Source of the DNA: Myxococcaceae bacterium
GTDB taxonomy: Bacteria > Myxococcota > Myxococcia > Myxococcales > Myxococcaceae
Reading direction: 5' to 3'
NCBI GenBank assembly: GCA_019694575.1
Contig: JAIBBR010000001.1
Span: 62,001-126,000, forward strand
DNA length: 64,000 bases
The stretch's first letter is position 1, and each line of letters starts with the position of its first letter. Shown here one piece after another: positions 1 to 64,000 of the stretch. A program made the position numbers and the translations under genes. The notes under the pieces are model-generated. The model saw only the letters and a program-made list of their open reading frames with translations, made no database searches and had not been told where the DNA came from.

Positions 1-498
1 GGTCTCTCCCATTTGCTCGAGTGGAAACAGCGCCACAAGCTTCGGGTTGGGAAAGCGCCACCCGAGTGAAGTGTCGAACATTTCCCACTTGCCGTTGGGG
101 AAACCCTCGGCCGGCTTGGGCATCGACCACGGTGCGCGGGTCATCGACTCGACACCGCCGGCGATCACCATGTCGGCTTCGCCCACCTCAATCATGCGGG
201 CCGCGGCCACCACTGCCTCTAACCCGCTGCCGCACAACCGGTTCACGGTCGCGGCCGGGACCGACTCGGGAAAACCCGCCAGCAGCACGCCCATGCGCGC
301 CACGTTGCGGTTGTCTTCACCGGCCTGGTTCGCGCAGCCGAAATACACCTCGTCGATACGCGCGACATCAACCGCGGTGCGCTTGACCAACGCCTTCAAC
401 ACCAAGGCCGCCAAGTCGTCGGGGCGAATGTCTTTGAGTGCTCCGCGGTATTTGCCAATCGGCGTGCGCACCGCGTCGATGATCAATGCTTGGCTCAT
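1..498 (-). CDS. Acetyl-CoA acetyltransferase (thiolase), N-terminal part
   Basis: Thiolase that condenses two acetyl-CoA or cleaves 3-ketoacyl-CoA, the last step of beta-oxidation. The 166 visible residues begin [19 protein letters not shown], the typical thiolase start. The active-site loop is [10 protein letters not shown] with the nucleophile at Cys89, and [10 protein letters not shown] follows. The start codon has a good ribosome site (AAGGGAG). The gene runs off the left edge of the window, so the C-terminal His and second Cys are not seen; it is cut by the window, not visibly broken. It lies 10 bases downstream of the oxidoreductase gene and is probably co-transcribed with it. The family call is firm; substrate chain length cannot be told. 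Confidence 0.95.
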
Positions 499-508
499 GG
501 GGCTCCCT

Positions 509-1537
509 TCAAACTGTCAGCACCACATTGCCGAAGGTTTTGCGGTCTTCGAGCAGTTGGTGGGCTTGCGCTGCTTGCGTGAGTGGCAACGTGCAGTTGA
601 GCACCGGCTTCAACCGGCCCTCGTCGACCAACTTCAAAATGCGAAACAAGTCGCCCTTGCTACCCATGGTGCTGCCGAGCAGCGAAATGCGTTTGTAAAA
701 AAGCACGCGCAAATCGAGTGATACCGCGTGGCCGGTGGTGGCGCCGCAGGTCACTAAGCGGCCCCCGTAGGGCAGACACGCCACGCTCTTTTCGAAAGTA
801 CTGGCGCCGACATGTTCGAAGACCACGTCGACCATGCGGCGTTGGGTGCGCTGCTTCACCTCGTCGACGAAGTCGTGCGTGGTGTAATTGATCAGCTCAT
901 CGGCTCCGAGCGCTTTGGCTTTTTGCAACTTGGCGTCGGTCGACGCGGTGGCGAACACCGTCGCACCGAGCAGCTTGGCGATTTGTACCCCGGCGCTGCC
1001 TACGCCTGAGCCGGCGGCATGCACCAGCACTGTCTCGCCCGCTTGAAGTTGCGCACGGCGAACCAGCATGGTCCACGCGGTCAAAAACGTGAGTGGCAGG
1101 CAGGCGGCTTCGGCGAACGAGAGCGCTTGGGGTTTCGGCAGCACATTTTGTCGCGGCACGCAGAGGTATTCAGCGTAACCGCCGGCCAAGTGCTCGCCGA
1201 TGATGCGGTAGCCCTTGCAGAGATTGTCTTCGCCTTTGAGGCAGCGTTCGCACGCGCCGCACGACAGGCCAGGGTTCACCACCACTTCGGTACCGACGGG
1301 CAGATCGTCGACTTCAGCGCCCGCCGCGTCGATCACCCCCGCCACGTCACTGCCCAGCACGTGGGGGAACGAGAGCTTCAACCCCGGCCAGCCCTTGCGG
1401 GTCCACACGTCTAAGTGGTTCAGCGCCACCGCTTTGACCTTCACCCGCACTTCGCGGGCCTTCGGCTGAGGAATCGGCAAGTCCATGACTTCAAGGGCTT
1501 GCGGCCCGCCGTGTTGTCTAAAGGCGACTGCTCTCAT
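509..1537 (-). CDS. Zinc-type medium-chain alcohol dehydrogenase / quinone oxidoreductase
   Basis: Member of the medium-chain dehydrogenase superfamily, 342 residues, cytosolic, NAD(P)H-dependent. The structural-zinc cluster is intact, with Cys93, Cys96, Cys99 and Cys107 in the pattern [15 protein letters not shown]. The Rossmann nucleotide-binding loop is [11 protein letters not shown] near residue 170. The residue that is usually the catalytic-zinc Cys near position 40 is Asn (ALNHLD), as in zinc-poor quinone-reductase-like members, so catalysis may not use zinc. I chose the ATG at 1537 because homologues start MRAV; the frame stays open 69 bases further upstream without family similarity. 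The thiolase gene follows after 10 bases, which suggests a role in acyl or ketone metabolism. The substrate is unknown. Confidence 0.9.
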
Positions 1538-1611
1538 GGGCGATGCTCCGTGTCCTTGCCGTGTGTGAAGCCGGGTGGTTATAAGCCTGCGCGTTCGAAA
1601 AGCCATCGGAG

Positions 1612-2679
1612 ATGAAACAAGTGAACCGTGTATTTGCCAGTTGTGTCGCTGTCATTGCAGTGAGCCTTTTCGCGTGTGGCCCTGCGCGCCCCAAAAGTGA
1701 CGCAGGCACAGGAGGCGGCACCGGCACCGGCGGTGGCGGAGCCTGCGTCGGCAATTGCGGCACCGGCGGTGGTTCAGGGGGCGGTGGCGGCGGCACGGGC
1801 GGTGGCACGGGCGGTGGCAGCTCTGGTGTCGACGGCGGCGGCCTGCGCGACGTGACGGTGGCGCAAGCGCGGCAGGCCACGTTCTGCACTGACAACGTGA
1901 AGCTCACCGGAGTCGTGGTGACGGCGCTCGACAACGTCTTTCAAGGTGGCCAAGGCGATTACACCGCGCAGTTCTGGGTGGCTGACCCGAACAACCCGGG
2001 CAACGGTATCTTCGTCGACAAGTTCTACAACGACGAGCCCAAGGCCTATGCCCCGCAAATTGGCGATGTGCTCACCATCGAAGGCTTCGTGCAGCGCAAT
2101 TCAAAGTACGACGACCGCGTTGCTTACCGCACGGTGGTGAAAAGCCAGTTCGGTTGCGGCATCGGCGCGACGGGCAAGCTCGTCATCACCAAGACTGGCA
2201 CCATGGCGGCGCTGAACGATCCGGCGGCTCCCAACGGCTTCGGCACCAACAGTGACGGTGGCACGTTGAAAGCCAACCGCGACCTCGCGGGCAGTCGCGT
2301 TTCGATTCCTGGTCCGCTCACGTTGACTGACGCCACGCCGGCCCGCATGAAGCGCTTGGGCGGCACCAACACCGTGTACTTCGGCTTCGAAGTGACTGGC
2401 GGCATTTTGGTGAACAACTACAAGACGTATGATCGCTCCTTCAGCGACGGTGGCAGCGAAATTCGCTGCGACTACGGCGCCATGGTTCGCGACGGCGGCA
2501 CGGTGACGTTCCCCAACGGCATCAAGGGCGTGTGGGACACATTCTCGCATGCGCCCTGCTACGACGGTTCGTCGAGCGGCAGCTGCAAGCGTGACGCCGG
2601 CTTCGTGCCCGCCACCACCACCGACTTCACCTATGTACTCTACCCTCAGAACTGCAACGCTGACCTCGTAGGTCAATAG
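1612..2679 (+). CDS. Secreted lipoprotein with Gly/Thr linker and OB-fold-like domain
   Basis: A lipoprotein signal is visible: a basic start, a hydrophobic stretch and a lipobox SLFAC with the lipidated Cys at residue 22. A Gly/Thr linker of about 45 residues follows and probably holds the folded part away from the membrane. Residues from about 85 on include an OB-fold-like stretch (KLTGVVVTALDN, then GDVLTIEGFVQ) resembling domains found in extracellular nucleases and other myxobacterial lipoproteins; I see no catalytic motif. Its TAG stop shares a base with the GTG start of the enoyl-CoA hydratase gene, so the two are probably translated together, an odd pairing of an envelope and a cytosolic protein. 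The lipoprotein call is firm; function is unknown. Confidence 0.85.
   Translation: MKQVNRVFASCVAVIAVSLFACGPARPKSDAGTGGGTGTGGGGACVGNCGTGGGSGGGGGGTGGGTGGGSSGVDGGGLRDVTVAQARQATFCTDNVKLTGVVVTALDNVFQGGQGDYTAQFWVADPNNPGNGIFVDKFYNDEPKAYAPQIGDVLTIEGFVQRNSKYDDRVAYRTVVKSQFGCGIGATGKLVITKTGTMAALNDPAAPNGFGTNSDGGTLKANRDLAGSRVSIPGPLTLTDATPARMKRLGGTNTVYFGFEVTGGILVNNYKTYDRSFSDGGSEIRCDYGAMVRDGGTVTFPNGIKGVWDTFSHAPCYDGSSSGSCKRDAGFVPATTTDFTYVLYPQNCNADLVGQ
1708..1824 (+). repeat. Low-complexity GGC/ACC tract coding for the Gly-Thr linker
   Basis: Imperfect short repeats of GGCGGCACC and GGTGGC type encode the flexible linker of the lipoprotein. Such a tract can change length by slippage without leaving the frame. 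No separate function is claimed. Confidence 0.7.
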
Positions 2680-3431
2680 TGACGGTTCTCAACGCCAGGG
2701 TGGGGGCTGACGGTGTCGGCCACCTCGAGCTCAACCGGCCCGAGGTGCGCAACGCGATCAACGCCGAGATGATTGCGGCGTTGCACGCCCAGCTCGACGA
2801 ATGGGCGCGCCGAGACGATGTGCGCTGCGTGGTGCTTTCGGGCGCGGGCGGCAAGGCCTTCGCCGGTGGGGCCGACATCGCCGAGTTGAAAGCGCGCACC
2901 CATGCCCAAGCGTTTTGGGGCATCAACCAGAACCTGTTTCAGAAGGTCGAAGATTTTCCCCGCCCGGTAATTGCGGCGATTGACGGCTACGCATTGGGCG
3001 GTGGGCTAGAATTGGCGCTGGCCTGCGACATTCGCGTCGCCTCCCAGAGCGCCAAAGTGGGTCTGCCCGAAGTGACGCTGGGCATTTACCCGGCGGCGGG
3101 CGGCACGTGGCGGTTGCCGAAAGTGGTGGGCATGGGCCGTGCGAAAGACTTGGTCTTCACTGGCCGGGTGGTTGACGCCGACGAAGCGTTTTCGTGGGGC
3201 CTCTTCGAGCGGTTGGTCGACAGCGACGCACTTTCAGAAGCGAAACGCATTGCCGCTACCATCGCAGGCAATGCTCCGCTTGCGGTGCAGGTGGCGAAAG
3301 TGTCGCTCAACACGGGCGCAAAGGGTGGCTCGGTCGAGTCAGTTGAACGGCTTGGGCAGGCGTTGCTCTTCGATTCACCCGAAAAGCACGCCCGCATGGG
3401 CGCTTTCCTCGATAAACGCGCGAAAAAGTAG
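2679..3431 (+). CDS. Enoyl-CoA hydratase / isomerase family protein
   Basis: Crotonase-fold enzyme of 250 residues that hydrates trans-2-enoyl-CoA in beta-oxidation. The family signature IDGYALGGGLELALACD is present. The two Glu residues that activate water in enoyl-CoA hydratases are both kept, at 111 (GGGLE) and 131 (GLPE), 20 residues apart as in the rat enzyme. The oxyanion-hole region FAGGADI is also present. This favours a true hydratase over an isomerase or other crotonase. It starts at a GTG that overlaps the stop of the upstream lipoprotein by one base and is followed after 35 bases by a 3-hydroxyacyl-CoA dehydrogenase gene, the enzyme for the next step. Confidence 0.95.
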   Translation: MTVLNARVGADGVGHLELNRPEVRNAINAEMIAALHAQLDEWARRDDVRCVVLSGAGGKAFAGGADIAELKARTHAQAFWGINQNLFQKVEDFPRPVIAAIDGYALGGGLELALACDIRVASQSAKVGLPEVTLGIYPAAGGTWRLPKVVGMGRAKDLVFTGRVVDADEAFSWGLFERLVDSDALSEAKRIAATIAGNAPLAVQVAKVSLNTGAKGGSVESVERLGQALLFDSPEKHARMGAFLDKRAKK

Positions 3432-3466
3432 CGCTTTTTCACGTCAACCAGCGTCAAATAGGGGGC

Positions 3467-4321
3467 ATGAGCCTCGAAATCACCCATGTCGGCGTTTTAG
3501 GCGCCGGCGCCATGGGCCATGGCATTGCGCACGTGAGCGCCATGGCTGGTTACACCACGCAGTTGTTCGATCTCTCGATGCCGCTCGCCAACGCGGGCCT
3601 CGAGAAAATTCGCAAAAACCTCGACGTCGGGGTGGAAAAGAAAAAGGTCACCCCGGCAGCGCGTGACGCGGCGATGGGTCGGTTGTCAGCGGTCGATTCA
3701 TTGGCGGTGTTGGGGGGGTGCCAGCTGATCATCGAAGCGATACCCGAGAAGCTCGAGCTCAAGCAGAAGACGTTCGCCGAGCTCTCGAAAGTGTGCGGGC
3801 CCGACACGCTTCTGGCGTCGAACACCAGCTCGCTCTCGGTGACCGAAATTGCCGCCGCCGCCACCCGGCCCGAGCGCGTTTTGGGCATGCACTTCTTCAA
3901 CCCCGTGCACTTGATGAAACTGTTGGAATTGGTGCGGGCGTACCAAACGTCTGACGCCACGCTGGCCGCGGCGCGCACGTTTGGTGAGAAGATCGGCAAA
4001 GAGATGGTGGTGGTGAAAGACTCGCCGGGTTTTGCGTCGACGCGCCTCGGCGTTGCGGTGGGCTTAGAAGCGATTCGCATGCTCGAAGAGGGCGTGGCGA
4101 GCGCCGAAGACATCGATCGTGCGATGGAGCTCGGCTATGGTTTCCCCATGGGGCCGCTCAAACTGGGCGACTTGGTGGGCCTCGATATTCGACTGAATAT
4201 TGCCGAATATTTGTACCAAGAGCTGGGGAGCCCCACATTCCGGCCTCCGCAGCTGCTCAAGCGCATGGTGCGGGCGGGTAAGCTGGGGCGTAAAACGGGC
4301 CAGGGTTTCTACACGTACTGA
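3467..4321 (+). CDS. 3-hydroxyacyl-CoA (3-hydroxybutyryl-CoA) dehydrogenase
   Basis: Stand-alone 3-hydroxyacyl-CoA dehydrogenase of 284 residues, the usual length for the short monofunctional form. It oxidises L-3-hydroxyacyl-CoA to 3-ketoacyl-CoA with NAD. The N-terminal Rossmann loop is GVLGAGAMGHGIA (residues 9-21). The catalytic region has ASNTSSLS (Ser near 121) and MHFFNPV with His142. The C-terminal dimerisation domain ends with the family-typical GRKTGQGFYTY. It follows the hydratase gene, and only 13 bases separate it from the kinase gene downstream, so all three are likely one transcript. Confidence 0.96.
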   Translation: MSLEITHVGVLGAGAMGHGIAHVSAMAGYTTQLFDLSMPLANAGLEKIRKNLDVGVEKKKVTPAARDAAMGRLSAVDSLAVLGGCQLIIEAIPEKLELKQKTFAELSKVCGPDTLLASNTSSLSVTEIAAAATRPERVLGMHFFNPVHLMKLLELVRAYQTSDATLAAARTFGEKIGKEMVVVKDSPGFASTRLGVAVGLEAIRMLEEGVASAEDIDRAMELGYGFPMGPLKLGDLVGLDIRLNIAEYLYQELGSPTFRPPQLLKRMVRAGKLGRKTGQGFYTY

Positions 4322-4334
4322 CTGCTTTAGAAAG

Positions 4335-6482
4335 GTGTCGCCGCGCCTGATTACCGAGACGTCGCCACATAACACCACGCCGTTCGGCAGGTACTTGCTC
4401 CTCAAGCGGGTTGCGGTGGGAGGCATGGCGGAGCTGTACCTGGCGAAAGATGTCGAAGCGAAACGGTTGGTGGTGATCAAACGCATTCTGCCGTACCTCG
4501 CCCAGCAGGCCGAGTTCGTGCAGATGTTCTTAGACGAAGCGCGCATTGCCGCGCAGCTGCACCACCCGAACATCATTCAGGTGTACGAGCTGGGCTCGCT
4601 CGAGGGCTCGATCTTCTTGGCGATGGAGTTCGTCGAAGGGGTCGACCTGCGCAAAATTCTGCAGGCTGAATTGGCGAGGCGCCGGTTGGTACCGCCGAAG
4701 ATCGCCGCGTCGCTCACGGCCACGCTGTGCTCGGGGCTCGACTACGCCCACAAACGCAAAGGCGGCGACGGCCGGCCGCTGGGTATCATTCACCGTGACG
4801 TCAGCCCGCAGAATTTAATGGTCGGCTTCAAAGGCGAAGTGAAGCTGGTCGACTTCGGCATCGCCAAAGCCACTGCGTTCATGGAGCGCAGCCAGCCCGG
4901 TATCATCAAAGGCAAATTTCTTTACCTCTCGCCCGAGCAGCTGGCGCAGGAGCGCGTTGATCACCGTGCCGATATTTTCGCGGTAGGCACCATGCTGTAC
5001 GAGGTGACCACGGGCCGAAGCCCGTTCTTCAAACCCACCACCGAGGGGGTGATCTACGCGATTCGCGCCGAAGACCCTCAAGCGCCGCACCTGGTGTCAC
5101 GCGATGTTCCGGTGGAGATTTCGCGGGTGGTGATGCGCTGTCTGGTGAAAGACCGCGACAAGCGCTACCAGCACGCGGGTGAAATTCAGGCCGATCTCGA
5201 AGACTATTTGCAGCGAATTCGTTTCGGCGCTGACGAAGTGCGCAACTATGTGTCGAAGCTCTTCGGCGCCGACGAAGAGCGTACGCAGCTGTTTACCGGC
5301 AATGACCTGCCGCCGACTGGCGAAATGCCTCCAGTGACTGACGCTGCGCCCGCGGGCGACGAGGCTGCACAAGAGGTCAAAACCAACCCGGTACGAACCA
5401 GCCCCCATGCGGTGGTCATGCGCACCGTACCCACCGCCCGGGCGATCGGCGCGATGGACGCGTTGCCCACCACCGACCAGGTGTTGCTCAACGAAATGGG
5501 GCTCGAGCCAACCCACATGGCGACTGACTTGCCGGCCGAATTCAGAGCGTCGAGCGGGCCTCCGGTGTTGACTTCGAATGCGCCGACGCCGTCGTTCGCC
5601 GAGGCCGCCCGGGCGCAAGGGGCGCCCCGGCCCAGCCCGGGTATTGTGCCGCGCCCCACGCCGCCTCCGCGCGAGGGCAAAGCGGTCTTCGAAGTGCCGT
5701 CGGTCTATGCCAAAGATGAATTGCCGGGGGTGAGTTTTCCCAGCTTGCCGCGCGAGCCGCGCACCACGCCACAGCGGCCCTCGGCGCTGAAAAGCCGAAC
5801 CAGCGCCAGCATCGAAAAGCCGCTCCCGGTTGTCAGCGAGCCGGCGCCATCGACCGCGCCTGGCGTTACCACTGACCCGAATCGAAAAACGTCTGATCGC
5901 AGCGATGCCTACATGGCGTTGGGCACCGCCGACATTACCGGGCAGACCAGGTGGGTACGGCTGACCTCGAAGGCCCGGGCGTTCTTTGCTCAAGTCAGCG
6001 AGAAGCCCTGGTTGGTGGCGGTGCTGGCGTGTGTGGTGGTGCTGCTGGTGGCGCTGGTGGCCGCAGGCATCATGCGCTCGCTCAACCCAGACCCGGTGGC
6101 CTCGCACAAAAGCACCGAAAGATCGGCGCCGCCGCGGGCCAAACTTCGCCCGCAGGTGGCTTTACCCGTCACCCCCGCGTTGACGCCGGTGCCTGTGGCG
6201 CCGGTGGTTGACGCCGGCATTGGTGAAGTGGCTCCGGCGGCCGAAGCGCTGCCTGCTCCTGAAGTCGACAACAAGGTGCAAGTGAATTTCACGGCGCCGA
6301 AAGACACCGCGATTCAAGACGGCGAAGGGAGGCCGATTTCACCCAATGGCGCGGGCTACTTCGTTCCCGGCAAGCACAAGGTGACGTTCCGCTGCGTGGG
6401 GCGCCAGTCGATGTTCACCGAGTTCGAAGTGAAGGCCACCGGCGAGGTGCAGACCGTGACGCTGCGCTGCCCGAAGAAGTAG
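4335..6482 (+). CDS. Membrane-anchored serine/threonine protein kinase
   Basis: Eukaryotic-type Ser/Thr kinase of about 715 residues. The kinase domain (about 17-290) has a degenerate Gly loop (RVAVGGMAELY), ATP lysine Lys49 in VVIKRI, catalytic loop IIHRDVSPQN with Asp155, and DFG at 173-175. A long Pro/Ala-rich region (about 330-550) leads to one membrane helix at about 556-582, then a small C-terminal beta domain (from about 640) that is probably outside and resembles PEGA-like modules. The start is set at a GTG at 4335 just after the dehydrogenase gene. The frame also runs upstream inside that gene, but those residues look like a shadow. Target and signal are unknown. Confidence 0.9.
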   Translation: MSPRLITETSPHNTTPFGRYLLLKRVAVGGMAELYLAKDVEAKRLVVIKRILPYLAQQAEFVQMFLDEARIAAQLHHPNIIQVYELGSLEGSIFLAMEFVEGVDLRKILQAELARRRLVPPKIAASLTATLCSGLDYAHKRKGGDGRPLGIIHRDVSPQNLMVGFKGEVKLVDFGIAKATAFMERSQPGIIKGKFLYLSPEQLAQERVDHRADIFAVGTMLYEVTTGRSPFFKPTTEGVIYAIRAEDPQAPHLVSRDVPVEISRVVMRCLVKDRDKRYQHAGEIQADLEDYLQRIRFGADEVRNYVSKLFGADEERTQLFTGNDLPPTGEMPPVTDAAPAGDEAAQEVKTNPVRTSPHAVVMRTVPTARAIGAMDALPTTDQVLLNEMGLEPTHMATDLPAEFRASSGPPVLTSNAPTPSFAEAARAQGAPRPSPGIVPRPTPPPREGKAVFEVPSVYAKDELPGVSFPSLPREPRTTPQRPSALKSRTSASIEKPLPVVSEPAPSTAPGVTTDPNRKTSDRSDAYMALGTADITGQTRWVRLTSKARAFFAQVSEKPWLVAVLACVVVLLVALVAAGIMRSLNPDPVASHKSTERSAPPRAKLRPQVALPVTPALTPVPVAPVVDAGIGEVAPAAEALPAPEVDNKVQVNFTAPKDTAIQDGEGRPISPNGAGYFVPGKHKVTFRCVGRQSMFTEFEVKATGEVQTVTLRCPKK

Positions 6483-6559
6483 CGCGGCATATTCTCGGCA
6501 GTGGCGAACCCCCCGAGCGCGGGTTTACGGGGTGGGTGCGTTTCAATAGAACGGCGCGT

Positions 6560-7243
6560 ATGACGCCAATTGTTGACCAGCCGCAGAACCCGCCAGTGAA
6601 GTACTCGCTGCCCCTCATCGCGATGGTGTTGAGCATCGCCGGCATTTGTTTTTGTCCCACGGCGTTGGTGGGAGCCATTCTCGGCATCGTTGCGTGGGTT
6701 CGAATCAGCAAAGAGCCACACCTGCCTGGCAAGGGGTTTGCCATCGCGGCGACGTTTATTCCTTTGGCGCTGGTGCCGATCGTCGGCATTCAGGCGGCGA
6801 TCGTGATTCCCAATTTCATCAGGTTTCAAGCACGCTCGAAACAAGCCGAATGCAAGACTCAGTTGAAGAGCCTGTGGGTGGCGCAGCGCATGTTTCACGA
6901 AGAACGGCACGCCTGGGCTGGGCAGTTTGGCGAGCTCGCTTTTCGTCCGGAGCAGGGAAACCGCTATTCTTATTTTCTCACCGCGACCGAAGTGATTCTC
7001 GCAGACCCGAAACGGGCCGTCTCGGGGGCTACACCGCCGAGCCATGTCGCCGCGCTTCATGAGCATGGCATCGAGGTAGGAGTCAGCGATGAAGGCTTCA
7101 CCGCGGCTTGCGTGGGCAATATCGACAACGACCCCGTGCTCGATATTTGGACCATCTCGAGTGAAGACCGCATGGGCGCCGACGGTGTCACGGTACCCGC
7201 GGGCACGCCGGTGAACGTGCTCAACGACGTTACGGAGTCATAA
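6560..7243 (+). CDS. Membrane protein with DUF4190-like region and pilin-like C-terminal part
   Basis: Protein of 227 residues. The N-terminal part has two or three hydrophobic segments (about 15-45 and 60-85) with the small-residue pattern of DUF4190-like proteins. The second leads into IPNFIRFQARSKQAECKTQLK, close to the helix of type IV pilins and pseudopilins. The remaining 120 residues form a soluble part with DNDPVLDIWTI, also pilin-like. I do not see a classic prepilin cleavage site at the very N-terminus. A GTG at 6536 is an alternative start. It follows the kinase gene on the same strand by 77 bases. The role is unknown; a pilin-derived membrane protein is the best description. Confidence 0.8.
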   Translation: MTPIVDQPQNPPVKYSLPLIAMVLSIAGICFCPTALVGAILGIVAWVRISKEPHLPGKGFAIAATFIPLALVPIVGIQAAIVIPNFIRFQARSKQAECKTQLKSLWVAQRMFHEERHAWAGQFGELAFRPEQGNRYSYFLTATEVILADPKRAVSGATPPSHVAALHEHGIEVGVSDEGFTAACVGNIDNDPVLDIWTISSEDRMGADGVTVPAGTPVNVLNDVTES

Positions 7244-7258
7244 GGGCGCTGGGCCCTT
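7242..7258. terminator. Weak hairpin between convergent genes
   Basis: AAGGGC pairs with GCCCTT across a 5-base loop, directly at the stop codon of the pilin-like gene and before the convergent gene ends at 7266. The stem is short and has no long U tract, so this is only a possible bidirectional terminator. Confidence 0.3.
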
Positions 7259-7265
7259 TAAGCCG

Positions 7266-8345
7266 CTACGGCAGAATCAAGCCCCCAGGGCTGCGCCGCT
7301 CGGCCGGTGCGTCGGGCGCGCCTTGTGCCTGTTCTTTCGCCGCCTGTATCGCGGCTGCTTGTGTCGACAGCATGAGCACTTTTTCGAACATCACCACGAA
7401 GAAGGGGGCCGGTGTATTGTCGGTCTGAGCGTTCAACGCCGCGGCTTCGTCACGGGCCGCTTGCGCAGTGTCGCCCCGGCCATTGGCCTCGAAGACTTCA
7501 GCCATGTTCACCAGCCGACGCGCATAGAGCGCGCGAATGTCGTGAGTGGCGAACTCGCTGGCCGTCTGCTCGAGCTTCTTGCGGCTTTGCTCCACGCGTT
7601 GCGGCTCTGACAGTTGCAAGGGCGACAGACGCACTTCTTCCATGCGCTGGAGCAGCACCCGAATCATCGGCTCGTGCGGTAGCCAACTCACCAGCTCTCT
7701 TTCTCGGTGCAGACGTTGCGCTTGGCTCGGTTGCGCCTTGGCGGTGGGCAGAAAAGCCACCCGGCGCTCTTTGGGCGTTAACCCCAGTCGCCGCACCAAG
7801 CTCTCGGCGTCGGCGTTGGGCAACCCCGTCTGCGCCTTGTGGTGCAAAAACAGCGCGTGCTGCAGCTCTTCGATGGCGCGGTCGAACGGCACTTCAAGTG
7901 AGCTCTGGGGGTTGGCGCGAATCGCTTTGAGCTGCTTTTTATAGTCGCCTCGGCTCAGGTCTAAGCGCGTCAAGTCGAGCAGGCCCAACGTGTCGCTCAG
8001 CACGCATTGGTAGCTTTCTAACCCTTGGCCTTTGACCGCACGCGCGAAGAGCATCGCCCGTTCGCCGGTGCCGATGATTGCCGAGAGCAGCGAGGGCGGC
8101 TCTTCAGGCGCAACGGGCGCAGAAACAGGTGGGCGGGGGGCTGAAGGCGCCGGTGCAGGTATCGCCACGCCCTTTGACTTCAATTGGTACAGGCCCTTCT
8201 TGGCCAACTTGGCGAGGGCCTTGTGCGGCGAAGTGGTGAGCGCGGTCAGCACGTCGATGCGTTGGGCTTCGACGGCGGCTTGCACCGCTTGGGCCGACTC
8301 AGCGGCAGGGAGCGCTTCAATTTGTGGGGCAGTCATCGGGCTCAT
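7266..8345 (-). CDS. Hypothetical protein, Ala-rich, no recognised domain
   Basis: Protein of 359 residues that I do not recognise. It has no signal peptide and no membrane helix, so it is probably cytosolic. The N-terminal 55 residues look like a short HEAT- or helix-type repeat (HKALAKLAKKGLYQLKSKG). A Pro/Ala linker comes at about 60-80, then a mostly helical remainder with many Leu, Arg and Glu. Its start codon lies one base after the stop of the upstream membrane-protein gene, so the two are probably translated from one message. No catalytic motif is seen. Confidence 0.7.
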   Translation of the reverse strand: MSPMTAPQIEALPAAESAQAVQAAVEAQRIDVLTALTTSPHKALAKLAKKGLYQLKSKGVAIPAPAPSAPRPPVSAPVAPEEPPSLLSAIIGTGERAMLFARAVKGQGLESYQCVLSDTLGLLDLTRLDLSRGDYKKQLKAIRANPQSSLEVPFDRAIEELQHALFLHHKAQTGLPNADAESLVRRLGLTPKERRVAFLPTAKAQPSQAQRLHRERELVSWLPHEPMIRVLLQRMEEVRLSPLQLSEPQRVEQSRKKLEQTASEFATHDIRALYARRLVNMAEVFEANGRGDTAQAARDEAAALNAQTDNTPAPFFVVMFEKVLMLSTQAAAIQAAKEQAQGAPDAPAERRSPGGLILP

Positions 8346-8346
8346 G

Positions 8347-9894
8347 TCAGCGGCGACGCACCAGCCAGAAGCCGTTGGCCTGGGCGGCGATGGTTAGCTC
8401 TGAATCGAGTTTAGAACCGAAAATTTGCGCGGGGTGAACGCCGCGCACCAAGAAGTGATCGTAAAAACGGCCCTGGGTTTCGTAATTCATTTGATCAGGC
8501 CGCCACTCTGAAGGGAACGTCGGCGGCGGTTGACTACGATACTTGAGTGGCGAGTGCGGCGTGAGCGCGAAGCTGAAGTTGGTGAGGCCTCCCTTTTCGC
8601 GCGCCAGCACCGTCGAGGCATGGAGAAAAACCGGGTGCGTCATCGCCGAAGACTGGGTGTTGAAGATCAGCCCCATGACTTTGGGCTTGGGTGCTGACGC
8701 CTCGACGAGCGTGCTCAGCGCGCTCGCTTCGGCGTCGAATGTGCGAAAACCGATCGCCAAGGGCACAGCCGTGAGCAGGGCCACGGCGGCTCCGGCGAAA
8801 AGACCGAAACGCGCCCAGCGTTCTTTGAGCACCGGCACGCACAGCACGCACAGCGCGGCGGCCAAATGCGCATAGCGGGTGTTCAGGTAATACATGTAGC
8901 CGCGAATATCGAAGGGCAGGGCGAAATAGAGCCCCAACGCAATGGCGGCCAACGTGAGCAGCCGAAAGGCGGCCGCCGAACGTGGGCGCAGCGCGTCGGC
9001 AGAGCGCGACAACACGCCGAGCAGCGCGGCCAACACCGCCACCCCGGCTGACGCTTTCACCGCCAGTTGATCATTCCCGTTGGGCAGCATGTTGCCCAGC
9101 ACTGAAAAAAATTCAGCCTGGTTCTGCGCGAAGGTCTTGAAGGCCAAGTTTTGCTGCGAGAGCAACGGGCCCCACGCTTTCCACGGTTCTCCCGGGGCGA
9201 TTTCAGAAGGCGCGCCTAGGCGCAAGCCGACCCAGCCGATGAAGAGGGCTGTAGCGGGCAGCACCGAGAGCAGCGCGGGCACGCGCGAGCGCACCCACGG
9301 CCCGGGCGCTACTGACAGCGACATCAGCGCCGGCAACGCCAGGCCCAAGAAGGCAAACACCTGCACGTGAAAGAGCAACACCGCGACGAGCGTGGCCCCG
9401 GTGCAGATCGCCCAACGCCGCCGCTGCGCTTCGTCTTCGAGGGTGCGAATGAAGAAGCCCATCGTCAACAGCGCGAGGGGAATTGCCGCGCAGTAATTGA
9501 TGAAGCCCCAGGCGAAGCTGTCGCCATACGCGAAGGGTACGGTGAGCAGCGCAGGCCACACCGGGCGCTTCATGCTGTGCAGCAAAAACGCGGCGGCGAG
9601 CGGCAGACCGGCGACGTAAGCCGACAAGAAAACGCGGTTCGCCAACTCGAGGGGAAACAGCCAGTTCAACCCGCTGACGGCGTAGTAGTAGCCGAGGTAT
9701 GGCGTGAGCTCTGCGCGGGTGGTGAAGAACTCAGGGTAAAGCGTAGAAGGGTCTGTGAGCCGGTGCAGCACCGAAATCAGGTGCAAGTGCTGCGGCAAAT
9801 CGACCAACGGCAAGGCCTGGGCGGCCCAAAGGGGCGCCACCGCCAGCACGGTGGCTACGGCAAACACCCAGCGCTCGAGGGGGGACTTCAACAA
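8347..9894 (-). CDS. Multi-pass membrane protein, possible glycosyltransferase-like
   Basis: Integral membrane protein of about 515 residues with roughly ten to twelve hydrophobic segments. These include VFAVATVLAVAPLWAAQALP at the N-terminus and further ones through residue 400. The C-terminal 110 residues are soluble and contain DHFLVRG. The layout (acidic residues after the first helix, LVDLPQHLH) recalls GT-C type membrane glycosyltransferases and O-antigen-type proteins, but I cannot place it in a family. No ATG suits the start: the frame is open further upstream, but hydrophobic coding begins at a TTG pair at 9894/9891. That start is uncertain. The gene continues directly into the hypothetical gene downstream. 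Confidence 0.75.
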   Translation of the reverse strand: MLKSPLERWVFAVATVLAVAPLWAAQALPLVDLPQHLHLISVLHRLTDPSTLYPEFFTTRAELTPYLGYYYAVSGLNWLFPLELANRVFLSAYVAGLPLAAAFLLHSMKRPVWPALLTVPFAYGDSFAWGFINYCAAIPLALLTMGFFIRTLEDEAQRRRWAICTGATLVAVLLFHVQVFAFLGLALPALMSLSVAPGPWVRSRVPALLSVLPATALFIGWVGLRLGAPSEIAPGEPWKAWGPLLSQQNLAFKTFAQNQAEFFSVLGNMLPNGNDQLAVKASAGVAVLAALLGVLSRSADALRPRSAAAFRLLTLAAIALGLYFALPFDIRGYMYYLNTRYAHLAAALCVLCVPVLKERWARFGLFAGAAVALLTAVPLAIGFRTFDAEASALSTLVEASAPKPKVMGLIFNTQSSAMTHPVFLHASTVLAREKGGLTNFSFALTPHSPLKYRSQPPPTFPSEWRPDQMNYETQGRFYDHFLVRGVHPAQIFGSKLDSELTIAAQANGFWLVRRR

Positions 9895-10011
9895 GGTGCT
9901 GCTGCGTATACACCGGCTCGAAACCCGAGAGCTGAAAGACGCGTCGCTGCTGGCAAGGGGCTTTTGGCTGGTGTATCTACCCCCTCCAGTTTTCTTTTGA
10001 GGAGGGCTCGC

Positions 10012-10296
10012 ATGCAGACCGCAAACTTCGTCAAAATCGTGGCTTTGGGTGGCGCGATACTGGGTGCGCCGGTCGCGTTTGCCTCCAACGATGTGCTGCC
10101 TGACCTGCCCAGCGCGAGTGAGAAATGCGGCTGCAGCGGTGCCAGTGACTGCACCTGCAAGAAGGGGCAATGCAAGTGCCCGAAGTGCGGCAAACACAAC
10201 AAGGCGCGCATGATTGAGACGTTGAAGGGCCAGTCGTCTGACCCCACGCTGCCGAACACCGCGCGGCTCGACGCCACGGCCGGCGTGTTCATTTAG
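10012..10296 (+). CDS. Small secreted Cys-rich (metallothionein-like) protein
   Basis: Protein of 94 residues with a strong ribosome site (GAGGAGG) before ATG 10012. An N-terminal signal peptide is visible: FVKIVALGGAILGAPVAFAS, with cleavage likely after AFA near residue 24. The mature part has a compact cluster of seven Cys within 21 residues (KCGCSGASDCTC, then QCKCPKCGKH) in C-x-C and C-x-x-C spacing, followed by His. This is what is expected of a metal-thiolate binding peptide, such as metallothioneins, but here it would act in the periplasm or outside. The C-terminal 30 residues have no Cys. It does not match the standard bacterial SmtA pattern, so the metallothionein-like label is by composition only. 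Confidence 0.8.
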   Translation: MQTANFVKIVALGGAILGAPVAFASNDVLPDLPSASEKCGCSGASDCTCKKGQCKCPKCGKHNKARMIETLKGQSSDPTLPNTARLDATAGVFI

Positions 10297-10454
10297 GGCC
10301 CGCGTAGGAATAAGGCGGTCGATGATCAGTGCCGAGGCGCCCGGCGGGCAAGACGCGAGGAGGGAGCATACCCGTTGGTACGTGACCGACGAGCAACGAA
10401 GCCCGCCGGGATGGATCGGCGCTGAGGGCGATCGACTTATTCCTTCGCGGGCCC
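10296..10454 (+). ncRNA. Nested-hairpin structured element (candidate non-coding RNA)
   Basis: The stretch folds back on itself almost completely. Outer stems: GGGCCCGCG (10296-10304) with CGCGGGCCC (10446-10454); AGGAATAA (10306-10313) with TTATTCCT (10437-10444); GTCGAT (10318-10323) with ATCGAC (10431-10436). Inner stems: AGTGCCGA with TCGGCGCT (one G-U), and CCCGGCGGGC with GCCCGCCGGG. Between these lies a core with GGGAGCATACCC and GTTGGT...ACCGAC (one G-U). It lies between convergent genes, its first base being the last base of a TAG stop. The outer stems could be a shared terminator and the inner part an inserted structured RNA. The strand is chosen by the core reading and is not certain. 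No open frame fits it. Confidence 0.65.
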
Positions 10455-10467
10455 TTAACCGCCGCTG

Positions 10468-11004
10468 TTACGCGTTACCCACCAACACCACCCAACCGCG
10501 GGCCATCGCCTCGCGGAAGAATTCTGACAACGCGTGCCGTGCGGCGCTGACGTGGTGCTGGCCGGGGTCGCTCGCCCGCTCTTCGCCGACACTTTTGCCG
10601 ACTTCTAATTCAACCGTGCGGCCACAGCGTTCGCAGCGAATCGAAAGAGGGCGCACGTACGCCACGGGCACCGCGAACCGGCTGCCGCAGTCGCACACCC
10701 AAACGCGGGTCAGCTCGCCCGTCGCTTGTTGCCGGGCCAGCGTCGTCAGTTGATCGGCCAACCGCAACAGCGCCGGCAAATCATTGGGAGGCACCGCGAA
10801 GATCTTGTGCTCTTCGCTTTCTTTCTCGATGCGGCGCACCCGTTCGAAGGCTTTTTCTCCACGAAATTCTGCGCCGGCCAACGCTTCGGCCACCAACGCC
10901 GCGGTCAAGGTGGCGGTAGGCAGCAGCAATTCATCAGCGGTGGGCGCCGGCAGCGGGCGCTTGGTTTTGACCAGTCGAAAAGGGGGCATCGCCGAAAACG
11001 TCAT
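10468..11004 (-). CDS. Zinc-ribbon-containing protein of unknown function
   Basis: Protein of 178 residues, cytosolic by appearance. A possible zinc ribbon lies near residues 104-130: CDCGSRF, then CERCGR, separated by about 19 residues with RPLSIRC. The N-terminal 90 residues are helical and charged. I chose the ATG at 11004, which shares its A with the TGA stop of nadA (TGATG), so translation is probably coupled to nadA. Four more in-frame residues upstream lie inside nadA. I do not recognise the family; a role connected to NAD synthesis is only suggested by position. Confidence 0.75.
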   Translation of the reverse strand: MTFSAMPPFRLVKTKRPLPAPTADELLLPTATLTAALVAEALAGAEFRGEKAFERVRRIEKESEEHKIFAVPPNDLPALLRLADQLTTLARQQATGELTRVWVCDCGSRFAVPVAYVRPLSIRCERCGRTVELEVGKSVGEERASDPGQHHVSAARHALSEFFREAMARGWVVLVGNA

Positions 11005-11924
11005 CACTCGCTCCATTCGAGCATGCGTTTCACCGGGGCCAACGCTTTGGCGGCCAAGTCAGCGGGCAGCTCGAGCGCCGGTTGGCGATCACGCATGCAA
11101 AGGTAGAGTTTTTCCATCGTGTTCAGCTTCATGTACGGGCACTCGTTGCAGGCGCAGCCATTGTCGGGTGGAGCGGCGATCAGCGTCTTGCCCGGTGCCT
11201 GCTTCTTCATCTGGTGAAGAATGCCGGCCTCGGTGACGACGATGAATTTTTGCTTCGGGCTTTGTACCACCCGTTCGAGCAACTGCTTGGTCGACCCAAT
11301 GAAGTGCGCGTGGGCCAACACCGCGGCTTCACATTCGGGGTGCGCCACCACTTCAGCGTCGGGGTGCTCGACCATCAACTGCACCAGTTTCTTCTCGCTG
11401 AAAATCTCGTGCACGATGCAGCTGCCCGGCCACAAAATCATTTCACGCCCTGTTTGCTTCGCCACGTAGCGGCCCAGGTGTTGATCAGGCGCGAAGAGAA
11501 TGGGGCGATCTTTCGGCACCCGGTCGACCATCTTCACCGCGTTGCTGCTGGTGCAGATCACGTCGCTCATCGCCTTCACCGCGGCCGACGAATTCACATA
11601 GCTGACCACGAATGCATTGGGGTACTTGGCTTTGAATGCGGCGAAGGCTCCGGGAGGGCACCGGTCTGAAAGCGAGCAGCCAGCCGCTAAGTCAGGCAGC
11701 AGCACCAGCTTGTCGGGGTTCAAAATTTTCGCGGTCTCGGCCATGAAGTGAACGCCGCAGAAGACGATGGTCGACGCCTTGGTCTTGGCCGCCGCCTGGG
11801 CCAGCGCCAAGCTGTCGCCCACGATGTCCGCGATGTCTTGAATCTCACTCTCTTGGTAGTAGTGAGCCAAAATCACCGCGTTCAGCTCGGTTTTGAGCCG
11901 TGCAATTTCTCGCTCGAAGTTCAT
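11004..11924 (-). CDS. nadA: Quinolinate synthase A
   Basis: NadA, 306 residues, the compact form of the family. It condenses iminoaspartate with dihydroxyacetone phosphate to quinolinate in de novo NAD synthesis, using an oxygen-sensitive [4Fe-4S] cluster. Family motifs are clear: [20 protein letters not shown] at residues 20-39, [14 protein letters not shown] (55-68), SNAVKM, and [10 protein letters not shown] near 256. Likely cluster cysteines are Cys83 (AGCSLSD), Cys169 (PGSC) and one of the CACNEC group. The ATG at 11924 is preceded by GAGG at a good distance; a longer start at 11954 is less likely. It is followed by the coupled zinc-ribbon gene and is divergent from the MopE/Gly-rich gene. 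Confidence 0.97.
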
Positions 11925-12016
11925 TTGCCTCAACTCATTATCTCTTTGGCGCATCGAGATGCCAACGCCTTTGGCACCGTGCTAAGTCGTTGCTGCTCGG
12001 GTAAGCCGTCGCCTGC

Positions 12017-14572
12017 GTGAAAAGCAAAGGGCCTTTGAAAGCGCGCCGCATCGACACTTTTTGGGCAATTGCCGCCCTGTGGGCGTGCGTTTCTGCGTGC
12101 AATTGCAGCAAGCCTCCACCGGTCGCCCAGACGCCCAAGGAGGAAGGCGAAGCCTGCGTCGATGACACCGACTGTGCTTCGGGCTTGTGCGATGTGTTAC
12201 CGGGGGCTGTCGACGCCACCTGTTTGCGCCGTTGCGGTGGAGCGTGCCGGCCCAACGAAGTATGCACCGCCGTGGCCGCCGGCCGTTACGCCTGTGTGCC
12301 CGAGCGAGCAGGTTTGTGCGAGGCGTGCGCGAAAGATACTGACTGCCCGTACCCCGCTGACCGCTGCATCGCGCTGGGAGGGGTGAGCTTTTGCGGCCGT
12401 GACTGCTCAGGCGACGGCGTGTGCCCCGACTCGTACACCTGCGATTTTGCCTTCGACGGGCAAGGCAACCAAGTCGGCCCGCAGTGCCAACCCACCAGCG
12501 GCTCGTGTGGCTGCACCATGGCCAACCTTGGCCAGACGGTGCCGTGCGAGCGCCGCAACGGCTTCGGCAGCTGCATGGGCACCAGGGTGTGTGGCGATGA
12601 CGGGCTCGGTGCTTGTAACGCGCAAATTCCCGCTGAAGAAGCGTGCAACAACCTCGATGACGACTGCAATGGCACCATCGACGACAACATGGGCCTGTTG
12701 AGCTGCGGCGTGGGTGCCTGCCGGCGAGAGATCGCCGCATGTTTCGAAGGCCGTTTGCAGACCTGTATGCCCGGCGTGCCTACCGCCGAGGTGTGCGACG
12801 AGCTCGACAACGACTGCAACAACGTGGTCGACGACGGCTTCGACAAAATGAACTCGGTGAGCCATTGCGGCACTTGCACCACGGTGTGCAACACCACCAA
12901 CGGCACGCCGAAGTGCGTCAGCGGCCAGTGCGACATTGCCGCCTGCAACATGGGCTTCGACAACTGCAACACACAAATCGCCGATGGCTGCGAAACGAAT
13001 TTGCTCGTTGATCAACTCAACTGCGGAGGTTGTGGCAATCGCTGCACGGCGCCGCATGCCGCGGGCAGCTGCAACGCGGGTCGCTGCGAGTTTCAGTGCG
13101 AAAGTGGTTGGGTGAACCTCGACGGCGATTTCGCCAATGGGTGCGAGTATGCCTGCACCCCCAGCAGCTCAGTTGATTTGCCCGACTTGAGCTTCACCGA
13201 CGCGAACTGCGACGGCATCGACGGCGAGGTGACAAACGGCATTTTCGTTTCACCCGTGGGTAACGACACCCAGCCCGGTACGCGCGCGGCGCCCAAGCGC
13301 ACCTTGGCGGCGGGCGTGGCGGCCCAAGTGGCGCAGAACAAGCGCGACCTCTACGTGTCGCAGGGAGCGTGGACTGAAGTGTTGCGGCCCGCGTCGGGCA
13401 AGGGTGTTTACGGTGGTTACAGCGCCCTTGATTGGTCGCGCAACAGCACCCAGCTCACTACGCTGACGGGTGTCAACGCCCCGCTGCAGATTGAAATGGT
13501 GAGCAATGTCACCGTGCAGTTATTGCAGGTGATGGGTGGCACTCCGGCGGCGGCGGGTGAAAGCGCCTATGGCCTCAAGGTGCTCAACGCGTCGCAGGTA
13601 AAGCTCGAAGCGGTTGAAATTCGCGCGGGCAACGGCACTTCAGGTGCAGCAGGCGTGATGGGCGGGGCCGGAGCAGCCGGTGGCGCCGGTTCGGTGGGAC
13701 AACCTGGCTGTGAAGACTCTACCGGTTTGTGCTCGACATGCGGCGTGCCTCAACCAGGGGCGGGCGGCACGAGCAGCTGTGGTCGCCCGGGTGGCTCGGG
13801 TGGCGGTGTGGGCAAAGAGAGCAATAAAGGCTGGCCAGGTTCAGCAGGCGCCGGTGGCACGCCGGGGGGTGATGGCGTGCCGTGGGGTTGGGGCAACGCG
13901 ATTCCCGGTGCGCCATATGTCGGCCAAAACGGAAGCCCAGGTGCGGTGGGCATGAGCGGCATGCACGCGGGTGGTTTGGGCACGTTTTCGGTCGCCGGCT
14001 ACGTGGCTGCGTTGGGCACGCATGGTGGTGACGGCACCCCGGGCAACGGAGGCGGAGGAGGTGGCGGTGGCGGCGGCGGCGAAGTGACGTGCAACAGCTA
14101 CGGTGGAGGCGGAGCAGGCGGCGGCGGAGCGGGTTGCGGTGGTTTGGGTGGCAAGCGCGCTGACAGCGGGGGCGCGTCTATTGGCGTGTTTCTCTACAAT
14201 TCAACGGTGACGGCTGATCAGCTGGTGATTGTCACCGGCAATGGCGGCAATGGCGGCAACGGTGGAGCAGGTGGTCCAGGCGGCGCGGGTGGCCCGGGGG
14301 GTGTGGCGTCGAACGGCGCGGGCAACGAATACGGCGGCGGCGACGAGCAAGACGACGGCAGCAATGGCGCGCGCGGTGGCAATGGTGGAGCGGGTGGCGC
14401 GGGCGGGCCCGGCGGCGCAGGCGGAGGTGGGCCGGTGATTGGCGTGGTGAAAGCCGGCGTTTCGAGTTGGTCGGCGATCAACGTGATGGTGACGTTGGGT
14501 ACCTCAGGCATGGGCGGCACCGCGGGCGGCTCGTCAGCGGCGGCTGGTGCGAGTCGGCTCGAGTACCCATAG
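12017..14572 (+). CDS. Large Cys-rich lipoprotein with MopE-type motifs and Gly-rich C-terminal half
   Basis: Secreted protein of 851 residues starting at a GTG. The signal ends in a lipobox-like VSAC (Cys near residue 28). Residues 40-390 are Cys-rich with two MopE-type metal-binding motifs, EACNNLDDDCNGTIDD and EVCDELDNDCNNVVDD; related motifs occur in the copper-binding MopE of methanotrophs and in many myxobacterial surface proteins. About 410-540 looks like a beta-helix-type segment (NGIFVSPVGNDTQPGT). The last 300 residues are dominated by Gly with Ala, Pro and Asn, interrupted by short hydrophobic strands, like a Gly-rich beta-helix or polyglycine fold. It is probably on the cell surface. 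A bacterial PGRS-like protein is another description. Function unknown. Confidence 0.85.
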   Translation: MKSKGPLKARRIDTFWAIAALWACVSACNCSKPPPVAQTPKEEGEACVDDTDCASGLCDVLPGAVDATCLRRCGGACRPNEVCTAVAAGRYACVPERAGLCEACAKDTDCPYPADRCIALGGVSFCGRDCSGDGVCPDSYTCDFAFDGQGNQVGPQCQPTSGSCGCTMANLGQTVPCERRNGFGSCMGTRVCGDDGLGACNAQIPAEEACNNLDDDCNGTIDDNMGLLSCGVGACRREIAACFEGRLQTCMPGVPTAEVCDELDNDCNNVVDDGFDKMNSVSHCGTCTTVCNTTNGTPKCVSGQCDIAACNMGFDNCNTQIADGCETNLLVDQLNCGGCGNRCTAPHAAGSCNAGRCEFQCESGWVNLDGDFANGCEYACTPSSSVDLPDLSFTDANCDGIDGEVTNGIFVSPVGNDTQPGTRAAPKRTLAAGVAAQVAQNKRDLYVSQGAWTEVLRPASGKGVYGGYSALDWSRNSTQLTTLTGVNAPLQIEMVSNVTVQLLQVMGGTPAAAGESAYGLKVLNASQVKLEAVEIRAGNGTSGAAGVMGGAGAAGGAGSVGQPGCEDSTGLCSTCGVPQPGAGGTSSCGRPGGSGGGVGKESNKGWPGSAGAGGTPGGDGVPWGWGNAIPGAPYVGQNGSPGAVGMSGMHAGGLGTFSVAGYVAALGTHGGDGTPGNGGGGGGGGGGGEVTCNSYGGGGAGGGGAGCGGLGGKRADSGGASIGVFLYNSTVTADQLVIVTGNGGNGGNGGAGGPGGAGGPGGVASNGAGNEYGGGDEQDDGSNGARGGNGGAGGAGGPGGAGGGGPVIGVVKAGVSSWSAINVMVTLGTSGMGGTAGGSSAAAGASRLEYP

Positions 14573-14591
14573 CAGCTCGCTCGGTTTGCCT

Positions 14592-15125
14592 CTAAGTGCT
14601 CATCGCAAGCAGTCGCGCCTGCCAGTACTTCAAGGCTCGAGAGAGCGGTCGGCTAATCGGTATCGTAGCGATCGCCTCCTTCGGCCAGTCGTCTTTTGCA
14701 GCGGCTACTTTTTCGCTGGATTCGAAAAAACGGAGGAAAGCGAGAATGGCGTGCACCTGATCCGCAGTGAAGTCATTCAGTCTGTTTCCACTGTGGGTAT
14801 TGAGTTTGGACCCAGCTGGAGAAAGTTCACCGATGACACTGTCAGGAAAGCAGTCGAGTTCTCTGGGTGCCTCCATCGCGCGCAACATCATGACGGGCAG
14901 GTAGTAACGAAAGCCGACCGCGGTGAGGAGCGATGGGCCCGGGTTACCAGCTAAATCGCAGACGCCGATCTCCGGCCATCGCTTCCCGACGAAGCGGTCA
15001 ACGGTCTCTTGGCACTCGCTGCAGTGATCGTTGCGCATCAATGCGTCAGGAGGAGCGTCACCAACGGGAAACGCGCGTCGAATCGCCTCTACGGCGATTT
15101 CTTTGAGTGCATTGAGGTCGTTCAT
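14592..15125 (-). CDS. Hypothetical protein, resembles DUF6714-type proteins
   Basis: Protein of 177 residues without signal or membrane helix. It contains NDHCSECQETVDRF near 32-45 and, further on, a YYLPVMMLRAME stretch. This order (early acidic Cys pair, then a tyrosine-rich LP motif, then a helical end with LAFLRFF) resembles a small family of unknown function that I recall as DUF6714; that match is from memory. It ends 20 bases from the convergent Gly-rich lipoprotein gene and is followed by the PPC-repeat lipoprotein gene on its right, same strand. Function unknown. Confidence 0.7.
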   Translation of the reverse strand: MNDLNALKEIAVEAIRRAFPVGDAPPDALMRNDHCSECQETVDRFVGKRWPEIGVCDLAGNPGPSLLTAVGFRYYLPVMMLRAMEAPRELDCFPDSVIGELSPAGSKLNTHSGNRLNDFTADQVHAILAFLRFFESSEKVAAAKDDWPKEAIATIPISRPLSRALKYWQARLLAMST

Positions 15126-15154
15126 CGATTTGCCTCAAGGAGGGGTCTTGTTCG

Positions 15155-16936
15155 CTACTCCGATTCTTCTTCGACGGTCAGTTGATACGCGTCTTGAAAG
15201 TTCGCCTCGCGGTTCTTCGCGTCGCGCACTTCGAGCACATAAACGCCCGGCTCTGCAGAATACTGCACCGTCTCAGACTTCTCGCCCTTGGCCTTGTCAG
15301 CTGTTTGCACCAGCTCGAGCTTCCCCTCTTCGTCGACGCGGTGCAGGTACAACCCCAAGTCGACTTTGAGAATGCCAGTCACCGTGGCTTTGATCGGCGT
15401 TTTCACCGCGCGCTTCGACAAATCGAGCTTGAAGTAGTCGACGTCTTTCTTGGGAAAGATGGTGCCCCGCACCGGCTTGTTCGCTTCAACCGGCGTCGCC
15501 TTGTCGACAGTGTTGTTTGGCTCGCGCTCTTCAGAGCCGTCGTCAGGTACAACCACCGCAGAAATACGGTACGCCATGTCTGAATTCTCGTCGTCTTTCA
15601 CCATTTTGCCGTCGACCTTGCGCGGCGCGGCCTCGACGCGAAACAAGCAGCTGCCCGAGCATGAAACGTTGTTCAAACTTTCAGGCTCTTTCACCACGCC
15701 GTCGTTCACTTTCAGCAGCGTTACTTCAGGCTCGCTGCCTTCTTGAATCAACGACAGCTGCAGATCGACCTTCTCGACGCCGCTCACCGACACCTTGGCC
15801 AGTGACGGCCCGTCAGTGATCAACCGGTAATAATCGACATCACCTTTGGGCGAGAGAAACCCTTCGCGGTAACTGTTGGCCGCGAGCGAAGTGGCCTTGT
15901 CTGCTTTGTCATTGGGCTCAATCTCGGCGCTGGCTCCTGCTTCTTCAGGTGCCACGGTGAGCGTGTAATACGCGTCGGCGTTGAACCCGCGCTTCGCATC
16001 TTTTGCGGTGCCAAGTGGGGCGCTTTTCACCACCACGTAAATCACCCTGTCGGTTTGTCGAATGCCCACGTTGCGCAGCGAAAGCGGGCCGCCTTCTTTG
16101 CCCTTGGCTTCGAACAACACGGCCTCGGCCTCGCTCAGCACCTGCAACTCGAAGCGCACGCCGTCGACTGCCGAGAGATCGATACGAATCGGCACCATCG
16201 TCACTTTTTCCACGCCAGCGTCGGCAGCGCCGCCATCGAGCATGCCGGCATCGGCGAGCACCACCGAGGCATCAGCCGTCACCCCAGCATCTGCTTCGCC
16301 GGCGTCTTCCACCACCGCCGAGGGCGCTTCACCTTCGCGGCCTGGCAACTCGAAGCGATGCCAATCGCTGTCACCCATGTGCGCAATGAAGCCCGACACC
16401 GCCTGGCCCATCGCCACGGGAGAAGCGTCGACGCGGCGATCGTTGGGCTCGAGCTCAAAACCGGGGTCGCGATCTCTGTACGTGGTGGTCACCGTGTAGG
16501 CGCCGCCCGCCCCTTTCTTTGCTCCAAGCACGCGGAAGTACGTTTTGCTCGCCACGTCGAGGTTCACGAAGCGCTCTGGCTCACCCACGGGTGCGCTGTT
16601 GACCAAAGCGAGCGGGGTGCGCGCAGCGTCGGCGAGCTCAATCATGATGTCTGAACCAGCAGGGCAGCTCACCACCACGTCGACTGTCTTGGGTGCGTTG
16701 GCGGTCAGCACGTACCAATCTTCATCAGGCTTGGCGGGGTCAGCGCCCAAGTTGGCTTCTACGAGCACATTGCCGTCGATGGCGAGCGCGGTCTCGGGGC
16801 CGTTGTTGGGCTCCTTCTCGGCCAACACCTTGGGCCCAGCGTCGACTACGCCCGCATCAACCACCGCCGGTTTGTCACAGGAGCAGCCGAGAAGTGCCGC
16901 GGCCGCGAGAATCCCCATCCAGTTGGAGCTCGTCAT
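15155..16936 (-). CDS. Lipoprotein with four PPC-type repeats
   Basis: Lipoprotein of 593 residues. The start at 16936 gives a compact signal with lipobox LLGC (MTSSNWMGILAAAALLGCSC); a TTG 33 bases upstream is possible but has no ribosome site. Four copies of a domain that opens with EPNN or EPND followed by A.PV or ATSLAAN and a DxDWY or DVDYY motif (DEDWYVL, DSDWHRF, DVDYYRL, DVDYFKL) match the bacterial pre-peptidase C-terminal (PPC) beta-sandwich, usually found beside secreted enzymes. Here there is no enzyme domain. Between the second and third copies is an Asp-Ala-Gly-rich insert of about 40 residues. Probably an envelope binding or scaffold protein. Confidence 0.85.
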   Translation of the reverse strand: MTSSNWMGILAAAALLGCSCDKPAVVDAGVVDAGPKVLAEKEPNNGPETALAIDGNVLVEANLGADPAKPDEDWYVLTANAPKTVDVVVSCPAGSDIMIELADAARTPLALVNSAPVGEPERFVNLDVASKTYFRVLGAKKGAGGAYTVTTTYRDRDPGFELEPNDRRVDASPVAMGQAVSGFIAHMGDSDWHRFELPGREGEAPSAVVEDAGEADAGVTADASVVLADAGMLDGGAADAGVEKVTMVPIRIDLSAVDGVRFELQVLSEAEAVLFEAKGKEGGPLSLRNVGIRQTDRVIYVVVKSAPLGTAKDAKRGFNADAYYTLTVAPEEAGASAEIEPNDKADKATSLAANSYREGFLSPKGDVDYYRLITDGPSLAKVSVSGVEKVDLQLSLIQEGSEPEVTLLKVNDGVVKEPESLNNVSCSGSCLFRVEAAPRKVDGKMVKDDENSDMAYRISAVVVPDDGSEEREPNNTVDKATPVEANKPVRGTIFPKKDVDYFKLDLSKRAVKTPIKATVTGILKVDLGLYLHRVDEEGKLELVQTADKAKGEKSETVQYSAEPGVYVLEVRDAKNREANFQDAYQLTVEEESE

Positions 16937-17025
16937 AGTTTTAAGGGCTACATGCCACGCTTTGCTCAACGACGGAAAGCGTCGAAATCTTCCTAACCCT
17001 GTTCGGTTGGGGGCATATTCAGCCC

Positions 17026-17886
17026 ATGGCGCGTTTCTTTCGCTGCGTTGTCGCGGCTTGCTGCGTGGCTGGGTTGCCGCTCACTGCTGCCGCCGGGCCG
17101 ATTGGCTATGCGCAGGCCACGGGCTACTTCAAAAAAGACAGCCGACCGACGCTGTACCAACCGCTCAACTTGCTCGACGGGCGTGACAATACGGCTTGGT
17201 GCAGCCCCACGGCAGACCCGCTCAATGAAGTGCTCTCGTTTGGTTTCGACGGGCCGACGCGTATCGACGAAATTCGTATTTCGACTGGCAACAACTTCGA
17301 CGAGGCAACGTTCAAGGCGTTCGCGCGCGCCAAGAAGCTGGTGTTCACGTCGGGCAAGCAAAGCCAAACCATCGAGCTCAATGACGAGCGCGGAGGGCAG
17401 GGCGTCACCCTGCGCATGCCCTTCACCGGTGAGCGCTTCACGCTGGAAGTCGCCGATCAGTACCCTTCTGATGACCCCGATCAACCGGTGTGCATTACCG
17501 ACGTTATTTTTGTGCTCGACGGCAAAGCGCTCAACGGCAGTTGGCTTTTGCCGAAGCTCAAATACGACAAGCAGACCGCGCCACTGTTGGGCACGTGGTA
17601 TGCCGGGTTCGCCGGCACGCCCGATCACTTCTTGTCATTCTTCATCGACGGTACTTTTCGCTACACGTTCGAGCCGATAGACGCGATTCGCGGGCAACCG
17701 ATTACCCTCTCGGGCAGTTACGAAGCGTCACCTTCGCGCATTGTCTTCACGCTGCCTGAAAAAGGCCGGGTGTCGGTAAAAGCCAACCGCGATAAAGCGC
17801 TCAAGAGCAGCAAGCCGGGTTTCGAGCTCACCCTCGAGGGAGACCTGCCGGCAGAGATGAAGCAGCGGTACCGTTCGGCGCCTTAA
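17026..17886 (+). CDS. Secreted protein with discoidin-like (NADase-type glycan-binding) domain
   Basis: Protein of 286 residues. A signal peptide is clear: RCVVAACCVAGLPLTAAAG, with cleavage near residue 24. Residues 25-165 carry the pattern YQPLNLLDGRDNTAWC followed by IDEIRISTGNN, typical of galactose-binding/discoidin-like domains often called NADase-type glycan-binding domains; no NADase catalytic domain is present. The C-terminal 110 residues (LLGTWYAGFAG, then GTFRYTFE and GSYEASPSRIVF) look like a lipocalin-like or META-type barrel that describes a test of excess or stress, but this is only a visual match. It is probably periplasmic or surface-bound. The upstream gene is divergent. 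Confidence 0.8.
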   Translation: MARFFRCVVAACCVAGLPLTAAAGPIGYAQATGYFKKDSRPTLYQPLNLLDGRDNTAWCSPTADPLNEVLSFGFDGPTRIDEIRISTGNNFDEATFKAFARAKKLVFTSGKQSQTIELNDERGGQGVTLRMPFTGERFTLEVADQYPSDDPDQPVCITDVIFVLDGKALNGSWLLPKLKYDKQTAPLLGTWYAGFAGTPDHFLSFFIDGTFRYTFEPIDAIRGQPITLSGSYEASPSRIVFTLPEKGRVSVKANRDKALKSSKPGFELTLEGDLPAEMKQRYRSAP

Positions 17887-17977
17887 CGCCGAAGTTTTTC
17901 AACTGCTGAGAATTTTTCTTCGTGCCCTACTGCGGCAGCAGAGCGCTTCGTTCATTCGAGGGCGTAAAAAAGCGAAC

Positions 17978-18424
17978 TCACGCCGAGCCGGTCTTCTTCT
18001 TGGCCTTGCCCGAGAATCGCCTGAAGAACTCGATGATGTCTTTCTGAGTGCTCTGAAAGTCAGTGGCGTCTTTGAACTCGTGCTCCAAGAAGATACCGCC
18101 GCATGACTCGCAGCTGTCGTAGTGCTGCAGGTGCTGGCGATCGCCGCCTTCGACGCTCACCAAATCGACGAGACATGCCGGGCAGGTACCCGTGAGCGCT
18201 TCGGCGTTCACCTTGCCGCCCAAGGTTTCAAGCCCGGGTAAATTGCTGTGAAGCAAAAGGCCGTTCAAGTCAGCGACGTCGAGCCACAAACCGCCACACT
18301 CGCCACACTTATGCAGAGGAAGGTCTGAACCTTCGAGACCGATCATCAACTCAGTGCAACCTGGACACTTCAACTGTGCAGGGAGGTCCTCTTTGACGGC
18401 TCCTCCCGATTGTTTTTTGGACAC
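17978..18424 (-). CDS. Protein with two TFIIB-type zinc ribbons
   Basis: Protein of 148 residues from a GTG start. Two zinc ribbons of the bacterial zf-TFIIB type are visible: CPGC followed by HKCGECGGLWLD (about 20-48), and CPAC followed by DSCESCGGIFLE (about 82-112). All eight metal ligands are present. The C-terminal 35 residues are basic and helical (FFRRFSGKAKKK). Such proteins are common and of unknown role, perhaps nucleic-acid or protein binding. It lies downstream of nothing obvious: the next gene on this strand is murA at 55 bases upstream. Confidence 0.85.
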   Translation of the reverse strand: MSKKQSGGAVKEDLPAQLKCPGCTELMIGLEGSDLPLHKCGECGGLWLDVADLNGLLLHSNLPGLETLGGKVNAEALTGTCPACLVDLVSVEGGDRQHLQHYDSCESCGGIFLEHEFKDATDFQSTQKDIIEFFRRFSGKAKKKTGSA

Positions 18425-18478
18425 GGTCGAATGCTATGGCGCTTAATTCGTTGTGTGCAACAGCGTCGTTGGTTTTCG

Positions 18479-19744
18479 TCATCCCTTTATGCGACGAATA
18501 TTGGCGCCGAGGGCTGAGAGTTTTCGCTCCAGACGCTCATAGCCGCGGTCTAAGTGGTACACGCGGGCGATGGTTGTTTTGCCCTCGGCGTGCAACCCCG
18601 CCAATACCAACGAAGCCGAAGCGCGCAGGTCAGTGGCCATCACCTGGGCGCCCGACAATTTGGATACTCCGCGCACCACCGCGGTAGGCCCTTCGACCGA
18701 AATGTCGGCCCCCATGCGACGCAGCTCGGCCACGTGCATGAAACGGTTCTCGAAAATGTTTTCGGTAATCACCGAAGTGCCCTTGGCGCTCGACAGCAGC
18801 GCCATCAATTGGGCCTGCATATCGGTGGGAAAGCCGGGGTGCTCCTTGGTTTTGATATCGGCGGCGAGCACGCGCTCAGGGCCCTTCAAGCGAATGCCGC
18901 CGGCTTCGACGGCGATCTGACAGCCCACTTCGCGCAGCTTCTGCAGCACGGGCTCTAAATGCTCGGGCACTGCATTTTTCACCAGCACGTCGCCGGCGGT
19001 GATCGCCGAAGCGACCAGCAACGTGCCAGCTTCGATGCGGTCAGCGATGATTGCGTGATCGACCGGCTTCAAGGTGTCGACGCCGTCAATGGTAATCACG
19101 TCTGAGCCTGCGCCACTGATGCGCGCGCCCATTTTGTTGAGCACCCGCGCCAGCTCTTCGACTTCAGGCTCGCGCGCCGCGTTTTCAATCAGGGTGCGGC
19201 CCTTGGCGAGCACCGCGGCCATCATGATGTTTTCAGTGCCGGTCACGGTAATCACGTCGAATGACACCGTGCCGCCCTTGAGCCTTTTGGCGCGCGCTTC
19301 GACATAGCCTTCGGTGAGCTCGATGTCGGCGCCCAGTGCCTTCAGGCCTTTCAAGTGCTGATCGATGGGGCGGGCGCCAATCGCACACCCGCCTGGCATC
19401 GACACGCGCGCACGGCCGTGGCGGGCGAGCAGAGGCCCCAGCACCAACACCGAAGCACGCATTGTCTTCACCAAGTCATAGGGGGCTTCGGGGTGCACCA
19501 CGCCTTTCCACTCCAGCGTGCATTCGTGGCTGCGTTTGCCTGTGCGCCGCTCGGCCTCGAGCCCCATGGTGCGCAACAGCTTGAGCATGGTGGCCACGTC
19601 GGCCAGGTCGGGCACGTTGCGAAAGGTGTGTTGGCCTTCTGCCAAAATTGAAGCGGCGAGAATGGGCAGGGCGGCGTTCTTGGCGCCCGAAGCGTGTGTT
19701 TCGCCCTTGAGCGGGCCGTTGCCTTTGACGACGATCGCGTCCAT
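18479..19744 (-). CDS. murA: UDP-N-acetylglucosamine 1-carboxyvinyltransferase
   Basis: MurA, 421 residues, the normal length. It transfers enolpyruvate from PEP to UDP-GlcNAc, the first committed step of peptidoglycan synthesis, and is the fosfomycin target. The substrate lysine lies at Lys22 ([10 protein letters not shown]). The active-site Cys120 is present in the loop [20 protein letters not shown]; since it is Cys and not Asp, fosfomycin sensitivity would be expected for the enzyme itself. Its ATG follows immediately after the TGA of prmC, with no gap, so the prfA-prmC-murA genes are one operon. The call is firm. Confidence 0.98.
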
Positions 19745-20614
19745 TCATTGCCCTTTGCGTCCGAAGGCGAGGCGATCAAACCGCGCCCAGTCTTTTTCTA
19801 CCCTCACCTCGTGGTACCCGGCCCGCGTCAGCAGGTCTGCCACCGCCGGCCCCTGCTCATCGCCGATTTCAAGTGCAAGGGTGGCGCCAGGTTTGAGCCG
19901 CTCGCCAGCGCCGTCGACGATGCGAGCAATGAGGGTAAGCCCGTCAGCACCGCCGTCGAGCGCGAGCTTGGGCTCTTGCTGCACTTCGCGCTGCAAGGTG
20001 GGTATCGACGCGCTCGCGATGTACGGAGGGTTACTGACAATCACATCGAAGCGCGCCTCGGGTGGCAATGGCTCCCACAAGTTGCCCTGCATCACCGTGA
20101 CGCGCCCGTCGACCTGGTGCGTTTGCGCATTGTCGCGCGCCACTGCGCAAGCTTCGGCCGAAATGTCGACGGCCCAGACCGACGTGGTGGGCAGCTGCGC
20201 CGCAATCGTCACGGCGATGCAGCCCGAGCCGGTGCACAGGTCGAGCACGCGTGAAGGCGCGTCGGTGGGCAGGCGCTTCAACACCTCGGCCACCAAGAGC
20301 TCGGTCTCAGCGCGGGGAATGAGCACCCGCGAATCGACGGCGAAGCGGCGGTTGTAAAAATCTTTGTGCCCGAGCAGGTACTGTGTCGGCTCACCGCCCA
20401 GCCGGCGCGTCACCAACCCTTTGTACGTCGCCAGCTCGTCTTTCTGCAGCGGGCGGTCGAGCTCCATGTACAGCTTCACGCGTTCGACTTTGAGCGTGTG
20501 GGCGAGCAGCAGCTCGGCCGAGAGGCGGGCTGAATCGATCGCCTGCTTTTCGAAGTGTTGGGTGGTCCAGCTCAGCACGCGCCGAATGGTCCACGGCTCC
20601 TGCGTTTCGCTCAT
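19745..20614 (-). CDS. prmC: Peptide chain release factor N5-glutamine methyltransferase
   Basis: PrmC (HemK), 289 residues. It methylates the Gln of the GGQ motif in release factors 1 and 2 using S-adenosylmethionine. The SAM-binding motif I is [11 protein letters not shown] (125-135) and the substrate-binding NPPY is at 195-198. A helical N-terminal domain of about 90 residues is typical of the family. Its ATG overlaps the stop of prfA by four bases, so it is translated with its own substrate, and it abuts murA. The order prfA-prmC is common across bacteria. Confidence 0.97.
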
Positions 20615-21699
20615 GAAGCTTTGTTTCCCGGGCCGCTGTTCTGCTGCTTGAGCGCTTCAGCCTGAAAATACGTGCGACACGCGGTGATTAAATCTTCTAG
20701 GTCGCCGCTCATGATCGCCGGCAGGTTGTGGCGGGTAAGCCCAATGCGGTGATCAGTCAAACGGTCTTGGGGAAAATTGTACGTGCGAATTTTTTCGCTG
20801 CGATCGCCGGTGCCCACCTGGCCTTTGCGCATCGAATCGCGCTCATTGCGAATGCGCTCTTGCTCAATTTCGTACAGCTTGGCGCGCAGCATTTTCTCGG
20901 CCATCGCGCGGTTCTTGCCCTGGCTTTTTTCTTGCTGGCACTTCACCACGATGCCGGTGGGCTTGTGAATCAGGCGCACCGCCGAGTCAGTGGTGTTGAC
21001 GCTCTGGCCGCCGGCACCCGTCGAGCGCATCACCTGCATTTCGATGTCGGCGGGGTTGAGCTTGATGTCTACGTCTTCGGCTTCGGGCATCACCGCCACC
21101 GTAATGGTCGAGGTGTGAATACGGCCTTGGGTTTCTGTCGCCGGCACGCGCTGCACCCGGTGCACGCCCGATTCGTATTTCATCGACGAGAACACCGCGT
21201 TACCCGAGAAGGTCAGGGTGGCGTCTTTCACGCCTCCCGCGTTGCCGGCGCTCATGTCGACGATGTCGGCCTTCCACCCCTTTTTCGCGGCGTAACGCAC
21301 GTACATTTGCATCACTTCTTCGGCGAAGAGCGAGGCTTCATCGCCGCCTGCGCCGCTGCGAATTTCGACGATCACGTCTTTTTCGTCGTTGGGGTCTTTG
21401 GGAATGAGCAGCAACTTGAGCTGCACCTCGAGCTCGGCGACTTGTGTTTTGAGCCCGGGCAACTCTTCGCGGGCCAGCTCACGCAGGTCGGCGTCTGAGC
21501 CGTTGAGAATTTCTTCGTTCTGTTTCAGGTCGCCTTGCACCTTCTTGTACGTGCGAAAGGTTTCGACCAGTTTTTCGAGCGAAGCGCGCTCCTTGGCCAC
21601 TTTCTGGAGCTTCGCCGCGTCCCCGACGATAGTGGGGTTCGACAAGTCGGCGTTGAGCCGTTCAAATCGCTGTTCAACTTCTTCGAGCTTGTCGATCAC
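20611..21699 (-). CDS. prfA: Peptide chain release factor 1
   Basis: RF1, 362 residues, the usual length. It reads UAA and UAG stop codons and triggers peptide release. The tripeptide anticodon is PAT at 186-188 (PxT type), which separates it from RF2 (SPF). GGQ is at 230-232 in [15 protein letters not shown], the peptidyl-transfer loop. The start is a GTG at 21699 ([12 protein letters not shown]). First gene of the operon prfA-prmC-murA, divergent from the small basic-protein gene by 52 bases. No obvious ribosome site was seen for the start codon. Confidence 0.98.
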
Positions 21700-21751
21700 G
21701 GGGTCGAGCGTCTAAAGACAAAGCGGTCTTCAATCAAGGGATCAAAACGAC

Positions 21752-21868
21752 ATGGCCAAAGTGAAATCGAATCGCAGCAAGAAGAAGCTCAAGAACCGCG
21801 CCAAAGTGAAGAAGGGCGTGCTCAAGCGCCGCCGTGTGCGCGCCCGTCGCGCCAAGGGCAAGTACTAG
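21752..21868 (+). CDS. Very small, highly basic protein (38 residues)
   Basis: A complete short frame begins [16 protein letters not shown] and ends RRAKGKY. Of 38 residues, 12 are Lys and 8 Arg, over half basic, with no acidic residue at all. A purine-rich AAGGGA lies about 12 bases before the ATG. A clear rho-independent terminator follows 26 bases after the stop, which supports a real, separately ended transcript. The composition is that of ribosomal small proteins or nucleic-acid-binding peptides; I do not recognise it as THX, L34, L36 or another known ribosomal protein. It is divergent from prfA. Confidence 0.65.
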
Positions 21869-21893
21869 GCCCTAAGGGTTCGAAGGTTTCGCG

Positions 21894-21930
21894 AGGGCTG
21901 GGAGCGGTTTGCCCAGCCCTTTCGATTTTG
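21894..21930 (+). terminator. Rho-independent terminator after the small basic-protein gene
   Basis: AGGGCTGGG (21894-21902) pairs perfectly with CCCAGCCCT (21912-21920) over a 9-base loop, followed by a T-rich tail (TTCGATTTTG). It separates the small gene from the P-ATPase gene downstream. Confidence 0.75.
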
Positions 21931-21954
21931 CCTGTTAAAGCCTGGGTTAAGGCC

Positions 21955-24273
21955 ATGAGCAACGACGCGCGCGACCCAGTGTGTGGAATGACCGTTGACC
22001 CGCTCAACCCGCGCGGAGGCACCGCCGTGGTTGAAGGGCAGACCTATTTCTTCTGCAACGCGAAATGCAGAACGAAGTTTCAAGCTGATCCGGCGAAGTA
22101 TTTGGCCGGGCCCCTGTCGGCTCCCGAGCCCACCCTGGCTCAAACACTCGCTTGGTACACCTGCCCGATGCACCCCGAAGTGCGCCAACAGGGGCCGGGG
22201 AGCTGCCCGAAGTGCGGCATGGCGCTCGAGCCCGAGGCTGTTTCAGCGGAAGAAGAAGAAAACCCAGAGTTGAAAGACATGTCGCGCCGGTGGGTGGTGA
22301 GCGCGGTGTTGACCGCGCCGACGCTGGCCTTGGCGATGTCTGATCTCATTCCCGGTCAGCCAGTGCAGAAAATGCTCACCGCTCAACAAACGGGGTGGCT
22401 TCAGTTCGTGCTCGCGACTGGGGTAGTGCTGTGGGGAGGCTGGCCCTTTTTCGTGCGCGGCTGGCGATCGCTCGTCACCCGACAGCTGAATATGTTCACG
22501 TTGATCGCGCTCGGCACCAGCGCGGCTTTTCTTTTCAGTGTATTCGTTCTGCTGTTTCCACACCTCGTGCCGCAGGGTGTTTTTCACCAAGGCATGGCGC
22601 CGGTGTACTTCGAAGCGTCAGCCGTGATTGTCACCTTGGTGTTGTTGGGCCAAGTGCTCGAGCTGCGTGCCCGTGGCGCTACCACCGGAGCGATTCGCGC
22701 GCTTTTGCGCCTGAGCCCCAAGACGACCCGGCGGGTTGACGCCGATGGCCGCGAAGTCGACGTACCGCTCGAGGAGGTGCAGGTGGGTGACCGGCTCAGG
22801 GTGCGGCCGGGCGAGAGCGTGCCTGTCGACGGTGCGGTGCTTGAAGGTGTGAGCAGTGTTGACGAGTCGATGCTCACCGGTGAGCCGTTGCCGGTCGAAA
22901 AACAAACCGGTAGCCGCGTCACCGGAGGCACGCTGAATCAGCGCGGCACTTTGGTGATGAAAGCCGAGCGCGTAGGGAATGACACGTTGCTCGCGCAAAT
23001 CGTGGCGATGGTCGTTCAAGCGCAACGAAGCAAGGCGCCCATTCAGCGCCTCGCTGATCGGGTGTCATCGTGGTTCGTGCCAGTCGTCGTGGTAACCGCT
23101 GCCGTGACGGCGGTTGTCTGGGGTTTTTTCGGCCCCGAGCCGCGCCTCGCCCATGCGTTGGTGAACGCGGTGGCGGTGCTGATAATCGCTTGCCCTTGCG
23201 CGCTTGGTTTGGCGACGCCCATGTCAATCATGGTGGGTACCGGTCGCGGCGCAAGAGAAGGGGTGTTGGTGAAAGAAGCCCAGGCGCTCGAAGTGCTCGA
23301 GAAGGTCGATACCTTGGTGATCGACAAAACAGGCACGCTGACCGAAGGTCAGCCGCGGTTGGTGAGCGTGCAGGTGGCGGGCGCTTTCGATGAGCGCGCG
23401 CTGCTCGAGGCCGCCGTGGCGCTCGAGAAGCCAAGCGAGCACCCGTTGGCCGCGGCGATCATGCAAGGAGCGGCTGACCGGAAAATCACCGCTGACGCCG
23501 CGGCTTCGTTCGAGGCGATTTCAGGCAAAGGCGTGAAAGGTCAAGTGGGCCTACGCCAGTTGGCCGTGGGCAACTTGGCGCTGATGCATGAGCTCGATGT
23601 CGACGTGACTGTATTAACGCAGGTCGCCGAGACGTGGCGCAGCGAAGGGCAGACCGTGATCTTCGTGTCGATCGACGGCGCCCTCGCGGGCTTGCTGGGT
23701 GTTGCTGACCCCATCAAGGCTTCGGCGCCGGCCGCGTTAGCTGCGCTCCGACAAGCGGGTTTGAGGGTGGTGATGCTCACGGGCGACGCCGAAGCCACGG
23801 CTCAGTCGGTCGCCCGAAAGCTGGGCATTGGCGAAGTCGTGGCGGGCGTGCTGCCGGGCCAAAAAGGCGACGTGATTGAGCGGCTCATTGCTCAAGGTGC
23901 CACGGTGGCCATGGCGGGCGATGGCACCAACGACGCGCCTGCGTTGGCAAAGGCGCACGTCGGCATTGCGATGGGTACGGGCACTGACGTGGCCATGCAA
24001 AGCGCGGCAATGACTTTGGTGAAGGGTGACCTGCAGGGCATTGTTCGCGCGCGTGCTCTTTCGCAGCACGTCATGCGCAACATTCGGCAAAACCTCTTTT
24101 TCGCCTTTGCTTACAACTTGATTGGCGTGCCCATTGCCGCCGGCGTGGCGTACCCGTTTGGGGGGCTCTTGCTCAGCCCAATGTTGGCCAGCGCCGCGAT
24201 GTCTTTCAGCTCGGTGTCGGTGATCGCCAACGCGCTGCGCCTTTCGACCGTTCGTCTTTCGCCTAAAGTTTAG
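21955..24273 (+). CDS. Copper-type heavy-metal P1B ATPase with YHS and CPMHP metal-binding domains
   Basis: Heavy-metal-translocating P-type ATPase of 772 residues, probably exporting Cu(I). N-terminal domains in order: YHS ([10 protein letters not shown], residues 7-50), then a heavy-metal-binding domain (YTCPMHPE, then [10 protein letters not shown], 68-93). There is no GMxCxxC HMA domain. Eight or so membrane segments carry the transport motif CPC near 413. The phosphorylated Asp is in DKTGTLTEG near 457, SEHPLA marks the ATP-binding His-Pro, and [11 protein letters not shown] is near 655. The last helices include YN and MSFSSVS, as in Cu(I) pumps. The ATG at 21955 is chosen because the frame upstream overlaps the previous gene and terminator. 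The copA or copB name is not settled. Confidence 0.93.
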
Positions 24274-25337
24274 CGCTTGGGGTTTGACGGTTTCGTAAGG
24301 GCGGGCAGCGGTTTGCCCAGCGCTTTCGAAATTTCGAGCAAGTACTCCAATGTCGAAGCGGCTTCTTCACCGGCGACAAGGTAGGGCTGCACCGGCACAT
24401 CGGGAAAACGGTCGCTCCGCGCGGGGAGCACCTTTGCGCCAGCGTAGCCTTGGCGCGTGAAGGTCAGCTCCACCAGGGCGGTGCGTTTGTCTTTGGGGTC
24501 CCAGTTGCCGCCGAAGACGAAGTTGCCCAGCGAGTAGATGATGGGCGCGCCTTGGTAGCTTTCCATGCCTTGCAGCACGTGGGGGTGAGAGCCGATCACC
24601 GCGGCCGCTCCCGCGTCGATCGCGGCGTGGGCAAGGGTGATTTGGTACGGCTCGGGAGTCGACTTGCCTTCGCGGCCCCAGTGAAAAAAGGGAATCACGA
24701 AGTCGGCGTTGGCTTTGGCGGCGCGAATGTCGGTTTCAACCCACGACTGCAGCAGGGAAAGATCGTCGTGGTGCCCCGCCACGCCCGGAGTCTTTTCGGT
24801 GGCAATCACTTCAGGCGGCTCGATGTTGCGGTCGCCCAAGAAGAAGTAACCCAAGAAAGCAAACTTCAGGCCCTTCACTTCGATGATGGCTGGCGCGCGG
24901 GCTTGGGTGAGGTTGCGACCTGCTCCGAAATAGCGAATTTTCGCCGCGTCGAGCGTGGCGGTGGTCTCGTAGAGACCTTCAGCGCCGTAGTCCATCAAGT
25001 GGTTGTTGGCGAGGCTCACCACGTCGACGCCGCCTGCCTCGAGAGACGCCACCAGCGCTGGGCTGGCTTTGAAGTTGAAGTTCTTGGCGATTTTCTCGGT
25101 GCGGGTGGTGAAGGGGCACTCCAAATTCACCACGAAGAGGTCAGCCTTTGCGGTGACGTCTTTTGCCTGCGCGAAGCCGTGCGCCAGCATGTCGTCGCGG
25201 CTTTTGCCTTTGGCGACTTGTTCGTCGACGTATTCTTCATAGTGGTAGCCCAAAGTGACGTCGCCCGAAAACAGCAGGCGTACAGTTTGATTTGGCGCTG
25301 CTGTGAAAAGCAGCATGGGCATGAGTGCGGTTACCAT
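24270..25337 (-). CDS. CapA-family (poly-gamma-glutamate synthesis-type) metallophosphatase-like protein
   Basis: Protein of 355 residues with an N-terminal signal-like hydrophobic stretch ([12 protein letters not shown]), so probably exported. Family motifs of the PGA_cap/CapA group are visible: FSGDVTLG at about 23-30, [26 protein letters not shown] and [12 protein letters not shown], followed by YSLGNFVF. These motifs form the metallophosphatase-like core. CapA proteins take part in poly-gamma-glutamate or capsule export, but most homologues have unknown substrates and no other cap genes are near. The gene is convergent with the P-ATPase gene, overlapping by four bases at the stops, and lies just downstream of a methyltransferase gene. 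Confidence 0.9.
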
Positions 25338-25347
25338 CGCGACGAAT

Positions 25348-26322
25348 TTAGCCGCGCCGGCGCGCGACGATCACGTCGGTCAGTGTGGAGATCGACTGTG
25401 AGCGCTGTCGGTGCCCTTCCCACCCCTTGCTGCGCAGCATCGAGAAAAAATACGAAGGCTCGAAGCCCAGCTCGAGCCACCCGTATCGGCGCATCGACCA
25501 GAGCGACAAGCCGTCGAGCCGTATGCCCCACGGGTAAGGCAGGTCACAAATCGGTTCAGCGCCGAAAATGATGGTGCCTTGAGTGGTGAGCAGACTGTTC
25601 AGCTTGTCCATCATGCGCAAGTGATCTGCGCAGTGGTGAAATGACTCGAAGAAAATCGCCGCATCGAACGGCTGCGTGCTCTCGAATGCAAGCATGTCGC
25701 GCTCCACCACGGTCAGGCTTTGGGCGAAGTCTCGGTTACGGTGCTCAATCAACCTTGCAAAGGTGGGGTCGACCTCGACAGCGGTGACCGAGTAACCCAA
25801 TTGCAGAAAGTGATGTGTGGTGTGGCCCCAACCGGGGCCAAATTCTACCAGCCGGGCGGGAGGCGGCACGCCCAAGGCCTTGATCAGAAACCCTTGGGCA
25901 ATCAGTTGGTCGCCGACGATTTCGGGGTTGCTCGTCGAGTAAGGAAATGGTTGCACTTTGCCGAGCTCGAGGTCGGGTGCGCTGAGCTCGTTTCTGACCG
26001 TGTATTCGCTCCGCCCCGAGATTTGCCGGTACAGCGCAAACTGGGCCTCGCGGTATTCGGGCGAAAGTGGATCGGACGGAAAAGTGATGTCCGGCACCAT
26101 TTCGAGGGAGCTGACATAGGCACGACCGGCATCGTCACTTTGGGCGAACGCACGCTCTGCTTCGGCCATCGCCCGGTCCAGCGCGGCCGGCCCTTTGAGG
26201 CGGGTCCGGTGCGTGCGTTTGGCCATGCTTCGCAAGCCTTTGCGTATGGGAGCCGGAAGCGCATCTTTCACCGCACCCCACGTCTCGCGCAGCACGTTGT
26301 GGCGGGCTTCCCAAGTCTTCAT
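25348..26322 (-). CDS. SAM-dependent methyltransferase
   Basis: Class I methyltransferase of 324 residues. The SAM-binding motif I is VEFGPGWGHT near residue 163, followed by the acidic end of strand 2 (VTAVEVDP) and AAIFFESFHHCAD, the motif IV region. The first 90 residues are helical and charged (a basic segment KGLRSMAKRTHRTRLKG), perhaps a binding domain. The C-terminal part, with PICDLPYPWGIRLDG and WLELGF, recalls methyltransferases in sugar or glycan clusters, but no such cluster is near. The start at 26322 (MKTWEARH) fits best; upstream in-frame codons lie in a non-coding-looking stretch. Ten bases upstream of the CapA-like gene. Confidence 0.88.
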   Translation of the reverse strand: MKTWEARHNVLRETWGAVKDALPAPIRKGLRSMAKRTHRTRLKGPAALDRAMAEAERAFAQSDDAGRAYVSSLEMVPDITFPSDPLSPEYREAQFALYRQISGRSEYTVRNELSAPDLELGKVQPFPYSTSNPEIVGDQLIAQGFLIKALGVPPPARLVEFGPGWGHTTHHFLQLGYSVTAVEVDPTFARLIEHRNRDFAQSLTVVERDMLAFESTQPFDAAIFFESFHHCADHLRMMDKLNSLLTTQGTIIFGAEPICDLPYPWGIRLDGLSLWSMRRYGWLELGFEPSYFFSMLRSKGWEGHRQRSQSISTLTDVIVARRRG

Positions 26323-26380
26323 GGCGGGGTAGTTAGCCCAGGTTGGCCCGCGATGCGCTACAGAGGAGCAAGAAGCGCGG

Positions 26381-26410
26381 TTGATTGCGAAAAGCCACAC
26401 CGTGGTTAAT
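26381..26410 (+). promoter_or_regulatory. Candidate sigma-70-type promoter of the pirin gene
   Basis: TTGATT (26381-26386), an 18-base spacer, then GTTAAT (26405-26410) in a locally AT-rich stretch. The start codon of the pirin gene is about 20 bases downstream. Sequence match only. Confidence 0.35.
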
Positions 26411-26430
26411 TTAGAGTCAATTCAATTCTT

Positions 26431-27573
26431 ATGAGCCGAATCACCCGAAGAATGGCTGTCGGTGGCGCAGCTGCCGCCAGCGTGTCGTTGGCCGCCAGTT
26501 GCAAAACCAGTGTGTCGAAGCAGGAGAAGCAAGCCGTGAGCGCCCCCAACCATGAGCAACAAGCCGCGATTTTGAACGTAAAGCCGTTAAGTTTTCCCTG
26601 GGCGACGCCTGACCCGTTCTTGTTTTGCGTGCACCACAACGACGCCTACCCGACGGGCAACGACGTCATGGGGCCGACGGTCTCGCTCGCGGGCCGCAAC
26701 ATGGGCCAAGACTTCGAGAACAAAGACGGGTGGAACATGTACCACGGGCAACGCGTGCCGGGTTTTCCGCAGCACCCGCACCGTGGTTTTGAAACGGTGA
26801 CTGTGGTTCGCCGCGGCTTGTTGGACCATTCAGACTCAATGGGCGCGGCAGCGCGCTATGGCCAGGGCGACGTGCAGTGGCTCACCGCGGGCAAGGGCAT
26901 TTTGCATTCAGAAATGTTCCCCCTGATTGACAAGGCCCAGCCGAACCCAGTGGAGCTGTTTCAAATTTGGTTGAACCTGCCCAAGGCCGACAAAATGGCC
27001 ACGCCGTATTTTTCAATGCTGTGGGCCGACACGGTGCCGCACCACGTGATGAAAGACACGGCGGGCCGCGCAGTTGAGCTCACCACGGTCGCCGGCATGT
27101 ATGGAGAGAGCAAGCCGCCATCGCCGCCTCCCAGCTCGTGGGCCGCGCGCGCCGACAGTGACGTGGCCATTTGGACCATCAAGCTCGCTCCGCTGGCGCA
27201 GTGGACCTTGCCCGCAGCGGTAAGTGGGTCGAACCGCATGCTCTATTACTTTCAAGGTAGCGGGTTGAAGCTGGGGGGCCGTGAGCTTCTGTCGAAGCAG
27301 TCCATCGCGCTCAAGGCCGATGTGGCAGTGGGGCTCGAAGCGGGCGCTGACGGCGCCGAGCTGCTGATGCTGCAAGGCCGGCCAATCAAAGAGCCCGTCG
27401 TTCAATACGGGCCCTTCGTGATGAACTCGCGTGAAGAAATTCAGTCGACCTTTTACGAGTACCAGCGCACGCAGTTTGGCGGCTGGCCGTGGCCGAGTGA
27501 TGAGCCGGTGCACCCGCGTGAAGAGGGCAGGTTTGCGCGGAGGTCTGACGGCAGCATTGAGAAGCCGGCGTAG
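26431..27573 (+). CDS. Exported pirin-family protein (Tat-type lipoprotein signal)
   Basis: Bicupin of the pirin family, 380 residues. The metal ligands of pirin are all present: His115 and His117 (FPQHPHRGFET), His159 and Glu161 (GKGILHSEM), with the usual 42-residue spacing. The N-terminus is unusual: SRITRRMAVGGAAAASVSL with a twin Arg at 6-7 and a lipobox-like LAASC (Cys24), so it would be exported by the Tat pathway and lipidated. Pirins are normally cytosolic (quercetinase activity or redox regulators). Folding before export fits Tat, as metal would be loaded inside. No other gene on this strand is close; role unknown. Confidence 0.88.
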   Translation: MSRITRRMAVGGAAAASVSLAASCKTSVSKQEKQAVSAPNHEQQAAILNVKPLSFPWATPDPFLFCVHHNDAYPTGNDVMGPTVSLAGRNMGQDFENKDGWNMYHGQRVPGFPQHPHRGFETVTVVRRGLLDHSDSMGAAARYGQGDVQWLTAGKGILHSEMFPLIDKAQPNPVELFQIWLNLPKADKMATPYFSMLWADTVPHHVMKDTAGRAVELTTVAGMYGESKPPSPPPSSWAARADSDVAIWTIKLAPLAQWTLPAAVSGSNRMLYYFQGSGLKLGGRELLSKQSIALKADVAVGLEAGADGAELLMLQGRPIKEPVVQYGPFVMNSREEIQSTFYEYQRTQFGGWPWPSDEPVHPREEGRFARRSDGSIEKPA

Positions 27574-27576
27574 CTG

Positions 27577-28251
27577 TCAGCGCTGAGCAATCGGTGCTTT
27601 GTGCTGAAGCGTCTCGGCTGAAGCAGGTGCAGGCTTGGCTTTTTCTTTCACCACCCCACGCAGCAGATAACCGGCGGCCGTGCCGAACGAGTCTTCTGTC
27701 TTAGAGACGTTTCTCAAAATCACCAGGTTTGCGCCGGCAGCTTCGGCGTGCGCGCGCAGCAGCCCGTACCCTTCGGCCGGGGTGATGCTTTTTCCCCAAC
27801 ATGGGTAGCTGGTGGGCACGAAGATGGCCCACACTCCGAGTGTCACCCAGATCAGCGGTGCTTGTGGGTAACAGGCCACTTTGCGAACCGTCGAGCTGTA
27901 GTCTGGAAACCCAAATGCCACCGCGACGTTGGGTGACATCTGAATTGTGCCGATCACGGTCAGGCCTGAATCGGGAGCTGTTTTAATCACATCGTTGCTC
28001 ACCTCGACGCCTTCGGGCAGCGTCTTCTCGAGCACGGTCACCTTTTTCGACAGACCGGCGAGCTCAGAGGGCTCTTCCAGCTTTTCGAGCGCAGCCTTCA
28101 CCGCCTCGCGGTACTTCGCATTGGCCTCTTCGACCTCACCGGCCTCTCCAAAAAAATCGATTTTGGCTGCATCAGCCTGCGCGCGTGGGTGCAGCGTGGC
28201 GCAACCGACCAGTCCGAACGACATCATCAAAAACACGACACGAAAGTGCAT
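27577..28251 (-). CDS. Lipoprotein of unknown function
   Basis: Protein of 224 residues with a clear lipoprotein signal (VVFLMMSFGLVGCATL, Cys18) and a good ribosome site (GGAGG) before ATG 28251. The mature part starts with a helical stretch (EANAKYREAVKAALEKLEE). It then has a beta-rich middle with VTVIGTIQMSPN and a hydrophobic segment (IWVTLGVWAIFVPTSYPCW). The stretch after it, EGYGLLRAHAEAAGANLVIL, is reminiscent of heavy-metal-binding YbjQ-like or OsmY-like small domains, but I cannot assign it. Convergent with the pirin gene by four bases. Confidence 0.8.
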   Translation of the reverse strand: MHFRVVFLMMSFGLVGCATLHPRAQADAAKIDFFGEAGEVEEANAKYREAVKAALEKLEEPSELAGLSKKVTVLEKTLPEGVEVSNDVIKTAPDSGLTVIGTIQMSPNVAVAFGFPDYSSTVRKVACYPQAPLIWVTLGVWAIFVPTSYPCWGKSITPAEGYGLLRAHAEAAGANLVILRNVSKTEDSFGTAAGYLLRGVVKEKAKPAPASAETLQHKAPIAQR

Positions 28252-28318
28252 GAACAACCTCCACTGGCGTGACGGAGGTGTTTCCAAGCCGTTGCAGACA
28301 ATCGTTTCGGGAGCGGAA

Positions 28319-29419
28319 CTACTTCGCGTACTGCTCGACGAAGAGCTGCCCGGCCTCGTTGCTGGCCTGCTCGGCGGCGTTGTGGCCGGCGTTGGTTGCG
28401 AAGAGAAACGCCACGCCCTTGGCAAGCGCAAGCCACACCGTGACGAAATACAGACCGTTCGAGCCGCTGTGCCGCAGCAGCTTGCCTGCTGCCCAGGCGG
28501 GCTCGCTGACACCCCAGCCGAGAGCGTAGGGGCCTCCTTGGGCCGCGGTGTGAAGCTTGGCGAAGCTTTCCGGTTTGAGCAGCGCCGTTTTCAACCCGCG
28601 TGCCCCGTCGAGGTGCAACTGAACGAACTTCAACCAATCGCCCAGCGAGCAGTGCACCGTGCCGGCGGGCCCCAACCCCAAGGGGTTGTCGCTGTGCGGG
28701 TCTGTCGGCGCCACGGGCACCAACGCTTCATTCACCACGCTGTGCGCCCACGGTTGATCGACGGTGTCTTTCGAGGCGGGCGGGCCAAAACCGCAGCTGC
28801 CCATGCCGAGTGGCGCGAAGAGACGTTTCTTCATCGCCGCTTCCCACGGCATGCCGAGCGCCTTCTCAATCATCACCCCGGCCACCATGTAGCCCGCGTT
28901 AGAATAGAGAAATTCGCCTGGCTTCACCGGCGCGGCCTTGAGCAGCAAGCGCACCGCGGCCTCCCGTTCTTTCGCGGCGCTCTTCGGGTTGTACGCTTTC
29001 TTCCACCCCTCGTTGGAAAGGTTCGCCGGTAGCCCTCCGCGGTGGCCGAGCAACATCTCGAGGGTGATTTGGCGGTAGCCCGGGTCGACGTTTCTCCACC
29101 CCGTCAGCACTTCGCTCACCGTGGAGCTCCACTTCAGCTTGCCTTCTTCAACCGCCATCGCCGCCAAGGTCGCGGTCATCGCCTTGGTGTCAGAGCCCAG
29201 GTGCCACTTGTCTTGCACGGTGACGCGCGTGTCAGCGCCCAACTTGCGCACGCCCACTGCGGCCGCGAGCTCGCCTTTGCCCTCGCGAAACACGAGCGCC
29301 GCCATGCCGGGCAGGCCGTACTTTTGGCGAAGGTTTTCGAGCTGAACATCGAGCGAGGCCTCTGGTGTAGGGGCGTTTAGGGCAGCAACGATGAGGGCGG
29401 TGGCAGTAGCGAGGAGCAT
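28319..29419 (-). CDS. Serine hydrolase of the beta-lactamase (class C / AmpC-like) family
   Basis: Serine hydrolase of 366 residues with an N-terminal signal (LLATATALIVAALNA), so periplasmic. The active-site serine motif SxxK is SDTK at 76-79 in WHLGSDTKAM, the second motif Y-S-N is at 172-174, and the third is HSGSNG near 320 in place of KTG. This is the pattern of the class C-like family that includes esterases, DD-peptidases and unrelated hydrolases, so beta-lactam resistance should not be assumed. Its ATG directly follows the stop of the upstream Fic gene with no gap, so the two are co-transcribed. Confidence 0.93.
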   Translation of the reverse strand: MLLATATALIVAALNAPTPEASLDVQLENLRQKYGLPGMAALVFREGKGELAAAVGVRKLGADTRVTVQDKWHLGSDTKAMTATLAAMAVEEGKLKWSSTVSEVLTGWRNVDPGYRQITLEMLLGHRGGLPANLSNEGWKKAYNPKSAAKEREAAVRLLLKAAPVKPGEFLYSNAGYMVAGVMIEKALGMPWEAAMKKRLFAPLGMGSCGFGPPASKDTVDQPWAHSVVNEALVPVAPTDPHSDNPLGLGPAGTVHCSLGDWLKFVQLHLDGARGLKTALLKPESFAKLHTAAQGGPYALGWGVSEPAWAAGKLLRHSGSNGLYFVTVWLALAKGVAFLFATNAGHNAAEQASNEAGQLFVEQYAK

Positions 29420-30532
29420 TTAAACCTTCAAGGCGTAGCTGGTGTTCTTGCTGCCACCTTCGTTCTTGATCAGAATTTTTCGCTCGACAAGGTCATTGAT
29501 GTCGCGTTGCGCTGTGTCCACCGAGCACTTGGCAAGCGCCGCCCACTTCTTCGCCGTTAGCTTTCCCTCGAAGTTGCCGAGAAAGCGGTTGAGCACGGTC
29601 TTCTGCCGCGGGGTCATGGGGGCCTTCACATGGCGATTCCAAAATTCCGCACGGCGGAAAACCTCGCCGCTCACCTCGTCGGCGGCATCGATCGCGCGCG
29701 CAAAGCAGCCGACGAACCACTCCAGCCATGCGGTGACGTCGAGCCCTCCCCGCTGCGTACGCTCGAGCACGTCGTAATACGCCTTGCGCTCGCGCCGAAT
29801 CTGTCTCGACAAACTGTAGAAGCGAAGCGGCGCATCTTCGAGCTGCGCGAGCGCCATGTCAGCGATGGCGCGGGCCACCCGGCCGTTGCCGTCGTCGAGC
29901 GGGTGAATGGTGACGAACCAAAGGTGCGCCAAGCCGGCGCGAAGAAGGCCTTCACCCGTGCGTGGTTGATTGAACCACTTCAAGAACGCTTTCATCTCAC
30001 GTGGCAGGCGTCGAGCCGGCGGCGCTTCGTAATGAACCTTCGTTCGCCCCGTGGGGCCAGAAACCACTTGCATTGGCCCCGCGGCACCATTGCGCCAGTC
30101 ACCCGTTCGCACCCGATGCAGGTCTGAGTAGCCGGTGGGAAACAGCGCGGCATGCCAGGCCAACAACCGTTGCTGGGTGAGCGGCTTTTCAAAGCCCCCC
30201 GTTGCATCGAGCAGCATCTCGACAACGCCATTTGTTTTCGGGTCAGCCGGTCGAAGGCCACCTTTCATCAAACCCAACCGCTGTGCTACCGACGAGCGAA
30301 CACTTTCGGCATCGAGCTGCTCACCTTCGATTTCGGAGCTCTTGAGCGCCTCTTCCACCACCGCCCTGGCTTGGGCCTCGCGCTGCAGCTCGAAGCCAAG
30401 CTGTTCCATTCGACCCAAGAGCCGACCCTGCTTCGCCCTCGCTTCAGCCAGGGGCCCCAGCAGCCGTTCAGCCCGCCAGCGAAACGATGGCCAGGCTGAC
30501 TGTTGCCACACATATGATTCGCCGCGTTTCAT
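29420..30532 (-). CDS. Fic-domain protein (AMPylase-type), with inhibitory helix
   Basis: Fic protein of 370 residues. It transfers AMP or a related nucleotide part to a target hydroxyl. The catalytic motif is HPLDDGNGR at 210-218 (HPFx[D/E]GNGR with Leu for Phe). The N-terminal inhibitory motif is SSEIEG at 65-70, (S/T)xxxE(G/N), so the enzyme is probably class II and self-inhibited. A DUF4172-like start (YVWQQSAWPSFRW) and a C-terminal winged-helix-like end (residues 320-370, VDTAQRDINDLVERKIL) complete the usual layout. The start at 30532 overlaps a repeated upstream motif; an ATG at 30544 is also possible. Target unknown. Confidence 0.93.
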   Translation of the reverse strand: MKRGESYVWQQSAWPSFRWRAERLLGPLAEARAKQGRLLGRMEQLGFELQREAQARAVVEEALKSSEIEGEQLDAESVRSSVAQRLGLMKGGLRPADPKTNGVVEMLLDATGGFEKPLTQQRLLAWHAALFPTGYSDLHRVRTGDWRNGAAGPMQVVSGPTGRTKVHYEAPPARRLPREMKAFLKWFNQPRTGEGLLRAGLAHLWFVTIHPLDDGNGRVARAIADMALAQLEDAPLRFYSLSRQIRRERKAYYDVLERTQRGGLDVTAWLEWFVGCFARAIDAADEVSGEVFRRAEFWNRHVKAPMTPRQKTVLNRFLGNFEGKLTAKKWAALAKCSVDTAQRDINDLVERKILIKNEGGSKNTSYALKV

Positions 30533-30597
30533 GCGGAGAATCATGCCGCACCCATGCGGAGAATGTCGACCCGTTCGCCGCAGATTTTGCGGAGAAT
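30532..30597 (-). promoter_or_regulatory. Three repeats ATTCTCCGCA, probable operator of the Fic gene
   Basis: Minus-strand ATTCTCCGCA occurs at 30597-30588, 30564-30555 and 30541-30532. The last copy ends on the A of the Fic start codon. Start-to-start spacing is 33 and 23 bases, near whole helical turns. The upstream copy carries an inverted half, CCGCA-gattt-TGCGG (30578-30592). This suggests autoregulation, perhaps by the C-terminal winged-helix region of the Fic protein. Confidence 0.6.
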
Positions 30598-30699
30598 CTT
30601 AAGCCGGTTTCGCCGCACGCACTTTCGGCCCTCAGCCTCAACCCACAAGAAGTCAGCCCATTGCGCCGTTCAATCTGATAATTCAAACGATTGCACACC

Positions 30700-31515
30700 A
30701 TGGCACGCGAGAAAGACACCCTGTCGCAGTCTGACGAGCACAATTCGAGAGGCATCGAGCTGGCCGACCGCGGCTGGCTCGACGAGGCAGTAAAAGAATT
30801 CAAAAAGGCCATCGAGCTCGACGAAAAGTCAGCGCACGCGCACGACAACTTGGCCACCGTCTACGCCGAGAAGAAGCTCTACCGCGAGGCGCTCGCAGAA
30901 TACCTGCTCGCGCTCAAGCTCGAGCCCGACAGCGCCACCGCGCACTACAACTTGGCCTGCTTTCTTTCGAGCCACGGCGCTGACATGGCGGTGGCAGAGT
31001 ACAAAGAGGCGATCGAGCTCGACCCCGAATACCCCGACGCGCATTTGAACCTGGGCCTCACCTACGCCGACTTCGGCCAAGTCGATGACGCGAAGAAAGA
31101 GCTCAACACGGCCATTGAATTAGACCCTGGCGACGCTTTTCCCCGTCATGAGTTGGCCGCCCTGATGATGGACGAAGGCGACTACCGCGCCTCGATTGCT
31201 CAGCTCAAAGAGGTGACTCGGCTCGAGCCCGAGAACTTCGAGGCGCAACTCGATTTGGGCATTTGCTACGCGCAAAAGGGTTTTTACGCCGAAGCTGAAC
31301 GTGCGTACGACAAAGCCCGCTCACTCAATGGCGACGACTTGCTGCTGACCTACAATTTGGGAGCCCTCTACGCCTTGTGGGGCCGTTCGACCGACGCACT
31401 CGAGCAATTGAAGAAGGCCGTCGCGCTCGACAAACCGAAGGTTGCGGGGTGGTTGGCGACTGACCCGATGTTCGATTCATTGAAAGGTCAGTCTGAATTC
31501 GAGGCGTTGTTGTAA
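30700..31515 (+). CDS. Tetratricopeptide-repeat protein
   Basis: Protein of 271 residues made almost wholly of TPR units: at least seven helix pairs, many with the signature A..NL.......Y.EA...Y..A..L.P, for example YREALAEYLLALKLEPDS and DPEYPDAHLNLGLTYADFG. No signal or membrane helix is seen. It probably binds partner proteins as a scaffold in the cytosol. Start at ATG 30700; a TTG 9 bases upstream is less likely. It precedes the CorC/HlyC-type gene on the same strand by 19 bases, so the two may be co-transcribed. Confidence 0.9.
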   Translation: MAREKDTLSQSDEHNSRGIELADRGWLDEAVKEFKKAIELDEKSAHAHDNLATVYAEKKLYREALAEYLLALKLEPDSATAHYNLACFLSSHGADMAVAEYKEAIELDPEYPDAHLNLGLTYADFGQVDDAKKELNTAIELDPGDAFPRHELAALMMDEGDYRASIAQLKEVTRLEPENFEAQLDLGICYAQKGFYAEAERAYDKARSLNGDDLLLTYNLGALYALWGRSTDALEQLKKAVALDKPKVAGWLATDPMFDSLKGQSEFEALL

Positions 31516-31534
31516 CCGCCTTTATCAAGACCCC

Positions 31535-32890
31535 ATGGAACACGGCGCCCTCATTCTTGCGTTCGTTTTGGTTCTGCTGAACGGCTTCTTCGTCGCGGTA
31601 GAGTTTGCGCTGGTCAAGGTGCGGCCCACCCAGCTTGAAGCCTTGGTTGAACAGAAGACGCCCAGCGCCGCGGCGGCACTCGACATGCGCCGGCGCCTCG
31701 ATTCGTGGCTCTCGGCGTGCCAGGTGGGCATTACCCTGGCATCACTGGCTCTCGGCTGGGTAGGCGAGCCAGCGTTTTCGCGCATTCTCGAGCCGTTGAC
31801 GAATGGGCTGCTTGCGCAGGGGGTTTCTCCTGGTTTGGTGCACCCGCTCGGTTTGGCGGTGGCGTTCTCGTGCATCACCGTGCTGCACATTGTCGTCGGC
31901 GAGCAGGTGCCGAAGATGATCGCCATTCAAAACGCCGAGCGCACCACGCTGACACTGGTGTGGCCGATGAAGCTGTTTCATCTGCTCTTCTACCCAGTGA
32001 TTTGGACCCTCAACGCCGCCACCCACGTGGTGTTGCGGAGCTTGAATTTGAAGGAGCAGAAAGAGGGCGAAGCCGAGGCGCTCGAAGAAGAGGAGCTGAA
32101 ATTGATGCTCTGGAGCTCGGCCGAGGCGGGGCTGATACCTGGTTCGCGCGCCGAGCTGCTCGATCGCGCGCTCAGCATGATGGAAAAAACCGCGCGACAA
32201 GTGTTGGTGCCGCGCACCCAAATGAAGTTTTTAGATCTCGAAGCCACCCTCGAGCAGAACCTCGCCAATGCCCGGTTGGCCGGTTACACCTGGCTGCCGG
32301 TCATTCGCGGCAGCCTGGACCAAGTCGAAGGGGTGGTGAACGTCAAAGACTTGTACTTTTTGCTCGCGCGCGGCGAGTTGAAGTCGATTGCGCAAGTGCA
32401 GCGGCCCGTGTTGTTCGTGCCCCAGAACGTGACGTTAGAGCAGCTGCTGAGCGAGTTTCGCCGCCGCAACAAACAATTGGCGATTGTGGTCGACGAGCAC
32501 GGAGGTACCAGCGGGTTGGTGACGCTGGCCGACGTGGTGGCCGAGTTGGTGGGCAAAGTGGCTGAGCTTGGCCGCAAGGTCGACGCGGTGCGCACTTTGC
32601 CCGGGGGCCGGCTTGAATTGCCCGGCACTGCCCAGCTCGACGATCTCGAGCACACGCTCGAAGTGGAATTCGACGTTGATCATTCTGAAGTCACCACCAT
32701 TGCCGGCTACTTGATGGCCAAGCTGGGCCGAGTGCCGGTAGCGGGCGACGTGTGGGTTTTCGATGACTACCGCATTTGCGCGGTGCACGCTGAAGGCCCC
32801 AAAGTGGTGACCGTGCGCATTGAGCCGAAAGACGCCGCGCCTACCAAGTCAGGCCCACTGCCTGAAAGCAAAGAATCGTCACGCGGCTAA
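31535..32890 (+). CDS. Membrane protein of the HlyC/CorC (CNNM) transporter family
   Basis: Protein of 451 residues with the canonical layout. An N-terminal DUF21 membrane domain has about four helices (ILAFVLVLLNGFFVAVEFAL, then helices through residue 170). Two CBS domains follow (about 215-340, with QVLVPRTQMKFLD and GTSGLVTLADVVAELVG), then a CorC_HlyC C-terminal domain (about 355-435, LPGTAQLDDLEHTLEVEF). Members are associated with magnesium and cobalt export or resistance and were once called hemolysins. It is convergent with the giant kinase gene, overlapping by 12 bases at the ends. Confidence 0.94.
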   Translation: MEHGALILAFVLVLLNGFFVAVEFALVKVRPTQLEALVEQKTPSAAAALDMRRRLDSWLSACQVGITLASLALGWVGEPAFSRILEPLTNGLLAQGVSPGLVHPLGLAVAFSCITVLHIVVGEQVPKMIAIQNAERTTLTLVWPMKLFHLLFYPVIWTLNAATHVVLRSLNLKEQKEGEAEALEEEELKLMLWSSAEAGLIPGSRAELLDRALSMMEKTARQVLVPRTQMKFLDLEATLEQNLANARLAGYTWLPVIRGSLDQVEGVVNVKDLYFLLARGELKSIAQVQRPVLFVPQNVTLEQLLSEFRRRNKQLAIVVDEHGGTSGLVTLADVVAELVGKVAELGRKVDAVRTLPGGRLELPGTAQLDDLEHTLEVEFDVDHSEVTTIAGYLMAKLGRVPVAGDVWVFDDYRICAVHAEGPKVVTVRIEPKDAAPTKSGPLPESKESSRG

Positions 32891-35800
32891 CACCGGTGCA
32901 TGCGGTGTGGCTTTGGCGGCTTTGCTCAGCAACGCCTGTGCCTCGGCCAGATGGTGGGCGGCTTTCTCGGGTTGTTTGGCGAAGTACACCGCCGCCAACC
33001 GATGCACGTCGATCAGCGGGCCCCACAGGCCCAACTTCTCGCAATGGCTGAGCGCCGTGCCCAAATGCCCCGCGCCCGCTTCGCGATCGCCGCGTGCGTC
33101 GAGACAAAAAGCCCGGCCCAATTCGAAGAGTGGCCGCGAATACTGCACGCAGAAAGCGTACACGGCGCCAGCCCGGGTTTGACGGCGCACCGCCCGCGCC
33201 ATCTCTGGGCTCCAGTGGCCGTCACGTTGGTAGAGCAACCCAGCCATCAGCAGCAGGGTGCCGTGGCAGTTCGAAGTGGGGTTGCGTAGCTGCATGCGGT
33301 CGAACTCGTTGCCCGCTTCTAACGCCACCTCGACTGCGCGGTCTAACTGCCCCTGGCAGGCGAGCGCCATCGCCAAACGCGACATCGCCACCAGCTCGTT
33401 GTTGCGGTCTCCTCCCAGCCGGCACGCCGAGGGCGCTTTTTCAAGCAGGCTTACCGCGACGTCATGGTGCCCCTGCCGAAATGCCACCATGCCTTGCAGC
33501 ATGAGGCCCCAGCCACGTGAGCGCTCGTCTTTGAGGTCGCCAGCGAGCTCCAAAATATGCCCTGACAGCGCCTGCACTTGCTTGAGCTGGCAGGCCACCA
33601 AGTGCGCCTCGGCCCGCTGAAAAATGGTCTGCCGCAAGCGCAGCGTTTCGGGGCACACCGCCAGCAGCTCTTCACTGCGCAGCAACCCAGCGATGTTTTC
33701 GTTCACGTCGCCGAGAAACCCGTGCACCATGCCGCGCAGCAGCTCTTCCCACGCTTGCACCATGGGCGTGGTCTCTTGGGCGAAGCGACGGCCGCGATCG
33801 AGAAAGTAAAAACCCAGCCCACGAATGCCGTGGCTGGCGATGAGAAAGCCCTGCTGCGCGGTGGCAATCGACAACTCTGCTCCGGCCCCAATGCGCTCAG
33901 AAACAGCCAGCGCGGCAATTTGGTAGAAGGCGGCCATCGAGTACTGGCGAAAGTAATAGTGCTCTGAAAGCTGAATGCAGACCCGGGCAATGATGCCGAG
34001 GGCGGCTTTCTCTGCGGGCTTGGTGGCCGGCCATACCCAAGCGGGCGTTACCAGGCGAATGAAGTACGTGGCGCTGAAGCGGGTAATGCCCCACCAGTAA
34101 CGTGTGCCGTTGTCGGGCACGAGAAAACCCAACAGCCGCAGCACGTCTTCAAGCAGCTTGCCTGCTTGCTCGGCGTTACCGCGCCGGTACTCGACGTCGG
34201 CCAGCATGCGCAGGTTTTCGGCTTTGGCCAGCGGGTCAGTGAGCCGCGCCGAGCGCTGGCCGTAGCTTGCTTCGGCCGCTTCGAAGCGCCCGGCTTGAAG
34301 GCTGGCCTCGGCGTGACGCTGGAGCAGACGGTTACTGGCCGATTTGTCGGTGCGCTGGCTGCGATTGCCTGCGATGGTCAATGCCGAGTGGTACAAATCG
34401 CTCGCCTTGGTGAAAGCGTAAGCATTCATCGCTTCATCGCCCGCTTGCACCGAGTACCGGTAGGCTTTGAGTGGCATCGACGCTTGGGCGTAGTGGTGGG
34501 CCAGGTCTGCGGCCACGCCAGAACGGCGCCCCAGCTCATGCTCGAGCTCCGCGGCGATCTTGAGGTGAAGCCGGCGGGTCGCCTCTGACGAAAGTCGCTC
34601 CGCAATGGCCTCGCGAAAACGGTCATGGGCGAAACGAAAGCGTGCTTCGCCCAGTTCTTCAACGAAACCGGCGCGAATCAGCTCATCGATGTTGTCGAGC
34701 ACCACCCACTGCTCGGTGTCGAGCACTGCTTGCAATAAAATGAGCTCGAACTGACGGCCGATCACCGCAGCGGCGGCCAAGGTCTCTTGTGCTCCCACCG
34801 AGAAGCGCGCGGCGCGGTCGCCCACGGCGCTGCGAATGGTTGACGGTAGCAACACCGAGTCGACACTGACTTCGTCGAGGTTCCACCGCCCGGTGTGGCG
34901 TTTGAGCTGTTTCGCCGCCACCAGTGCGTGCAAAACCTGGCCCAGAAAAAGAGGGTTGCCTTCGGCGCGGGCGAGCAAGCCGCGCGTGAAGTGCTCGACT
35001 TGCGCGTCGGCGGGTAACGAGAGCATTGAAGCCACCAGCCCCACTGACGCTTCAGGGCCGAGCGCTTTGAGCGGCAGCTCAGTCAGCCCTCCATAGTCGG
35101 CGCAGAGGTCTCTGAATTCTTGCATTGCCGGGGTCGAGGGCGTGGGGCGCGAAGTCATGACCACCACCCACGGCACCTTCATGCGCTCGCGTTCGCTGGT
35201 CGCCACCGCGCGTTGCAGAAAGCCGAGCAGCGCCAAAGTCGGCGTGTCAGCCCACTGCGCGTCTTCGATCAGCAAAATGGTGCGTTGCTGTGCGCAAGCG
35301 AGCAACAGCTGGTCGGCCACCTTGCGGTGAAAGCGCCATTGCTGCCCTTCGCGGTCATCGTAACCCGCTGCCGCAGCGCCAGTGGGAATGAGCGCTGCCC
35401 AGTCTTCGACCAGGGTTTGGGTGTTGGCCACGGTTCGGTTGTTGACATTGAGGGTCGCGGCGGTTCGGTTGTCGGCGAGGGTGTTCAGCTCGTCGCGCAC
35501 GCCGGTGAGTTGTTGGTTCGCCTTGGTGACTCCGTGCAGCGAAACGTCGGGCACCGCGGTCGCCGGCGCCGGCCGCCGCCAAAGAAATTGCAGCAGCGGA
35601 GCCAACGGTTCATAGGGCGCCCCGGGCTCCGCGCGGCAGGTGCACACCACCAAACGTGCACGGTGACGCTCGGTCAGGTTCAAGAGTTGGCCGGCGATGC
35701 GCGACTTTCCCACTCCGGCCTCGCCCGAAATGAAGAGCGTTCGTTGCGGTTGGTGGGCTTGTAAATCGAGCCCGCGGCTGACGAAGTCGTACAGTGTGGC

Positions 35801-36727
35801 CAGCTCATGCTCACGGCCTACCATGCGCGGCGCCGCCAAGTAGCTGGGCCGCTCGAGAGGTGGCACTTCGCCAAAGGGGTAGCTCGAGCCTTCGACGGTG
35901 GCCCGCAGGGCGTCGAAAGCCTCAGCGGCCATGGGAAAACGGTGGTCTGGGTCTTTCTCGAGCAAGCGCATCACCACCGCTTCGAGCGCAACAGAAACAT
36001 GGGCGGCCGCCGCCCGTAGCGGCAGGGGCGGTTCTTCTCGGTGAAGAAACAGCCAGGCGCCCCCCGACGCGCCGGGTTCAGGCTGAAAGGGAGGTTGGCC
36101 GGCCAGCAATTCGTAGAGCACCATGCCCAGCGAATAGAGATCGCTGCGAGGGTCGACGGGCTCGCCACGCGTCTGCTCGGGCGAAATGTAGCGCAGAGAA
36201 CCCATTAACTGGCCCACTGCCAGCGAATCTTCTCGGCCGCCTTGTTTGGCGATACCGAGGTCTGAGAGCTTGAACTGCTGCCCGCCGTTGGCGTGCGGAG
36301 TAACGAGAATGTTCTGCGGCTTGATGTCGCGGTGAACAATCTGGCGCGCGTGCACGTGATCTAACGCCGCGAGAATTTGCAGGCCCATGTCGACCGCGGC
36401 GTCGGGGTTCGGCCATTTTTCACGCGAAAGGCTGCTGCCTTCGACATATTCCATGGTGAAGAACCACTGGCCGTCTGCTTGGCCTAATTCGTAGGCCTGT
36501 ACGCAGTTAGGGTGTTTGAGGCGAGCGGCTGAACGGAATTCACGTTGAAAGCGGGTGATGTCGAGCGCCCCACGCTGGTTGGTTAAAAACTTGAGGGCGC
36601 AGGGTTGTTTTTTCAGGGTGTCGGTCGCGCGGTACACCACGCCCATGCCGCCTTCGCCGAGCATGCGCTCTAGGCGAAAACGGTTGGCGATCAGCTGCCC
36701 TTCGGTCCAGTTCGATGAGGTTTCCAT
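32879..36727 (-). CDS. Giant Ser/Thr kinase with AAA-type ATPase and TPR region (copy A)
   Basis: Protein of 1282 residues. Kinase domain (about 16-290): GEGGMGVV loop at 24-31, ATP lysine Lys46, HRD at 132-134 in VHRDIKPQNIL, and DLG at 156-158 in place of DFG. An ATPase module follows with Walker A SGEAGVGKSR near 350 and a second core with LLIEDAQWADTPTLALLG. The rest is helical repeat (TPR-like). This is the layout of AAA-type signal-sensing kinases of myxobacteria (PknK-like). Asp of the kinase catalytic loop is intact. The start at 36727 gives METSSNWTEG; a long in-frame stretch before it looks non-coding. Nineteen bases downstream of copy B. Confidence 0.93.
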   Translation of the reverse strand: METSSNWTEGQLIANRFRLERMLGEGGMGVVYRATDTLKKQPCALKFLTNQRGALDITRFQREFRSAARLKHPNCVQAYELGQADGQWFFTMEYVEGSSLSREKWPNPDAAVDMGLQILAALDHVHARQIVHRDIKPQNILVTPHANGGQQFKLSDLGIAKQGGREDSLAVGQLMGSLRYISPEQTRGEPVDPRSDLYSLGMVLYELLAGQPPFQPEPGASGGAWLFLHREEPPLPLRAAAAHVSVALEAVVMRLLEKDPDHRFPMAAEAFDALRATVEGSSYPFGEVPPLERPSYLAAPRMVGREHELATLYDFVSRGLDLQAHQPQRTLFISGEAGVGKSRIAGQLLNLTERHRARLVVCTCRAEPGAPYEPLAPLLQFLWRRPAPATAVPDVSLHGVTKANQQLTGVRDELNTLADNRTAATLNVNNRTVANTQTLVEDWAALIPTGAAAAGYDDREGQQWRFHRKVADQLLLACAQQRTILLIEDAQWADTPTLALLGFLQRAVATSERERMKVPWVVVMTSRPTPSTPAMQEFRDLCADYGGLTELPLKALGPEASVGLVASMLSLPADAQVEHFTRGLLARAEGNPLFLGQVLHALVAAKQLKRHTGRWNLDEVSVDSVLLPSTIRSAVGDRAARFSVGAQETLAAAAVIGRQFELILLQAVLDTEQWVVLDNIDELIRAGFVEELGEARFRFAHDRFREAIAERLSSEATRRLHLKIAAELEHELGRRSGVAADLAHHYAQASMPLKAYRYSVQAGDEAMNAYAFTKASDLYHSALTIAGNRSQRTDKSASNRLLQRHAEASLQAGRFEAAEASYGQRSARLTDPLAKAENLRMLADVEYRRGNAEQAGKLLEDVLRLLGFLVPDNGTRYWWGITRFSATYFIRLVTPAWVWPATKPAEKAALGIIARVCIQLSEHYYFRQYSMAAFYQIAALAVSERIGAGAELSIATAQQGFLIASHGIRGLGFYFLDRGRRFAQETTPMVQAWEELLRGMVHGFLGDVNENIAGLLRSEELLAVCPETLRLRQTIFQRAEAHLVACQLKQVQALSGHILELAGDLKDERSRGWGLMLQGMVAFRQGHHDVAVSLLEKAPSACRLGGDRNNELVAMSRLAMALACQGQLDRAVEVALEAGNEFDRMQLRNPTSNCHGTLLLMAGLLYQRDGHWSPEMARAVRRQTRAGAVYAFCVQYSRPLFELGRAFCLDARGDREAGAGHLGTALSHCEKLGLWGPLIDVHRLAAVYFAKQPEKAAHHLAEAQALLSKAAKATPHAPVLAA

Positions 36728-36746
36728 GGCGGGCGAAAAAAACGGG

Positions 36747-39700
36747 CTAAGCGGCGAGGGCCTCGGTGAAAACAGTAGAAGGTTGTTTGAGCCTGGCCAA
36801 CAGGGCATCGGCTCGTTGGGTGTGAAGGCGCGCCAGTTCAGGCTGTTGCTTCTGAAATACCAGTGCCGCCAAGCGGTGCACGTCGAGTAGCTCGCCCCAT
36901 AACAAGTGGCGCTCGCAATGCGCGATGGCGCGAGACAAATGCCGCTTGCCTTGCCGGTCTTTTCCTCGGGCGAAGCTGCACACCGCTCGGCCGGCTTCGT
37001 AGAGCGGCGTAGAATATTTGAAGCAGTAAGCATTGAAGAAGCCCCAGCGCTCGTAGTGCCGCACCGCGCGGGCGATGCTGGGGCTCCAACGGCCATCGCG
37101 CAGGTAGAGCAGCCCCGCCGCGGCCAAAAACGCGCCGTCGACCGCGGCCGTGGGGTTGCGCAGGTTCTTTTTGTTGAAGGCTTGCGCGGCGCCGAGGGTG
37201 ACCGCAACAGCCTGTTCGAGCTTGCCGTGGCAGGCGAGCGCCAGGCCGTGGCGCGAAGCAGCGACCAATTCGTAGTTGAGATCACCGCCGCGCCGACACG
37301 TATCGGCGGCTTGTTCGAGCATGGTGAGCGCGCCTTCACCTTTGCCAAGCCGAAAATCGAGCATGCCCTGCAGCAGCAAGCCCCAGCCACGCGAGCGTTC
37401 GTCTTTCAAGTCGGTGGCCAATTCCATCACCTGGGTGGCCAAACCCTGCACCTTGGTGAAGTCACCCGCCACCAAAAGCGCGTCGGCCCGCTGAAACCAT
37501 GTTTGCCGCAAACGCAGCGTTTCGGGGCACAGGCCAAGCAGGCGTTCGCCGCGCAACTGGGCTTCCATGTTGGCGCGGGCGTCACCCAAGAAGCCATGCA
37601 CCATGCCGCGCATCATTTCTTCCCACGCTTGCTCGAGCGGGGTCGCGAGCTTGGCGTAGCGCTGGGCGCGGTCGAGAAAACGAAAGGCCAGGCCGCGCAA
37701 GCCGTAGCTGCCGAACAAAAAACCCTGCTGGGCGGCGGCGACCGAGAGCTCTCGCCCAGGGCCTACGCGCTCGGCGGTGGCCAACCCCGACAACTGGTAA
37801 AAGGCCGCGCGAAAGAAGTCGCTGAAATAAAAGTGCTCGGTGAGCTGGCTGCACACCCGGGCAATGATACCCAACGACGCTCTGTCTTCGGCCTTGGTCG
37901 GTGGCAGCAACCAAGGCGGTAGCCAAAGCCGCAGCAAGAAAACCAGCGTGTAGCGAAAAATGCCCGACCAGAGCTGAACGCCATTGCTGGGCACGCGAAA
38001 GCCGAGCAGCCGAAGAACGTCTTCGAGCAGATGCCCGGCCTGCTCGGTATTGCCTTTGCGATATTCGACGTCGGCCAACTGTCGCAAATTTTCGGCCTTG
38101 GCGAGCGGGGCTTCGAGCATCTCGAGGCGCTGGCCATAGCTGTGGGCGGCAGCGGCGAAGCGGCCGGCTTGCAAGCTGGCTTCGGCGTGCCGTTGCAGCA
38201 AGCGCTTGCTGGGGCGGGGCTTTTTGAGGGCCGACGTGGCGAGCGCGGCCTGGTACAAATCGCTCGCTTTGGTGAAAGCGTACGCGCGCATCGCTTCGTC
38301 GCCTGCCAAGACCGAATAGCGGTACGCCTTGAGCGGTTTTTGTGCTTGCGCGAAGTGGTGAGCCAAGTCGGCGGTCACGCCGTGGGTGGTGCGGGGCAGG
38401 CGCTCGAGCTCTTCGGCCACTCTCAAGTGCAGTCGCCGTGACTCGTCGGCATTGAGCTGTTCGGTAATGGCTTCGCGAAAGCGGTCGTGCACGAAGCGAA
38501 ACTGCGCTTCACCCAGTTCTTCGATGAAGCCAGCGCGAATCAGCTCGTCGACGCTGTCGAGCACCACCGGCTGCTCGACCTTCAGCACACCCTGCAGTAC
38601 GTCTAAACTGAACTGCCGGCCGATGACGGCGGCGGCGGCGAACGTTTCTTGCGCCCACACCGAGCAGCGCGCCGCGCGATCGCCCACGGCGCTGCGTACG
38701 GTTGACGGCAACAACACCGATTCCAACCGCACTTCGCTCAGGTTCCAGTCGCTGCCTTGCCGCCGCAAATGTTTGCCCGCCACCAGCGCATACAAAATTT
38801 GCCCCAAGAAAAGGGGGTTGCCTTCGGCGCGGGCGAGCAGGGCGCGCGTCAGCCGTCGCACCTCTTCATTGACCGGTACTGAAAGCATCGACGCCACCAG
38901 CTCGGTGGCTGACTCTGGCTCGAGCGCCTTCAAGCGCATGTCGACGAAGCCGTCGTACTCGGTGCAGAGCGCTTTCAATTCTTCGAGGGGGGGTGAAGCG
39001 GGAGAAGGCCGGTGGGTAATCACCACCACCCACGGCACGCGGTGGCGTTCTCGGTGTGTGGTGGTGGCGGCACGCAAGATGAAGCCGAGCAGCGCCAGGG
39101 TCGGCGCATCGGCCCATTGCGCGTCTTCGAGCAACAAAATGTGACGGCGCTGCGAGCACACGGCGAGCACCTGATCTGCCACCCGGCGTTGAAAGCGCCA
39201 CTGCTGGCCTTCACGATCGTCGTAACCCGCCACGGGTTGACCTTTGGGCAAGCTGATGGTCTCGGCGACCGTGGGCGTGTCGGCCGACGCCATGGTGTGT
39301 GTTTCAGAAGCCGAGGGGGCGACGCGGGTGGTGTTTTCAGACGTTTTCGACGGAGCCCTTCGCCACAAATAGTCCATCAAGGGGGCGAGCGGCTCGTAAG
39401 CGGCTCCGGGCTCAGCGCGGCAGGTGCACACCATCAGGTGCGCGTTGTTGCTCTCAGCCAGCTTGAGCAATTGGCTGGCGATGCGTGACTTGCCCACCCC
39501 GGCATCGCCTGAAATGAAGAGCGCGCGCTGGGGTTTGGCCGAGCGGCCGTCGAGCCCTTGGGCGACGAAATCTGCAAGGGCAGTGAGCTCGGCTTTGCGG
39601 CCAACGAAGCGGGGCGCCGACAAATAGCTGGGCCGTTCGAGTGGAGGCAGCTCGGTGAAAGGGTACGCGCTGTCTCGTGAAATGCAGCGTTTCAAGTCAT

Positions 39701-40517
39701 CGAACGCCGCGGCGGCCATGGGGTAACGGAGCGCCGGGTCTTTCTCGAGCAGGCGCATCACCACGCGCTCAAGCATGGGTGATGCTTCAAACGCCACGTC
39801 GCACAGAGGGGTGGGTGGGTAGTCGCGGTGCAGCCACAGCCAAGCCGACCCGCCCGCATTGGTTTCAGGTATGAATGGAGGTCGCCCGGCGATCAATTCG
39901 TAGAGCACCATGCCCAACGAATAGAGATCGCTGCGAGGGTCGACCGGTTCACCCCGCGCTTGTTCGGGCGAAATATAGCGCAGCGAGCCCACCAGTTGAC
40001 CAACCGCCACCGCGTCGTCATGGCCTGCTTGTTTGGCAATACCCAGGTCAGAAAGCTTGAAACGCTGCGGGCCATTGGGGGCGCCAGACACCAAAATATT
40101 CTGCGGCTTGATGTCGCGGTGAACGATCTGGCGCGCGTGCACATGGTCTAACGCGGCGAGCATTTGCAGACCCATGTCGACGACGGCGTCGGTGTTGGTC
40201 CACTTGGAGCGCAGCAGGCTCTGGCCCTGCACATATTCCATGGTGAAGAACCAGTGCGCGTTGTCGTGGCCGAGCTCGTAGGCGCGCACGCAGTTGGGGT
40301 GGTTGAGCCGCGCCGCTGAACGGAATTCGCGTTTGAACCGCGTGATGTCGAGATCGCCGCGTTGGTTGGTGAGAAACTTCAGCGCGCACGTTTCGCTTCG
40401 CTGCAGATCAGTCGCGCGGTACACGACGCCCATGCCCCCTTCGCCGAGGAGGTGATCGAGCCGAAAGCGATTCGCAATCACTTGGCCCTCCGTCCATCGT
40501 TCGGGAGCGGCAGGCAT
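36747..40517 (-). CDS. Giant Ser/Thr kinase with AAA-type ATPase and TPR region (copy B)
   Basis: Protein of 1256 residues and close paralogue of copy A, with the same domain order: GEGGMGVV loop, Lys47, HRDIKPQN with Asp135, DLGIAKQ, then a Walker A SGDAGVGKSR near 350, LLLEDAQWADAPTLALLG, and a helical C-terminal half. Long runs are nearly identical to copy A around the HRD loop, the activation segment (RYISPEQARGEPVDPRSDLY) and the ATPase core. They diverge in a 30-60 residue linker just before GYDDREGQQW. The pair is a tandem duplication. The divergent MutS-like gene is 149 bases to the right. Confidence 0.94.
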   Translation of the reverse strand: MPAAPERWTEGQVIANRFRLDHLLGEGGMGVVYRATDLQRSETCALKFLTNQRGDLDITRFKREFRSAARLNHPNCVRAYELGHDNAHWFFTMEYVQGQSLLRSKWTNTDAVVDMGLQMLAALDHVHARQIVHRDIKPQNILVSGAPNGPQRFKLSDLGIAKQAGHDDAVAVGQLVGSLRYISPEQARGEPVDPRSDLYSLGMVLYELIAGRPPFIPETNAGGSAWLWLHRDYPPTPLCDVAFEASPMLERVVMRLLEKDPALRYPMAAAAFDDLKRCISRDSAYPFTELPPLERPSYLSAPRFVGRKAELTALADFVAQGLDGRSAKPQRALFISGDAGVGKSRIASQLLKLAESNNAHLMVCTCRAEPGAAYEPLAPLMDYLWRRAPSKTSENTTRVAPSASETHTMASADTPTVAETISLPKGQPVAGYDDREGQQWRFQRRVADQVLAVCSQRRHILLLEDAQWADAPTLALLGFILRAATTTHRERHRVPWVVVITHRPSPASPPLEELKALCTEYDGFVDMRLKALEPESATELVASMLSVPVNEEVRRLTRALLARAEGNPLFLGQILYALVAGKHLRRQGSDWNLSEVRLESVLLPSTVRSAVGDRAARCSVWAQETFAAAAVIGRQFSLDVLQGVLKVEQPVVLDSVDELIRAGFIEELGEAQFRFVHDRFREAITEQLNADESRRLHLRVAEELERLPRTTHGVTADLAHHFAQAQKPLKAYRYSVLAGDEAMRAYAFTKASDLYQAALATSALKKPRPSKRLLQRHAEASLQAGRFAAAAHSYGQRLEMLEAPLAKAENLRQLADVEYRKGNTEQAGHLLEDVLRLLGFRVPSNGVQLWSGIFRYTLVFLLRLWLPPWLLPPTKAEDRASLGIIARVCSQLTEHFYFSDFFRAAFYQLSGLATAERVGPGRELSVAAAQQGFLFGSYGLRGLAFRFLDRAQRYAKLATPLEQAWEEMMRGMVHGFLGDARANMEAQLRGERLLGLCPETLRLRQTWFQRADALLVAGDFTKVQGLATQVMELATDLKDERSRGWGLLLQGMLDFRLGKGEGALTMLEQAADTCRRGGDLNYELVAASRHGLALACHGKLEQAVAVTLGAAQAFNKKNLRNPTAAVDGAFLAAAGLLYLRDGRWSPSIARAVRHYERWGFFNAYCFKYSTPLYEAGRAVCSFARGKDRQGKRHLSRAIAHCERHLLWGELLDVHRLAALVFQKQQPELARLHTQRADALLARLKQPSTVFTEALAA

Positions 40518-40563
40518 GGGGCAATCGTAGGTCAGTTACGGGTTAGAGCGATCGTTCAGATTG

Positions 40564-40604
40564 ACTGTAAATTTAAAGTCGTGGCGCTTGCGTTGCACTG
40601 TAAA
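40564..40604 (-). promoter_or_regulatory. Direct repeats TTTACAGT upstream of the kinase genes
   Basis: On the plus strand ACTGTAAA occurs at 40564-40571 and 40597-40604, exactly 33 bases apart (about three helical turns). They lie 47 to 87 bases upstream of copy B's start, so could bind an activator in phase. Evidence is repeat spacing only. Confidence 0.4.
40582..40597 (+). promoter_or_regulatory. Sigma-54-like promoter sequence, direction away from kinase genes
   Basis: TGGCGCTTGCGTTGCA fits the -24/-12 consensus TGGCRYR-N4-TTGCA with GG and GC ten bases apart. It points rightwards, into the antisense side of the MutS-like gene, and no gene begins soon after it. It may be chance, or drive an unseen short transcript. 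Confidence 0.3.
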
Positions 40605-40665
40605 ATGAGAACGGCATGCAAATGAATTGGGCCTGTCGGCAAGAGACATAGAGGCGTATTTGCCC

Positions 40666-42468
40666 TTAAGAATGGGGCATGGGCACTCCTGCCGCCTCGA
40701 GCAGTTTGAGAGCGTTGGTGGTGGTGACGACACCGCGTTTCAGCTGGTAATCGAAGTGCATTTGCCCGTTGTGCACCTCATCAGAGAAGTGAACGTTGTG
40801 GGCGCGGGTGTCGCCGGTCCACTCCGTGAGCGACAGATCGTGGGTGGTGATCGCCCCTGAAGCCCCGCTCAGCAAAAGCTGCCGAACGACCTCACGCGAG
40901 GCGATCTGCCGCTCGCGGGCGTTGGTGCCCATCATCAACTCGTCGAGCAAGAAAAGGCACTGCCCTGGCTGTGCTTTTGCCGCGTCGAGCAACCGTTTGG
41001 TGCGCTGCACTTCGGCGTAAAAGTAAGACACGCCGCGCTCGAGCGAGTCTTTAATGCGCATGCTGGTGAGTACGTGTGGCTGAGAACAGCGCAACGTCTT
41101 GGCGCGCACCGGAGCGCCCGCGCGCGCCATTACCACCGCCAACCCCACCGTGCGAAGCAGCGTTGTCTTGCCCGACATGTTCGAGCCGGTGATCACCCAC
41201 ACTTCACCAGGGCCTTGAATCTGAAAGTCGTTGGCGACTGGCGCGTCGAGCAATGGGTGGCAGAGCGCTTCGGCGGTGAAGTGAAGCGGCCCGTCGCTGA
41301 TCTGGGGGAACACCGCGACCGGTTCTTCGTAGCGGTAGGTGGCGAGCGCGCTCAACGCCTCGAATTCAGCGAGCGCTTCGAACCACGCCCGTGCCCCTTG
41401 CCCATGGGCGCGCCGCCACGTTTCGAGCCGGTGCAGCCAGTGCAGGTCCCACAGCAAGAGCCAATTGAGCACTGCGTGAAATTGCGATGAGTGGCGCAGC
41501 TCGGCGAAACCGAGCAAGCGTTCGAAACGGGTCAGCCGTTGGGGAACAGGCAGGGCGCCTTCGGCGATGCCAGCGCGCAGTCGTTTCAGCAGCGGGTGTG
41601 TCAATTGTGACTTGGCGATCGCCGTGAAGATCGGGGCGAAACGCACGAAGCCGCTCTCGGCTTGGGTGAGCTGCGTGTACATCGCGCCCAACCGCTTGTT
41701 GGTCAGGCCCACCACCAGGGCTTGGGCGGCGACGCAGGCCCAACCCCATGACGACGAAATGACATTGTCATAAGCGAGCGAGCACACCACGAAGGTGATG
41801 GGAGGCAACACGTGCGCCAGAAAAAAGGCCCAGGCCGTTCCGGCCAAATGGTTTTTACCTTCGGTCCACTGAAGAAATTTTTCGGGGTCGGCTTTTTCAC
41901 TGCTCGCCACGCGCGTCTCGGTGATCAGCTCTTGGCGAAAATCGACTTGGTGCGAAAGCTCGTCGACCGCGCCTTGCCGCTCGGTGAGCTCGGCGGTGGT
42001 GGCCCGTGGCGAAGCGAGCCACTCGGCCAGCCGCGCTTCTCCGCGTTGGGTGCCGGTTTCATCGAGCCGTTGAAAGAGCGAGGCCGGCCCAAAGAGATCG
42101 AGATCAGGCGCATTGAGGTGATCAGCCGAAAGATATTTTTCACCCGTCGATGAAAATTGTCGCCATTGCCCCGCCAAACGTTGCAGGCCGCGTTGGTTGA
42201 GCGACTTGCGCACGGAGGCCCTGCGCTCTTGGTTCAGCACCCGCGAGTGAACCGAGGCGAGAAAAGCGAACGCCGCCAGTGACAGCATGCCCGCCCAAAG
42301 CCCCCACGCGGGCAGCTTGTGAAATGCCGTGGCGGTGATCAACCCAGCGCCGGCCAAGAAGGTGACGAGCCGGCCGTTCGCGAGCCACGCGCCCCGCTGA
42401 TCGAGTTGGCGCAGCACGTCGTCTAAGGCCTTGATCCGTTTCTCATATTCTAAGCGCGGTGGGTGCAT
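40666..42468 (-). CDS. Membrane-anchored MutS-like ATPase
   Basis: Protein of 600 residues with the MutS-type ATPase core at the C-terminus: Walker A GSNMSGKT at 428-435, Walker B LFLLDE at 505-510, and the ITTHD His switch further on. Before this are the lever-like helical segments, but the N-terminal mismatch-recognition domain is missing. Instead there are two pairs of membrane helices, about 34-50 and 54-72, and about 209-231 and 239-255. Such membrane MutS-related proteins are known from Bacteroidetes and other groups; their role is unclear. It is not expected to act in normal mismatch repair. Divergent from the surface operon. Confidence 0.9.
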   Translation of the reverse strand: MHPPRLEYEKRIKALDDVLRQLDQRGAWLANGRLVTFLAGAGLITATAFHKLPAWGLWAGMLSLAAFAFLASVHSRVLNQERRASVRKSLNQRGLQRLAGQWRQFSSTGEKYLSADHLNAPDLDLFGPASLFQRLDETGTQRGEARLAEWLASPRATTAELTERQGAVDELSHQVDFRQELITETRVASSEKADPEKFLQWTEGKNHLAGTAWAFFLAHVLPPITFVVCSLAYDNVISSSWGWACVAAQALVVGLTNKRLGAMYTQLTQAESGFVRFAPIFTAIAKSQLTHPLLKRLRAGIAEGALPVPQRLTRFERLLGFAELRHSSQFHAVLNWLLLWDLHWLHRLETWRRAHGQGARAWFEALAEFEALSALATYRYEEPVAVFPQISDGPLHFTAEALCHPLLDAPVANDFQIQGPGEVWVITGSNMSGKTTLLRTVGLAVVMARAGAPVRAKTLRCSQPHVLTSMRIKDSLERGVSYFYAEVQRTKRLLDAAKAQPGQCLFLLDELMMGTNARERQIASREVVRQLLLSGASGAITTHDLSLTEWTGDTRAHNVHFSDEVHNGQMHFDYQLKRGVVTTTNALKLLEAAGVPMPHS

Positions 42469-42546
42469 GTCTCTTCAGCGCAGGGTGCCACGGCAGCTAG
42501 AAGACGACACTGGTTTTTCGCAAGCCAATGTCCTCATTGGTGGTTG

Positions 42547-42566
42547 CTTGACCGCCTGACGTCAAG
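42547..42566. promoter_or_regulatory. Inverted repeat CTTGAC-N8-GTCAAG upstream of the surface operon
   Basis: CTTGAC (42547-42552) and GTCAAG (42561-42566) form a perfect six-base inverted repeat, 79 bases upstream of the first gene of the surface-protein operon and about 79 bases from the divergent MutS-like start. It also contains TTGACC, a plausible -35 box. It might be an operator. Confidence 0.3.
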
Positions 42567-42644
42567 TAGGCACCATGCCGCATTTTTCAATGTTCCCCAA
42601 GGCCGTGGGGGCGCACCGTCGTCGAGCGTTTGTAAAGGTCACTC

Positions 42645-45600
42645 ATGCAAAAGTCTTTTCAAGTCACCGCGTTGCTGACTGCCGCCTTTGCTCTCTCTGT
42701 CGCAGGTTGCCGGTGCGACGAGCCGGGGCCCACCGTCAAGCCTGGTGAGTTGTCGATTGTGTTTGACGTCGACGGTGTTTCTACCTCTGGTGTCGACGCG
42801 GTCTACGACTTTGGCCAGGTGTACATGGGCACGCAGAAGAAGCTTGATTTGACGATCAAGAACACCGGCACAGGTTCGCTCTTCATCGACAAAGTCGAGA
42901 AAGACAGCGGCGACGCGGTGGCGATCGGTGAAGGTTTTAAAGAGATGAACCCGTTCTTCATCATCGACTACACAACCGTGACCGAAGTGCGCTCGGGTGA
43001 AGTCGCCAAGTTCTCGATGACCTTCGACGCGCTGCCTGACCCCGATGAAAACGTGAAGACGGTCAAGCACCTCTCGAAGCTTCGGGTGCTCACCAACAAC
43101 GCCGGCGGTGTGGTGGGAGCGGTGACTTTGAAGGGCGAAGCCGTGTCGGGGGTGTGCACCTTGCCTCGCACCATCGACTTCGGAGCTGTGGCGCGGGGCC
43201 AATCGTTCAACCAGTCGGTCACGCTGACCAACGCCAGCCCGCTCGCCACCACGGCCTTCGTGGGTGAAATTACCTCTAACGGCACACGCTCCCTGAACTT
43301 TACGTTCGCGCCTGAATCGTCGCGTGGCGAAGTGGCGTTGGCTGCGGGCCAGAGCAAAAAGGTGACCATCACTTTCTCGCCCACTGAAATCGACACTTAC
43401 GTGGCGATCGTGAAAATGCGGGCGGCCGCTGAATGTCCGGAGCAGAACGTTCGGCTGATCGGCAACGGCGTCGACACCGTACTTTCCTGGAGCCCTGGCA
43501 AAGCTTTCGATTCGATGATCGCCGGCACGCCGGTCGATTTTGGCTACGTGACGCCGAACATTCCCAACGGCACCGAGGGCTATTTGACCTTCGCCAACTT
43601 GGGGTTTTCGCCCGTGGCGCTTTCGTCGATGACCGCGTCATCGGTTGAATTCAAAGTGATCGACGGCGCGACGATGGCGGGTGCGGCCACGGTTCCCCCG
43701 AGCACCCGAAATGCCAACGGCGACATTGTGCCAGGCACGTTGACGCTCACCATGTCGTTCAAGCCGACGCTGATTGGCCCGCGCACCGGGGTATTGCGCA
43801 CCAATACTGACGTTGCACGTCAGCCGATGATCGCTCCCGCGCTCAAAGGTTACGGCGGTGGCCCCGACATCGACGTGAAGCCGGCGCCGGTGTTGAGCTT
43901 CGGCCGCGTCGGTTTCGTGGCAGGAGCGGCCACGCCCACTTTTGTGACGCGCAAGCTCACCATTCAGAACGCGGGAGCGGCGCCCACGCCTCCTGATCAG
44001 AAAGCCAACTTGCACCTGGGTGTCGCTGGCATGGGCACGCAGTACTTCACCGTCGAAGCGAAGCAGGGCGACGCTTCTGAAATTTGCATTGGCGACCCCA
44101 CCACCTGCGACGGCTCACTGCCGCTGACGGGGCCGGGTGCTTATGACCCGATGCAAGGCATCGAAGCGCGCGCGGGCCGTTCAATGCTCGACGTAGCGGT
44201 GCGCATCACGCCCAAGAGCATTGGCACCAAAGAGTTCGTGGTCACCGTTTATTCCAACGACCCTGACGAACCCGAAGTGAAGATCACCGTGCGGGCTGAA
44301 GCGGTGCTTTACCCCCCGTGCCGCTTCTCGCTGGCGCCGGCGGCGTTGAACTTCGGCTTGGTCACCCCGCCTGACTACAAAGACTTGAACTTCGTACTCA
44401 AGAACCTGGGCCAGCAGCCTGAAGAGGTGTGCTTGCTCTCGAACCTCGACCTGGCCATCGGCTCTGACCCCGTCTTCACGCTGCCGGCCGGGCCAATCAC
44501 CGACAAAGAATTGATGCCCAATGAGGCCATCACCGTCACGGTGCGCGCTTGGCCCCAAGGCACGTCGGGTACCACTCCGGCGCAGGTGATGGGAGCGGTG
44601 CGACTCAACATTTCGTCTGACGTGACACCCGAAAAAGACGTGCCGTTGAACGCGGCGATCGCCACCGGCTGCCTGACCATTGCTCCCCACGATCTCGACT
44701 TCGGCACGGTGAAGAAAGACTGCAACTCGTTCACCCGTCAGTTCGCGGTTTACAATACGTGCGACACCAATGTGACGGTGCAAAGCTTTCAAATGGTAGC
44801 TCCCGCGGGTGAGCCGGCGGGTGGCCCCAACTGCCCCGGAACCATGTCGTGCCCCGAGTTCATCTTGGTCAGTTCGGCGGGCATTTCACCGGGAACGGTC
44901 ATTACGCCCGCCAACAGCACGCCCAACAGCTTTTCGGTGAAGTACCACCCGATCAACTACGGCCCTGACAATGGCGCCTTCTTGTTGAAGGTGACCCAGT
45001 CGGGGCAAATTGTCGACTACCTGGTGACGCTGCGCGGTAACGGCGACACCATGGGCATCAACACCGACACCTTCAAGCAAGACACCAAGCCCAAAGCCGA
45101 CATTTTGCTGGTGATTGACGATTCATGCTCGATGGACGACAAGCAAAACGCGCTCTCGCAAAACTTCGACGCATTCATCAAATATGCCTCGAGCGCGCAG
45201 GTCGACTATCACATTGGTGTCACCACCACTGACATGGGCAACTATGGAGGCCGCATTCTCGGTGACGCCAGCAACCCCAAAGTGCTCACGCCGACCACGC
45301 CTGACGTCGAGAACAAGTTTCGCGCCAAGGTGAAGGTGGGTATCGGAGGCGGCACCGAAGAGTCGGCGGCTCCGTCAGTGGCCGCTTTGACGGCACCGCT
45401 GATTACCGCCGACAACCAGGGCCTGTTGCGGCCCGACGCTTTTCTCGCGGTGGTGGTGGTGACAGACGCCGGCGACCAATCGGCCTTGGCGACCAGCTTC
45501 TACCAAAATGCCCTGCTCAACATTAAGGGCCTGCAGCGGGCTTCGCAGTTTTCGTACAACGTGATTGGCCCCTTCGCTCCCACTCCGGCGGGGGCCTGCA

Positions 45601-45944
45601 CGTACGATGACTTTACTGACCCTTCGAAGCACCTGGTGTTGGTGCAAGCAACCAACGGCGTGAAAGAAGAGATCTGCACGCCTGACTGGGCCAAATCGCT
45701 AGAACAGATTGGCAAGAACGCGTTCGGTTACCGCACCAACTTCTTTCTCACGGCGCGCCCAGACACCACCACCGTTCCCATCGAGGTCAAGGTCGACGGG
45801 CAAAAGCTTGACCCCGCTGACACCAGTGGCGCCAAAGTGTGGGTCTACGACTCGGCCGCGAACTCGGTGAACTTCGAGCCGTTGTTCGTACCTGAGCCGG
45901 GCAGAACCTTGACCATCACGTACCAAGTGGCCTGCATGCCGTGA
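42645..45944 (+). CDS. Surface lipoprotein with Hydin-type (choice-of-anchor D) repeats and a VWA domain
   Basis: Lipoprotein of 1099 residues, lipobox LSVAGC with Cys22, ribosome site AAAGG before ATG. The body has several ASPM/SPD-2/Hydin-type beta domains, each beginning with a F/L-x-FG-x-V strand: VYDFGQVYMGTQKKLDLTIKN, IDFGAVARGQSF, LSFGRVGFV, LNFGLVTPP, LDFGTVKKD. Near residue 820 a von Willebrand A-like domain starts, with a MIDAS pattern DDSCS (ADILLVIDDSCSMDD) and a later VVVVTDAGDQ. VWA domains bind partners through metal. First gene of the operon; a long surface adhesin or scaffold is likely. Hydin repeats in bacteria are otherwise of unknown ligand. Confidence 0.92.
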   Translation: MQKSFQVTALLTAAFALSVAGCRCDEPGPTVKPGELSIVFDVDGVSTSGVDAVYDFGQVYMGTQKKLDLTIKNTGTGSLFIDKVEKDSGDAVAIGEGFKEMNPFFIIDYTTVTEVRSGEVAKFSMTFDALPDPDENVKTVKHLSKLRVLTNNAGGVVGAVTLKGEAVSGVCTLPRTIDFGAVARGQSFNQSVTLTNASPLATTAFVGEITSNGTRSLNFTFAPESSRGEVALAAGQSKKVTITFSPTEIDTYVAIVKMRAAAECPEQNVRLIGNGVDTVLSWSPGKAFDSMIAGTPVDFGYVTPNIPNGTEGYLTFANLGFSPVALSSMTASSVEFKVIDGATMAGAATVPPSTRNANGDIVPGTLTLTMSFKPTLIGPRTGVLRTNTDVARQPMIAPALKGYGGGPDIDVKPAPVLSFGRVGFVAGAATPTFVTRKLTIQNAGAAPTPPDQKANLHLGVAGMGTQYFTVEAKQGDASEICIGDPTTCDGSLPLTGPGAYDPMQGIEARAGRSMLDVAVRITPKSIGTKEFVVTVYSNDPDEPEVKITVRAEAVLYPPCRFSLAPAALNFGLVTPPDYKDLNFVLKNLGQQPEEVCLLSNLDLAIGSDPVFTLPAGPITDKELMPNEAITVTVRAWPQGTSGTTPAQVMGAVRLNISSDVTPEKDVPLNAAIATGCLTIAPHDLDFGTVKKDCNSFTRQFAVYNTCDTNVTVQSFQMVAPAGEPAGGPNCPGTMSCPEFILVSSAGISPGTVITPANSTPNSFSVKYHPINYGPDNGAFLLKVTQSGQIVDYLVTLRGNGDTMGINTDTFKQDTKPKADILLVIDDSCSMDDKQNALSQNFDAFIKYASSAQVDYHIGVTTTDMGNYGGRILGDASNPKVLTPTTPDVENKFRAKVKVGIGGGTEESAAPSVAALTAPLITADNQGLLRPDAFLAVVVVTDAGDQSALATSFYQNALLNIKGLQRASQFSYNVIGPFAPTPAGACTYDDFTDPSKHLVLVQATNGVKEEICTPDWAKSLEQIGKNAFGYRTNFFLTARPDTTTVPIEVKVDGQKLDPADTSGAKVWVYDSAANSVNFEPLFVPEPGRTLTITYQVACMP

Positions 45945-46003
45945 GTGGCACAGTAACGGCGCCACATGAGGTTGGCCTTTCGTTGAAAAGAGGCACGAAG
46001 AAC

Positions 46004-49000
46004 ATGAAGACCCGTTTTCTAAAGAGCGCCTTGGCGCTGGCGGTGTTTGGGGCGGCGGCGGCTCAGGCGCAGATGATTTCGCAGATCTCTCAAACATACG
46101 TGCCGATTTCAGGTGGCACGGTGGTGAACGCCAGTCAATTTGTGCCGCGCGATACTTACCCAGGCATTGACGAAGGCTATTTCGCGCTGAATTTAGGCTT
46201 CACGTTCCCTTTTTACGGTAACAACTACAGCACTGCCTACATCGACTCGAATGGCTTCATCACCTTCGGCAGCCCCTGTACCGACCCGAGCTCGTGCTTG
46301 GTGACCCGCCGCATTCCTCAGGCGGCTTCGACATTTCACAACATTTTGGCGCCTTGGTTCGCCGACATGGACGGAGCGACAACGGGCCGCGTCACTTATA
46401 AGTTGTCGGCCAACCAAGCTGAAATCGAGTGGTCCAATTGGGAAGAGTGGGGTAGCTTTGGCTACGACCTGACCATGAAGGTGATTCTCACCTCGTCGGG
46501 CATGATTCAGATTCACTACGGCAGCCTCGATTTTCCCAGCGCGACGGGCTCACGCTCGAGCGCCGGTTTAGAAAACGCCGACGGCACGCAAGGCGTGGCG
46601 ATTTTGGCGTGCAGTGCCACCGCGGGCTTGTGCTCCCCCAGCGATTGGCCGGCCAACACGTTGTTCACCATTGGCCGCCCCAATCAGGCTGACTTGTTGG
46701 TGCCTTCGGTGACTATTTCAAACTTGGTGTCGAATATGGGGCACGTCACCTTCAACTTCGCGGGCACGATTGAGAATTACGGCCTCACCGCGGCCAACAA
46801 CTTCGACTGGAAAGTCTATTTGTCGACTGATCAGACGCTGAGCATGGACGACGTGTTGGTGTATTCGTCGACCGCGCCCGCGTCGTTGGCCGCCAGCAGC
46901 AGTATTTCGGTCAGCGGCGCTGCCGCCACGCCTGGCACGATACCCACCGGGCAATATTACGTGCTGATTCAGGCCGACAGCGCCAACACCGTCAACATGG
47001 AGGCGTCGGAGCTGAACAACGTGGGCAGCACGCAGGTGCCCTTCATTCAAGGCCTCGACCTGGTGGCGTCAACGGTGTCGGGCCCGTCGCTGAGCGGCCC
47101 GGGCAACAACATGACCACGCACGTGAAGTTCTTTAACCAGGGGGCTGACCCGGCGGGTGTCGTCACCTACGAAATTCTGCTTTCGAGCGACAACACGTAC
47201 AGCACCAACGACTACGTTCTTTACACTGGCACCAAGTCGTTGAGCGGGGGCGAGACAGTTGATCAAGACGTGACGTTCAGCGTGCCCTCGAGCGTGCCGG
47301 GCGGCGAGTTCTTTTATTTGTTGCGCATCGACCCACAGAACATTCGCACTGAAGCGAACGAAATGAACAACGTGGTGGCGTCGACGGCGAAGATCACCAT
47401 GCAGCAGGCCGAGCTGGTGAACTTAGGCGTCAGTCTGCTCGACGGCGTCACCGGAGCGCCGACCAACGTGGCCAACTTGGGTCAGCTGGTGCAAATGTCG
47501 GTGCGCATGCAGAACACCGGTGGTGCCGACGCCAAGAACTTCAGAGTGGTGGCGGGGGTTTCGACCGACGGGCAATTTTCACTGCTCTTTGACACCAGGG
47601 TGCACGAGTTCACGGTGGCGTCGCTGGCGGCGGGCGAGACCCGTACCGAGACGTTCAGCTTTACGTTGCCGCTCAATGATCGCAACGGGGCGCCTTTCAC
47701 CACCGGTAACTACTTCATGTTCGCCGCGCTCGACTGGACTGGCGTGGTGAATGAGGTGAACGAGCAGAACAACAACCTCGCGGTGCCTGGCTATGTGTTG
47801 CTGCGTTCGCCGGCTCCTGATTTGACGGTAACCCGGCTCGAAATTCCCGCCAGCGCCGCGGTGGGTGAAACCGTGCCTGTTTACCGCACGATTAAAAACG
47901 TGGGCAATGTCACCGCGCCCGAAGCGAAATACCGGTTCGTGTTGTCTGCCAACCCGATCATCACCGCTGACGATCTGCCGCTGACCATTCTCGGCAACAA
48001 TGGAGGTACCGCGTCGTACGGCTTGGTGACACTGGGCATTGGCCAGAGCGACACCACCACTGAATTGGTTCGTCTGCCGTCGCAAATGACGCCGGGCACC
48101 TATTACGTCGGCTGCCTGGTCGACACCGATGGCACCGTTGCCGAGCTCGATGAGCAGAACAATGCCTGGGCGGGCAACCAAGTAAATGTGTCGGCTTCGA
48201 GCCTGCGCGTGTCAACGCAGCAGTTGGCTGACGCCATGGTCGACCGGCCCTATGCTTTTCGGTTGGTGGCAATGGGCGAGCAAGGCCCCTCGACGTGGAC
48301 CCTCGAATCAGGAGCGGGCGATTTACCAACTGGGCTTACGCTGTCTTCTGAAGGCTTGCTGACCGGCACGCCGACGATGACCGGTGTTTATGGCTTTAAC
48401 GTCGTGCTTCAGAACGCCAGCCGCAGTACCACCGCCCGCCTGCTGCTGCGCGTGTTGCCGCCGAGCGCCGAGGTAGAGGTGACCACGGTGGCCGTGCCTC
48501 CCGTGGTGAATTCCCAGGTGGTGGCTTATTCAGTGGCGCTGGGCGCGGCGGGCGGTGTGAGGCCGTACAAGTGGAAATTGGCGAGTGGCAATTTGCCGCT
48601 CGGGCTCACCTTGTCTGAAGACGGCGTGGTGGGAGGCAGTCCGCGCTCGGGCCAAGCCGAAGGCGTGTTTCGCGTGTCAGTCGAAGTGAAAGACGCGCTC
48701 GGCTCGAAGGCCCGACGCGAGCTCAACTTTCGTTTGGTGGCACCGGGGTCAATCATCTTTGGCAACCCGGTGGTACCTGATGGCTTGGTAAATGGTGACT
48801 ACCTGGCTGACATTGTGGTGCGCAACGCCGATGGCAGTGCGTTGGCCAAGCCGCTGAGTTGGTCTCTGGTCGGTGGCGCTTTACCCGACGGTTTGGCGCT
48901 CACGGTAGAAGCTGACGTGGCGCTGCTTTCGGGCAAGCCGTTGGTGGCCGGCACCTTTCAGTTCTCGCTGCAGGTAGAAGACGCCAAGGGCCGCTCTGTC

Positions 49001-52000
49001 ACCGCCGACTTTGTGATGACGGTGCACCCGGCGCGCTTCAAAATCGTGGCGCTCAACATGCCGACGCGTGTGCACCCGGCAGAATCTGTCGACTTCAGTC
49101 TTTCGGCCGGAGCCAACGTGTTGGCGCAGTTCTCGGTCTTTGCCGGCAGCCTTCCTAAGGGGTTGACAGTGGGAGCTGATGGGCATGTCACGGGCACCGT
49201 GGCCGATGAAAATTCTGAAGGGACCTTCAGCTTCGTGATTGAAGCACGCGACGCCGCGGGGGCGTCGGGCCTGGGTGCCTTTTCTCTCGAAGTGGAGCGT
49301 GATGTGACAAAGGCGGGTTGCAGCACCACCGGAGGCGGCTTGGGAGTGGGGCTTTTCGGTCTGCTGCTCTCGATGGCGCGGCGCCGGCGGGCACGTCACT
49401 TTGCGTTGGCAGCGTCAGCGGCGGTGGTGTTGCCGCTCGTAGCGATGGCGCAAGCGACGGGTTACCAGTTGGCGGGGCCGTTCACGGCCTCCTTCGTGTC
49501 GATTGGCACTACCGGCGCGGTGGTGCCGGGCATCACCAGTTTTAGCGGTGGCACGGTCAATTTGCCCTTTGGCTTCTCGTTCTATGGGCAGTCGACGATG
49601 AGCATTGGCGTGTCGCCCTATGGCTATCTTTACTGGGCAGGAGACGACGTCTCGGCGAACAATATCGGCATACCCCACAACGACTCGTCGACGTTCTCGG
49701 CCCCGCAGACTTTCATTGCCCCCTGGTGGGACAGCTACAGCAGCATTGGCACGGCGCCTTCGTCGATTCGCTTTCAAGTGCGCGGCGCGGCGCCTCAGCG
49801 TGAAGCGGTGATCGAATGGGTGAACATGCAGCCCCTCGGCTCGAGCACCCGCATCAGCTTTCAGGCCAGCCTCTTCGAAGGCACCAATGCCATTCGCTTC
49901 TCGTACGGCACCACCGCGCCCCAAGCAAGCAGCGCTTCGGTCGGCATTCAACGCGCCATCAACGAAGGTGTCTCTGGGTTGAGCTGCACGACGACCGTGG
50001 CGGGCAATTGCGGTGCGCTCAACTGGCCGGCGGGTCAGGCGCTTGAATTCTTTTTGCCACCCGACCTGTCGATGGGCGTGGTCTCAGGCGACCAAGCGGC
50101 ATATTCCGGCGTCAACTACCGGGCGACGGCGGTGGTGCGTAACCAAGGTGGCCACAAGGCCACCAATGTCAGCGTGCGTTTTTACCTGTCGACAAACCCC
50201 ACGTTAGAGGTGAGCGATATTCTTCTCGGCGACGCCATGTCGGTCGACGTAGAGCCTTACGCGCAAGTGACGGCGTCGATGATCGCACCGGTGCCCAACA
50301 CGGTCATGCAGGGCACGTACTTTTTGCTAGCGCAGGTTGACCCCGACAATTTGATCGCTGAGCAATCTGAGTCGAATAACTTTGGCTCGCCAGCGCAGAT
50401 CTCAGTCAATGCTCCTGCGCCTGACTTGTTGGTCGCCAGTGTCTCTGGGCCAGCGGCGACGGGCCCCGAAGGCATGGTGACGGTGTCTCGCACCTTGGCC
50501 AACTACGGCAACGCGGCGGCAGGCCCGTTCAAGTACACCTACTATTTGTCAGACAACGACGTGGTCACCGTGTCAGACACGGCGATCAGCCCGGTGAAAG
50601 CGCTGGGGGGCTTGGCTGCCAATGCCACCGACACGGGCATGGACACCCTGGCCTTGCCAGCGGGCTTGAGCGTCGGCCGCTATTGGTTGGGCGTGTGCGT
50701 CAACTATGACCCCACCGCCGTAACGGGTTTTGGCATCGACGAAATTAGCCGCGTCAACAATTGCACCACTGCCACGACGCCGATCATCATCTCGCGTGGC
50801 GAATTGTTGGTGCTCACCAACAGCTTGCCGGGCGCCAGTCAGTTCGCTCCCTACAGCATGCACCTGGCGGCAAGTGGCGGTAACGGTCAGTACAGCTGGT
50901 CATTGGCGGGGGGAGAATTGCCTGTCGGCATGACGCTGTCGTCGACGGGTGACTTGTCGGGCAGCCCGGCGCAGGCCAAGACATATGGCTTCTCAGTCAA
51001 GGTGACGAGTGGCGGCGTCGAAGCCACTGCTGAGCTCAGTCTGGCGGTGTCGAGCGGTAGCTTGCCATTGGCGGTTGTCGACCAGGTGTTGCCATCGGCT
51101 GAATTCTCGCGTGCCTATTCAACGCGGTTGATTGCCGTGGGAGGCAAACCGACTTACCGCTGGCAGTTGAAAGACGGCGCCAAGCTACCCGAGGGCTTGG
51201 CGCTTGCGACCGATGGCTTGGTCGAAGGCCGGGCTTCGGCGTCGGGCCAGTTCGACTTCGCGGTGACGGTGAAAGACACCGCGGGCATCGAGTCGAGCAA
51301 GGAACTCTCGATTCGAGTGGTTGAACCCTCGTCGTTGCACGTCGCGACTTCGCGGCTGCCGGTGGGCTCGGTGAAGCAGCAGTACAGCCACAAATTGCAG
51401 GCGGTGGGTGGCAAGCAACCATACACCTGGTCGGTGACCCGCGTTCAGCGCGAGGCCGAAAACCCCACTGAAGCGCCTGGTAAACCGCTCGAGACTTTTC
51501 CCGAGGGGTTTGGGTTGTCGATTGAAGCCCGGGCCAACAACGAGGCATTCTTAGCGGGTGTGCCGTTGATGGCCGGCCTGTACCGCGTCGCTTTGAAGGT
51601 GAAAGACGCGACCGGGGCTGAAGATTCGACCACCGTGTTGTTGCAGGTGTCTTACGACGAAGGTCTCGCCATCGTCACCACCGAGCTCCCTGATGCCTTC
51701 GTCGACCGCGGCTACGAAGCTGCATTGACGGTGAACTTGAAAGACGCCACCGGCCTCAAATTTTCGACGCCGTGTGTGCAACAACCGGTGGTCAACCACA
51801 TCGAGCAGTTCGAATGTGCCGAACAAGACGCGAAGCAGCCACTGCCCCCCGGGCTGACGCTCGACGAGACGACGGGCAAGTTGTCGGGTACGCCCACTGC
51901 GCAGACCTTCGTCAAAAGCCCCAAAGGTGACATTGAACCCGTGGTGTACAGCTTCTTGGTTGGCGTGACTGACTCGCTGGGCCGGCAAGACCTGCGCGGT

Positions 52001-52141
52001 CTGTCGATTCGTGTTCGCCCTGACTACAAAGCGGCAGGCGGGTGTGGCTGTGGCGTATTTGAGCCGTCGGCGCTCGGGTTGTTGGCTGCTTTGGGCTTGA
52101 TGCTCCGTAACCGCAAACGAAGGAACGCCGCACATGTCTAG
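46004..52141 (+). CDS. 2045-residue surface protein: two CARDB/Ig proteins fused through an internal sorting signal
   Basis: Signal peptide KTRFLKSALALAVFGAAAA at the N-terminus. Half one: a nidogen-like beta domain (about 25-225), four CARDB domains (about 230-730), and four putative Ig (He_PIG) domains (about 735-1105). At Cys1106 a MYXO-CTERM-like signal follows, then a hydrophobic stretch and Arg1126-1129. Directly afterwards comes a second signal-peptide-like helix, 1133-1151, ending AMAQA, and half two repeats the layout: beta domain (1150-1350), two CARDB (from about 1352 and 1472), Ig domains (about 1600-2005) and a terminal MYXO-CTERM (Cys2014, Cys2016, then LLAALGLML and RNRKRR). 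No stop intervenes. An internal ATG at 49373 could also start half two alone. The start at 46004 is preferred to a GTG at 45941. Confidence 0.93.
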   Translation: MKTRFLKSALALAVFGAAAAQAQMISQISQTYVPISGGTVVNASQFVPRDTYPGIDEGYFALNLGFTFPFYGNNYSTAYIDSNGFITFGSPCTDPSSCLVTRRIPQAASTFHNILAPWFADMDGATTGRVTYKLSANQAEIEWSNWEEWGSFGYDLTMKVILTSSGMIQIHYGSLDFPSATGSRSSAGLENADGTQGVAILACSATAGLCSPSDWPANTLFTIGRPNQADLLVPSVTISNLVSNMGHVTFNFAGTIENYGLTAANNFDWKVYLSTDQTLSMDDVLVYSSTAPASLAASSSISVSGAAATPGTIPTGQYYVLIQADSANTVNMEASELNNVGSTQVPFIQGLDLVASTVSGPSLSGPGNNMTTHVKFFNQGADPAGVVTYEILLSSDNTYSTNDYVLYTGTKSLSGGETVDQDVTFSVPSSVPGGEFFYLLRIDPQNIRTEANEMNNVVASTAKITMQQAELVNLGVSLLDGVTGAPTNVANLGQLVQMSVRMQNTGGADAKNFRVVAGVSTDGQFSLLFDTRVHEFTVASLAAGETRTETFSFTLPLNDRNGAPFTTGNYFMFAALDWTGVVNEVNEQNNNLAVPGYVLLRSPAPDLTVTRLEIPASAAVGETVPVYRTIKNVGNVTAPEAKYRFVLSANPIITADDLPLTILGNNGGTASYGLVTLGIGQSDTTTELVRLPSQMTPGTYYVGCLVDTDGTVAELDEQNNAWAGNQVNVSASSLRVSTQQLADAMVDRPYAFRLVAMGEQGPSTWTLESGAGDLPTGLTLSSEGLLTGTPTMTGVYGFNVVLQNASRSTTARLLLRVLPPSAEVEVTTVAVPPVVNSQVVAYSVALGAAGGVRPYKWKLASGNLPLGLTLSEDGVVGGSPRSGQAEGVFRVSVEVKDALGSKARRELNFRLVAPGSIIFGNPVVPDGLVNGDYLADIVVRNADGSALAKPLSWSLVGGALPDGLALTVEADVALLSGKPLVAGTFQFSLQVEDAKGRSVTADFVMTVHPARFKIVALNMPTRVHPAESVDFSLSAGANVLAQFSVFAGSLPKGLTVGADGHVTGTVADENSEGTFSFVIEARDAAGASGLGAFSLEVERDVTKAGCSTTGGGLGVGLFGLLLSMARRRRARHFALAASAAVVLPLVAMAQATGYQLAGPFTASFVSIGTTGAVVPGITSFSGGTVNLPFGFSFYGQSTMSIGVSPYGYLYWAGDDVSANNIGIPHNDSSTFSAPQTFIAPWWDSYSSIGTAPSSIRFQVRGAAPQREAVIEWVNMQPLGSSTRISFQASLFEGTNAIRFSYGTTAPQASSASVGIQRAINEGVSGLSCTTTVAGNCGALNWPAGQALEFFLPPDLSMGVVSGDQAAYSGVNYRATAVVRNQGGHKATNVSVRFYLSTNPTLEVSDILLGDAMSVDVEPYAQVTASMIAPVPNTVMQGTYFLLAQVDPDNLIAEQSESNNFGSPAQISVNAPAPDLLVASVSGPAATGPEGMVTVSRTLANYGNAAAGPFKYTYYLSDNDVVTVSDTAISPVKALGGLAANATDTGMDTLALPAGLSVGRYWLGVCVNYDPTAVTGFGIDEISRVNNCTTATTPIIISRGELLVLTNSLPGASQFAPYSMHLAASGGNGQYSWSLAGGELPVGMTLSSTGDLSGSPAQAKTYGFSVKVTSGGVEATAELSLAVSSGSLPLAVVDQVLPSAEFSRAYSTRLIAVGGKPTYRWQLKDGAKLPEGLALATDGLVEGRASASGQFDFAVTVKDTAGIESSKELSIRVVEPSSLHVATSRLPVGSVKQQYSHKLQAVGGKQPYTWSVTRVQREAENPTEAPGKPLETFPEGFGLSIEARANNEAFLAGVPLMAGLYRVALKVKDATGAEDSTTVLLQVSYDEGLAIVTTELPDAFVDRGYEAALTVNLKDATGLKFSTPCVQQPVVNHIEQFECAEQDAKQPLPPGLTLDETTGKLSGTPTAQTFVKSPKGDIEPVVYSFLVGVTDSLGRQDLRGLSIRVRPDYKAAGGCGCGVFEPSALGLLAALGLMLRNRKRRNAAHV
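49319..49457 (+). other. Internal MYXO-CTERM-like signal merging into a second signal peptide
   Basis: Residues 1106-1151 of the surface protein. AGCSTTGG is the Cys motif, then GVGLFGLLLSM (membrane), RRRRARH (cytosolic arginine tail) and FALAASAAVVLPLVAMAQA (second hydrophobic region with an AxA-type cleavage site). Topology works out: out-in through the first, in-out through the second. ATG 49373 lies inside, between the two. Confidence 0.8.
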
Positions 52142-53498
52142 TCTGACGAGTTCGTTTTCCGCACGGCGTCTTTCTGTTCTCGTTGCAGTGAGCGCAGCCT
52201 TCGGTTTCGCGTTCGGCGTGGGGTGCAGCGGCGCCCGGAATGTTTGCCAAGATCGCAACGTCAAGTGTGACAACCCCCTGGTGTGCGACCCCGACGACGG
52301 CAAATGCAAGTGCGGTGGTCGGGGCGGGGTAGAATGCCAGCAAGACTTCGTCTGCAACCCTGACTCGAATACCTGTCAGTCGACGCGCTGCGCTGGCATC
52401 AATTGCGCGAGCAAGCCCGGCACCAGCTGCGACGTGTTGACCGGCGAGTGCAAGTGCGGTGGCACCGGCGGTCTGCTGTGCAAAGACGACGAAGTCTGCA
52501 GCCCCAACGCGAGAAAATGCAAGCCGGCCGTGTCGTGTAACGACGTGGCGTGCCCCACAAATCAGACCTGCGAAACCACCACCGGTAAGTGCCTCTGCGG
52601 CACGGTTGCCTGCGCCGACTCAGAGACCTGCTCGGTAGGGCAAGACAACGCCAAAACCTGCGTGCCTGACCGGTGCTCGACGACGACTTGCTTGGGCAGC
52701 ACCACGTGTGACAGCAGCGACGGTTTCTGCAAGTGCAATGGCGTGCCGTGCTCGACGGGTGAAGCGTGCCAGTGCCCCATGGGCACCGACGGCGGCTGTG
52801 CTGATACGGCGAAGGTGTGTCGCCCCAGCAATGCTTGCCAAGGCGTTACTTGCGCTGCCACCAGCAACACATTGTGCGACCCCGTCGATGGCCTGTGCAA
52901 ATGCGGAGGCCCGGGCGGCCCCGCGTGCGGCGCGCAACAGATTTGTTCGTTGGGCCCTCCGCTGCAGTGCCAAGGGGGCCAGCAGTGTGTGAACCCCGAC
53001 GGCGGCGCGAAAATGTGCGCTGGCGGCACCAGCTGTGACCCTGAAGATGGCAAGTGCAAGTGTGGTGGCCGTGGCGGGGCGGTGTGCAACGACGCGATGG
53101 GCGACAACCCGGCCGACGTGTGCGTGCTCAACACTTCACAGCAGTCGTGCCGGCGACCGTGTGATCCCCGCAGCCCTGACTGCCCCAACGGCACTTACTG
53201 CTTCTTCGACACCGTGGCTGCGACGCCGACCGCCTATTGCGCGCCTCCTTCTGACACCCGTCTCGAAGGCCAAGACTGCTTGAATGCCACTGCCTGTTTT
53301 GACGCTCCCGACGCAGGCTCAGCTCAACCGCGCGCGCTGCACTGCGCCGGCTTGGCGATGGGCCAACGCGGCTTCTGTTACGCGTACTGTGACGTGACGG
53401 CAGGCATGCAGGGTTGCGTTCAGTTTCCCAAGCCGCAGTTGTGCCTGCAGATAGCCGGAGCGCCCATGGGCTTTGGTTACTGCCAACCGCAGAACTAA
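52134..53498 (+). CDS. Cys-rich repeat lipoprotein
   Basis: Protein of 454 residues, a signal with SVLVAVSAAFGFAFGVGC (Cys31, lipobox-like). The mature part is built from about eight short repeats with a CDPDDGKCKCGGRGG core, each of 40-50 residues, rich in paired Cys and resembling EGF- or notch-like disulfide knots. They alternate with less conserved spacers. A few Ala/Ser segments near the C-terminus contain DAPDAGSAQ. It starts 8 bases inside the end of the previous gene, so it is translationally coupled to the fused surface protein, and is probably part of the same surface assembly. A hairpin terminator follows. Function unknown. Confidence 0.88.
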   Translation: MSSLTSSFSARRLSVLVAVSAAFGFAFGVGCSGARNVCQDRNVKCDNPLVCDPDDGKCKCGGRGGVECQQDFVCNPDSNTCQSTRCAGINCASKPGTSCDVLTGECKCGGTGGLLCKDDEVCSPNARKCKPAVSCNDVACPTNQTCETTTGKCLCGTVACADSETCSVGQDNAKTCVPDRCSTTTCLGSTTCDSSDGFCKCNGVPCSTGEACQCPMGTDGGCADTAKVCRPSNACQGVTCAATSNTLCDPVDGLCKCGGPGGPACGAQQICSLGPPLQCQGGQQCVNPDGGAKMCAGGTSCDPEDGKCKCGGRGGAVCNDAMGDNPADVCVLNTSQQSCRRPCDPRSPDCPNGTYCFFDTVAATPTAYCAPPSDTRLEGQDCLNATACFDAPDAGSAQPRALHCAGLAMGQRGFCYAYCDVTAGMQGCVQFPKPQLCLQIAGAPMGFGYCQPQN

Positions 53499-53500
53499 CC

Positions 53501-53529
53501 GCGCCGAAGTGACGGGGGCTTCGCGCTTT
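53501..53529 (+). terminator. Terminator-like hairpin after the surface operon
   Basis: GCGCCGAAG (53501-53509) and CTTCGCGC (53519-53526) form a stem with one bulged C, followed by TTTC. It lies 3 bases after the stop and before the acyl-CoA dehydrogenase gene, so it may end the surface operon. The T run is short. Confidence 0.45.
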
Positions 53530-53557
53530 CGCTCATCGCCGTGGGTCGGGAGCATCA

Positions 53558-54697
53558 ATGCCGCATTTCTTCACCGAAGAGCATGAAGCCTTTCGCAAGA
53601 GCGTGCGCAACTGGGTCGAGAAGGAGCTCGCTCCCCACGCGCTCGAATGGGACCGGGCGGGTATTTTTCCCAGAGAGATTTTCAAGCAGGCGGGTGAGCT
53701 TGGCTTTTTGGGCATTCACCATGACCCTGCGTACGGCGGCAGTGGCCTCGACTATTGGTATGTGACGGCGTTTTGCGAAGAGCTGGTGCGCAGCCGCAAC
53801 GCGGGGGTGAACATGGCGCTCTTGGTGCAAAGCCAAATGGCCACGCCGATCATCAACGACATCGGCACCGACGAGCAGAAGCGCGAGTTTTTGGCTCCGG
53901 CGCTGGCGGGCGAAAAGATTGCTGCGTTGGGCGTCAGCGAACCGGGCGCTGGCTCTGATGTGGCGGGCATTAAAACCACTGCCAAACGGGTGGGTGATGA
54001 CTACGTCATCAACGGCTCAAAAATGTGGATCACCAACGGCACCCGCGCCGACTTCATTACCCTGGCGGTGCGCACCGGGAGCGAAGGTTTCGGCGGCGTG
54101 TCGTTGCTCACTTTTCCCACTGACGTGAAGGGCTTTGGCGTCAGCAAGAAGCTCGACAAAGTGGGCAACCTTTCGTCAGACACCGCGATTCTTTATTTCG
54201 AGGACTGCAAGGTGCCGGTGCGGTACCTGCTCGGTGAAGAGAACGAAGGCTTTTACCACGTGATGGTCAACTTTCAGGGAGAACGGCTGGTCGCTGCTTT
54301 GCTCGCCACCGCAACGATGGACCTGATGCTGCAAGACGCGCTGCAGTACGGCAACGAGCGGCAAGCCTTCGGTAAACCGCTGAACAAGTTTCAGGTGTGG
54401 CGCCACAAGTTCGTCGAGCATTTGACCTCGCTCGAGGCGGCGAAACGGCTCGCCTACCACGCGGTCGAGCTCTTCGATGGCAAGGAGAACCCAGTGAAAG
54501 AGATTTCAATGGCCAAGCTCTTCGCCGGCGACTTGGCGCAACGCGTGGCATACGACTGCCAGCAATTTTATGGCGGCATGGGGTACATCGAAGAGACGCA
54601 CGTGGCGCGCGCGTGGCGTGACGTGCGGCTGCTCACCATTGGCGGTGGCACGTCAGAAGTGATGAAAGAAATCATCAGCAAGCTGGTCGGCTTGTAA
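53558..54697 (+). CDS. Acyl-CoA dehydrogenase
   Basis: FAD-dependent acyl-CoA dehydrogenase of 379 residues; first step of beta-oxidation, making trans-2-enoyl-CoA. Motifs: GVSEPGAGSD (125-134, FAD/substrate), KMWITNG, and the C-terminal GGGTSEVMKEI. The position usually occupied by Glu in short- and medium-chain enzymes (YEGTSE) is Gly here. The alternative catalytic base of long-chain and isovaleryl-CoA dehydrogenases lies in a GERLV segment, and Glu242 is present in QGERLV. So a long-chain or branched-chain enzyme is likely. Electron acceptor would be electron-transfer flavoprotein, not seen here. Confidence 0.95.
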   Translation: MPHFFTEEHEAFRKSVRNWVEKELAPHALEWDRAGIFPREIFKQAGELGFLGIHHDPAYGGSGLDYWYVTAFCEELVRSRNAGVNMALLVQSQMATPIINDIGTDEQKREFLAPALAGEKIAALGVSEPGAGSDVAGIKTTAKRVGDDYVINGSKMWITNGTRADFITLAVRTGSEGFGGVSLLTFPTDVKGFGVSKKLDKVGNLSSDTAILYFEDCKVPVRYLLGEENEGFYHVMVNFQGERLVAALLATATMDLMLQDALQYGNERQAFGKPLNKFQVWRHKFVEHLTSLEAAKRLAYHAVELFDGKENPVKEISMAKLFAGDLAQRVAYDCQQFYGGMGYIEETHVARAWRDVRLLTIGGGTSEVMKEIISKLVGL

Positions 54698-54707
54698 GTG
54701 AGCGGCG

Positions 54708-54995
54708 TTACTTTTTCGCAAAGAGCTGTTCTGCGGCCGACAGCAGCTCACCTTTCGCCTGGCCGGCACGCTCGGCGCCTTCACCGATTTGGTACAGCTC
54801 GCAGAAGTTTGCCGATTCTTTGTCGTTGGGAACCTCGGCAAACGGTTCTTTGCACTCTTTGGCTACACTGACGTCGTAATGACGGCAGTGAATGCAAGCG
54901 CGCAGCTCGGTGCCGCAGTGAGGGCACTCGTCGCGGCGCCCTACTTGATTGGCGACGATGTCGAGTCGCTTTCCACACTTTCCACACCCGGGCAT
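54708..54995 (-). CDS. Small zinc-ribbon protein
   Basis: Protein of 95 residues with three Cys pairs: CGKC (about 4-7), CPHC (24-27) and CIHC (33-36), then CRHYDVSVAKECKE and NFCELY. These are typical of a small conserved zinc-binding family where a GCRHYDPSVANQC-type motif appears near the middle; function is unknown. The ATG at 54995 (MPGCGKCGKRL) is chosen; upstream residues in the frame look like translated non-coding sequence. Convergent with the acyl-CoA dehydrogenase gene by 10 bases, divergent from a secreted-protein gene by 30. Confidence 0.8.
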   Translation of the reverse strand: MPGCGKCGKRLDIVANQVGRRDECPHCGTELRACIHCRHYDVSVAKECKEPFAEVPNDKESANFCELYQIGEGAERAGQAKGELLSAAEQLFAKK

Positions 54996-55025
54996 GGGGT
55001 GGGTATACGCGGTTTTTGAACAATC

Positions 55026-55676
55026 ATGAATCGTCTGCTCTTGATCAGCTCCTGTGTTGTGTCGTGGTCGGCGTTGGCGGCATCTCCCGTTGGGCTCACC
55101 GCTGAAGAATTCAAAATGGTGCAGCATTACAAGCTCGCGCTCGAAGACCCGCGCGTGCAAAAAATGAAGCCTGAAGCCAGGTTGGGAGCGATTGCCCGCG
55201 ACGCCAAGTTCAAGCCGAAAGACTTGCAAGCTGCGCTCGACAAGGCCGAAGCCGAAGGCGACGTGAAGGCCAAGTGCGAGTCGAACATCAAAGAAGCCTT
55301 AAGTAAGAGCGAGTTGGCTGGGCGCACCGGCAAAGTTGAGCTCGACACCAGCGCGGCGCACGCGGTGGCTTACATTCAATGGGCCAACGCCGAGCTCGAG
55401 AAGCTGCCGGTTGAAGCCGCGTGGGCGGCGGCGTTGACGCAAGAAGCTTGCCCCTTGGTGTCGACGATTCAGGTGTGGGCACTCGATAAGGCTGACCCCA
55501 AGAAGCGCGTGTTTCAGGCGCTGATTTCGGGAGCGGCGGCGGGGCGCATCAAGCAAGCCGACATCAAAGACTTTGCGGTCACCCGGTACATTCGGCTTTT
55601 TGAGAAGGTGAAGAGCGCTGCCAACGGCGACGATCTCTCAGAAGCGAGCGCGGCTGCTTCATCTGGCGGGCCGTAA
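55026..55676 (+). CDS. Secreted protein of unknown function
   Basis: Protein of 216 residues with a signal peptide (RLLLISSCVVSWSALAAS, cleavage near residue 19). The mature part is mostly helical and charged (EFKMVQHYKLALEDPRVQ, AALDKAEAEGDVKAKCESN) with two Cys, at CESN and EACP, that could form a disulfide. No catalytic motif is seen. The C-terminus is Ser/Ala-rich. Its stop is directly followed by the start of rlmE without a gap, so it is co-transcribed with an RNA-methylation gene, an odd partner. Confidence 0.75.
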   Translation: MNRLLLISSCVVSWSALAASPVGLTAEEFKMVQHYKLALEDPRVQKMKPEARLGAIARDAKFKPKDLQAALDKAEAEGDVKAKCESNIKEALSKSELAGRTGKVELDTSAAHAVAYIQWANAELEKLPVEAAWAAALTQEACPLVSTIQVWALDKADPKKRVFQALISGAAAGRIKQADIKDFAVTRYIRLFEKVKSAANGDDLSEASAAASSGGP

Positions 55677-56309
55677 GTGCACAAGCCGTACAAAGCCAAA
55701 GATCATTTCTTCAAGAAGGCGAAGAGCGAGGGGCTGCGGGCGCGCTCGGCCTTCAAGATTGAAGAGATTGCCAAAAGGCACTCGCTCTTTCGCAAAGGCC
55801 AGGCGGTGCTCGACTTGGGCGCCGCACCGGGTGGCTTCTTGCAGATTATTTCTGACGCGGTGGGGCCTGCGGGCACGGTGGTGGGGGTCGACCTCGCGGC
55901 AATTCGCTCGTTCAACCGGCCGAGCGTGAAAACCGCGGTGCTCGATGTGCTGGCGGCTGACTTCGAGGCGCAGTTGCTCACGCTCTATGGCGGTGCGTAC
56001 GACTGCGTGGTGTCTGATTTGGCGCCCAAAACCACAGGCATCAAGTCGACCGATGAAGCACGCTCGCTGGCGCTGGCCAAAGTGGCGCTCAACGTGGCGC
56101 GCAAGCGGTTGAAGCCCGGCGGCAGCTACGTCGCCAAGTTATTCATGGGGGGTGATTTCGAGGGCTTTCGCAACGAAGTTCGCACCTCGTTTGACGACGT
56201 GAAAGTGGTACGCCCCGAAGCCACGCGGGGCCAAAGTATGGAGGTATATTTGGTCGGGCTGAGGCTTAAAGCGGCCTTACCAGGCAGTGGCGCATCATCT
56301 TCGGGTTGA
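55677..56309 (+). CDS. rlmE: 23S rRNA 2'-O-methyltransferase (FtsJ/RlmE)
   Basis: Protein of 210 residues of the FtsJ family that methylates the 2'-hydroxyl of a uridine in 23S rRNA of the large subunit, using SAM. The K-D-K-E catalytic tetrad is present: Lys27 (RSAFK), Asp114 (SDLAP), Lys154 (AKLF), Glu189 (MEVYLV). SAM motif LDLGAAPGGF lies at 45-54. It starts at a GTG directly after the stop of the upstream secreted-protein gene. The last 12 residues (LPGSGASSSG) are extra to the core. The next gene's GTG lies 11 bases after its stop. Confidence 0.95.
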   Translation: MHKPYKAKDHFFKKAKSEGLRARSAFKIEEIAKRHSLFRKGQAVLDLGAAPGGFLQIISDAVGPAGTVVGVDLAAIRSFNRPSVKTAVLDVLAADFEAQLLTLYGGAYDCVVSDLAPKTTGIKSTDEARSLALAKVALNVARKRLKPGGSYVAKLFMGGDFEGFRNEVRTSFDDVKVVRPEATRGQSMEVYLVGLRLKAALPGSGASSSG

Positions 56310-56319
56310 GGAGTTCAGC

Positions 56320-56787
56320 GTGAGTTCGCGTCGTTGGGCAATGTTGATTGCTGCCGCCTTGGCTACGTTGGTATCGCCCTTCATGAAGTGGGCGTCGTTT
56401 CGGGTGCCGAACCCGGCGCAGTACCATGTGAATGCGTTGATGGGGCAAGCGCTCGAGCTCGATGACTTGCGCTTGGTGATGACGGGTTGGTCGGGCGATG
56501 TCGGCTTCTTGCCAAACTGGGTGGTGTTCTCGGTGGTGCTGCTTTCGGTGGTGGTGACAGCCGTGTCGCGCCGCCGAGCGGTAACGGTGCCGCTGTCGGC
56601 GACTGGTCTGGTGTTGGTGGTGAGCGAAATGTTTTTTATCGGCTTCACCAAAGGCGTGATGCTCGGGCCGGCGTTGCCGATTTTGGCGTTGAGCGAGACG
56701 TTTGTGTTGGCCACCGCGATTGCGCCGGCAGCGAAGGTGCGTGCGATGGCGGCGGCGGTTACGCGGGCGGTGGTGTCGAGCGCCTGA
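56320..56787 (+). CDS. Small membrane protein, unknown
   Basis: Protein of 155 residues with four predicted hydrophobic stretches: AMLIAAALATLVSPFMKW, WVVFSVVLLSVVVTAV, LVLVVSEMFFIGF and LALSETFVLATAIAPA. Between the first and second is a short outside loop with aromatic residues. I chose the GTG at 56320 because GAGGAG lies at the right distance; a GTG at 56287 would add 11 residues that overlap rlmE. No family recognised. Confidence 0.75.
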   Translation: MSSRRWAMLIAAALATLVSPFMKWASFRVPNPAQYHVNALMGQALELDDLRLVMTGWSGDVGFLPNWVVFSVVLLSVVVTAVSRRRAVTVPLSATGLVLVVSEMFFIGFTKGVMLGPALPILALSETFVLATAIAPAAKVRAMAAAVTRAVVSSA

Positions 56788-56836
56788 CTGGGCGCTTGCT
56801 CTTCGCAAAACGAAGCCTCTCACCGCGGTGCAGGCG

Positions 56837-58393
56837 CTATGCCGTGGGCACCGGCGCGGCTGCTGCTTCCATCTCGGCGGCGCGGCGACGAATCAGCTCG
56901 ACGAAGGTGCGCACGCCCACGCCGGTAGCGCCCTTGGCGTAGTAGCCGCGCTCCTTAGGGCTCTGCGAAGGGCCCGCGATGTCTAAGTGCACCCATGGCG
57001 TATCGCCGACGAATTCTTTCAAGAAAACCGCGCCGTTGATGGCGCCGCCGTAACGTTCACCCGAATTCTTCATGTCGGCAATGTCTGACCGCAGGGCGTC
57101 TTTCTGCGCGTCAGGTATTGGCAGGCGCCAGAACTCTTCGCCGGCTTGGCGTGCCGCTTCGAGCACTGCCCACACGGCTTGATCGTCGTCACCAAACGCC
57201 CCGACCAAATAATGGCCGAGCGCGATCATGCACGCGCCAGTCAGGGTGGCGATGTCGATTAACAGCGCCGGCTTGAGCTCATTGGCGTACGCCAACATGT
57301 CTCCCAACACCAAACGGCCTTCGGCGTCGGTGTTGGTGATTTCAACCGTCTTGCCCAGCCGCGAAACGAGCACGTCACCCGGCCGGTACGCATTGCCCGA
57401 CGGCATGTTTTCACAGGCGCCCATCATCGCATGCACGGGAAAAGGCGGAGCCAGGTGCGCAATCACCCGCATTGCCCCCAGCACCGCTGCTGAACCAGCC
57501 ATGTCGGTCTTCATGTCAACCATGCCCTCGGCTGTCTTCAGCGACAGGCCGCCAGAGTCGAAGGTGATCGCCTTGCCGACCAACACCACCGGCCGGCGCG
57601 CCGCGGCTTCGGCGTCTTTCGGCGTATAGGTGAGCTGAATCAACCGAGGTTCTTCGAGGCTGCCTTGGGTCACGCCGACGAACATGCCCATTTTCAGCTT
57701 GTCGATCTCTTTGCGGTCGCCGACTTTCAACGCAAGCCCTGTTTCGGTGGCCATCTTCTTCGCTTCGTTGGCGAGAATGGTCGGCGTCATCGTACCGGCC
57801 GGCTCATTCACCAGATCGCGCGCCCAGTTGGTGGCAGTGGCAATGCGTTGTGCCAGCTCGACCGCGGCGACCAGCGCCGCCTCTTTCTTCTGGCCATCAG
57901 GCAACAGCAGCGCCACTTTTTCGACGCGCGGAGCGGCTTGCTCTTCGCGGTTGGTGGTGCGCCAACGGTCATAACGGTAAGCGCCCAGTGTTAGCCCTTC
58001 GACGACGGCCCGAACGGTTTGCTCGGCGTCGCGGGCGACCGGCAATGCCACGGTGATCGACTTGGCGCGCAGACGGTTGGCGGCTTTGATTGCCCGGCCG
58101 GCGGCCATGCGCAGCACTTCAGGCTGGTAACGCGCCCGGCTGCCCAACCCGAGCAAGAACACGCGCGCCGCCGCGATTTTGCCATGGCTGTGAAAGCTGA
58201 ACAGCTGCTCGGCCTTGCCTTTGAAGCCCTCTTGCATGGCCGCCTTGACGAGAAGCCCCTTGAGCTTCTTGTCGATTGAAGCCAGCGCTTTGGGCTGCTT
58301 CTTTTTGTCAGACAACTCGTTGTCGAAAATGCCCAACACCAACACCTCGCAACGGGACTTCGCGGCATCGCCAGTGGCAAAACTAAATTGCAT
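56837..58393 (-). CDS. pepA: Leucyl aminopeptidase (M17)
   Basis: Zinc/manganese aminopeptidase of 518 residues, the normal length, cytosolic, removing N-terminal Leu and other residues in peptide turnover. The family signature NTDAEGRLVLGDML is present, preceded by the metal ligands (VGKAITFDSGGLSLK, MKTDMAG). N-terminal macro-like domain at about 1-170. PepA homologues in some bacteria also bind DNA; nothing here shows it. It starts at an ATG 60 bases from the neighbouring VOC gene on the same strand. Confidence 0.97.
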   Translation of the reverse strand: MQFSFATGDAAKSRCEVLVLGIFDNELSDKKKQPKALASIDKKLKGLLVKAAMQEGFKGKAEQLFSFHSHGKIAAARVFLLGLGSRARYQPEVLRMAAGRAIKAANRLRAKSITVALPVARDAEQTVRAVVEGLTLGAYRYDRWRTTNREEQAAPRVEKVALLLPDGQKKEAALVAAVELAQRIATATNWARDLVNEPAGTMTPTILANEAKKMATETGLALKVGDRKEIDKLKMGMFVGVTQGSLEEPRLIQLTYTPKDAEAAARRPVVLVGKAITFDSGGLSLKTAEGMVDMKTDMAGSAAVLGAMRVIAHLAPPFPVHAMMGACENMPSGNAYRPGDVLVSRLGKTVEITNTDAEGRLVLGDMLAYANELKPALLIDIATLTGACMIALGHYLVGAFGDDDQAVWAVLEAARQAGEEFWRLPIPDAQKDALRSDIADMKNSGERYGGAINGAVFLKEFVGDTPWVHLDIAGPSQSPKERGYYAKGATGVGVRTFVELIRRRAAEMEAAAAPVPTA

Positions 58394-58453
58394 ATTCGGG
58401 AATGCTCCAAGGAGTGAAAAGGCGCGCGATGCTAGCCGACCGCGAGGCGCTCG

Positions 58454-58870
58454 TCAGCCCAAACGCACCGACGGCGTGCCAGGCCGCGCCAGCACAATGA
58501 CGTTGCCGTCGGGGTCGGCAAAATAAGCAGCCTCATCGCCCCACGCTCGCACCGACAGTGGGCTGAGCACATGCGCCCCTGCGTTCTCTATTTGGGCCAT
58601 GGCCGCTTCGAGATGTGGCGGGTAAAAGTAGAGCTCGGTCGGCAGCAACGCCGTCGGCGCGGGCGCGGTGGGCACCTGGCCCGTATTTCTGCCAAAGGCA
58701 TGGCGCTCATAGAGCCCGAGCCGTAATGCATTGGGCAAGGTCATTTCGGCGTAAACGGGGGTGTCGACGTGCAGCGGCCACCCGAAAGCGTGGCGATAAA
58801 ACGCCAGGGCGCGCGGCACGTCGCTGACTGCGAGAATGACCAACGCCAAAGGGGTCTCGTCGCCTTTCAT
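58454..58870 (-). CDS. Glyoxalase-fold (VOC) protein
   Basis: Single-copy glyoxalase/bleomycin-resistance fold of 138 residues. The two beta-alpha-beta-beta-beta units are visible: LALVILAVSDVPRALAFYRHAFGWPL and ELYFYPPHLEAAMAQIENAGAH, with the metal-region strand AAYFADPDGNVIVLARP at the C-terminus. Metal ligands are not obvious in the first unit (no clear His or Glu), so the enzyme type is open. The upstream strand-mate is not near; the pepA gene follows on the same strand. Confidence 0.9.
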   Translation of the reverse strand: MKGDETPLALVILAVSDVPRALAFYRHAFGWPLHVDTPVYAEMTLPNALRLGLYERHAFGRNTGQVPTAPAPTALLPTELYFYPPHLEAAMAQIENAGAHVLSPLSVRAWGDEAAYFADPDGNVIVLARPGTPSVRLG

Positions 58871-58992
58871 GGCCGCTTCGTAGCTGCGGTGGCTTTGAAG
58901 GTCTACACCCCCGTCAGTGCAGCCAGTGTCTGGGGGGGGCGCCCGCTAAAATCTTTGCGGGGTACTCCTAGACGCAGCTAGAAGCCTGACAC

Positions 58993-59910
58993 GTGCCTTC
59001 GATCTTCACCTCGTTGACCGCCGTCGAGCGCTTGGCCGCCCATGCGACGGTGCTCCCTGCCGACTTTGGCCGCGCGCTGGGCGAAGACTTAGAATACGGC
59101 CGTTTTGGAGCCGCTTTGGCCGAGCTGCCGCAATTTGGTGGCTGGGCCATGGGCTTGAACCAGTTGGTGGTGTTTCCCAAGCGCACCCGTTTTTCTACCT
59201 TGTTTCGCGAAGTGGCCCCGGTGGCCTTCGGACTCAAGGCGGCTGAACTGGTGGCCAACGGTGCCTTGGTGGGCACTGAAGCCGGCCTGGCTTTCGTCGC
59301 CGGCTGGTTCACCCAGGTGTGCGTGGCCCGCGCGTTAGACCCTCTGGAGCGCGCGCTCTCGATGCGTCACCACGGCGTCGACGAATCGGTTGAGTCGGCG
59401 CGGCTGCGCATCGAATGGGTGCAGTCGCTCTTCTTGATGCAGGAGCTGCATGGCAATGAGCTGCTCGGTTCTCCGTTGATACGCCGCAAGCTGCAGCTGC
59501 GAAAGGCGAATACCCCCAAAGGCATTGGTCGCGGCTTGTACGAGTTGATTCGCGTCGCTTCGCAAGAAGCGCTTGAAGAGGCGCCCTCGAAGTCAACCGT
59601 CGACGGGTGGATGCGCGGCCTCTTCGTTTTTTCGCTCGCGGTGGGTACGCCCGCGGGCCGGCTCAAAGCGCTGCGCGAAGCATCGCGGCCCCAATTGCGT
59701 GAGCTCTACCGCTCGTCAGGCGTCGATGTGTGGCCCGCCGTCGAGTCAGGCTTGCATCAAACGCGCGAAGTGCTCACCGCGCTGTCGAGCATGATTCGCC
59801 GCGGCAATTTCTCTTCGCGCGCCAAGGCCCGGGTGCTGGCGCTGGCGACCGACACCGAAGAGATCACCGACCCCCGCGGCAACGAGGTGTCTGATGGAAG
59901 CGCCCGTTAG
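58993..59910 (+). CDS. Hypothetical protein, helical
   Basis: Protein of 305 residues from a GTG start, no signal peptide. It is mostly alpha-helical. The region FGLKAAELVANGALVG and FVAGWFTQVCVARALDPLERALSMRHH vaguely recalls the fold of zinc-dependent phospholipase C-like proteins, but the His pattern is not clear, so this is only a guess. It overlaps the start of the CitE-like gene by 17 bases, so the two are translationally linked. Function unknown. Confidence 0.7.
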   Translation: MPSIFTSLTAVERLAAHATVLPADFGRALGEDLEYGRFGAALAELPQFGGWAMGLNQLVVFPKRTRFSTLFREVAPVAFGLKAAELVANGALVGTEAGLAFVAGWFTQVCVARALDPLERALSMRHHGVDESVESARLRIEWVQSLFLMQELHGNELLGSPLIRRKLQLRKANTPKGIGRGLYELIRVASQEALEEAPSKSTVDGWMRGLFVFSLAVGTPAGRLKALREASRPQLRELYRSSGVDVWPAVESGLHQTREVLTALSSMIRRGNFSSRAKARVLALATDTEEITDPRGNEVSDGSAR

Positions 59911-60796
59911 ACGCAGCGAGCTGACGTGCCCCGCGCACTCCCGCGCGATGATGGCAAAAGCCGCCGCCAGCGATGCCGACGAAGTGATTTTCGATCTCGA
60001 AGACGCCTGCGCGCTGTCGCAAAAAGAAAGCGCCCGCCGTACTTTGATTGAGACCCTACCGTCGCTGGTCTTTACCAGGAGCAAGGTGCGGGCATACCGC
60101 GTCAATGGCGTGGGCACCCCTTGGCTTGACGCCGACGTGAAAGACGTGCTGTCGCGATGTGGCGCGTGTCTCGACGCTGTGGTGGTGCCCAAGGTGAACA
60201 CTGCCGCCGACATCGAGCAGGTTGATTGCTTGATCACAGAAATTGAGACCGCGCAGCAGTTGCCGCCGGGGCGCTTGAAAATTGAGGCGTTGATTGAAAC
60301 GGCGGCGGGGTTGCTCAACGCGCCGGCGATCGCCAAGGCTTCGCCTCGCATGGCGTCGCTGATTTTTGGCGTGGCTGACTTCGCGGGCGACATCGGCGCC
60401 AAAGGTTTTCAGTCTGACCCGCACGGGCTAATGGCCTATGCCCGCTCTCACATTTTGGTGGCGGCCCGCGCGGCGGGTATCGACGCTATCGACGGCGTGA
60501 CGGTGCAGTTCAAAGACTTAGCGCCGGTGACGCGCGATGCGCAGCGTGCCGCCGACATGGGCTTCGACGGCAAATGGGCCATTCACCCCGCGCAGCTCGA
60601 ACCGATTCACCGCGCCTTCACGCCTTCGCCGGCAGAGCTTGAACGGGCGGCGCGCATCGTCGAGGCGTACGCCAAGGCTGATCAACACGACGGTTTGGGC
60701 GCCATCGCTATCGGCGACGAGATGATCGACGCCGCCACGCTGAAAGTAGAGCGCCGAAAATTGGCCATTGCCCAACGTGCGTCAGGGCGCCTGTAG
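59894..60796 (+). CDS. HpcH/HpaI aldolase / citrate lyase beta (CitE-like)
   Basis: Protein of 300 residues of the CitE/malyl-CoA lyase family, which cleaves or forms C-C bonds with acyl-CoA or a 2-oxo acid, Mg-dependent. Motifs: VIFDLEDACA near residue 31 (Mg/active acid), VRAYRVNG (67-74, substrate Arg), VVVPKV (98), ALIETAAGLLNA (133) and FGVADFAGDIG with the second Mg Asp. The C-terminal GKWAIHPAQLEPIHRAF is typical. Stand-alone CitE-like proteins include citramalyl-CoA and malyl-CoA lyases; the exact substrate is unsettled. Confidence 0.92.
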   Translation: MEAPVRRSELTCPAHSRAMMAKAAASDADEVIFDLEDACALSQKESARRTLIETLPSLVFTRSKVRAYRVNGVGTPWLDADVKDVLSRCGACLDAVVVPKVNTAADIEQVDCLITEIETAQQLPPGRLKIEALIETAAGLLNAPAIAKASPRMASLIFGVADFAGDIGAKGFQSDPHGLMAYARSHILVAARAAGIDAIDGVTVQFKDLAPVTRDAQRAADMGFDGKWAIHPAQLEPIHRAFTPSPAELERAARIVEAYAKADQHDGLGAIAIGDEMIDAATLKVERRKLAIAQRASGRL

Positions 60797-60821
60797 CCGG
60801 CGCAACATTTTTCACCCTTCA

Positions 60822-61145
60822 TCACCCGACGCTGAGCAACTCGACTTCGAAGACGAGGGTGGAATTGGGGGGAATCACCGGTGGGTAACCCATTTTTCCA
60901 TACCCCATGTCGGGGGGCACCGTGAGCTTGCGCAGGCCGCCGACCTTCATGCCCGCCACGCCTTGGTCCCACCCTTTGATCACCTGGCCGGCGCCGAGCT
61001 TGAAGTCGAAGCCTTCGTTGCGGTCACGTGAGCTGTCGAACTTCTGCCCGTTGGTCAGGGTGCCGACGTAGTGCACGGTGATCGTTTGGCCCGACTTCGC
61101 TTCGGCGCCGGTTCCGATCTTCAAATCTTCAATCTGCAATGACAT
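60822..61145 (-). CDS. FKBP-type peptidyl-prolyl isomerase
   Basis: Minimal one-domain FKBP of 107 residues without signal, so cytosolic. It speeds proline cis-trans isomerisation in protein folding. Motifs: [16 protein letters not shown] (25-40), [19 protein letters not shown], and [19 protein letters not shown]. Aromatic residues of the binding pocket (Tyr, Phe, Trp) are in place. A good ribosome site (AGGAG) precedes the ATG. It follows the ArsA-like gene on the same strand by 31 bases. Confidence 0.96.
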
Positions 61146-61176
61146 GTGACGCTCCTGTTAAAGTCTGACACCCGAT

Positions 61177-62319
61177 TCAGCTGGTTGCTGGTGCCTCGGT
61201 GAGCCCCAGCGCCAGCGAAGTAAGCCCTTTCACGTCTTCAATGGCTTCACCCAAGTACGGAGCGGCGATCGCCACTGCGCTCTGCGGCAAGTCGTGGGTC
61301 AAGGTGGTGAAGAGCGCGCGATCGCGATCGATGCGGTCTTTTTCGACTTGGGCCAAGGCCTTCAACTTGTGGAGCGCGCTGCGGGTCAGGGCCGGCGCGT
61401 CTTGCGCCAGAGTGAGCGACTCGGGCGAGCCCAACCCGTCGGTGCGCGCCCAGCTGCGGTTGAGCACGAACCCGGCGAAGGGCAGGCCCATGGTGTTGAT
61501 GCGCTGACGAAAGTATTGCGCCTCTTCGAGCGCCGCTTGGTCAGGGCTGGTGATGAGCAAAAACGCTGCGTCTTTTGACGACAGCAGCGCGCGCACGCCT
61601 TGCGCATGGGCGCGCATCGGCCCGAACATGCCCCCGAGCGCGGCGAGAAAGTCTTGAATCTCGGCGAAAAATTCGGGGCCGAAGACTTTGGTGAAGACAT
61701 TGCCCACCAATTCTGAAGCCTTTTTGAAGAGCACATTGCGGCCTTTGCTGGCCATGAACATGCTGAGCACGCGCTCATCGAGAAATTTGCTCAAGCGGCC
61801 GGGAGCCTCCAAAAAATCGAGCGCGTGGCGCGAAGGCGGGGTGTCTAAAATCAGCAAGTCGTAGCGGCGGCTTTCAGCGAAAGAATAGAGCGCTTCGGCG
61901 GCGGTGTATTCTTGCATGCCGGCCACCAGCTCAGAGAGGTGGCGAAAGAGGCGGCTCTTCAAAATGCGCTCGGCCTGCTCGCGTGTCGGCGCCATGCGGT
62001 GAATCAGCCCCTCGAAAATCACATCGGGGTTCAACATCCACGCGTCGAGAGTGCCGGTGATGACGCCGGCCTGCGAGAGTTGCTGCGGCGAAAGGGGTAT
62101 CGGCTCGCGCGAATTTTCTTTGATACCCATCGCCTGGGCCAGGCGCTTGGCGGGGTCGATGGTGAGCACCAACACCCGTCGGCCAGCCCGGGCGCCGGCG
62201 AGCGCGATCGCGGCTGAAGTGGTGGTTTTGCCGACGCCGCCCGCTCCGCAGCAGACGATCACCCGTTTTTGGGCAATCAATTGAGAAAGCGCTGGGGCCA
62301 TTGCTTCAGGCATAAGCAT
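61177..62319 (-). CDS. ArsA/GET3-family ATPase
   Basis: ATPase of 380 residues of the ArsA/GET3 type. The deviant Walker A is CCGAGGVGKTTTSAA at 23-37, and the second signature-like stretch RRYDLLILDTPPSRHALDF (Walker B/switch) is clear. The middle contains a helical region (GRNVLFKKASELVGNVF) that could bind a partner. In bacteria such proteins are often unrelated to arsenite pumping; no arsenic genes are near. Divergent from an SDR gene (59 bases apart). A second, similar gene lies to the right. Confidence 0.93.
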   Translation of the reverse strand: MLMPEAMAPALSQLIAQKRVIVCCGAGGVGKTTTSAAIALAGARAGRRVLVLTIDPAKRLAQAMGIKENSREPIPLSPQQLSQAGVITGTLDAWMLNPDVIFEGLIHRMAPTREQAERILKSRLFRHLSELVAGMQEYTAAEALYSFAESRRYDLLILDTPPSRHALDFLEAPGRLSKFLDERVLSMFMASKGRNVLFKKASELVGNVFTKVFGPEFFAEIQDFLAALGGMFGPMRAHAQGVRALLSSKDAAFLLITSPDQAALEEAQYFRQRINTMGLPFAGFVLNRSWARTDGLGSPESLTLAQDAPALTRSALHKLKALAQVEKDRIDRDRALFTTLTHDLPQSAVAIAAPYLGEAIEDVKGLTSLALGLTEAPATS

Positions 62320-62378
62320 TGAACTCTAACGCAGTCGCAACCACTTCGCAGTGAAGGTGAATGAAGGAGCCATAGGCG

Positions 62379-63230
62379 ATGAACAATTTGATGAGCGGCA
62401 AACGGGTGCTGGTGACTGGAGCAACCAATGGAATCGGCCTGTGGGCGGCGATTGGCCTCGCCCGATTGGGTGCTGAGGTGGTGGTGGTGGGCCGCGACCC
62501 GGCCCGCACCGCCCAAGCGCTGCACCAGGTGCGTGCCGAAGCAGGCAGCATGCAGGTGCAGTCGCTCCTGGCTGATCTCTCGTCAATGGCCTCGGTACGC
62601 GCGCTCGCAGCGCAGGTGCATGAGCGCTATGGCCAGCTGCATGTGCTGCTCAACAACGCGGGCGGCATCAATTTAAACCGTGAAGTCACCGTCGACGGCT
62701 ACGAGCGCACTTTTGCCACCAACCACCTGTCGTATTTTTTGCTCACCAGCTTGCTGCTACCGCTGCTCGAAAAGACGCCGGGGGCGCGCGTGGTGAACGT
62801 CGCTTCTGAAGCGCACCGTCGAGGCCCGCTTGACTTCGACGATTTGATGAGTGACCGCGGGTATCGCTCGTTCACTGCCTACAGCCGCTCGAAGCTGGCG
62901 AACATTCTCTTCACTTTCGAATTGGCGCGGCGTCTGCAGGGCACCGGCGTCACCGCGAATTGCATGCACCCCGGTGTGGTGGGCACCAACTTCTTGGGCA
63001 AGAACAACAGCGTGTGGGCCTTGCTGTGGCCGATCGCCAAGTTGTTTTTGCTCACGCCCCAGCAGGGAGCGCAGACCGCGGTTTTTCTCGCGTCTTCGCC
63101 AGAAGTGAACGGGGTGACTGGTGAGTATTTCGCCCGTTCACGGCGCAAGCGCACACGGCCTTTCGCACACGACGTGGTGGCAGCGAAACGCCTGTGGGAA
63201 GTGAGCGAGAAGCTCGTGGGGTTGGCTTAA
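62379..63230 (+). CDS. Short-chain dehydrogenase/reductase
   Basis: SDR family oxidoreductase of 283 residues. NAD(P) motif TGATNGIG at 13-20, NNAG at 92-95, catalytic Ser143, Tyr168 and Lys172 in YSRSK. The layout resembles retinol dehydrogenase-like/RDH11-type SDRs (TNHLSYFLLTSLLLPLL and LDFDDLM). The substrate is not told. Convergent with the second ArsA-like gene, overlapping four bases at the stops. Confidence 0.93.
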   Translation: MNNLMSGKRVLVTGATNGIGLWAAIGLARLGAEVVVVGRDPARTAQALHQVRAEAGSMQVQSLLADLSSMASVRALAAQVHERYGQLHVLLNNAGGINLNREVTVDGYERTFATNHLSYFLLTSLLLPLLEKTPGARVVNVASEAHRRGPLDFDDLMSDRGYRSFTAYSRSKLANILFTFELARRLQGTGVTANCMHPGVVGTNFLGKNNSVWALLWPIAKLFLLTPQQGAQTAVFLASSPEVNGVTGEYFARSRRKRTRPFAHDVVAAKRLWEVSEKLVGLA

Positions 63231-64000
63231 GCCACGCGCGGCATCAATTCATCGCTCTTGAGCCGGGCCGCCAGCGCGGCGATCAGCTGGGCCGGTGTAG
63301 AAGCCGACAGCTCGGGAATTTGCATCGTCTCGACCTTGGCTTGCTGCGCCAGCAATTTCGCGGCGGCCTGAGCGCGATCGATGCGCAACATTTCGCGGCT
63401 ACCGAGCATCGGCGTGGGCCCAGCGAGCAGGGCGGTGACCGCGTCGCGCTCTTCGGCAGAAAACGGGTTGGCCGGTACCCGGTTCATCACCATTGCCGCG
63501 ACGGGCAGACGGTGTTTTTCCATGCCGCGGGCGAGCTCCATCGCTTCAGAGACGGGGAGCGTTTCAGGCAGGGTGACAATGACGCAGCCCGTTTGTTGCG
63601 GGTCGGTCAGCACGCGTACGCCCTCGCGTGCCACGCGGCCAATGGGCCCACGCGGAATGACGCGGCTCAAAAATTCGGGAATTTGCGCCAATGCCAAGGC
63701 GTGACCGGTGGCGGGCGCATCGACGATGCAAAGTTCGAATTCAGGTACGCCAGGCGAGCGCTCGCGCCGCATCAAGTCGAGCATGCGGTACATGATGCCC
63801 ATGTCGGGAAAGCCCGGCGCCGCGCTCAAAAAACGCTTGAGGCCTTGGGAGCGCATCGCGGCATCGGCGAGCACTTTGAGTGGCAGTGTGTCTTGCAAAA
63901 AGCGGTGGTGCCCGGTCGAAGGCAACAAGCGCACGGCGTGAAGGGTGGGGCTGACCGGTACCGGCTCGTCTCCGGAAACCCAGGCCCCCAGTGCGGCGCC
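63227..64000 (-). CDS. ArsA/GET3-family ATPase, C-terminal part
   Basis: The visible part is the C-terminal 257 residues; the N-terminus with the Walker A lies beyond the window's right edge, and the frame is open to the last base. The segment FELCIVDAPATGHALALAQIPEFL matches the switch region of ArsA-type ATPases (compare LLILDTPPSRHALDF in the neighbour), and VIVTLPETLPVSEAMELARGME is typical. It is therefore a paralogue of the ArsA-like gene at 61177-62319, on the same strand with an SDR gene on the other strand between. Confidence 0.9.
   Translation of the reverse strand, partial: GAALGAWVSGDEPVPVSPTLHAVRLLPSTGHHRFLQDTLPLKVLADAAMRSQGLKRFLSAAPGFPDMGIMYRMLDLMRRERSPGVPEFELCIVDAPATGHALALAQIPEFLSRVIPRGPIGRVAREGVRVLTDPQQTGCVIVTLPETLPVSEAMELARGMEKHRLPVAAMVMNRVPANPFSAEERDAVTALLAGPTPMLGSREMLRIDRAQAAAKLLAQQAKVETMQIPELSASTPAQLIAALAARLKSDELMPRVA

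Follow-up and report, generated by a model that had tools for sequence, protein, structure and literature searches.

A short non-autonomous mobile element with a conserved folded core between two convergent genes of a Myxococcaceae bacterium

Between two convergent open reading frames of a Myxococcaceae genome lies a long nested hairpin that begins on a stop codon. An earlier note on this DNA read its outer stems as an old shared terminator and its inner part as a structured RNA, perhaps of the HEARO type, inserted into the loop. The question is whether the structure is such a composite, or one unit that moves as a whole and, if so, what its elaborate fold is for. The window analysed here is a stretch of 64,000 nucleotides; positions refer to it unless a locus is named.

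Extent, edges and copies of the element

The structure that the note had delimited is real and its limits were exact: 10296-10454 forms a 159-base extended hairpin. The plus strand of 10280-10470 folds at -118 kcal/mol, compared with -77.1 ± 4.4 for shuffled sequences (z -9.2; 0/200 as good), and the opposite strand at -101.6 (z -7.7). The predicted outer stems comprise 10, 9 and 6 pairs and the inner ones 10 and about 12, close to the 9, 8 and 6 and the 8 and 10 noted before, and a 30-nt inverted repeat, 87% complementary, was detected independently. The placement between convergent ORFs and the start on a stop codon also hold, with the TAG of the 94-aa plus-strand ORF facing a 182-aa ORF on the minus strand (Table 1). 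By eye, the 94-aa ORF (10012-10296) has a signal-peptide-like start and a good Shine-Dalgarno sequence. The R1 model scores the element at 94.0 bits on the plus strand and 14.5 bits on the minus strand, the window copy being within the R1 training set.

Table 1 Features of the element and its surroundings in the window.
Feature	Positions	Strand	Basis or remark
Whole mobile element, 159 bp	10296-10454	+ (strand with the core in conserved orientation)	Edges, copies, R1
Left target duplication copy, TTA	10293-10295	.	Own-genome copies and window edges
Right target duplication copy, TTA	10455-10457	.	Own-genome copies and window edges
Left outer arm (terminal inverted repeat and stem)	10296-10321	+	Fold, inverted-repeat search
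Right outer arm	10429-10454	+	Fold, inverted-repeat search
Stem P1, 5' strand (partner near 10414-10423)	10326-10335	+	Fold; covariation
Stem P2, 5' strand (partner 10401-10410)	10340-10349	+	Covaries across phylum-level groups
Fixed internal loop, 5' side, AAGACGCGAGGAG (final nine letters part of the search pattern)	10350-10362	+	Pattern search, alignment A3
Apical hairpin P3 (10366-10372 with 10377-10383), covarying	10366-10383	+	Alignment A3, covariation
Fixed internal loop, 3' side, CCGACGAGCAACG (letters set by the search pattern)	10386-10398	+	
Upstream ORF, 94 aa, Cys-rich	10012-10296	+	TAG stop at 10294-10296; no Pfam match
Downstream convergent ORF, 182 aa	10468-11016	-	Ends 14 bases beyond the element; no Pfam match

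The window unit as a whole is one mobile element, with the 3-bp direct repeat TTA on both sides. The TAG stop of the 94-aa ORF is made of the duplicated TTA and the first G of the element, and joining the flanks without the element gives the same 94-aa ORF, ending in TAA instead of TAG. Since the duplications lie outside the outer stems and the ORF is restored on joining, the outer stems belong to the element and the idea of a nested insertion fails. The duplications flank the outer stems in 18 of 20 copies in the own genome, the outer arms are common to copies within one genome, and no T-run terminator is present at the window element. The ATGA at 10322-10325, proposed as the boundary of the insertion, is an unpaired bulge in the stem. 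That 10296-10454 is a real, mobile, non-autonomous element is close to certain; 159 bp is too short for a transposase, so the element has no transposase gene of its own.

The search for other copies that the note had called for was productive, both here and in other genomes, where the core recurs. A 171-base query matched the own genome at 26 further places, two or more of which fall on one truncated copy, and about 25 further element copies are present. Most alike is a near-uniform group in which the eight best matches to locus L003 are 98-100% identical; the window copy shares about 70% identity and the same edges with this group. A truncated relative on contig C41 is 97% identical over 59 bases, and a covariance model built from nine sequences brings in three diverged copies (on C55, C159 and C8) as well as half elements on C164 and C60. 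Identical 3-nt flanks surround a 157-159-base unit in 18 of the 20 own copies that have both ends on the contig and are matched by the end pattern, a count outside which lie five copies running off contig ends and the diverged copies. The flanks are TTA or TAA in 19 of the 20 and GAA once; the two exceptions are L005, which repeats TTAA over four bases, and L014, whose flanks differ. Copies therefore share their edges, a point that the note had asked to have inspected, in the form of 3-bp TTA/TAA repeats; the flanking ATGA that it named is absent.

Several loci are of separate interest. Both half elements (L076 about 1718-1830, at the end of G000:C164; L077 about 60-190, at the start of G000:C60) are cut at the loop CCTAA, beyond which a common CCCGTATCGGTCACCGG is followed by unlike sequence; probably another IS with CCCGTATCGGTCACCGG ends inserted at one spot in opposite orientations. 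Internal deletions in L027 (1575-1637) and L250 (about 1996-2065) have ends like those of hairpin or short-repeat deletions. The copies on C55 and C159 (L073 about 1490-1680; L074 about 1470-1640) form a third own-genome subfamily with other arms, GTACAGCGCCCCATAAATAAGTG.

Distribution and conservation of the core

DNA similarity search of 98 genomes, including the own, gave matches in nine. The short matches that are all G016, G019, G045, G062 and G091 yielded are taken as chance, because the stretches inspected there show neither arms nor core. In G002, G010 and G078 a similar core is combined with outer arms that have no sequence relation, most of them still paired. The R1 model finds the element in 4 of 96 genomes of the family. 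Across the phylum, a strict pattern occurs in 4 of 195 genomes, and the reversed control matches none of those listed. Applied to named species genomes, the strict pattern gives at least 120 stretches. By record title, the inner fold recurs in no fewer than ten phylum-level groups, its arms being unrelated between them. The titles name Actinomycetota (also Acidimicrobiia and Nitriliruptoraceae), Acidobacteria, Verrucomicrobia, Planctomycetota, Bacteroidetes (also Chitinophagales and Saprospiraceae), alpha- and gammaproteobacteria, Myxococcales, Kofleriaceae, Desulfobacteraceae, Thermodesulfobacteriota, Eremiobacterota and Liptonbacteria. The carriers are mostly MAGs. All named isolates that were retained belong to the alphaproteobacteria (Sphingomonas, Novosphingobium, Sphingopyxis, Aureimonas, Porphyrobacter), a match in a Polyangium isolate (L092) having been set aside. 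Three of the 120 pattern loci (L092, L102 and L149) were excluded by eye from the alignments as chance matches within genes or without stems; L102 remains in the automatic counts of lengths, flanks, mismatches and gene orientation. No element was found in plasmids with the L050 and L138 stretches or the consensus core as queries, the consensus core was not found in phages or E. coli genomes, and viral contigs held no match to the strict pattern; as a control, the same core query recovers 106 of the 120 known loci at plasmid database size.

With up to 3 mismatches allowed, the element ends match 118 times in G196 and 96 times in G197, two Desulfobacterales MAGs; this amounts to roughly fifty copies each if most ends are paired. 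G197 also shows a further class of end matches spaced about 180 bp. On a Vicinamibacterales chromosome (OY282382.1; L147 4716-4953), two tandem cores lie 166 bases apart near a tRNA gene, with no detectable outer arms, and the core may thus also exist outside a mobile unit.

Alignment A3 comprises 74 sequences: the window and the 73 of 120 cores left after removal of those more than 85% alike, the cores entering this filter being those with enough flank. The structure tested on it was named by the analyst and has 10 pairs in P2 and 7 in P3. Its cells pair in 83.1% of cases versus 53.8% in shuffles, and its covariation score is 0.701 versus 0.208 ± 0.013 in shuffles, none of 500 of which reaches 0.701; slid structures score 0.11-0.18. 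Double changes occur in 16 of the 17 pairs across the 74 sequences, a count not above that of the shuffles (15.4). The letters of the loop are fixed, in part because the search pattern imposed them; outside the pattern, C10, A12, G13, G14 and G24 (first-sequence numbering) are kept at 90% or more and G62 in all. In the predicted internal loop, 2x2 mismatches follow one another, most of them GA facing GA, separated by single or double G-C pairs; such tandem GA pairs are stable in both RNA and DNA. Across the P2 stem, the fixed G/A-rich internal loop and P3, pairing is kept by compensatory changes while the arms turn over. Covariation in DNA inverted repeats can also come from template switching without selection. 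The core is probably conserved for a single-strand fold. The note's proposal of a mobile structured element with a conserved core is borne out by the further own-genome copies and the covarying stems, and the result that it held would speak against it, neither other copies nor covariation, is the reverse of what was observed.

The elements as wholes fall into two sharp length classes. Among 80 with automatically found arms, 42 measure 154-162 bp (L102 counted among them) and 24 measure 263-280 bp, in a search that permitted a far wider range, and the two classes differ in their arms. Arm pairing is itself not a test, because the search required arms to pair; the length classes and the types of mismatch are. 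The long elements are mostly predicted to form a stem with two branches, and according to the R2 model (42 matches in 30 sources) the second branch is a core on the opposite strand. Such second cores reach E below 0.001 in eight elements (L136, L107, L192, L103, L186, L127, L132, L140) and are weaker in L166, L111 and L194. The two core types are distinct, for R2 barely detects the own genome's main type (L003, E 0.011), and likewise L028 and L030 (E 0.1-0.2). In the 80 elements, identical 3-nt flanks are seen in 19 and a shared TA only in 22; with no more than 19 of 80 duplicated in this way, the target rule is not uniform.

The strand that folds

Mismatches within the predicted stems indicate which strand folds. 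G-U pairs were forbidden in folding, so that G.T and A.C mismatches are found equally, and 1x1 mismatches were counted in 72 elements. Short elements carry 53 G.T against 11 A.C mismatches in their outer arms and 34 against 9 in their cores. The long elements show 16 against 4 in the first core, 4 against 12 in the second branch and 17 against 15 in the outer arms. The first core differs from the second branch with P = 0.002 and the short from the long outer arms with P = 0.003, values that are optimistic because elements of one genome are related. An earlier neutral count over 52 cores had given G.T to A.C ratios of 39 to 7 in P2 and 40 to 20 in P3. The G.T excess tracks the core strand and is reversed at the second core, which argues that a single strand, that of core sense, folds. 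Such a bias is not expected from binding of the double-stranded form and is expected from core-sense single-strand folding, be it of RNA or ssDNA, which this measure does not separate; RNA is somewhat favored. In a trial of replication-strand bias, the single-chromosome genome examined held only two copies.

Movement, alternatives and relation to known systems

Copies of the unit are scattered, carry terminal inverted repeats, are bordered by 3-bp TTA/TAA duplications and are often found at gene ends. Short, without a transposase gene, present in many copies and duplicating its target in 18 of 20 own copies, it has the marks of a MITE. The explanation that we prefer, at a probability of roughly 0.55, is a gene-less MITE-type mobile element with an unusual conserved core, moved in trans, whose fold is a mobility signal. 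Movement would occur as DNA through a cut-and-paste (DDE-type) transposase supplied in trans, and the core, folded in RNA or ssDNA, would be bound by a protein needed for movement or tolerance; it would act in cis as a mobility signal and not as a regulator of the host. Long elements, with their second core on the other strand, may be competent on either strand. It is somewhat more likely than not that the fold benefits the element, in its movement or its tolerance, and not the host.

A partner enzyme was sought at the element ends. Contigs C113 and C62 open with the same sequence of slightly more than 100 bases (99% identity over 123), which closes in the 16-nt element end beside TTA or TAA, with one base changed in C62, and C103 begins with the same 16-nt end, again beside TTA/TAA. 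The repeated sequence beside the shared end at C113 and C62 carries an open frame, which suggests a putative IS sharing the element ends, expected to be flanked by GGGCCCGCC. The body and second end of this putative IS were not seen in the own-genome assembly, and no intact autonomous partner was found there or in stretches from G195, G196 and G197. These stretches held no IS with matching ends, and their single-end places are decayed or deleted elements or ordinary genes. Two frames (33-35 aa) beside shared ends gave one weak match each in plasmids (E 7 and 8) and none to a Pfam family. The second frame had only weak matches beyond the own genome among 60 relatives and 195 genomes of the phylum, the best of them (E 0.08, 46% over 26 aa) with two stops inside. 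Presumably, the target and end types resemble IS5-superfamily rules.

Among the alternatives, an ssDNA element of the REP/RAYT kind, with a HUH (Y1) transposase recognizing the folded core on one DNA strand, survives best and is nevertheless unlikely. The strand-specific fold would suit it, and the existence of forms with one core and with two cores head to head recalls the singlets and dimers of REPs. Against this stand the 3-bp target duplications in 18 of 20 copies, which ssDNA transposition is not known to leave. The window element is also not a single palindrome of 20-40 bp. REP/BIME/REPIN elements with RAYT, as described in PMC3733652, are palindromes at gene ends in single and head-to-head forms in several phyla, all of which has its likeness here; REPs measure 20-40 bp and carry a GTAG or CGTC tag, whereas the present elements measure 159 or about 270 bp, with long paired arms and target duplication.

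Decidedly less probable is an RNA useful to the host, either a bidirectional terminator that has spread or an element for mRNA stability, at the 3' ends of genes. In its favor is position: by hand count, 8 of 20 own copies and 21 of 53 others (which include the window copy again and L102) have the stop of an ORF of at least 150 codons at their junction, compared with 18 stop sites among 95 TTA/TAA sites outside gene interiors of the window, by rough gene calls (P 0.024 and 0.0004). The same enrichment can follow from a TTA/TAA target combined with selection against insertion inside genes, and we read the gene-end position as TTA/TAA-type target plus selection; it does not prove that stop codons are targeted. 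Genes run into the element about equally from either side. For genes that read in, the orientation counts are 13/19 on the 5' side and 12/18 on the 3' side for own copies, and 21/45 and 27/50 for the broad set. This lack of orientation preference speaks against a plain 3'-UTR role, and a sense 3'-UTR RNA was rejected on this ground. Presence is patchy (the 4 of 96 family genomes found by R1), and no intrinsic terminator (GC stem and T-run) was found at the element, the sole site lying upstream, inside the 94-aa ORF. Beside one own copy, L003 1887-1990 (minus strand) gives a near-cutoff Rfam match to Vibrio RNA AS9 (45.6 bits, cutoff 50), which is perhaps the antisense of a conserved gene.

Slightly less probable again are ordinary MITEs in which the shared core is inherited and nothing more, and in which template switching in DNA hairpins, not selection, preserves the likeness of the paired arms. 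Quasi-palindromes are indeed corrected by template switching, and some copies (the C41 copy, L250) bear hairpin-type deletions. However, the internal-loop mismatches are kept, not corrected, the bias of G.T over A.C goes with core sense and reverses at the second core, and the lengths are fixed.

A HEARO or other RNA-guided-nuclease guide RNA, similarly a mobile structured element without its own ORF, can be set aside almost entirely: no Rfam 15 family, HEARO included, reaches its gathering cutoff in the window, HEARO has no match there at E<=10 (three unrelated families alone do so in 9800-11000), the four gathering-score matches in 20 related loci are all RNase P or tRNA, and a TTA/TAA duplication stands in place of an ATGA/GTGA site, so that the note's guess is not sustained. 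A match to MIR1437 (E 0.045, 26.6 bits versus a cutoff of 168) was discarded as a hairpin artefact. The likeness to HEARO and IsrB omega RNA is thus that of mobile, structured elements; the covariance models do not match and the insertion rule differs.

The MITE-type element that we favor has closer company. Bacterial MITEs such as ERIC, NEMIS, RUP, Bcr1 and QMITE2, as described in two papers (PMC3733652, PMC10969869), are gene-less units of 70-300 bp with inverted-repeat ends, target duplications and strong folding, often beside genes, and the present element is like them in all of these respects. Those families are described there in particular taxa, in contrast to one core across many phylum-level groups here, with unrelated ends, sharp lengths and a strand-specific fold. 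The TIR families of TIRYT transposases, as described in PMC3733652, are moderately abundant long inverted-repeat families, some of them grouped on the motif GGGGWSAS and all of them on the tyrosine transposase gene that flanks them; the likeness lies in moderately abundant long inverted repeats and, on a comparison by description only, some overlap is possible. Five core words of 12-13 letters, looked up in 5.39 million PMC papers, led to six, none of which concerns bacterial repeats as judged by title and abstract. The text, as distinct from the figures, of literature on MITEs, REP/RAYT, HEARO and structured RNAs gave no matching description, and an earlier one may exist under another name.

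A broader reading is offered tentatively, at somewhat less than even odds: a pan-bacterial class of mobile folds, neither plain MITE nor REP, in which a strand-specific core of tandem G/A mismatches between short pairs keeps the element alive. A trans-acting machine would recognize this core as RNA or ssDNA, the arms would co-evolve with local transposases, and the two-core form would let either strand serve.

The usual view of MITEs is that they are what deletion leaves of insertion sequences and that their interior holds nothing worth preserving. In this element the interior is conserved between distant bacteria and the ends vary, which makes the hereditary unit of the mobile element look like a nucleic-acid fold. 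The dependence of transposition in trans on a folded RNA or ssDNA signal thereby becomes testable, and genome annotators gain a family absent from Rfam 15: a tiny mobile element that appears to be kept for the shape of its fold.

Follow-up and report, generated by a model that had tools for sequence, protein, structure and literature searches.

The window analysed here, a 64,000-nucleotide stretch of DNA from a Myxococcaceae bacterium, carries on its forward strand a frame of 2,045 codons without a stop (46004-52141), whose two halves each resemble a surface protein. The frame and its neighbours comprise the following features:

42645-45944, + strand: syntenic upstream gene, HYDIN/ASH-type Ig domains with a lipoprotein-like start
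46004-46069, + strand: predicted N-terminal signal peptide MKTRFLKSALALAVFGAAAAQA, followed by Q (from the sequence); AGAGG lies about 10 bases upstream of ATG 46004
46070-49321, + strand: putative N-half surface protein (beta-domain, CARDB and He_PIG Ig; Pfam), ending at Cys1106 (codon 49319-49321), which is invariant in orthologues
49316-49396, + strand: internal MYXO-CTERM sorting signal, comprising a GCS motif, a hydrophobic stretch and RRRRAR (TIGR03901)
49379-49450, + strand: internal signal peptide RRRRARHFALAASAAVVLPLVAMA, with a predicted signal peptidase I cut between AMA and Q (14 orthologues)
49451-52045, + strand: putative C-half surface protein, a paralogue of the N-half (beta-domain, CARDB and He_PIG Ig; Pfam, BLASTP), ending at Cys2014
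52037-52138, + strand: C-terminal tripartite sorting signal GCGCGVFEPSALGLLAALGLMLRNRKRRNAAHV (from the sequence; PEP-CTERM match below cut-off)
52134-53498, + strand: downstream Cys-rich lipoprotein gene in another frame; its ATG and the C-half stop overlap by 8 bases
53558-54697, + strand: acyl-CoA dehydrogenase-like gene; a marker of the syntenic neighbourhood that lies outside the mechanism discussed below

The two halves are homologous (BLASTP 194 bits, 30% identity over 611 aa) and both contain the beta-domain, CARDB and He_PIG Ig domains, with Pfam E-values of 2.8e-39 for CARDB and 1.1e-32 for He_PIG in the N-half. The initial annotation, which had described both halves as repeating the same domains and each ending in a sorting signal, is therefore borne out for the domains and for the internal signal, which scores 21.1 bits with TIGR03901, the curated model for MYXO-CTERM (cut-off 20; match at G000:C75:111316-111390, approximately window positions 49316-49390). 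It does not hold to the same standard for the C-terminal signal, which reaches 14.9 bits with PEP-CTERM against a cut-off of 16, lies below the curated cut-offs and is without a listed TIGR03901 match. The C-termini of the orthologues are clear MYXO-CTERM-like signals.

Rather than standing at the C-terminus of the chain, the internal MYXO-CTERM is followed by 939 residues after Cys1106. These begin with a hydrophobic stretch, the arginine cluster RRRRAR (residues 1126-1131) and a second hydrophobic stretch that ends in AMA, with QA immediately beyond the predicted cut. Residues 1126-1149 of the 2,045, well away from the chain N-terminus, fit the pattern of a Sec signal peptide cut by signal peptidase I (positive start, hydrophobic core, small residue at -3, Ala at -1), and the positive charge at its start is supplied by the arginine tail that closes the MYXO-CTERM. 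The genome also encodes the myxosortase MrtX (L092:1063-1818; NF040593, 311 bits against a cut-off of 180). A structure model of residues 980-1350 places an Ig-like domain, two helices and a beta-domain in succession, with low confidence across the joint, so that it does not prove a hairpin, and Foldseek searches that took in the joint region returned weak adhesin and cadherin-like matches only.

The joint between the halves is conserved well beyond this genome. A search of 40 relatives gave full-length matches of up to 51% identity in which the joint is open, the full-length orthologues of the chain lying at 44-51% identity, and the succession of GCS, hydrophobic stretch, arginines, hydrophobic stretch and AxA runs throughout the aligned relatives. 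With a profile of the joint (A1, E <= 4.8e-13), a stop-free joint at or near full length was found in 28 of the 145 genomes of the order, a count that includes the window's own genome, spread over families f1, f2, f3, f4 and f9 and many genera. Thirteen named Myxococcaceae, Archangium and Myxococcales records carry a concordant joint, and Myxococcus genomes also stand among the named records that bear it. The initial description of a Cys motif, membrane stretch, arginines and second hydrophobic stretch within one frame is thus upheld by the open frame, the TIGR03901 match and the 28 genomes. It had also reckoned with relatives that might show a stop and a gap at this point; we looked for orthologues with a stop at the joint and found none, the joint being in frame instead. 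Single genes do occur, both N-half-like (L042, L044, L204, L205) and, in G028, as three tandem, more loosely homologous genes with gaps between them.

Across 14 aligned orthologues the invariant columns of the joint are Cys1106, Ser1107, Ala1149 and Gln1150. The joint signal peptide has Ala at -1, Gln at +1 and a small residue at -3 in all 14, and Pro at -6 in 13, while the hydrophobic cores drift. The joint is under purifying selection: dN/dS is 0.13-0.52 in pairs and 0.41 when pooled in the core, and third codon positions are the commonest place of codon changes. The invariant Cys-Ser and Ala-Gln are predicted to be two cut sites, and because the invariant residues sit precisely there while the cores drift, cutting of the chain is what we would predict.

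Most of the relatives read share the gene order of HYDIN/ASH-type gene, polyprotein, Cys-rich lipoprotein and acyl-CoA dehydrogenase-like gene. In G023 the HYDIN/ASH-type gene is present twice in tandem (L045:5099-8305 and 9949-13293). At the next boundary, the C-half of most relatives ends a few residues past its arginines and the lipoprotein has a separate start. This boundary is also fused in frame in two other families, where a MYXO-CTERM runs into a lipoprotein signal (L041:5303-12904, ...IRRRKLAQVTVALAFIATLGTGC; L049, 8542-11382 on its reverse complement, ...ARRRARRAAALFAAMMVAAGC), both being fusions of a C-half with the Cys-rich lipoprotein. A three-protein chain with the lipoprotein last is found in G024; in the corresponding contig of G026 the first and second parts are separated by a run of N.

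The window comes from a draft genome of 220 contigs, and an assembly or sequencing error could in principle have joined two genes; this is ruled out by the recurrence of an identical kind of stop-free joint in 28 genomes of many genera, with orthologues that are full-length. A different question is whether ribosomes read through the joint or start anew inside the frame, in which case the in-frame joint would be incidental. The initial annotation had offered ATG 49373 as a separate start for the C-half, and this codon does begin MARRRRARHFALAASAAVVLPLVAMA, a good signal peptide. Furthermore, some ATG, GTG or TTG lies within 14 codons of the last arginine in 35 of 49 joints of all types. However, the other 14 have none within that distance, 8 of the 49 have none from the Cys to the last arginine, and L010, L011, L013 and L023 lack any such codon between the Cys and the end of the arginine cluster. 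Where a start codon is present at the joint, neither its position nor its type is conserved. ATG 49373 itself is among the codons that are not conserved, and no ribosome-binding sequence precedes it, whereas AGAGG precedes ATG 46004 and AAGGA precedes ATG 52134. A GTG at Cys+9 in the window does have GGAGG upstream, which makes minor internal initiation possible in this one species, but that codon is not conserved either. An internal start would also leave unexplained why stops never appear at the joint yet are kept at the next boundary. We therefore abandon ATG 49373 as a start and consider internal initiation in general very unlikely; that the frame is translated as one chain is close to certain.

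Given one chain, it may be either cut or left whole. An uncut chain would be a two-span inner-membrane protein with two arms outside. An uncut anchor, however, would not need an invariant Cys-Ser and Ala-Gln, a small residue at -3 or a Pro at -6, and similarly built joints stand before lipoproteins and OmpA-type parts, both of which should need to be released. We regard the whole chain as unlikely. The earlier proposal, that one arginine tail serves both an exit signal and the signal peptide after it in a chain cut in two, is favored by the in-frame conservation, the invariant predicted cut sites and the MrtX gene. The locus is likely to encode a surface polyprotein, in which a single chain would enter the membrane as a hairpin and be cut by myxosortase and signal peptidase into two surface proteins. 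In this model, one ribosome would produce one chain. Export would begin with the N-half, directed by the N-terminal signal peptide, until the first hydrophobic stretch, within the internal MYXO-CTERM, halted it and left the arginine cluster in the cytoplasm. There the cluster would double as the positive start of the second signal peptide and so lead to export of the C-half. The resulting chain would form a two-helix hairpin in the inner membrane with both halves outside. MrtX would cut at Cys1106, after lipidation as proposed in PMC11980579, and signal peptidase I after AMA1149, releasing a short hairpin. The two resulting proteins would be equal in amount, would each bear a sorting tag and would presumably be destined for the cell surface.

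A similar arrangement appears to reach far beyond this family of chains. A generic joint profile (A3), built from 49 joints, gave full-coverage, stop-free matches (E < 1e-7) in at least 89 of the order's 145 genomes, and it matched in other classes of the phylum as well; nine outside genomes gave no match at E <= 1e-4, an empty answer that alone is weak. Most downstream parts in the examples read have the beginning and end of an OmpA-type protein, and each of the four such parts scanned matched OmpA. To function, such a part should have to leave the inner membrane, and a cut would therefore be required. It seems likely that polyproteins are a means by which much of the Myxococcota produces sets of envelope proteins. 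In the compound joint used, one arginine cluster would end a myxosortase signal and begin the next signal peptide, of Sec or lipoprotein type; myxosortase together with signal peptidase I or II would then separate two or even three surface proteins in equal amounts.

The window's own genome has a second joint, L145 (G000:C147:1374-5729, - strand), in which MopE-type metal-binding repeats and a MYXO-CTERM are fused in frame to the lipoprotein signal of a VWA protein. Stop-free matches to it that cover almost all of the query occur in G005, G001 and G016, and joints of this type end in LTAC and LSGC in L227 and L228. GTG codons lie near the L145 joint in this species, where internal initiation is possible. 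Short versions, in which a MYXO-CTERM is followed at once by a signal peptide and then by a small exported second part, are seen in L137 (a matrixin-type protease) and L150 (no known family), and a different, 883-residue frame from another class of the phylum (L220, in G182) also has a joint of MYXO-CTERM plus signal peptide.

On this reading the joint would be a conserved bacterial form of polyprotein with a clear grammar, widespread in a phylum known for social behavior and predation. It predicts paired surface proteins in equal amounts as well as new myxosortase substrates, and it calls for caution, as automatic annotation takes such chains for single giant proteins. Viruses offer familiar examples of polyproteins cut at membrane signals; few are known from bacteria, and a literature search for bacterial polyproteins that contain internal signal peptides brought up nothing relevant. 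In Bradyrhizobium, the fbcH cytochrome b/c1 precursor is cleaved at an internal signal sequence, although it is not known to carry a sorting signal and its products are not known as surface proteins.

One close likeness is to the MYXO-CTERM/MrtX pathway (TIGR03901, NF040593; PMC11980579), with which the locus shares the Cys motif, membrane stretch, arginine cluster and MrtX, and from which it differs in that the signal stands mid-chain and leads directly into a signal peptide. The polyprotein model is directly testable, since an mrtX-deleted strain of Myxococcus xanthus and a cleavage assay in E. coli are already available, according to the same paper. The TraA/TraB gene pair, as presented there, likewise sets a MYXO-CTERM protein directly before its partner, but as overlapping separate genes rather than one frame. 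The paper also reports one internal MYXO-CTERM, in the atypical M. xanthus protein MXAN_5598, for which it suggests a possible gene fusion and proposes processing of the N-terminal part; we found no mention in the accessible text of the paper of a signal peptide in the joint, of its conservation or of other families, which Haft 2024 may mention. Outer membrane vesicles have been found to contain MXAN_5598 (PMC4158809), and the gene for this protein adjoins ftsZ. L218:3226-11241 and L219:7801-16302 each join a giant adhesin-like protein to an OmpA-type protein through the same double-signal joint, its signal peptide ending in ASAQ or AHAQ, and adjoin an ftsZ-like gene recognized by its GGGTGTG motif; they are likely orthologues of MXAN_5598. 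The chain described here resembles MXAN_5598 in holding an internal MYXO-CTERM within one frame. The second part of MXAN_5598, however, is a beta-barrel with OmpA domains, whereas here CARDB and He_PIG follow the internal MYXO-CTERM, in what appears to be a paralogous surface protein with a sorting tag of its own.
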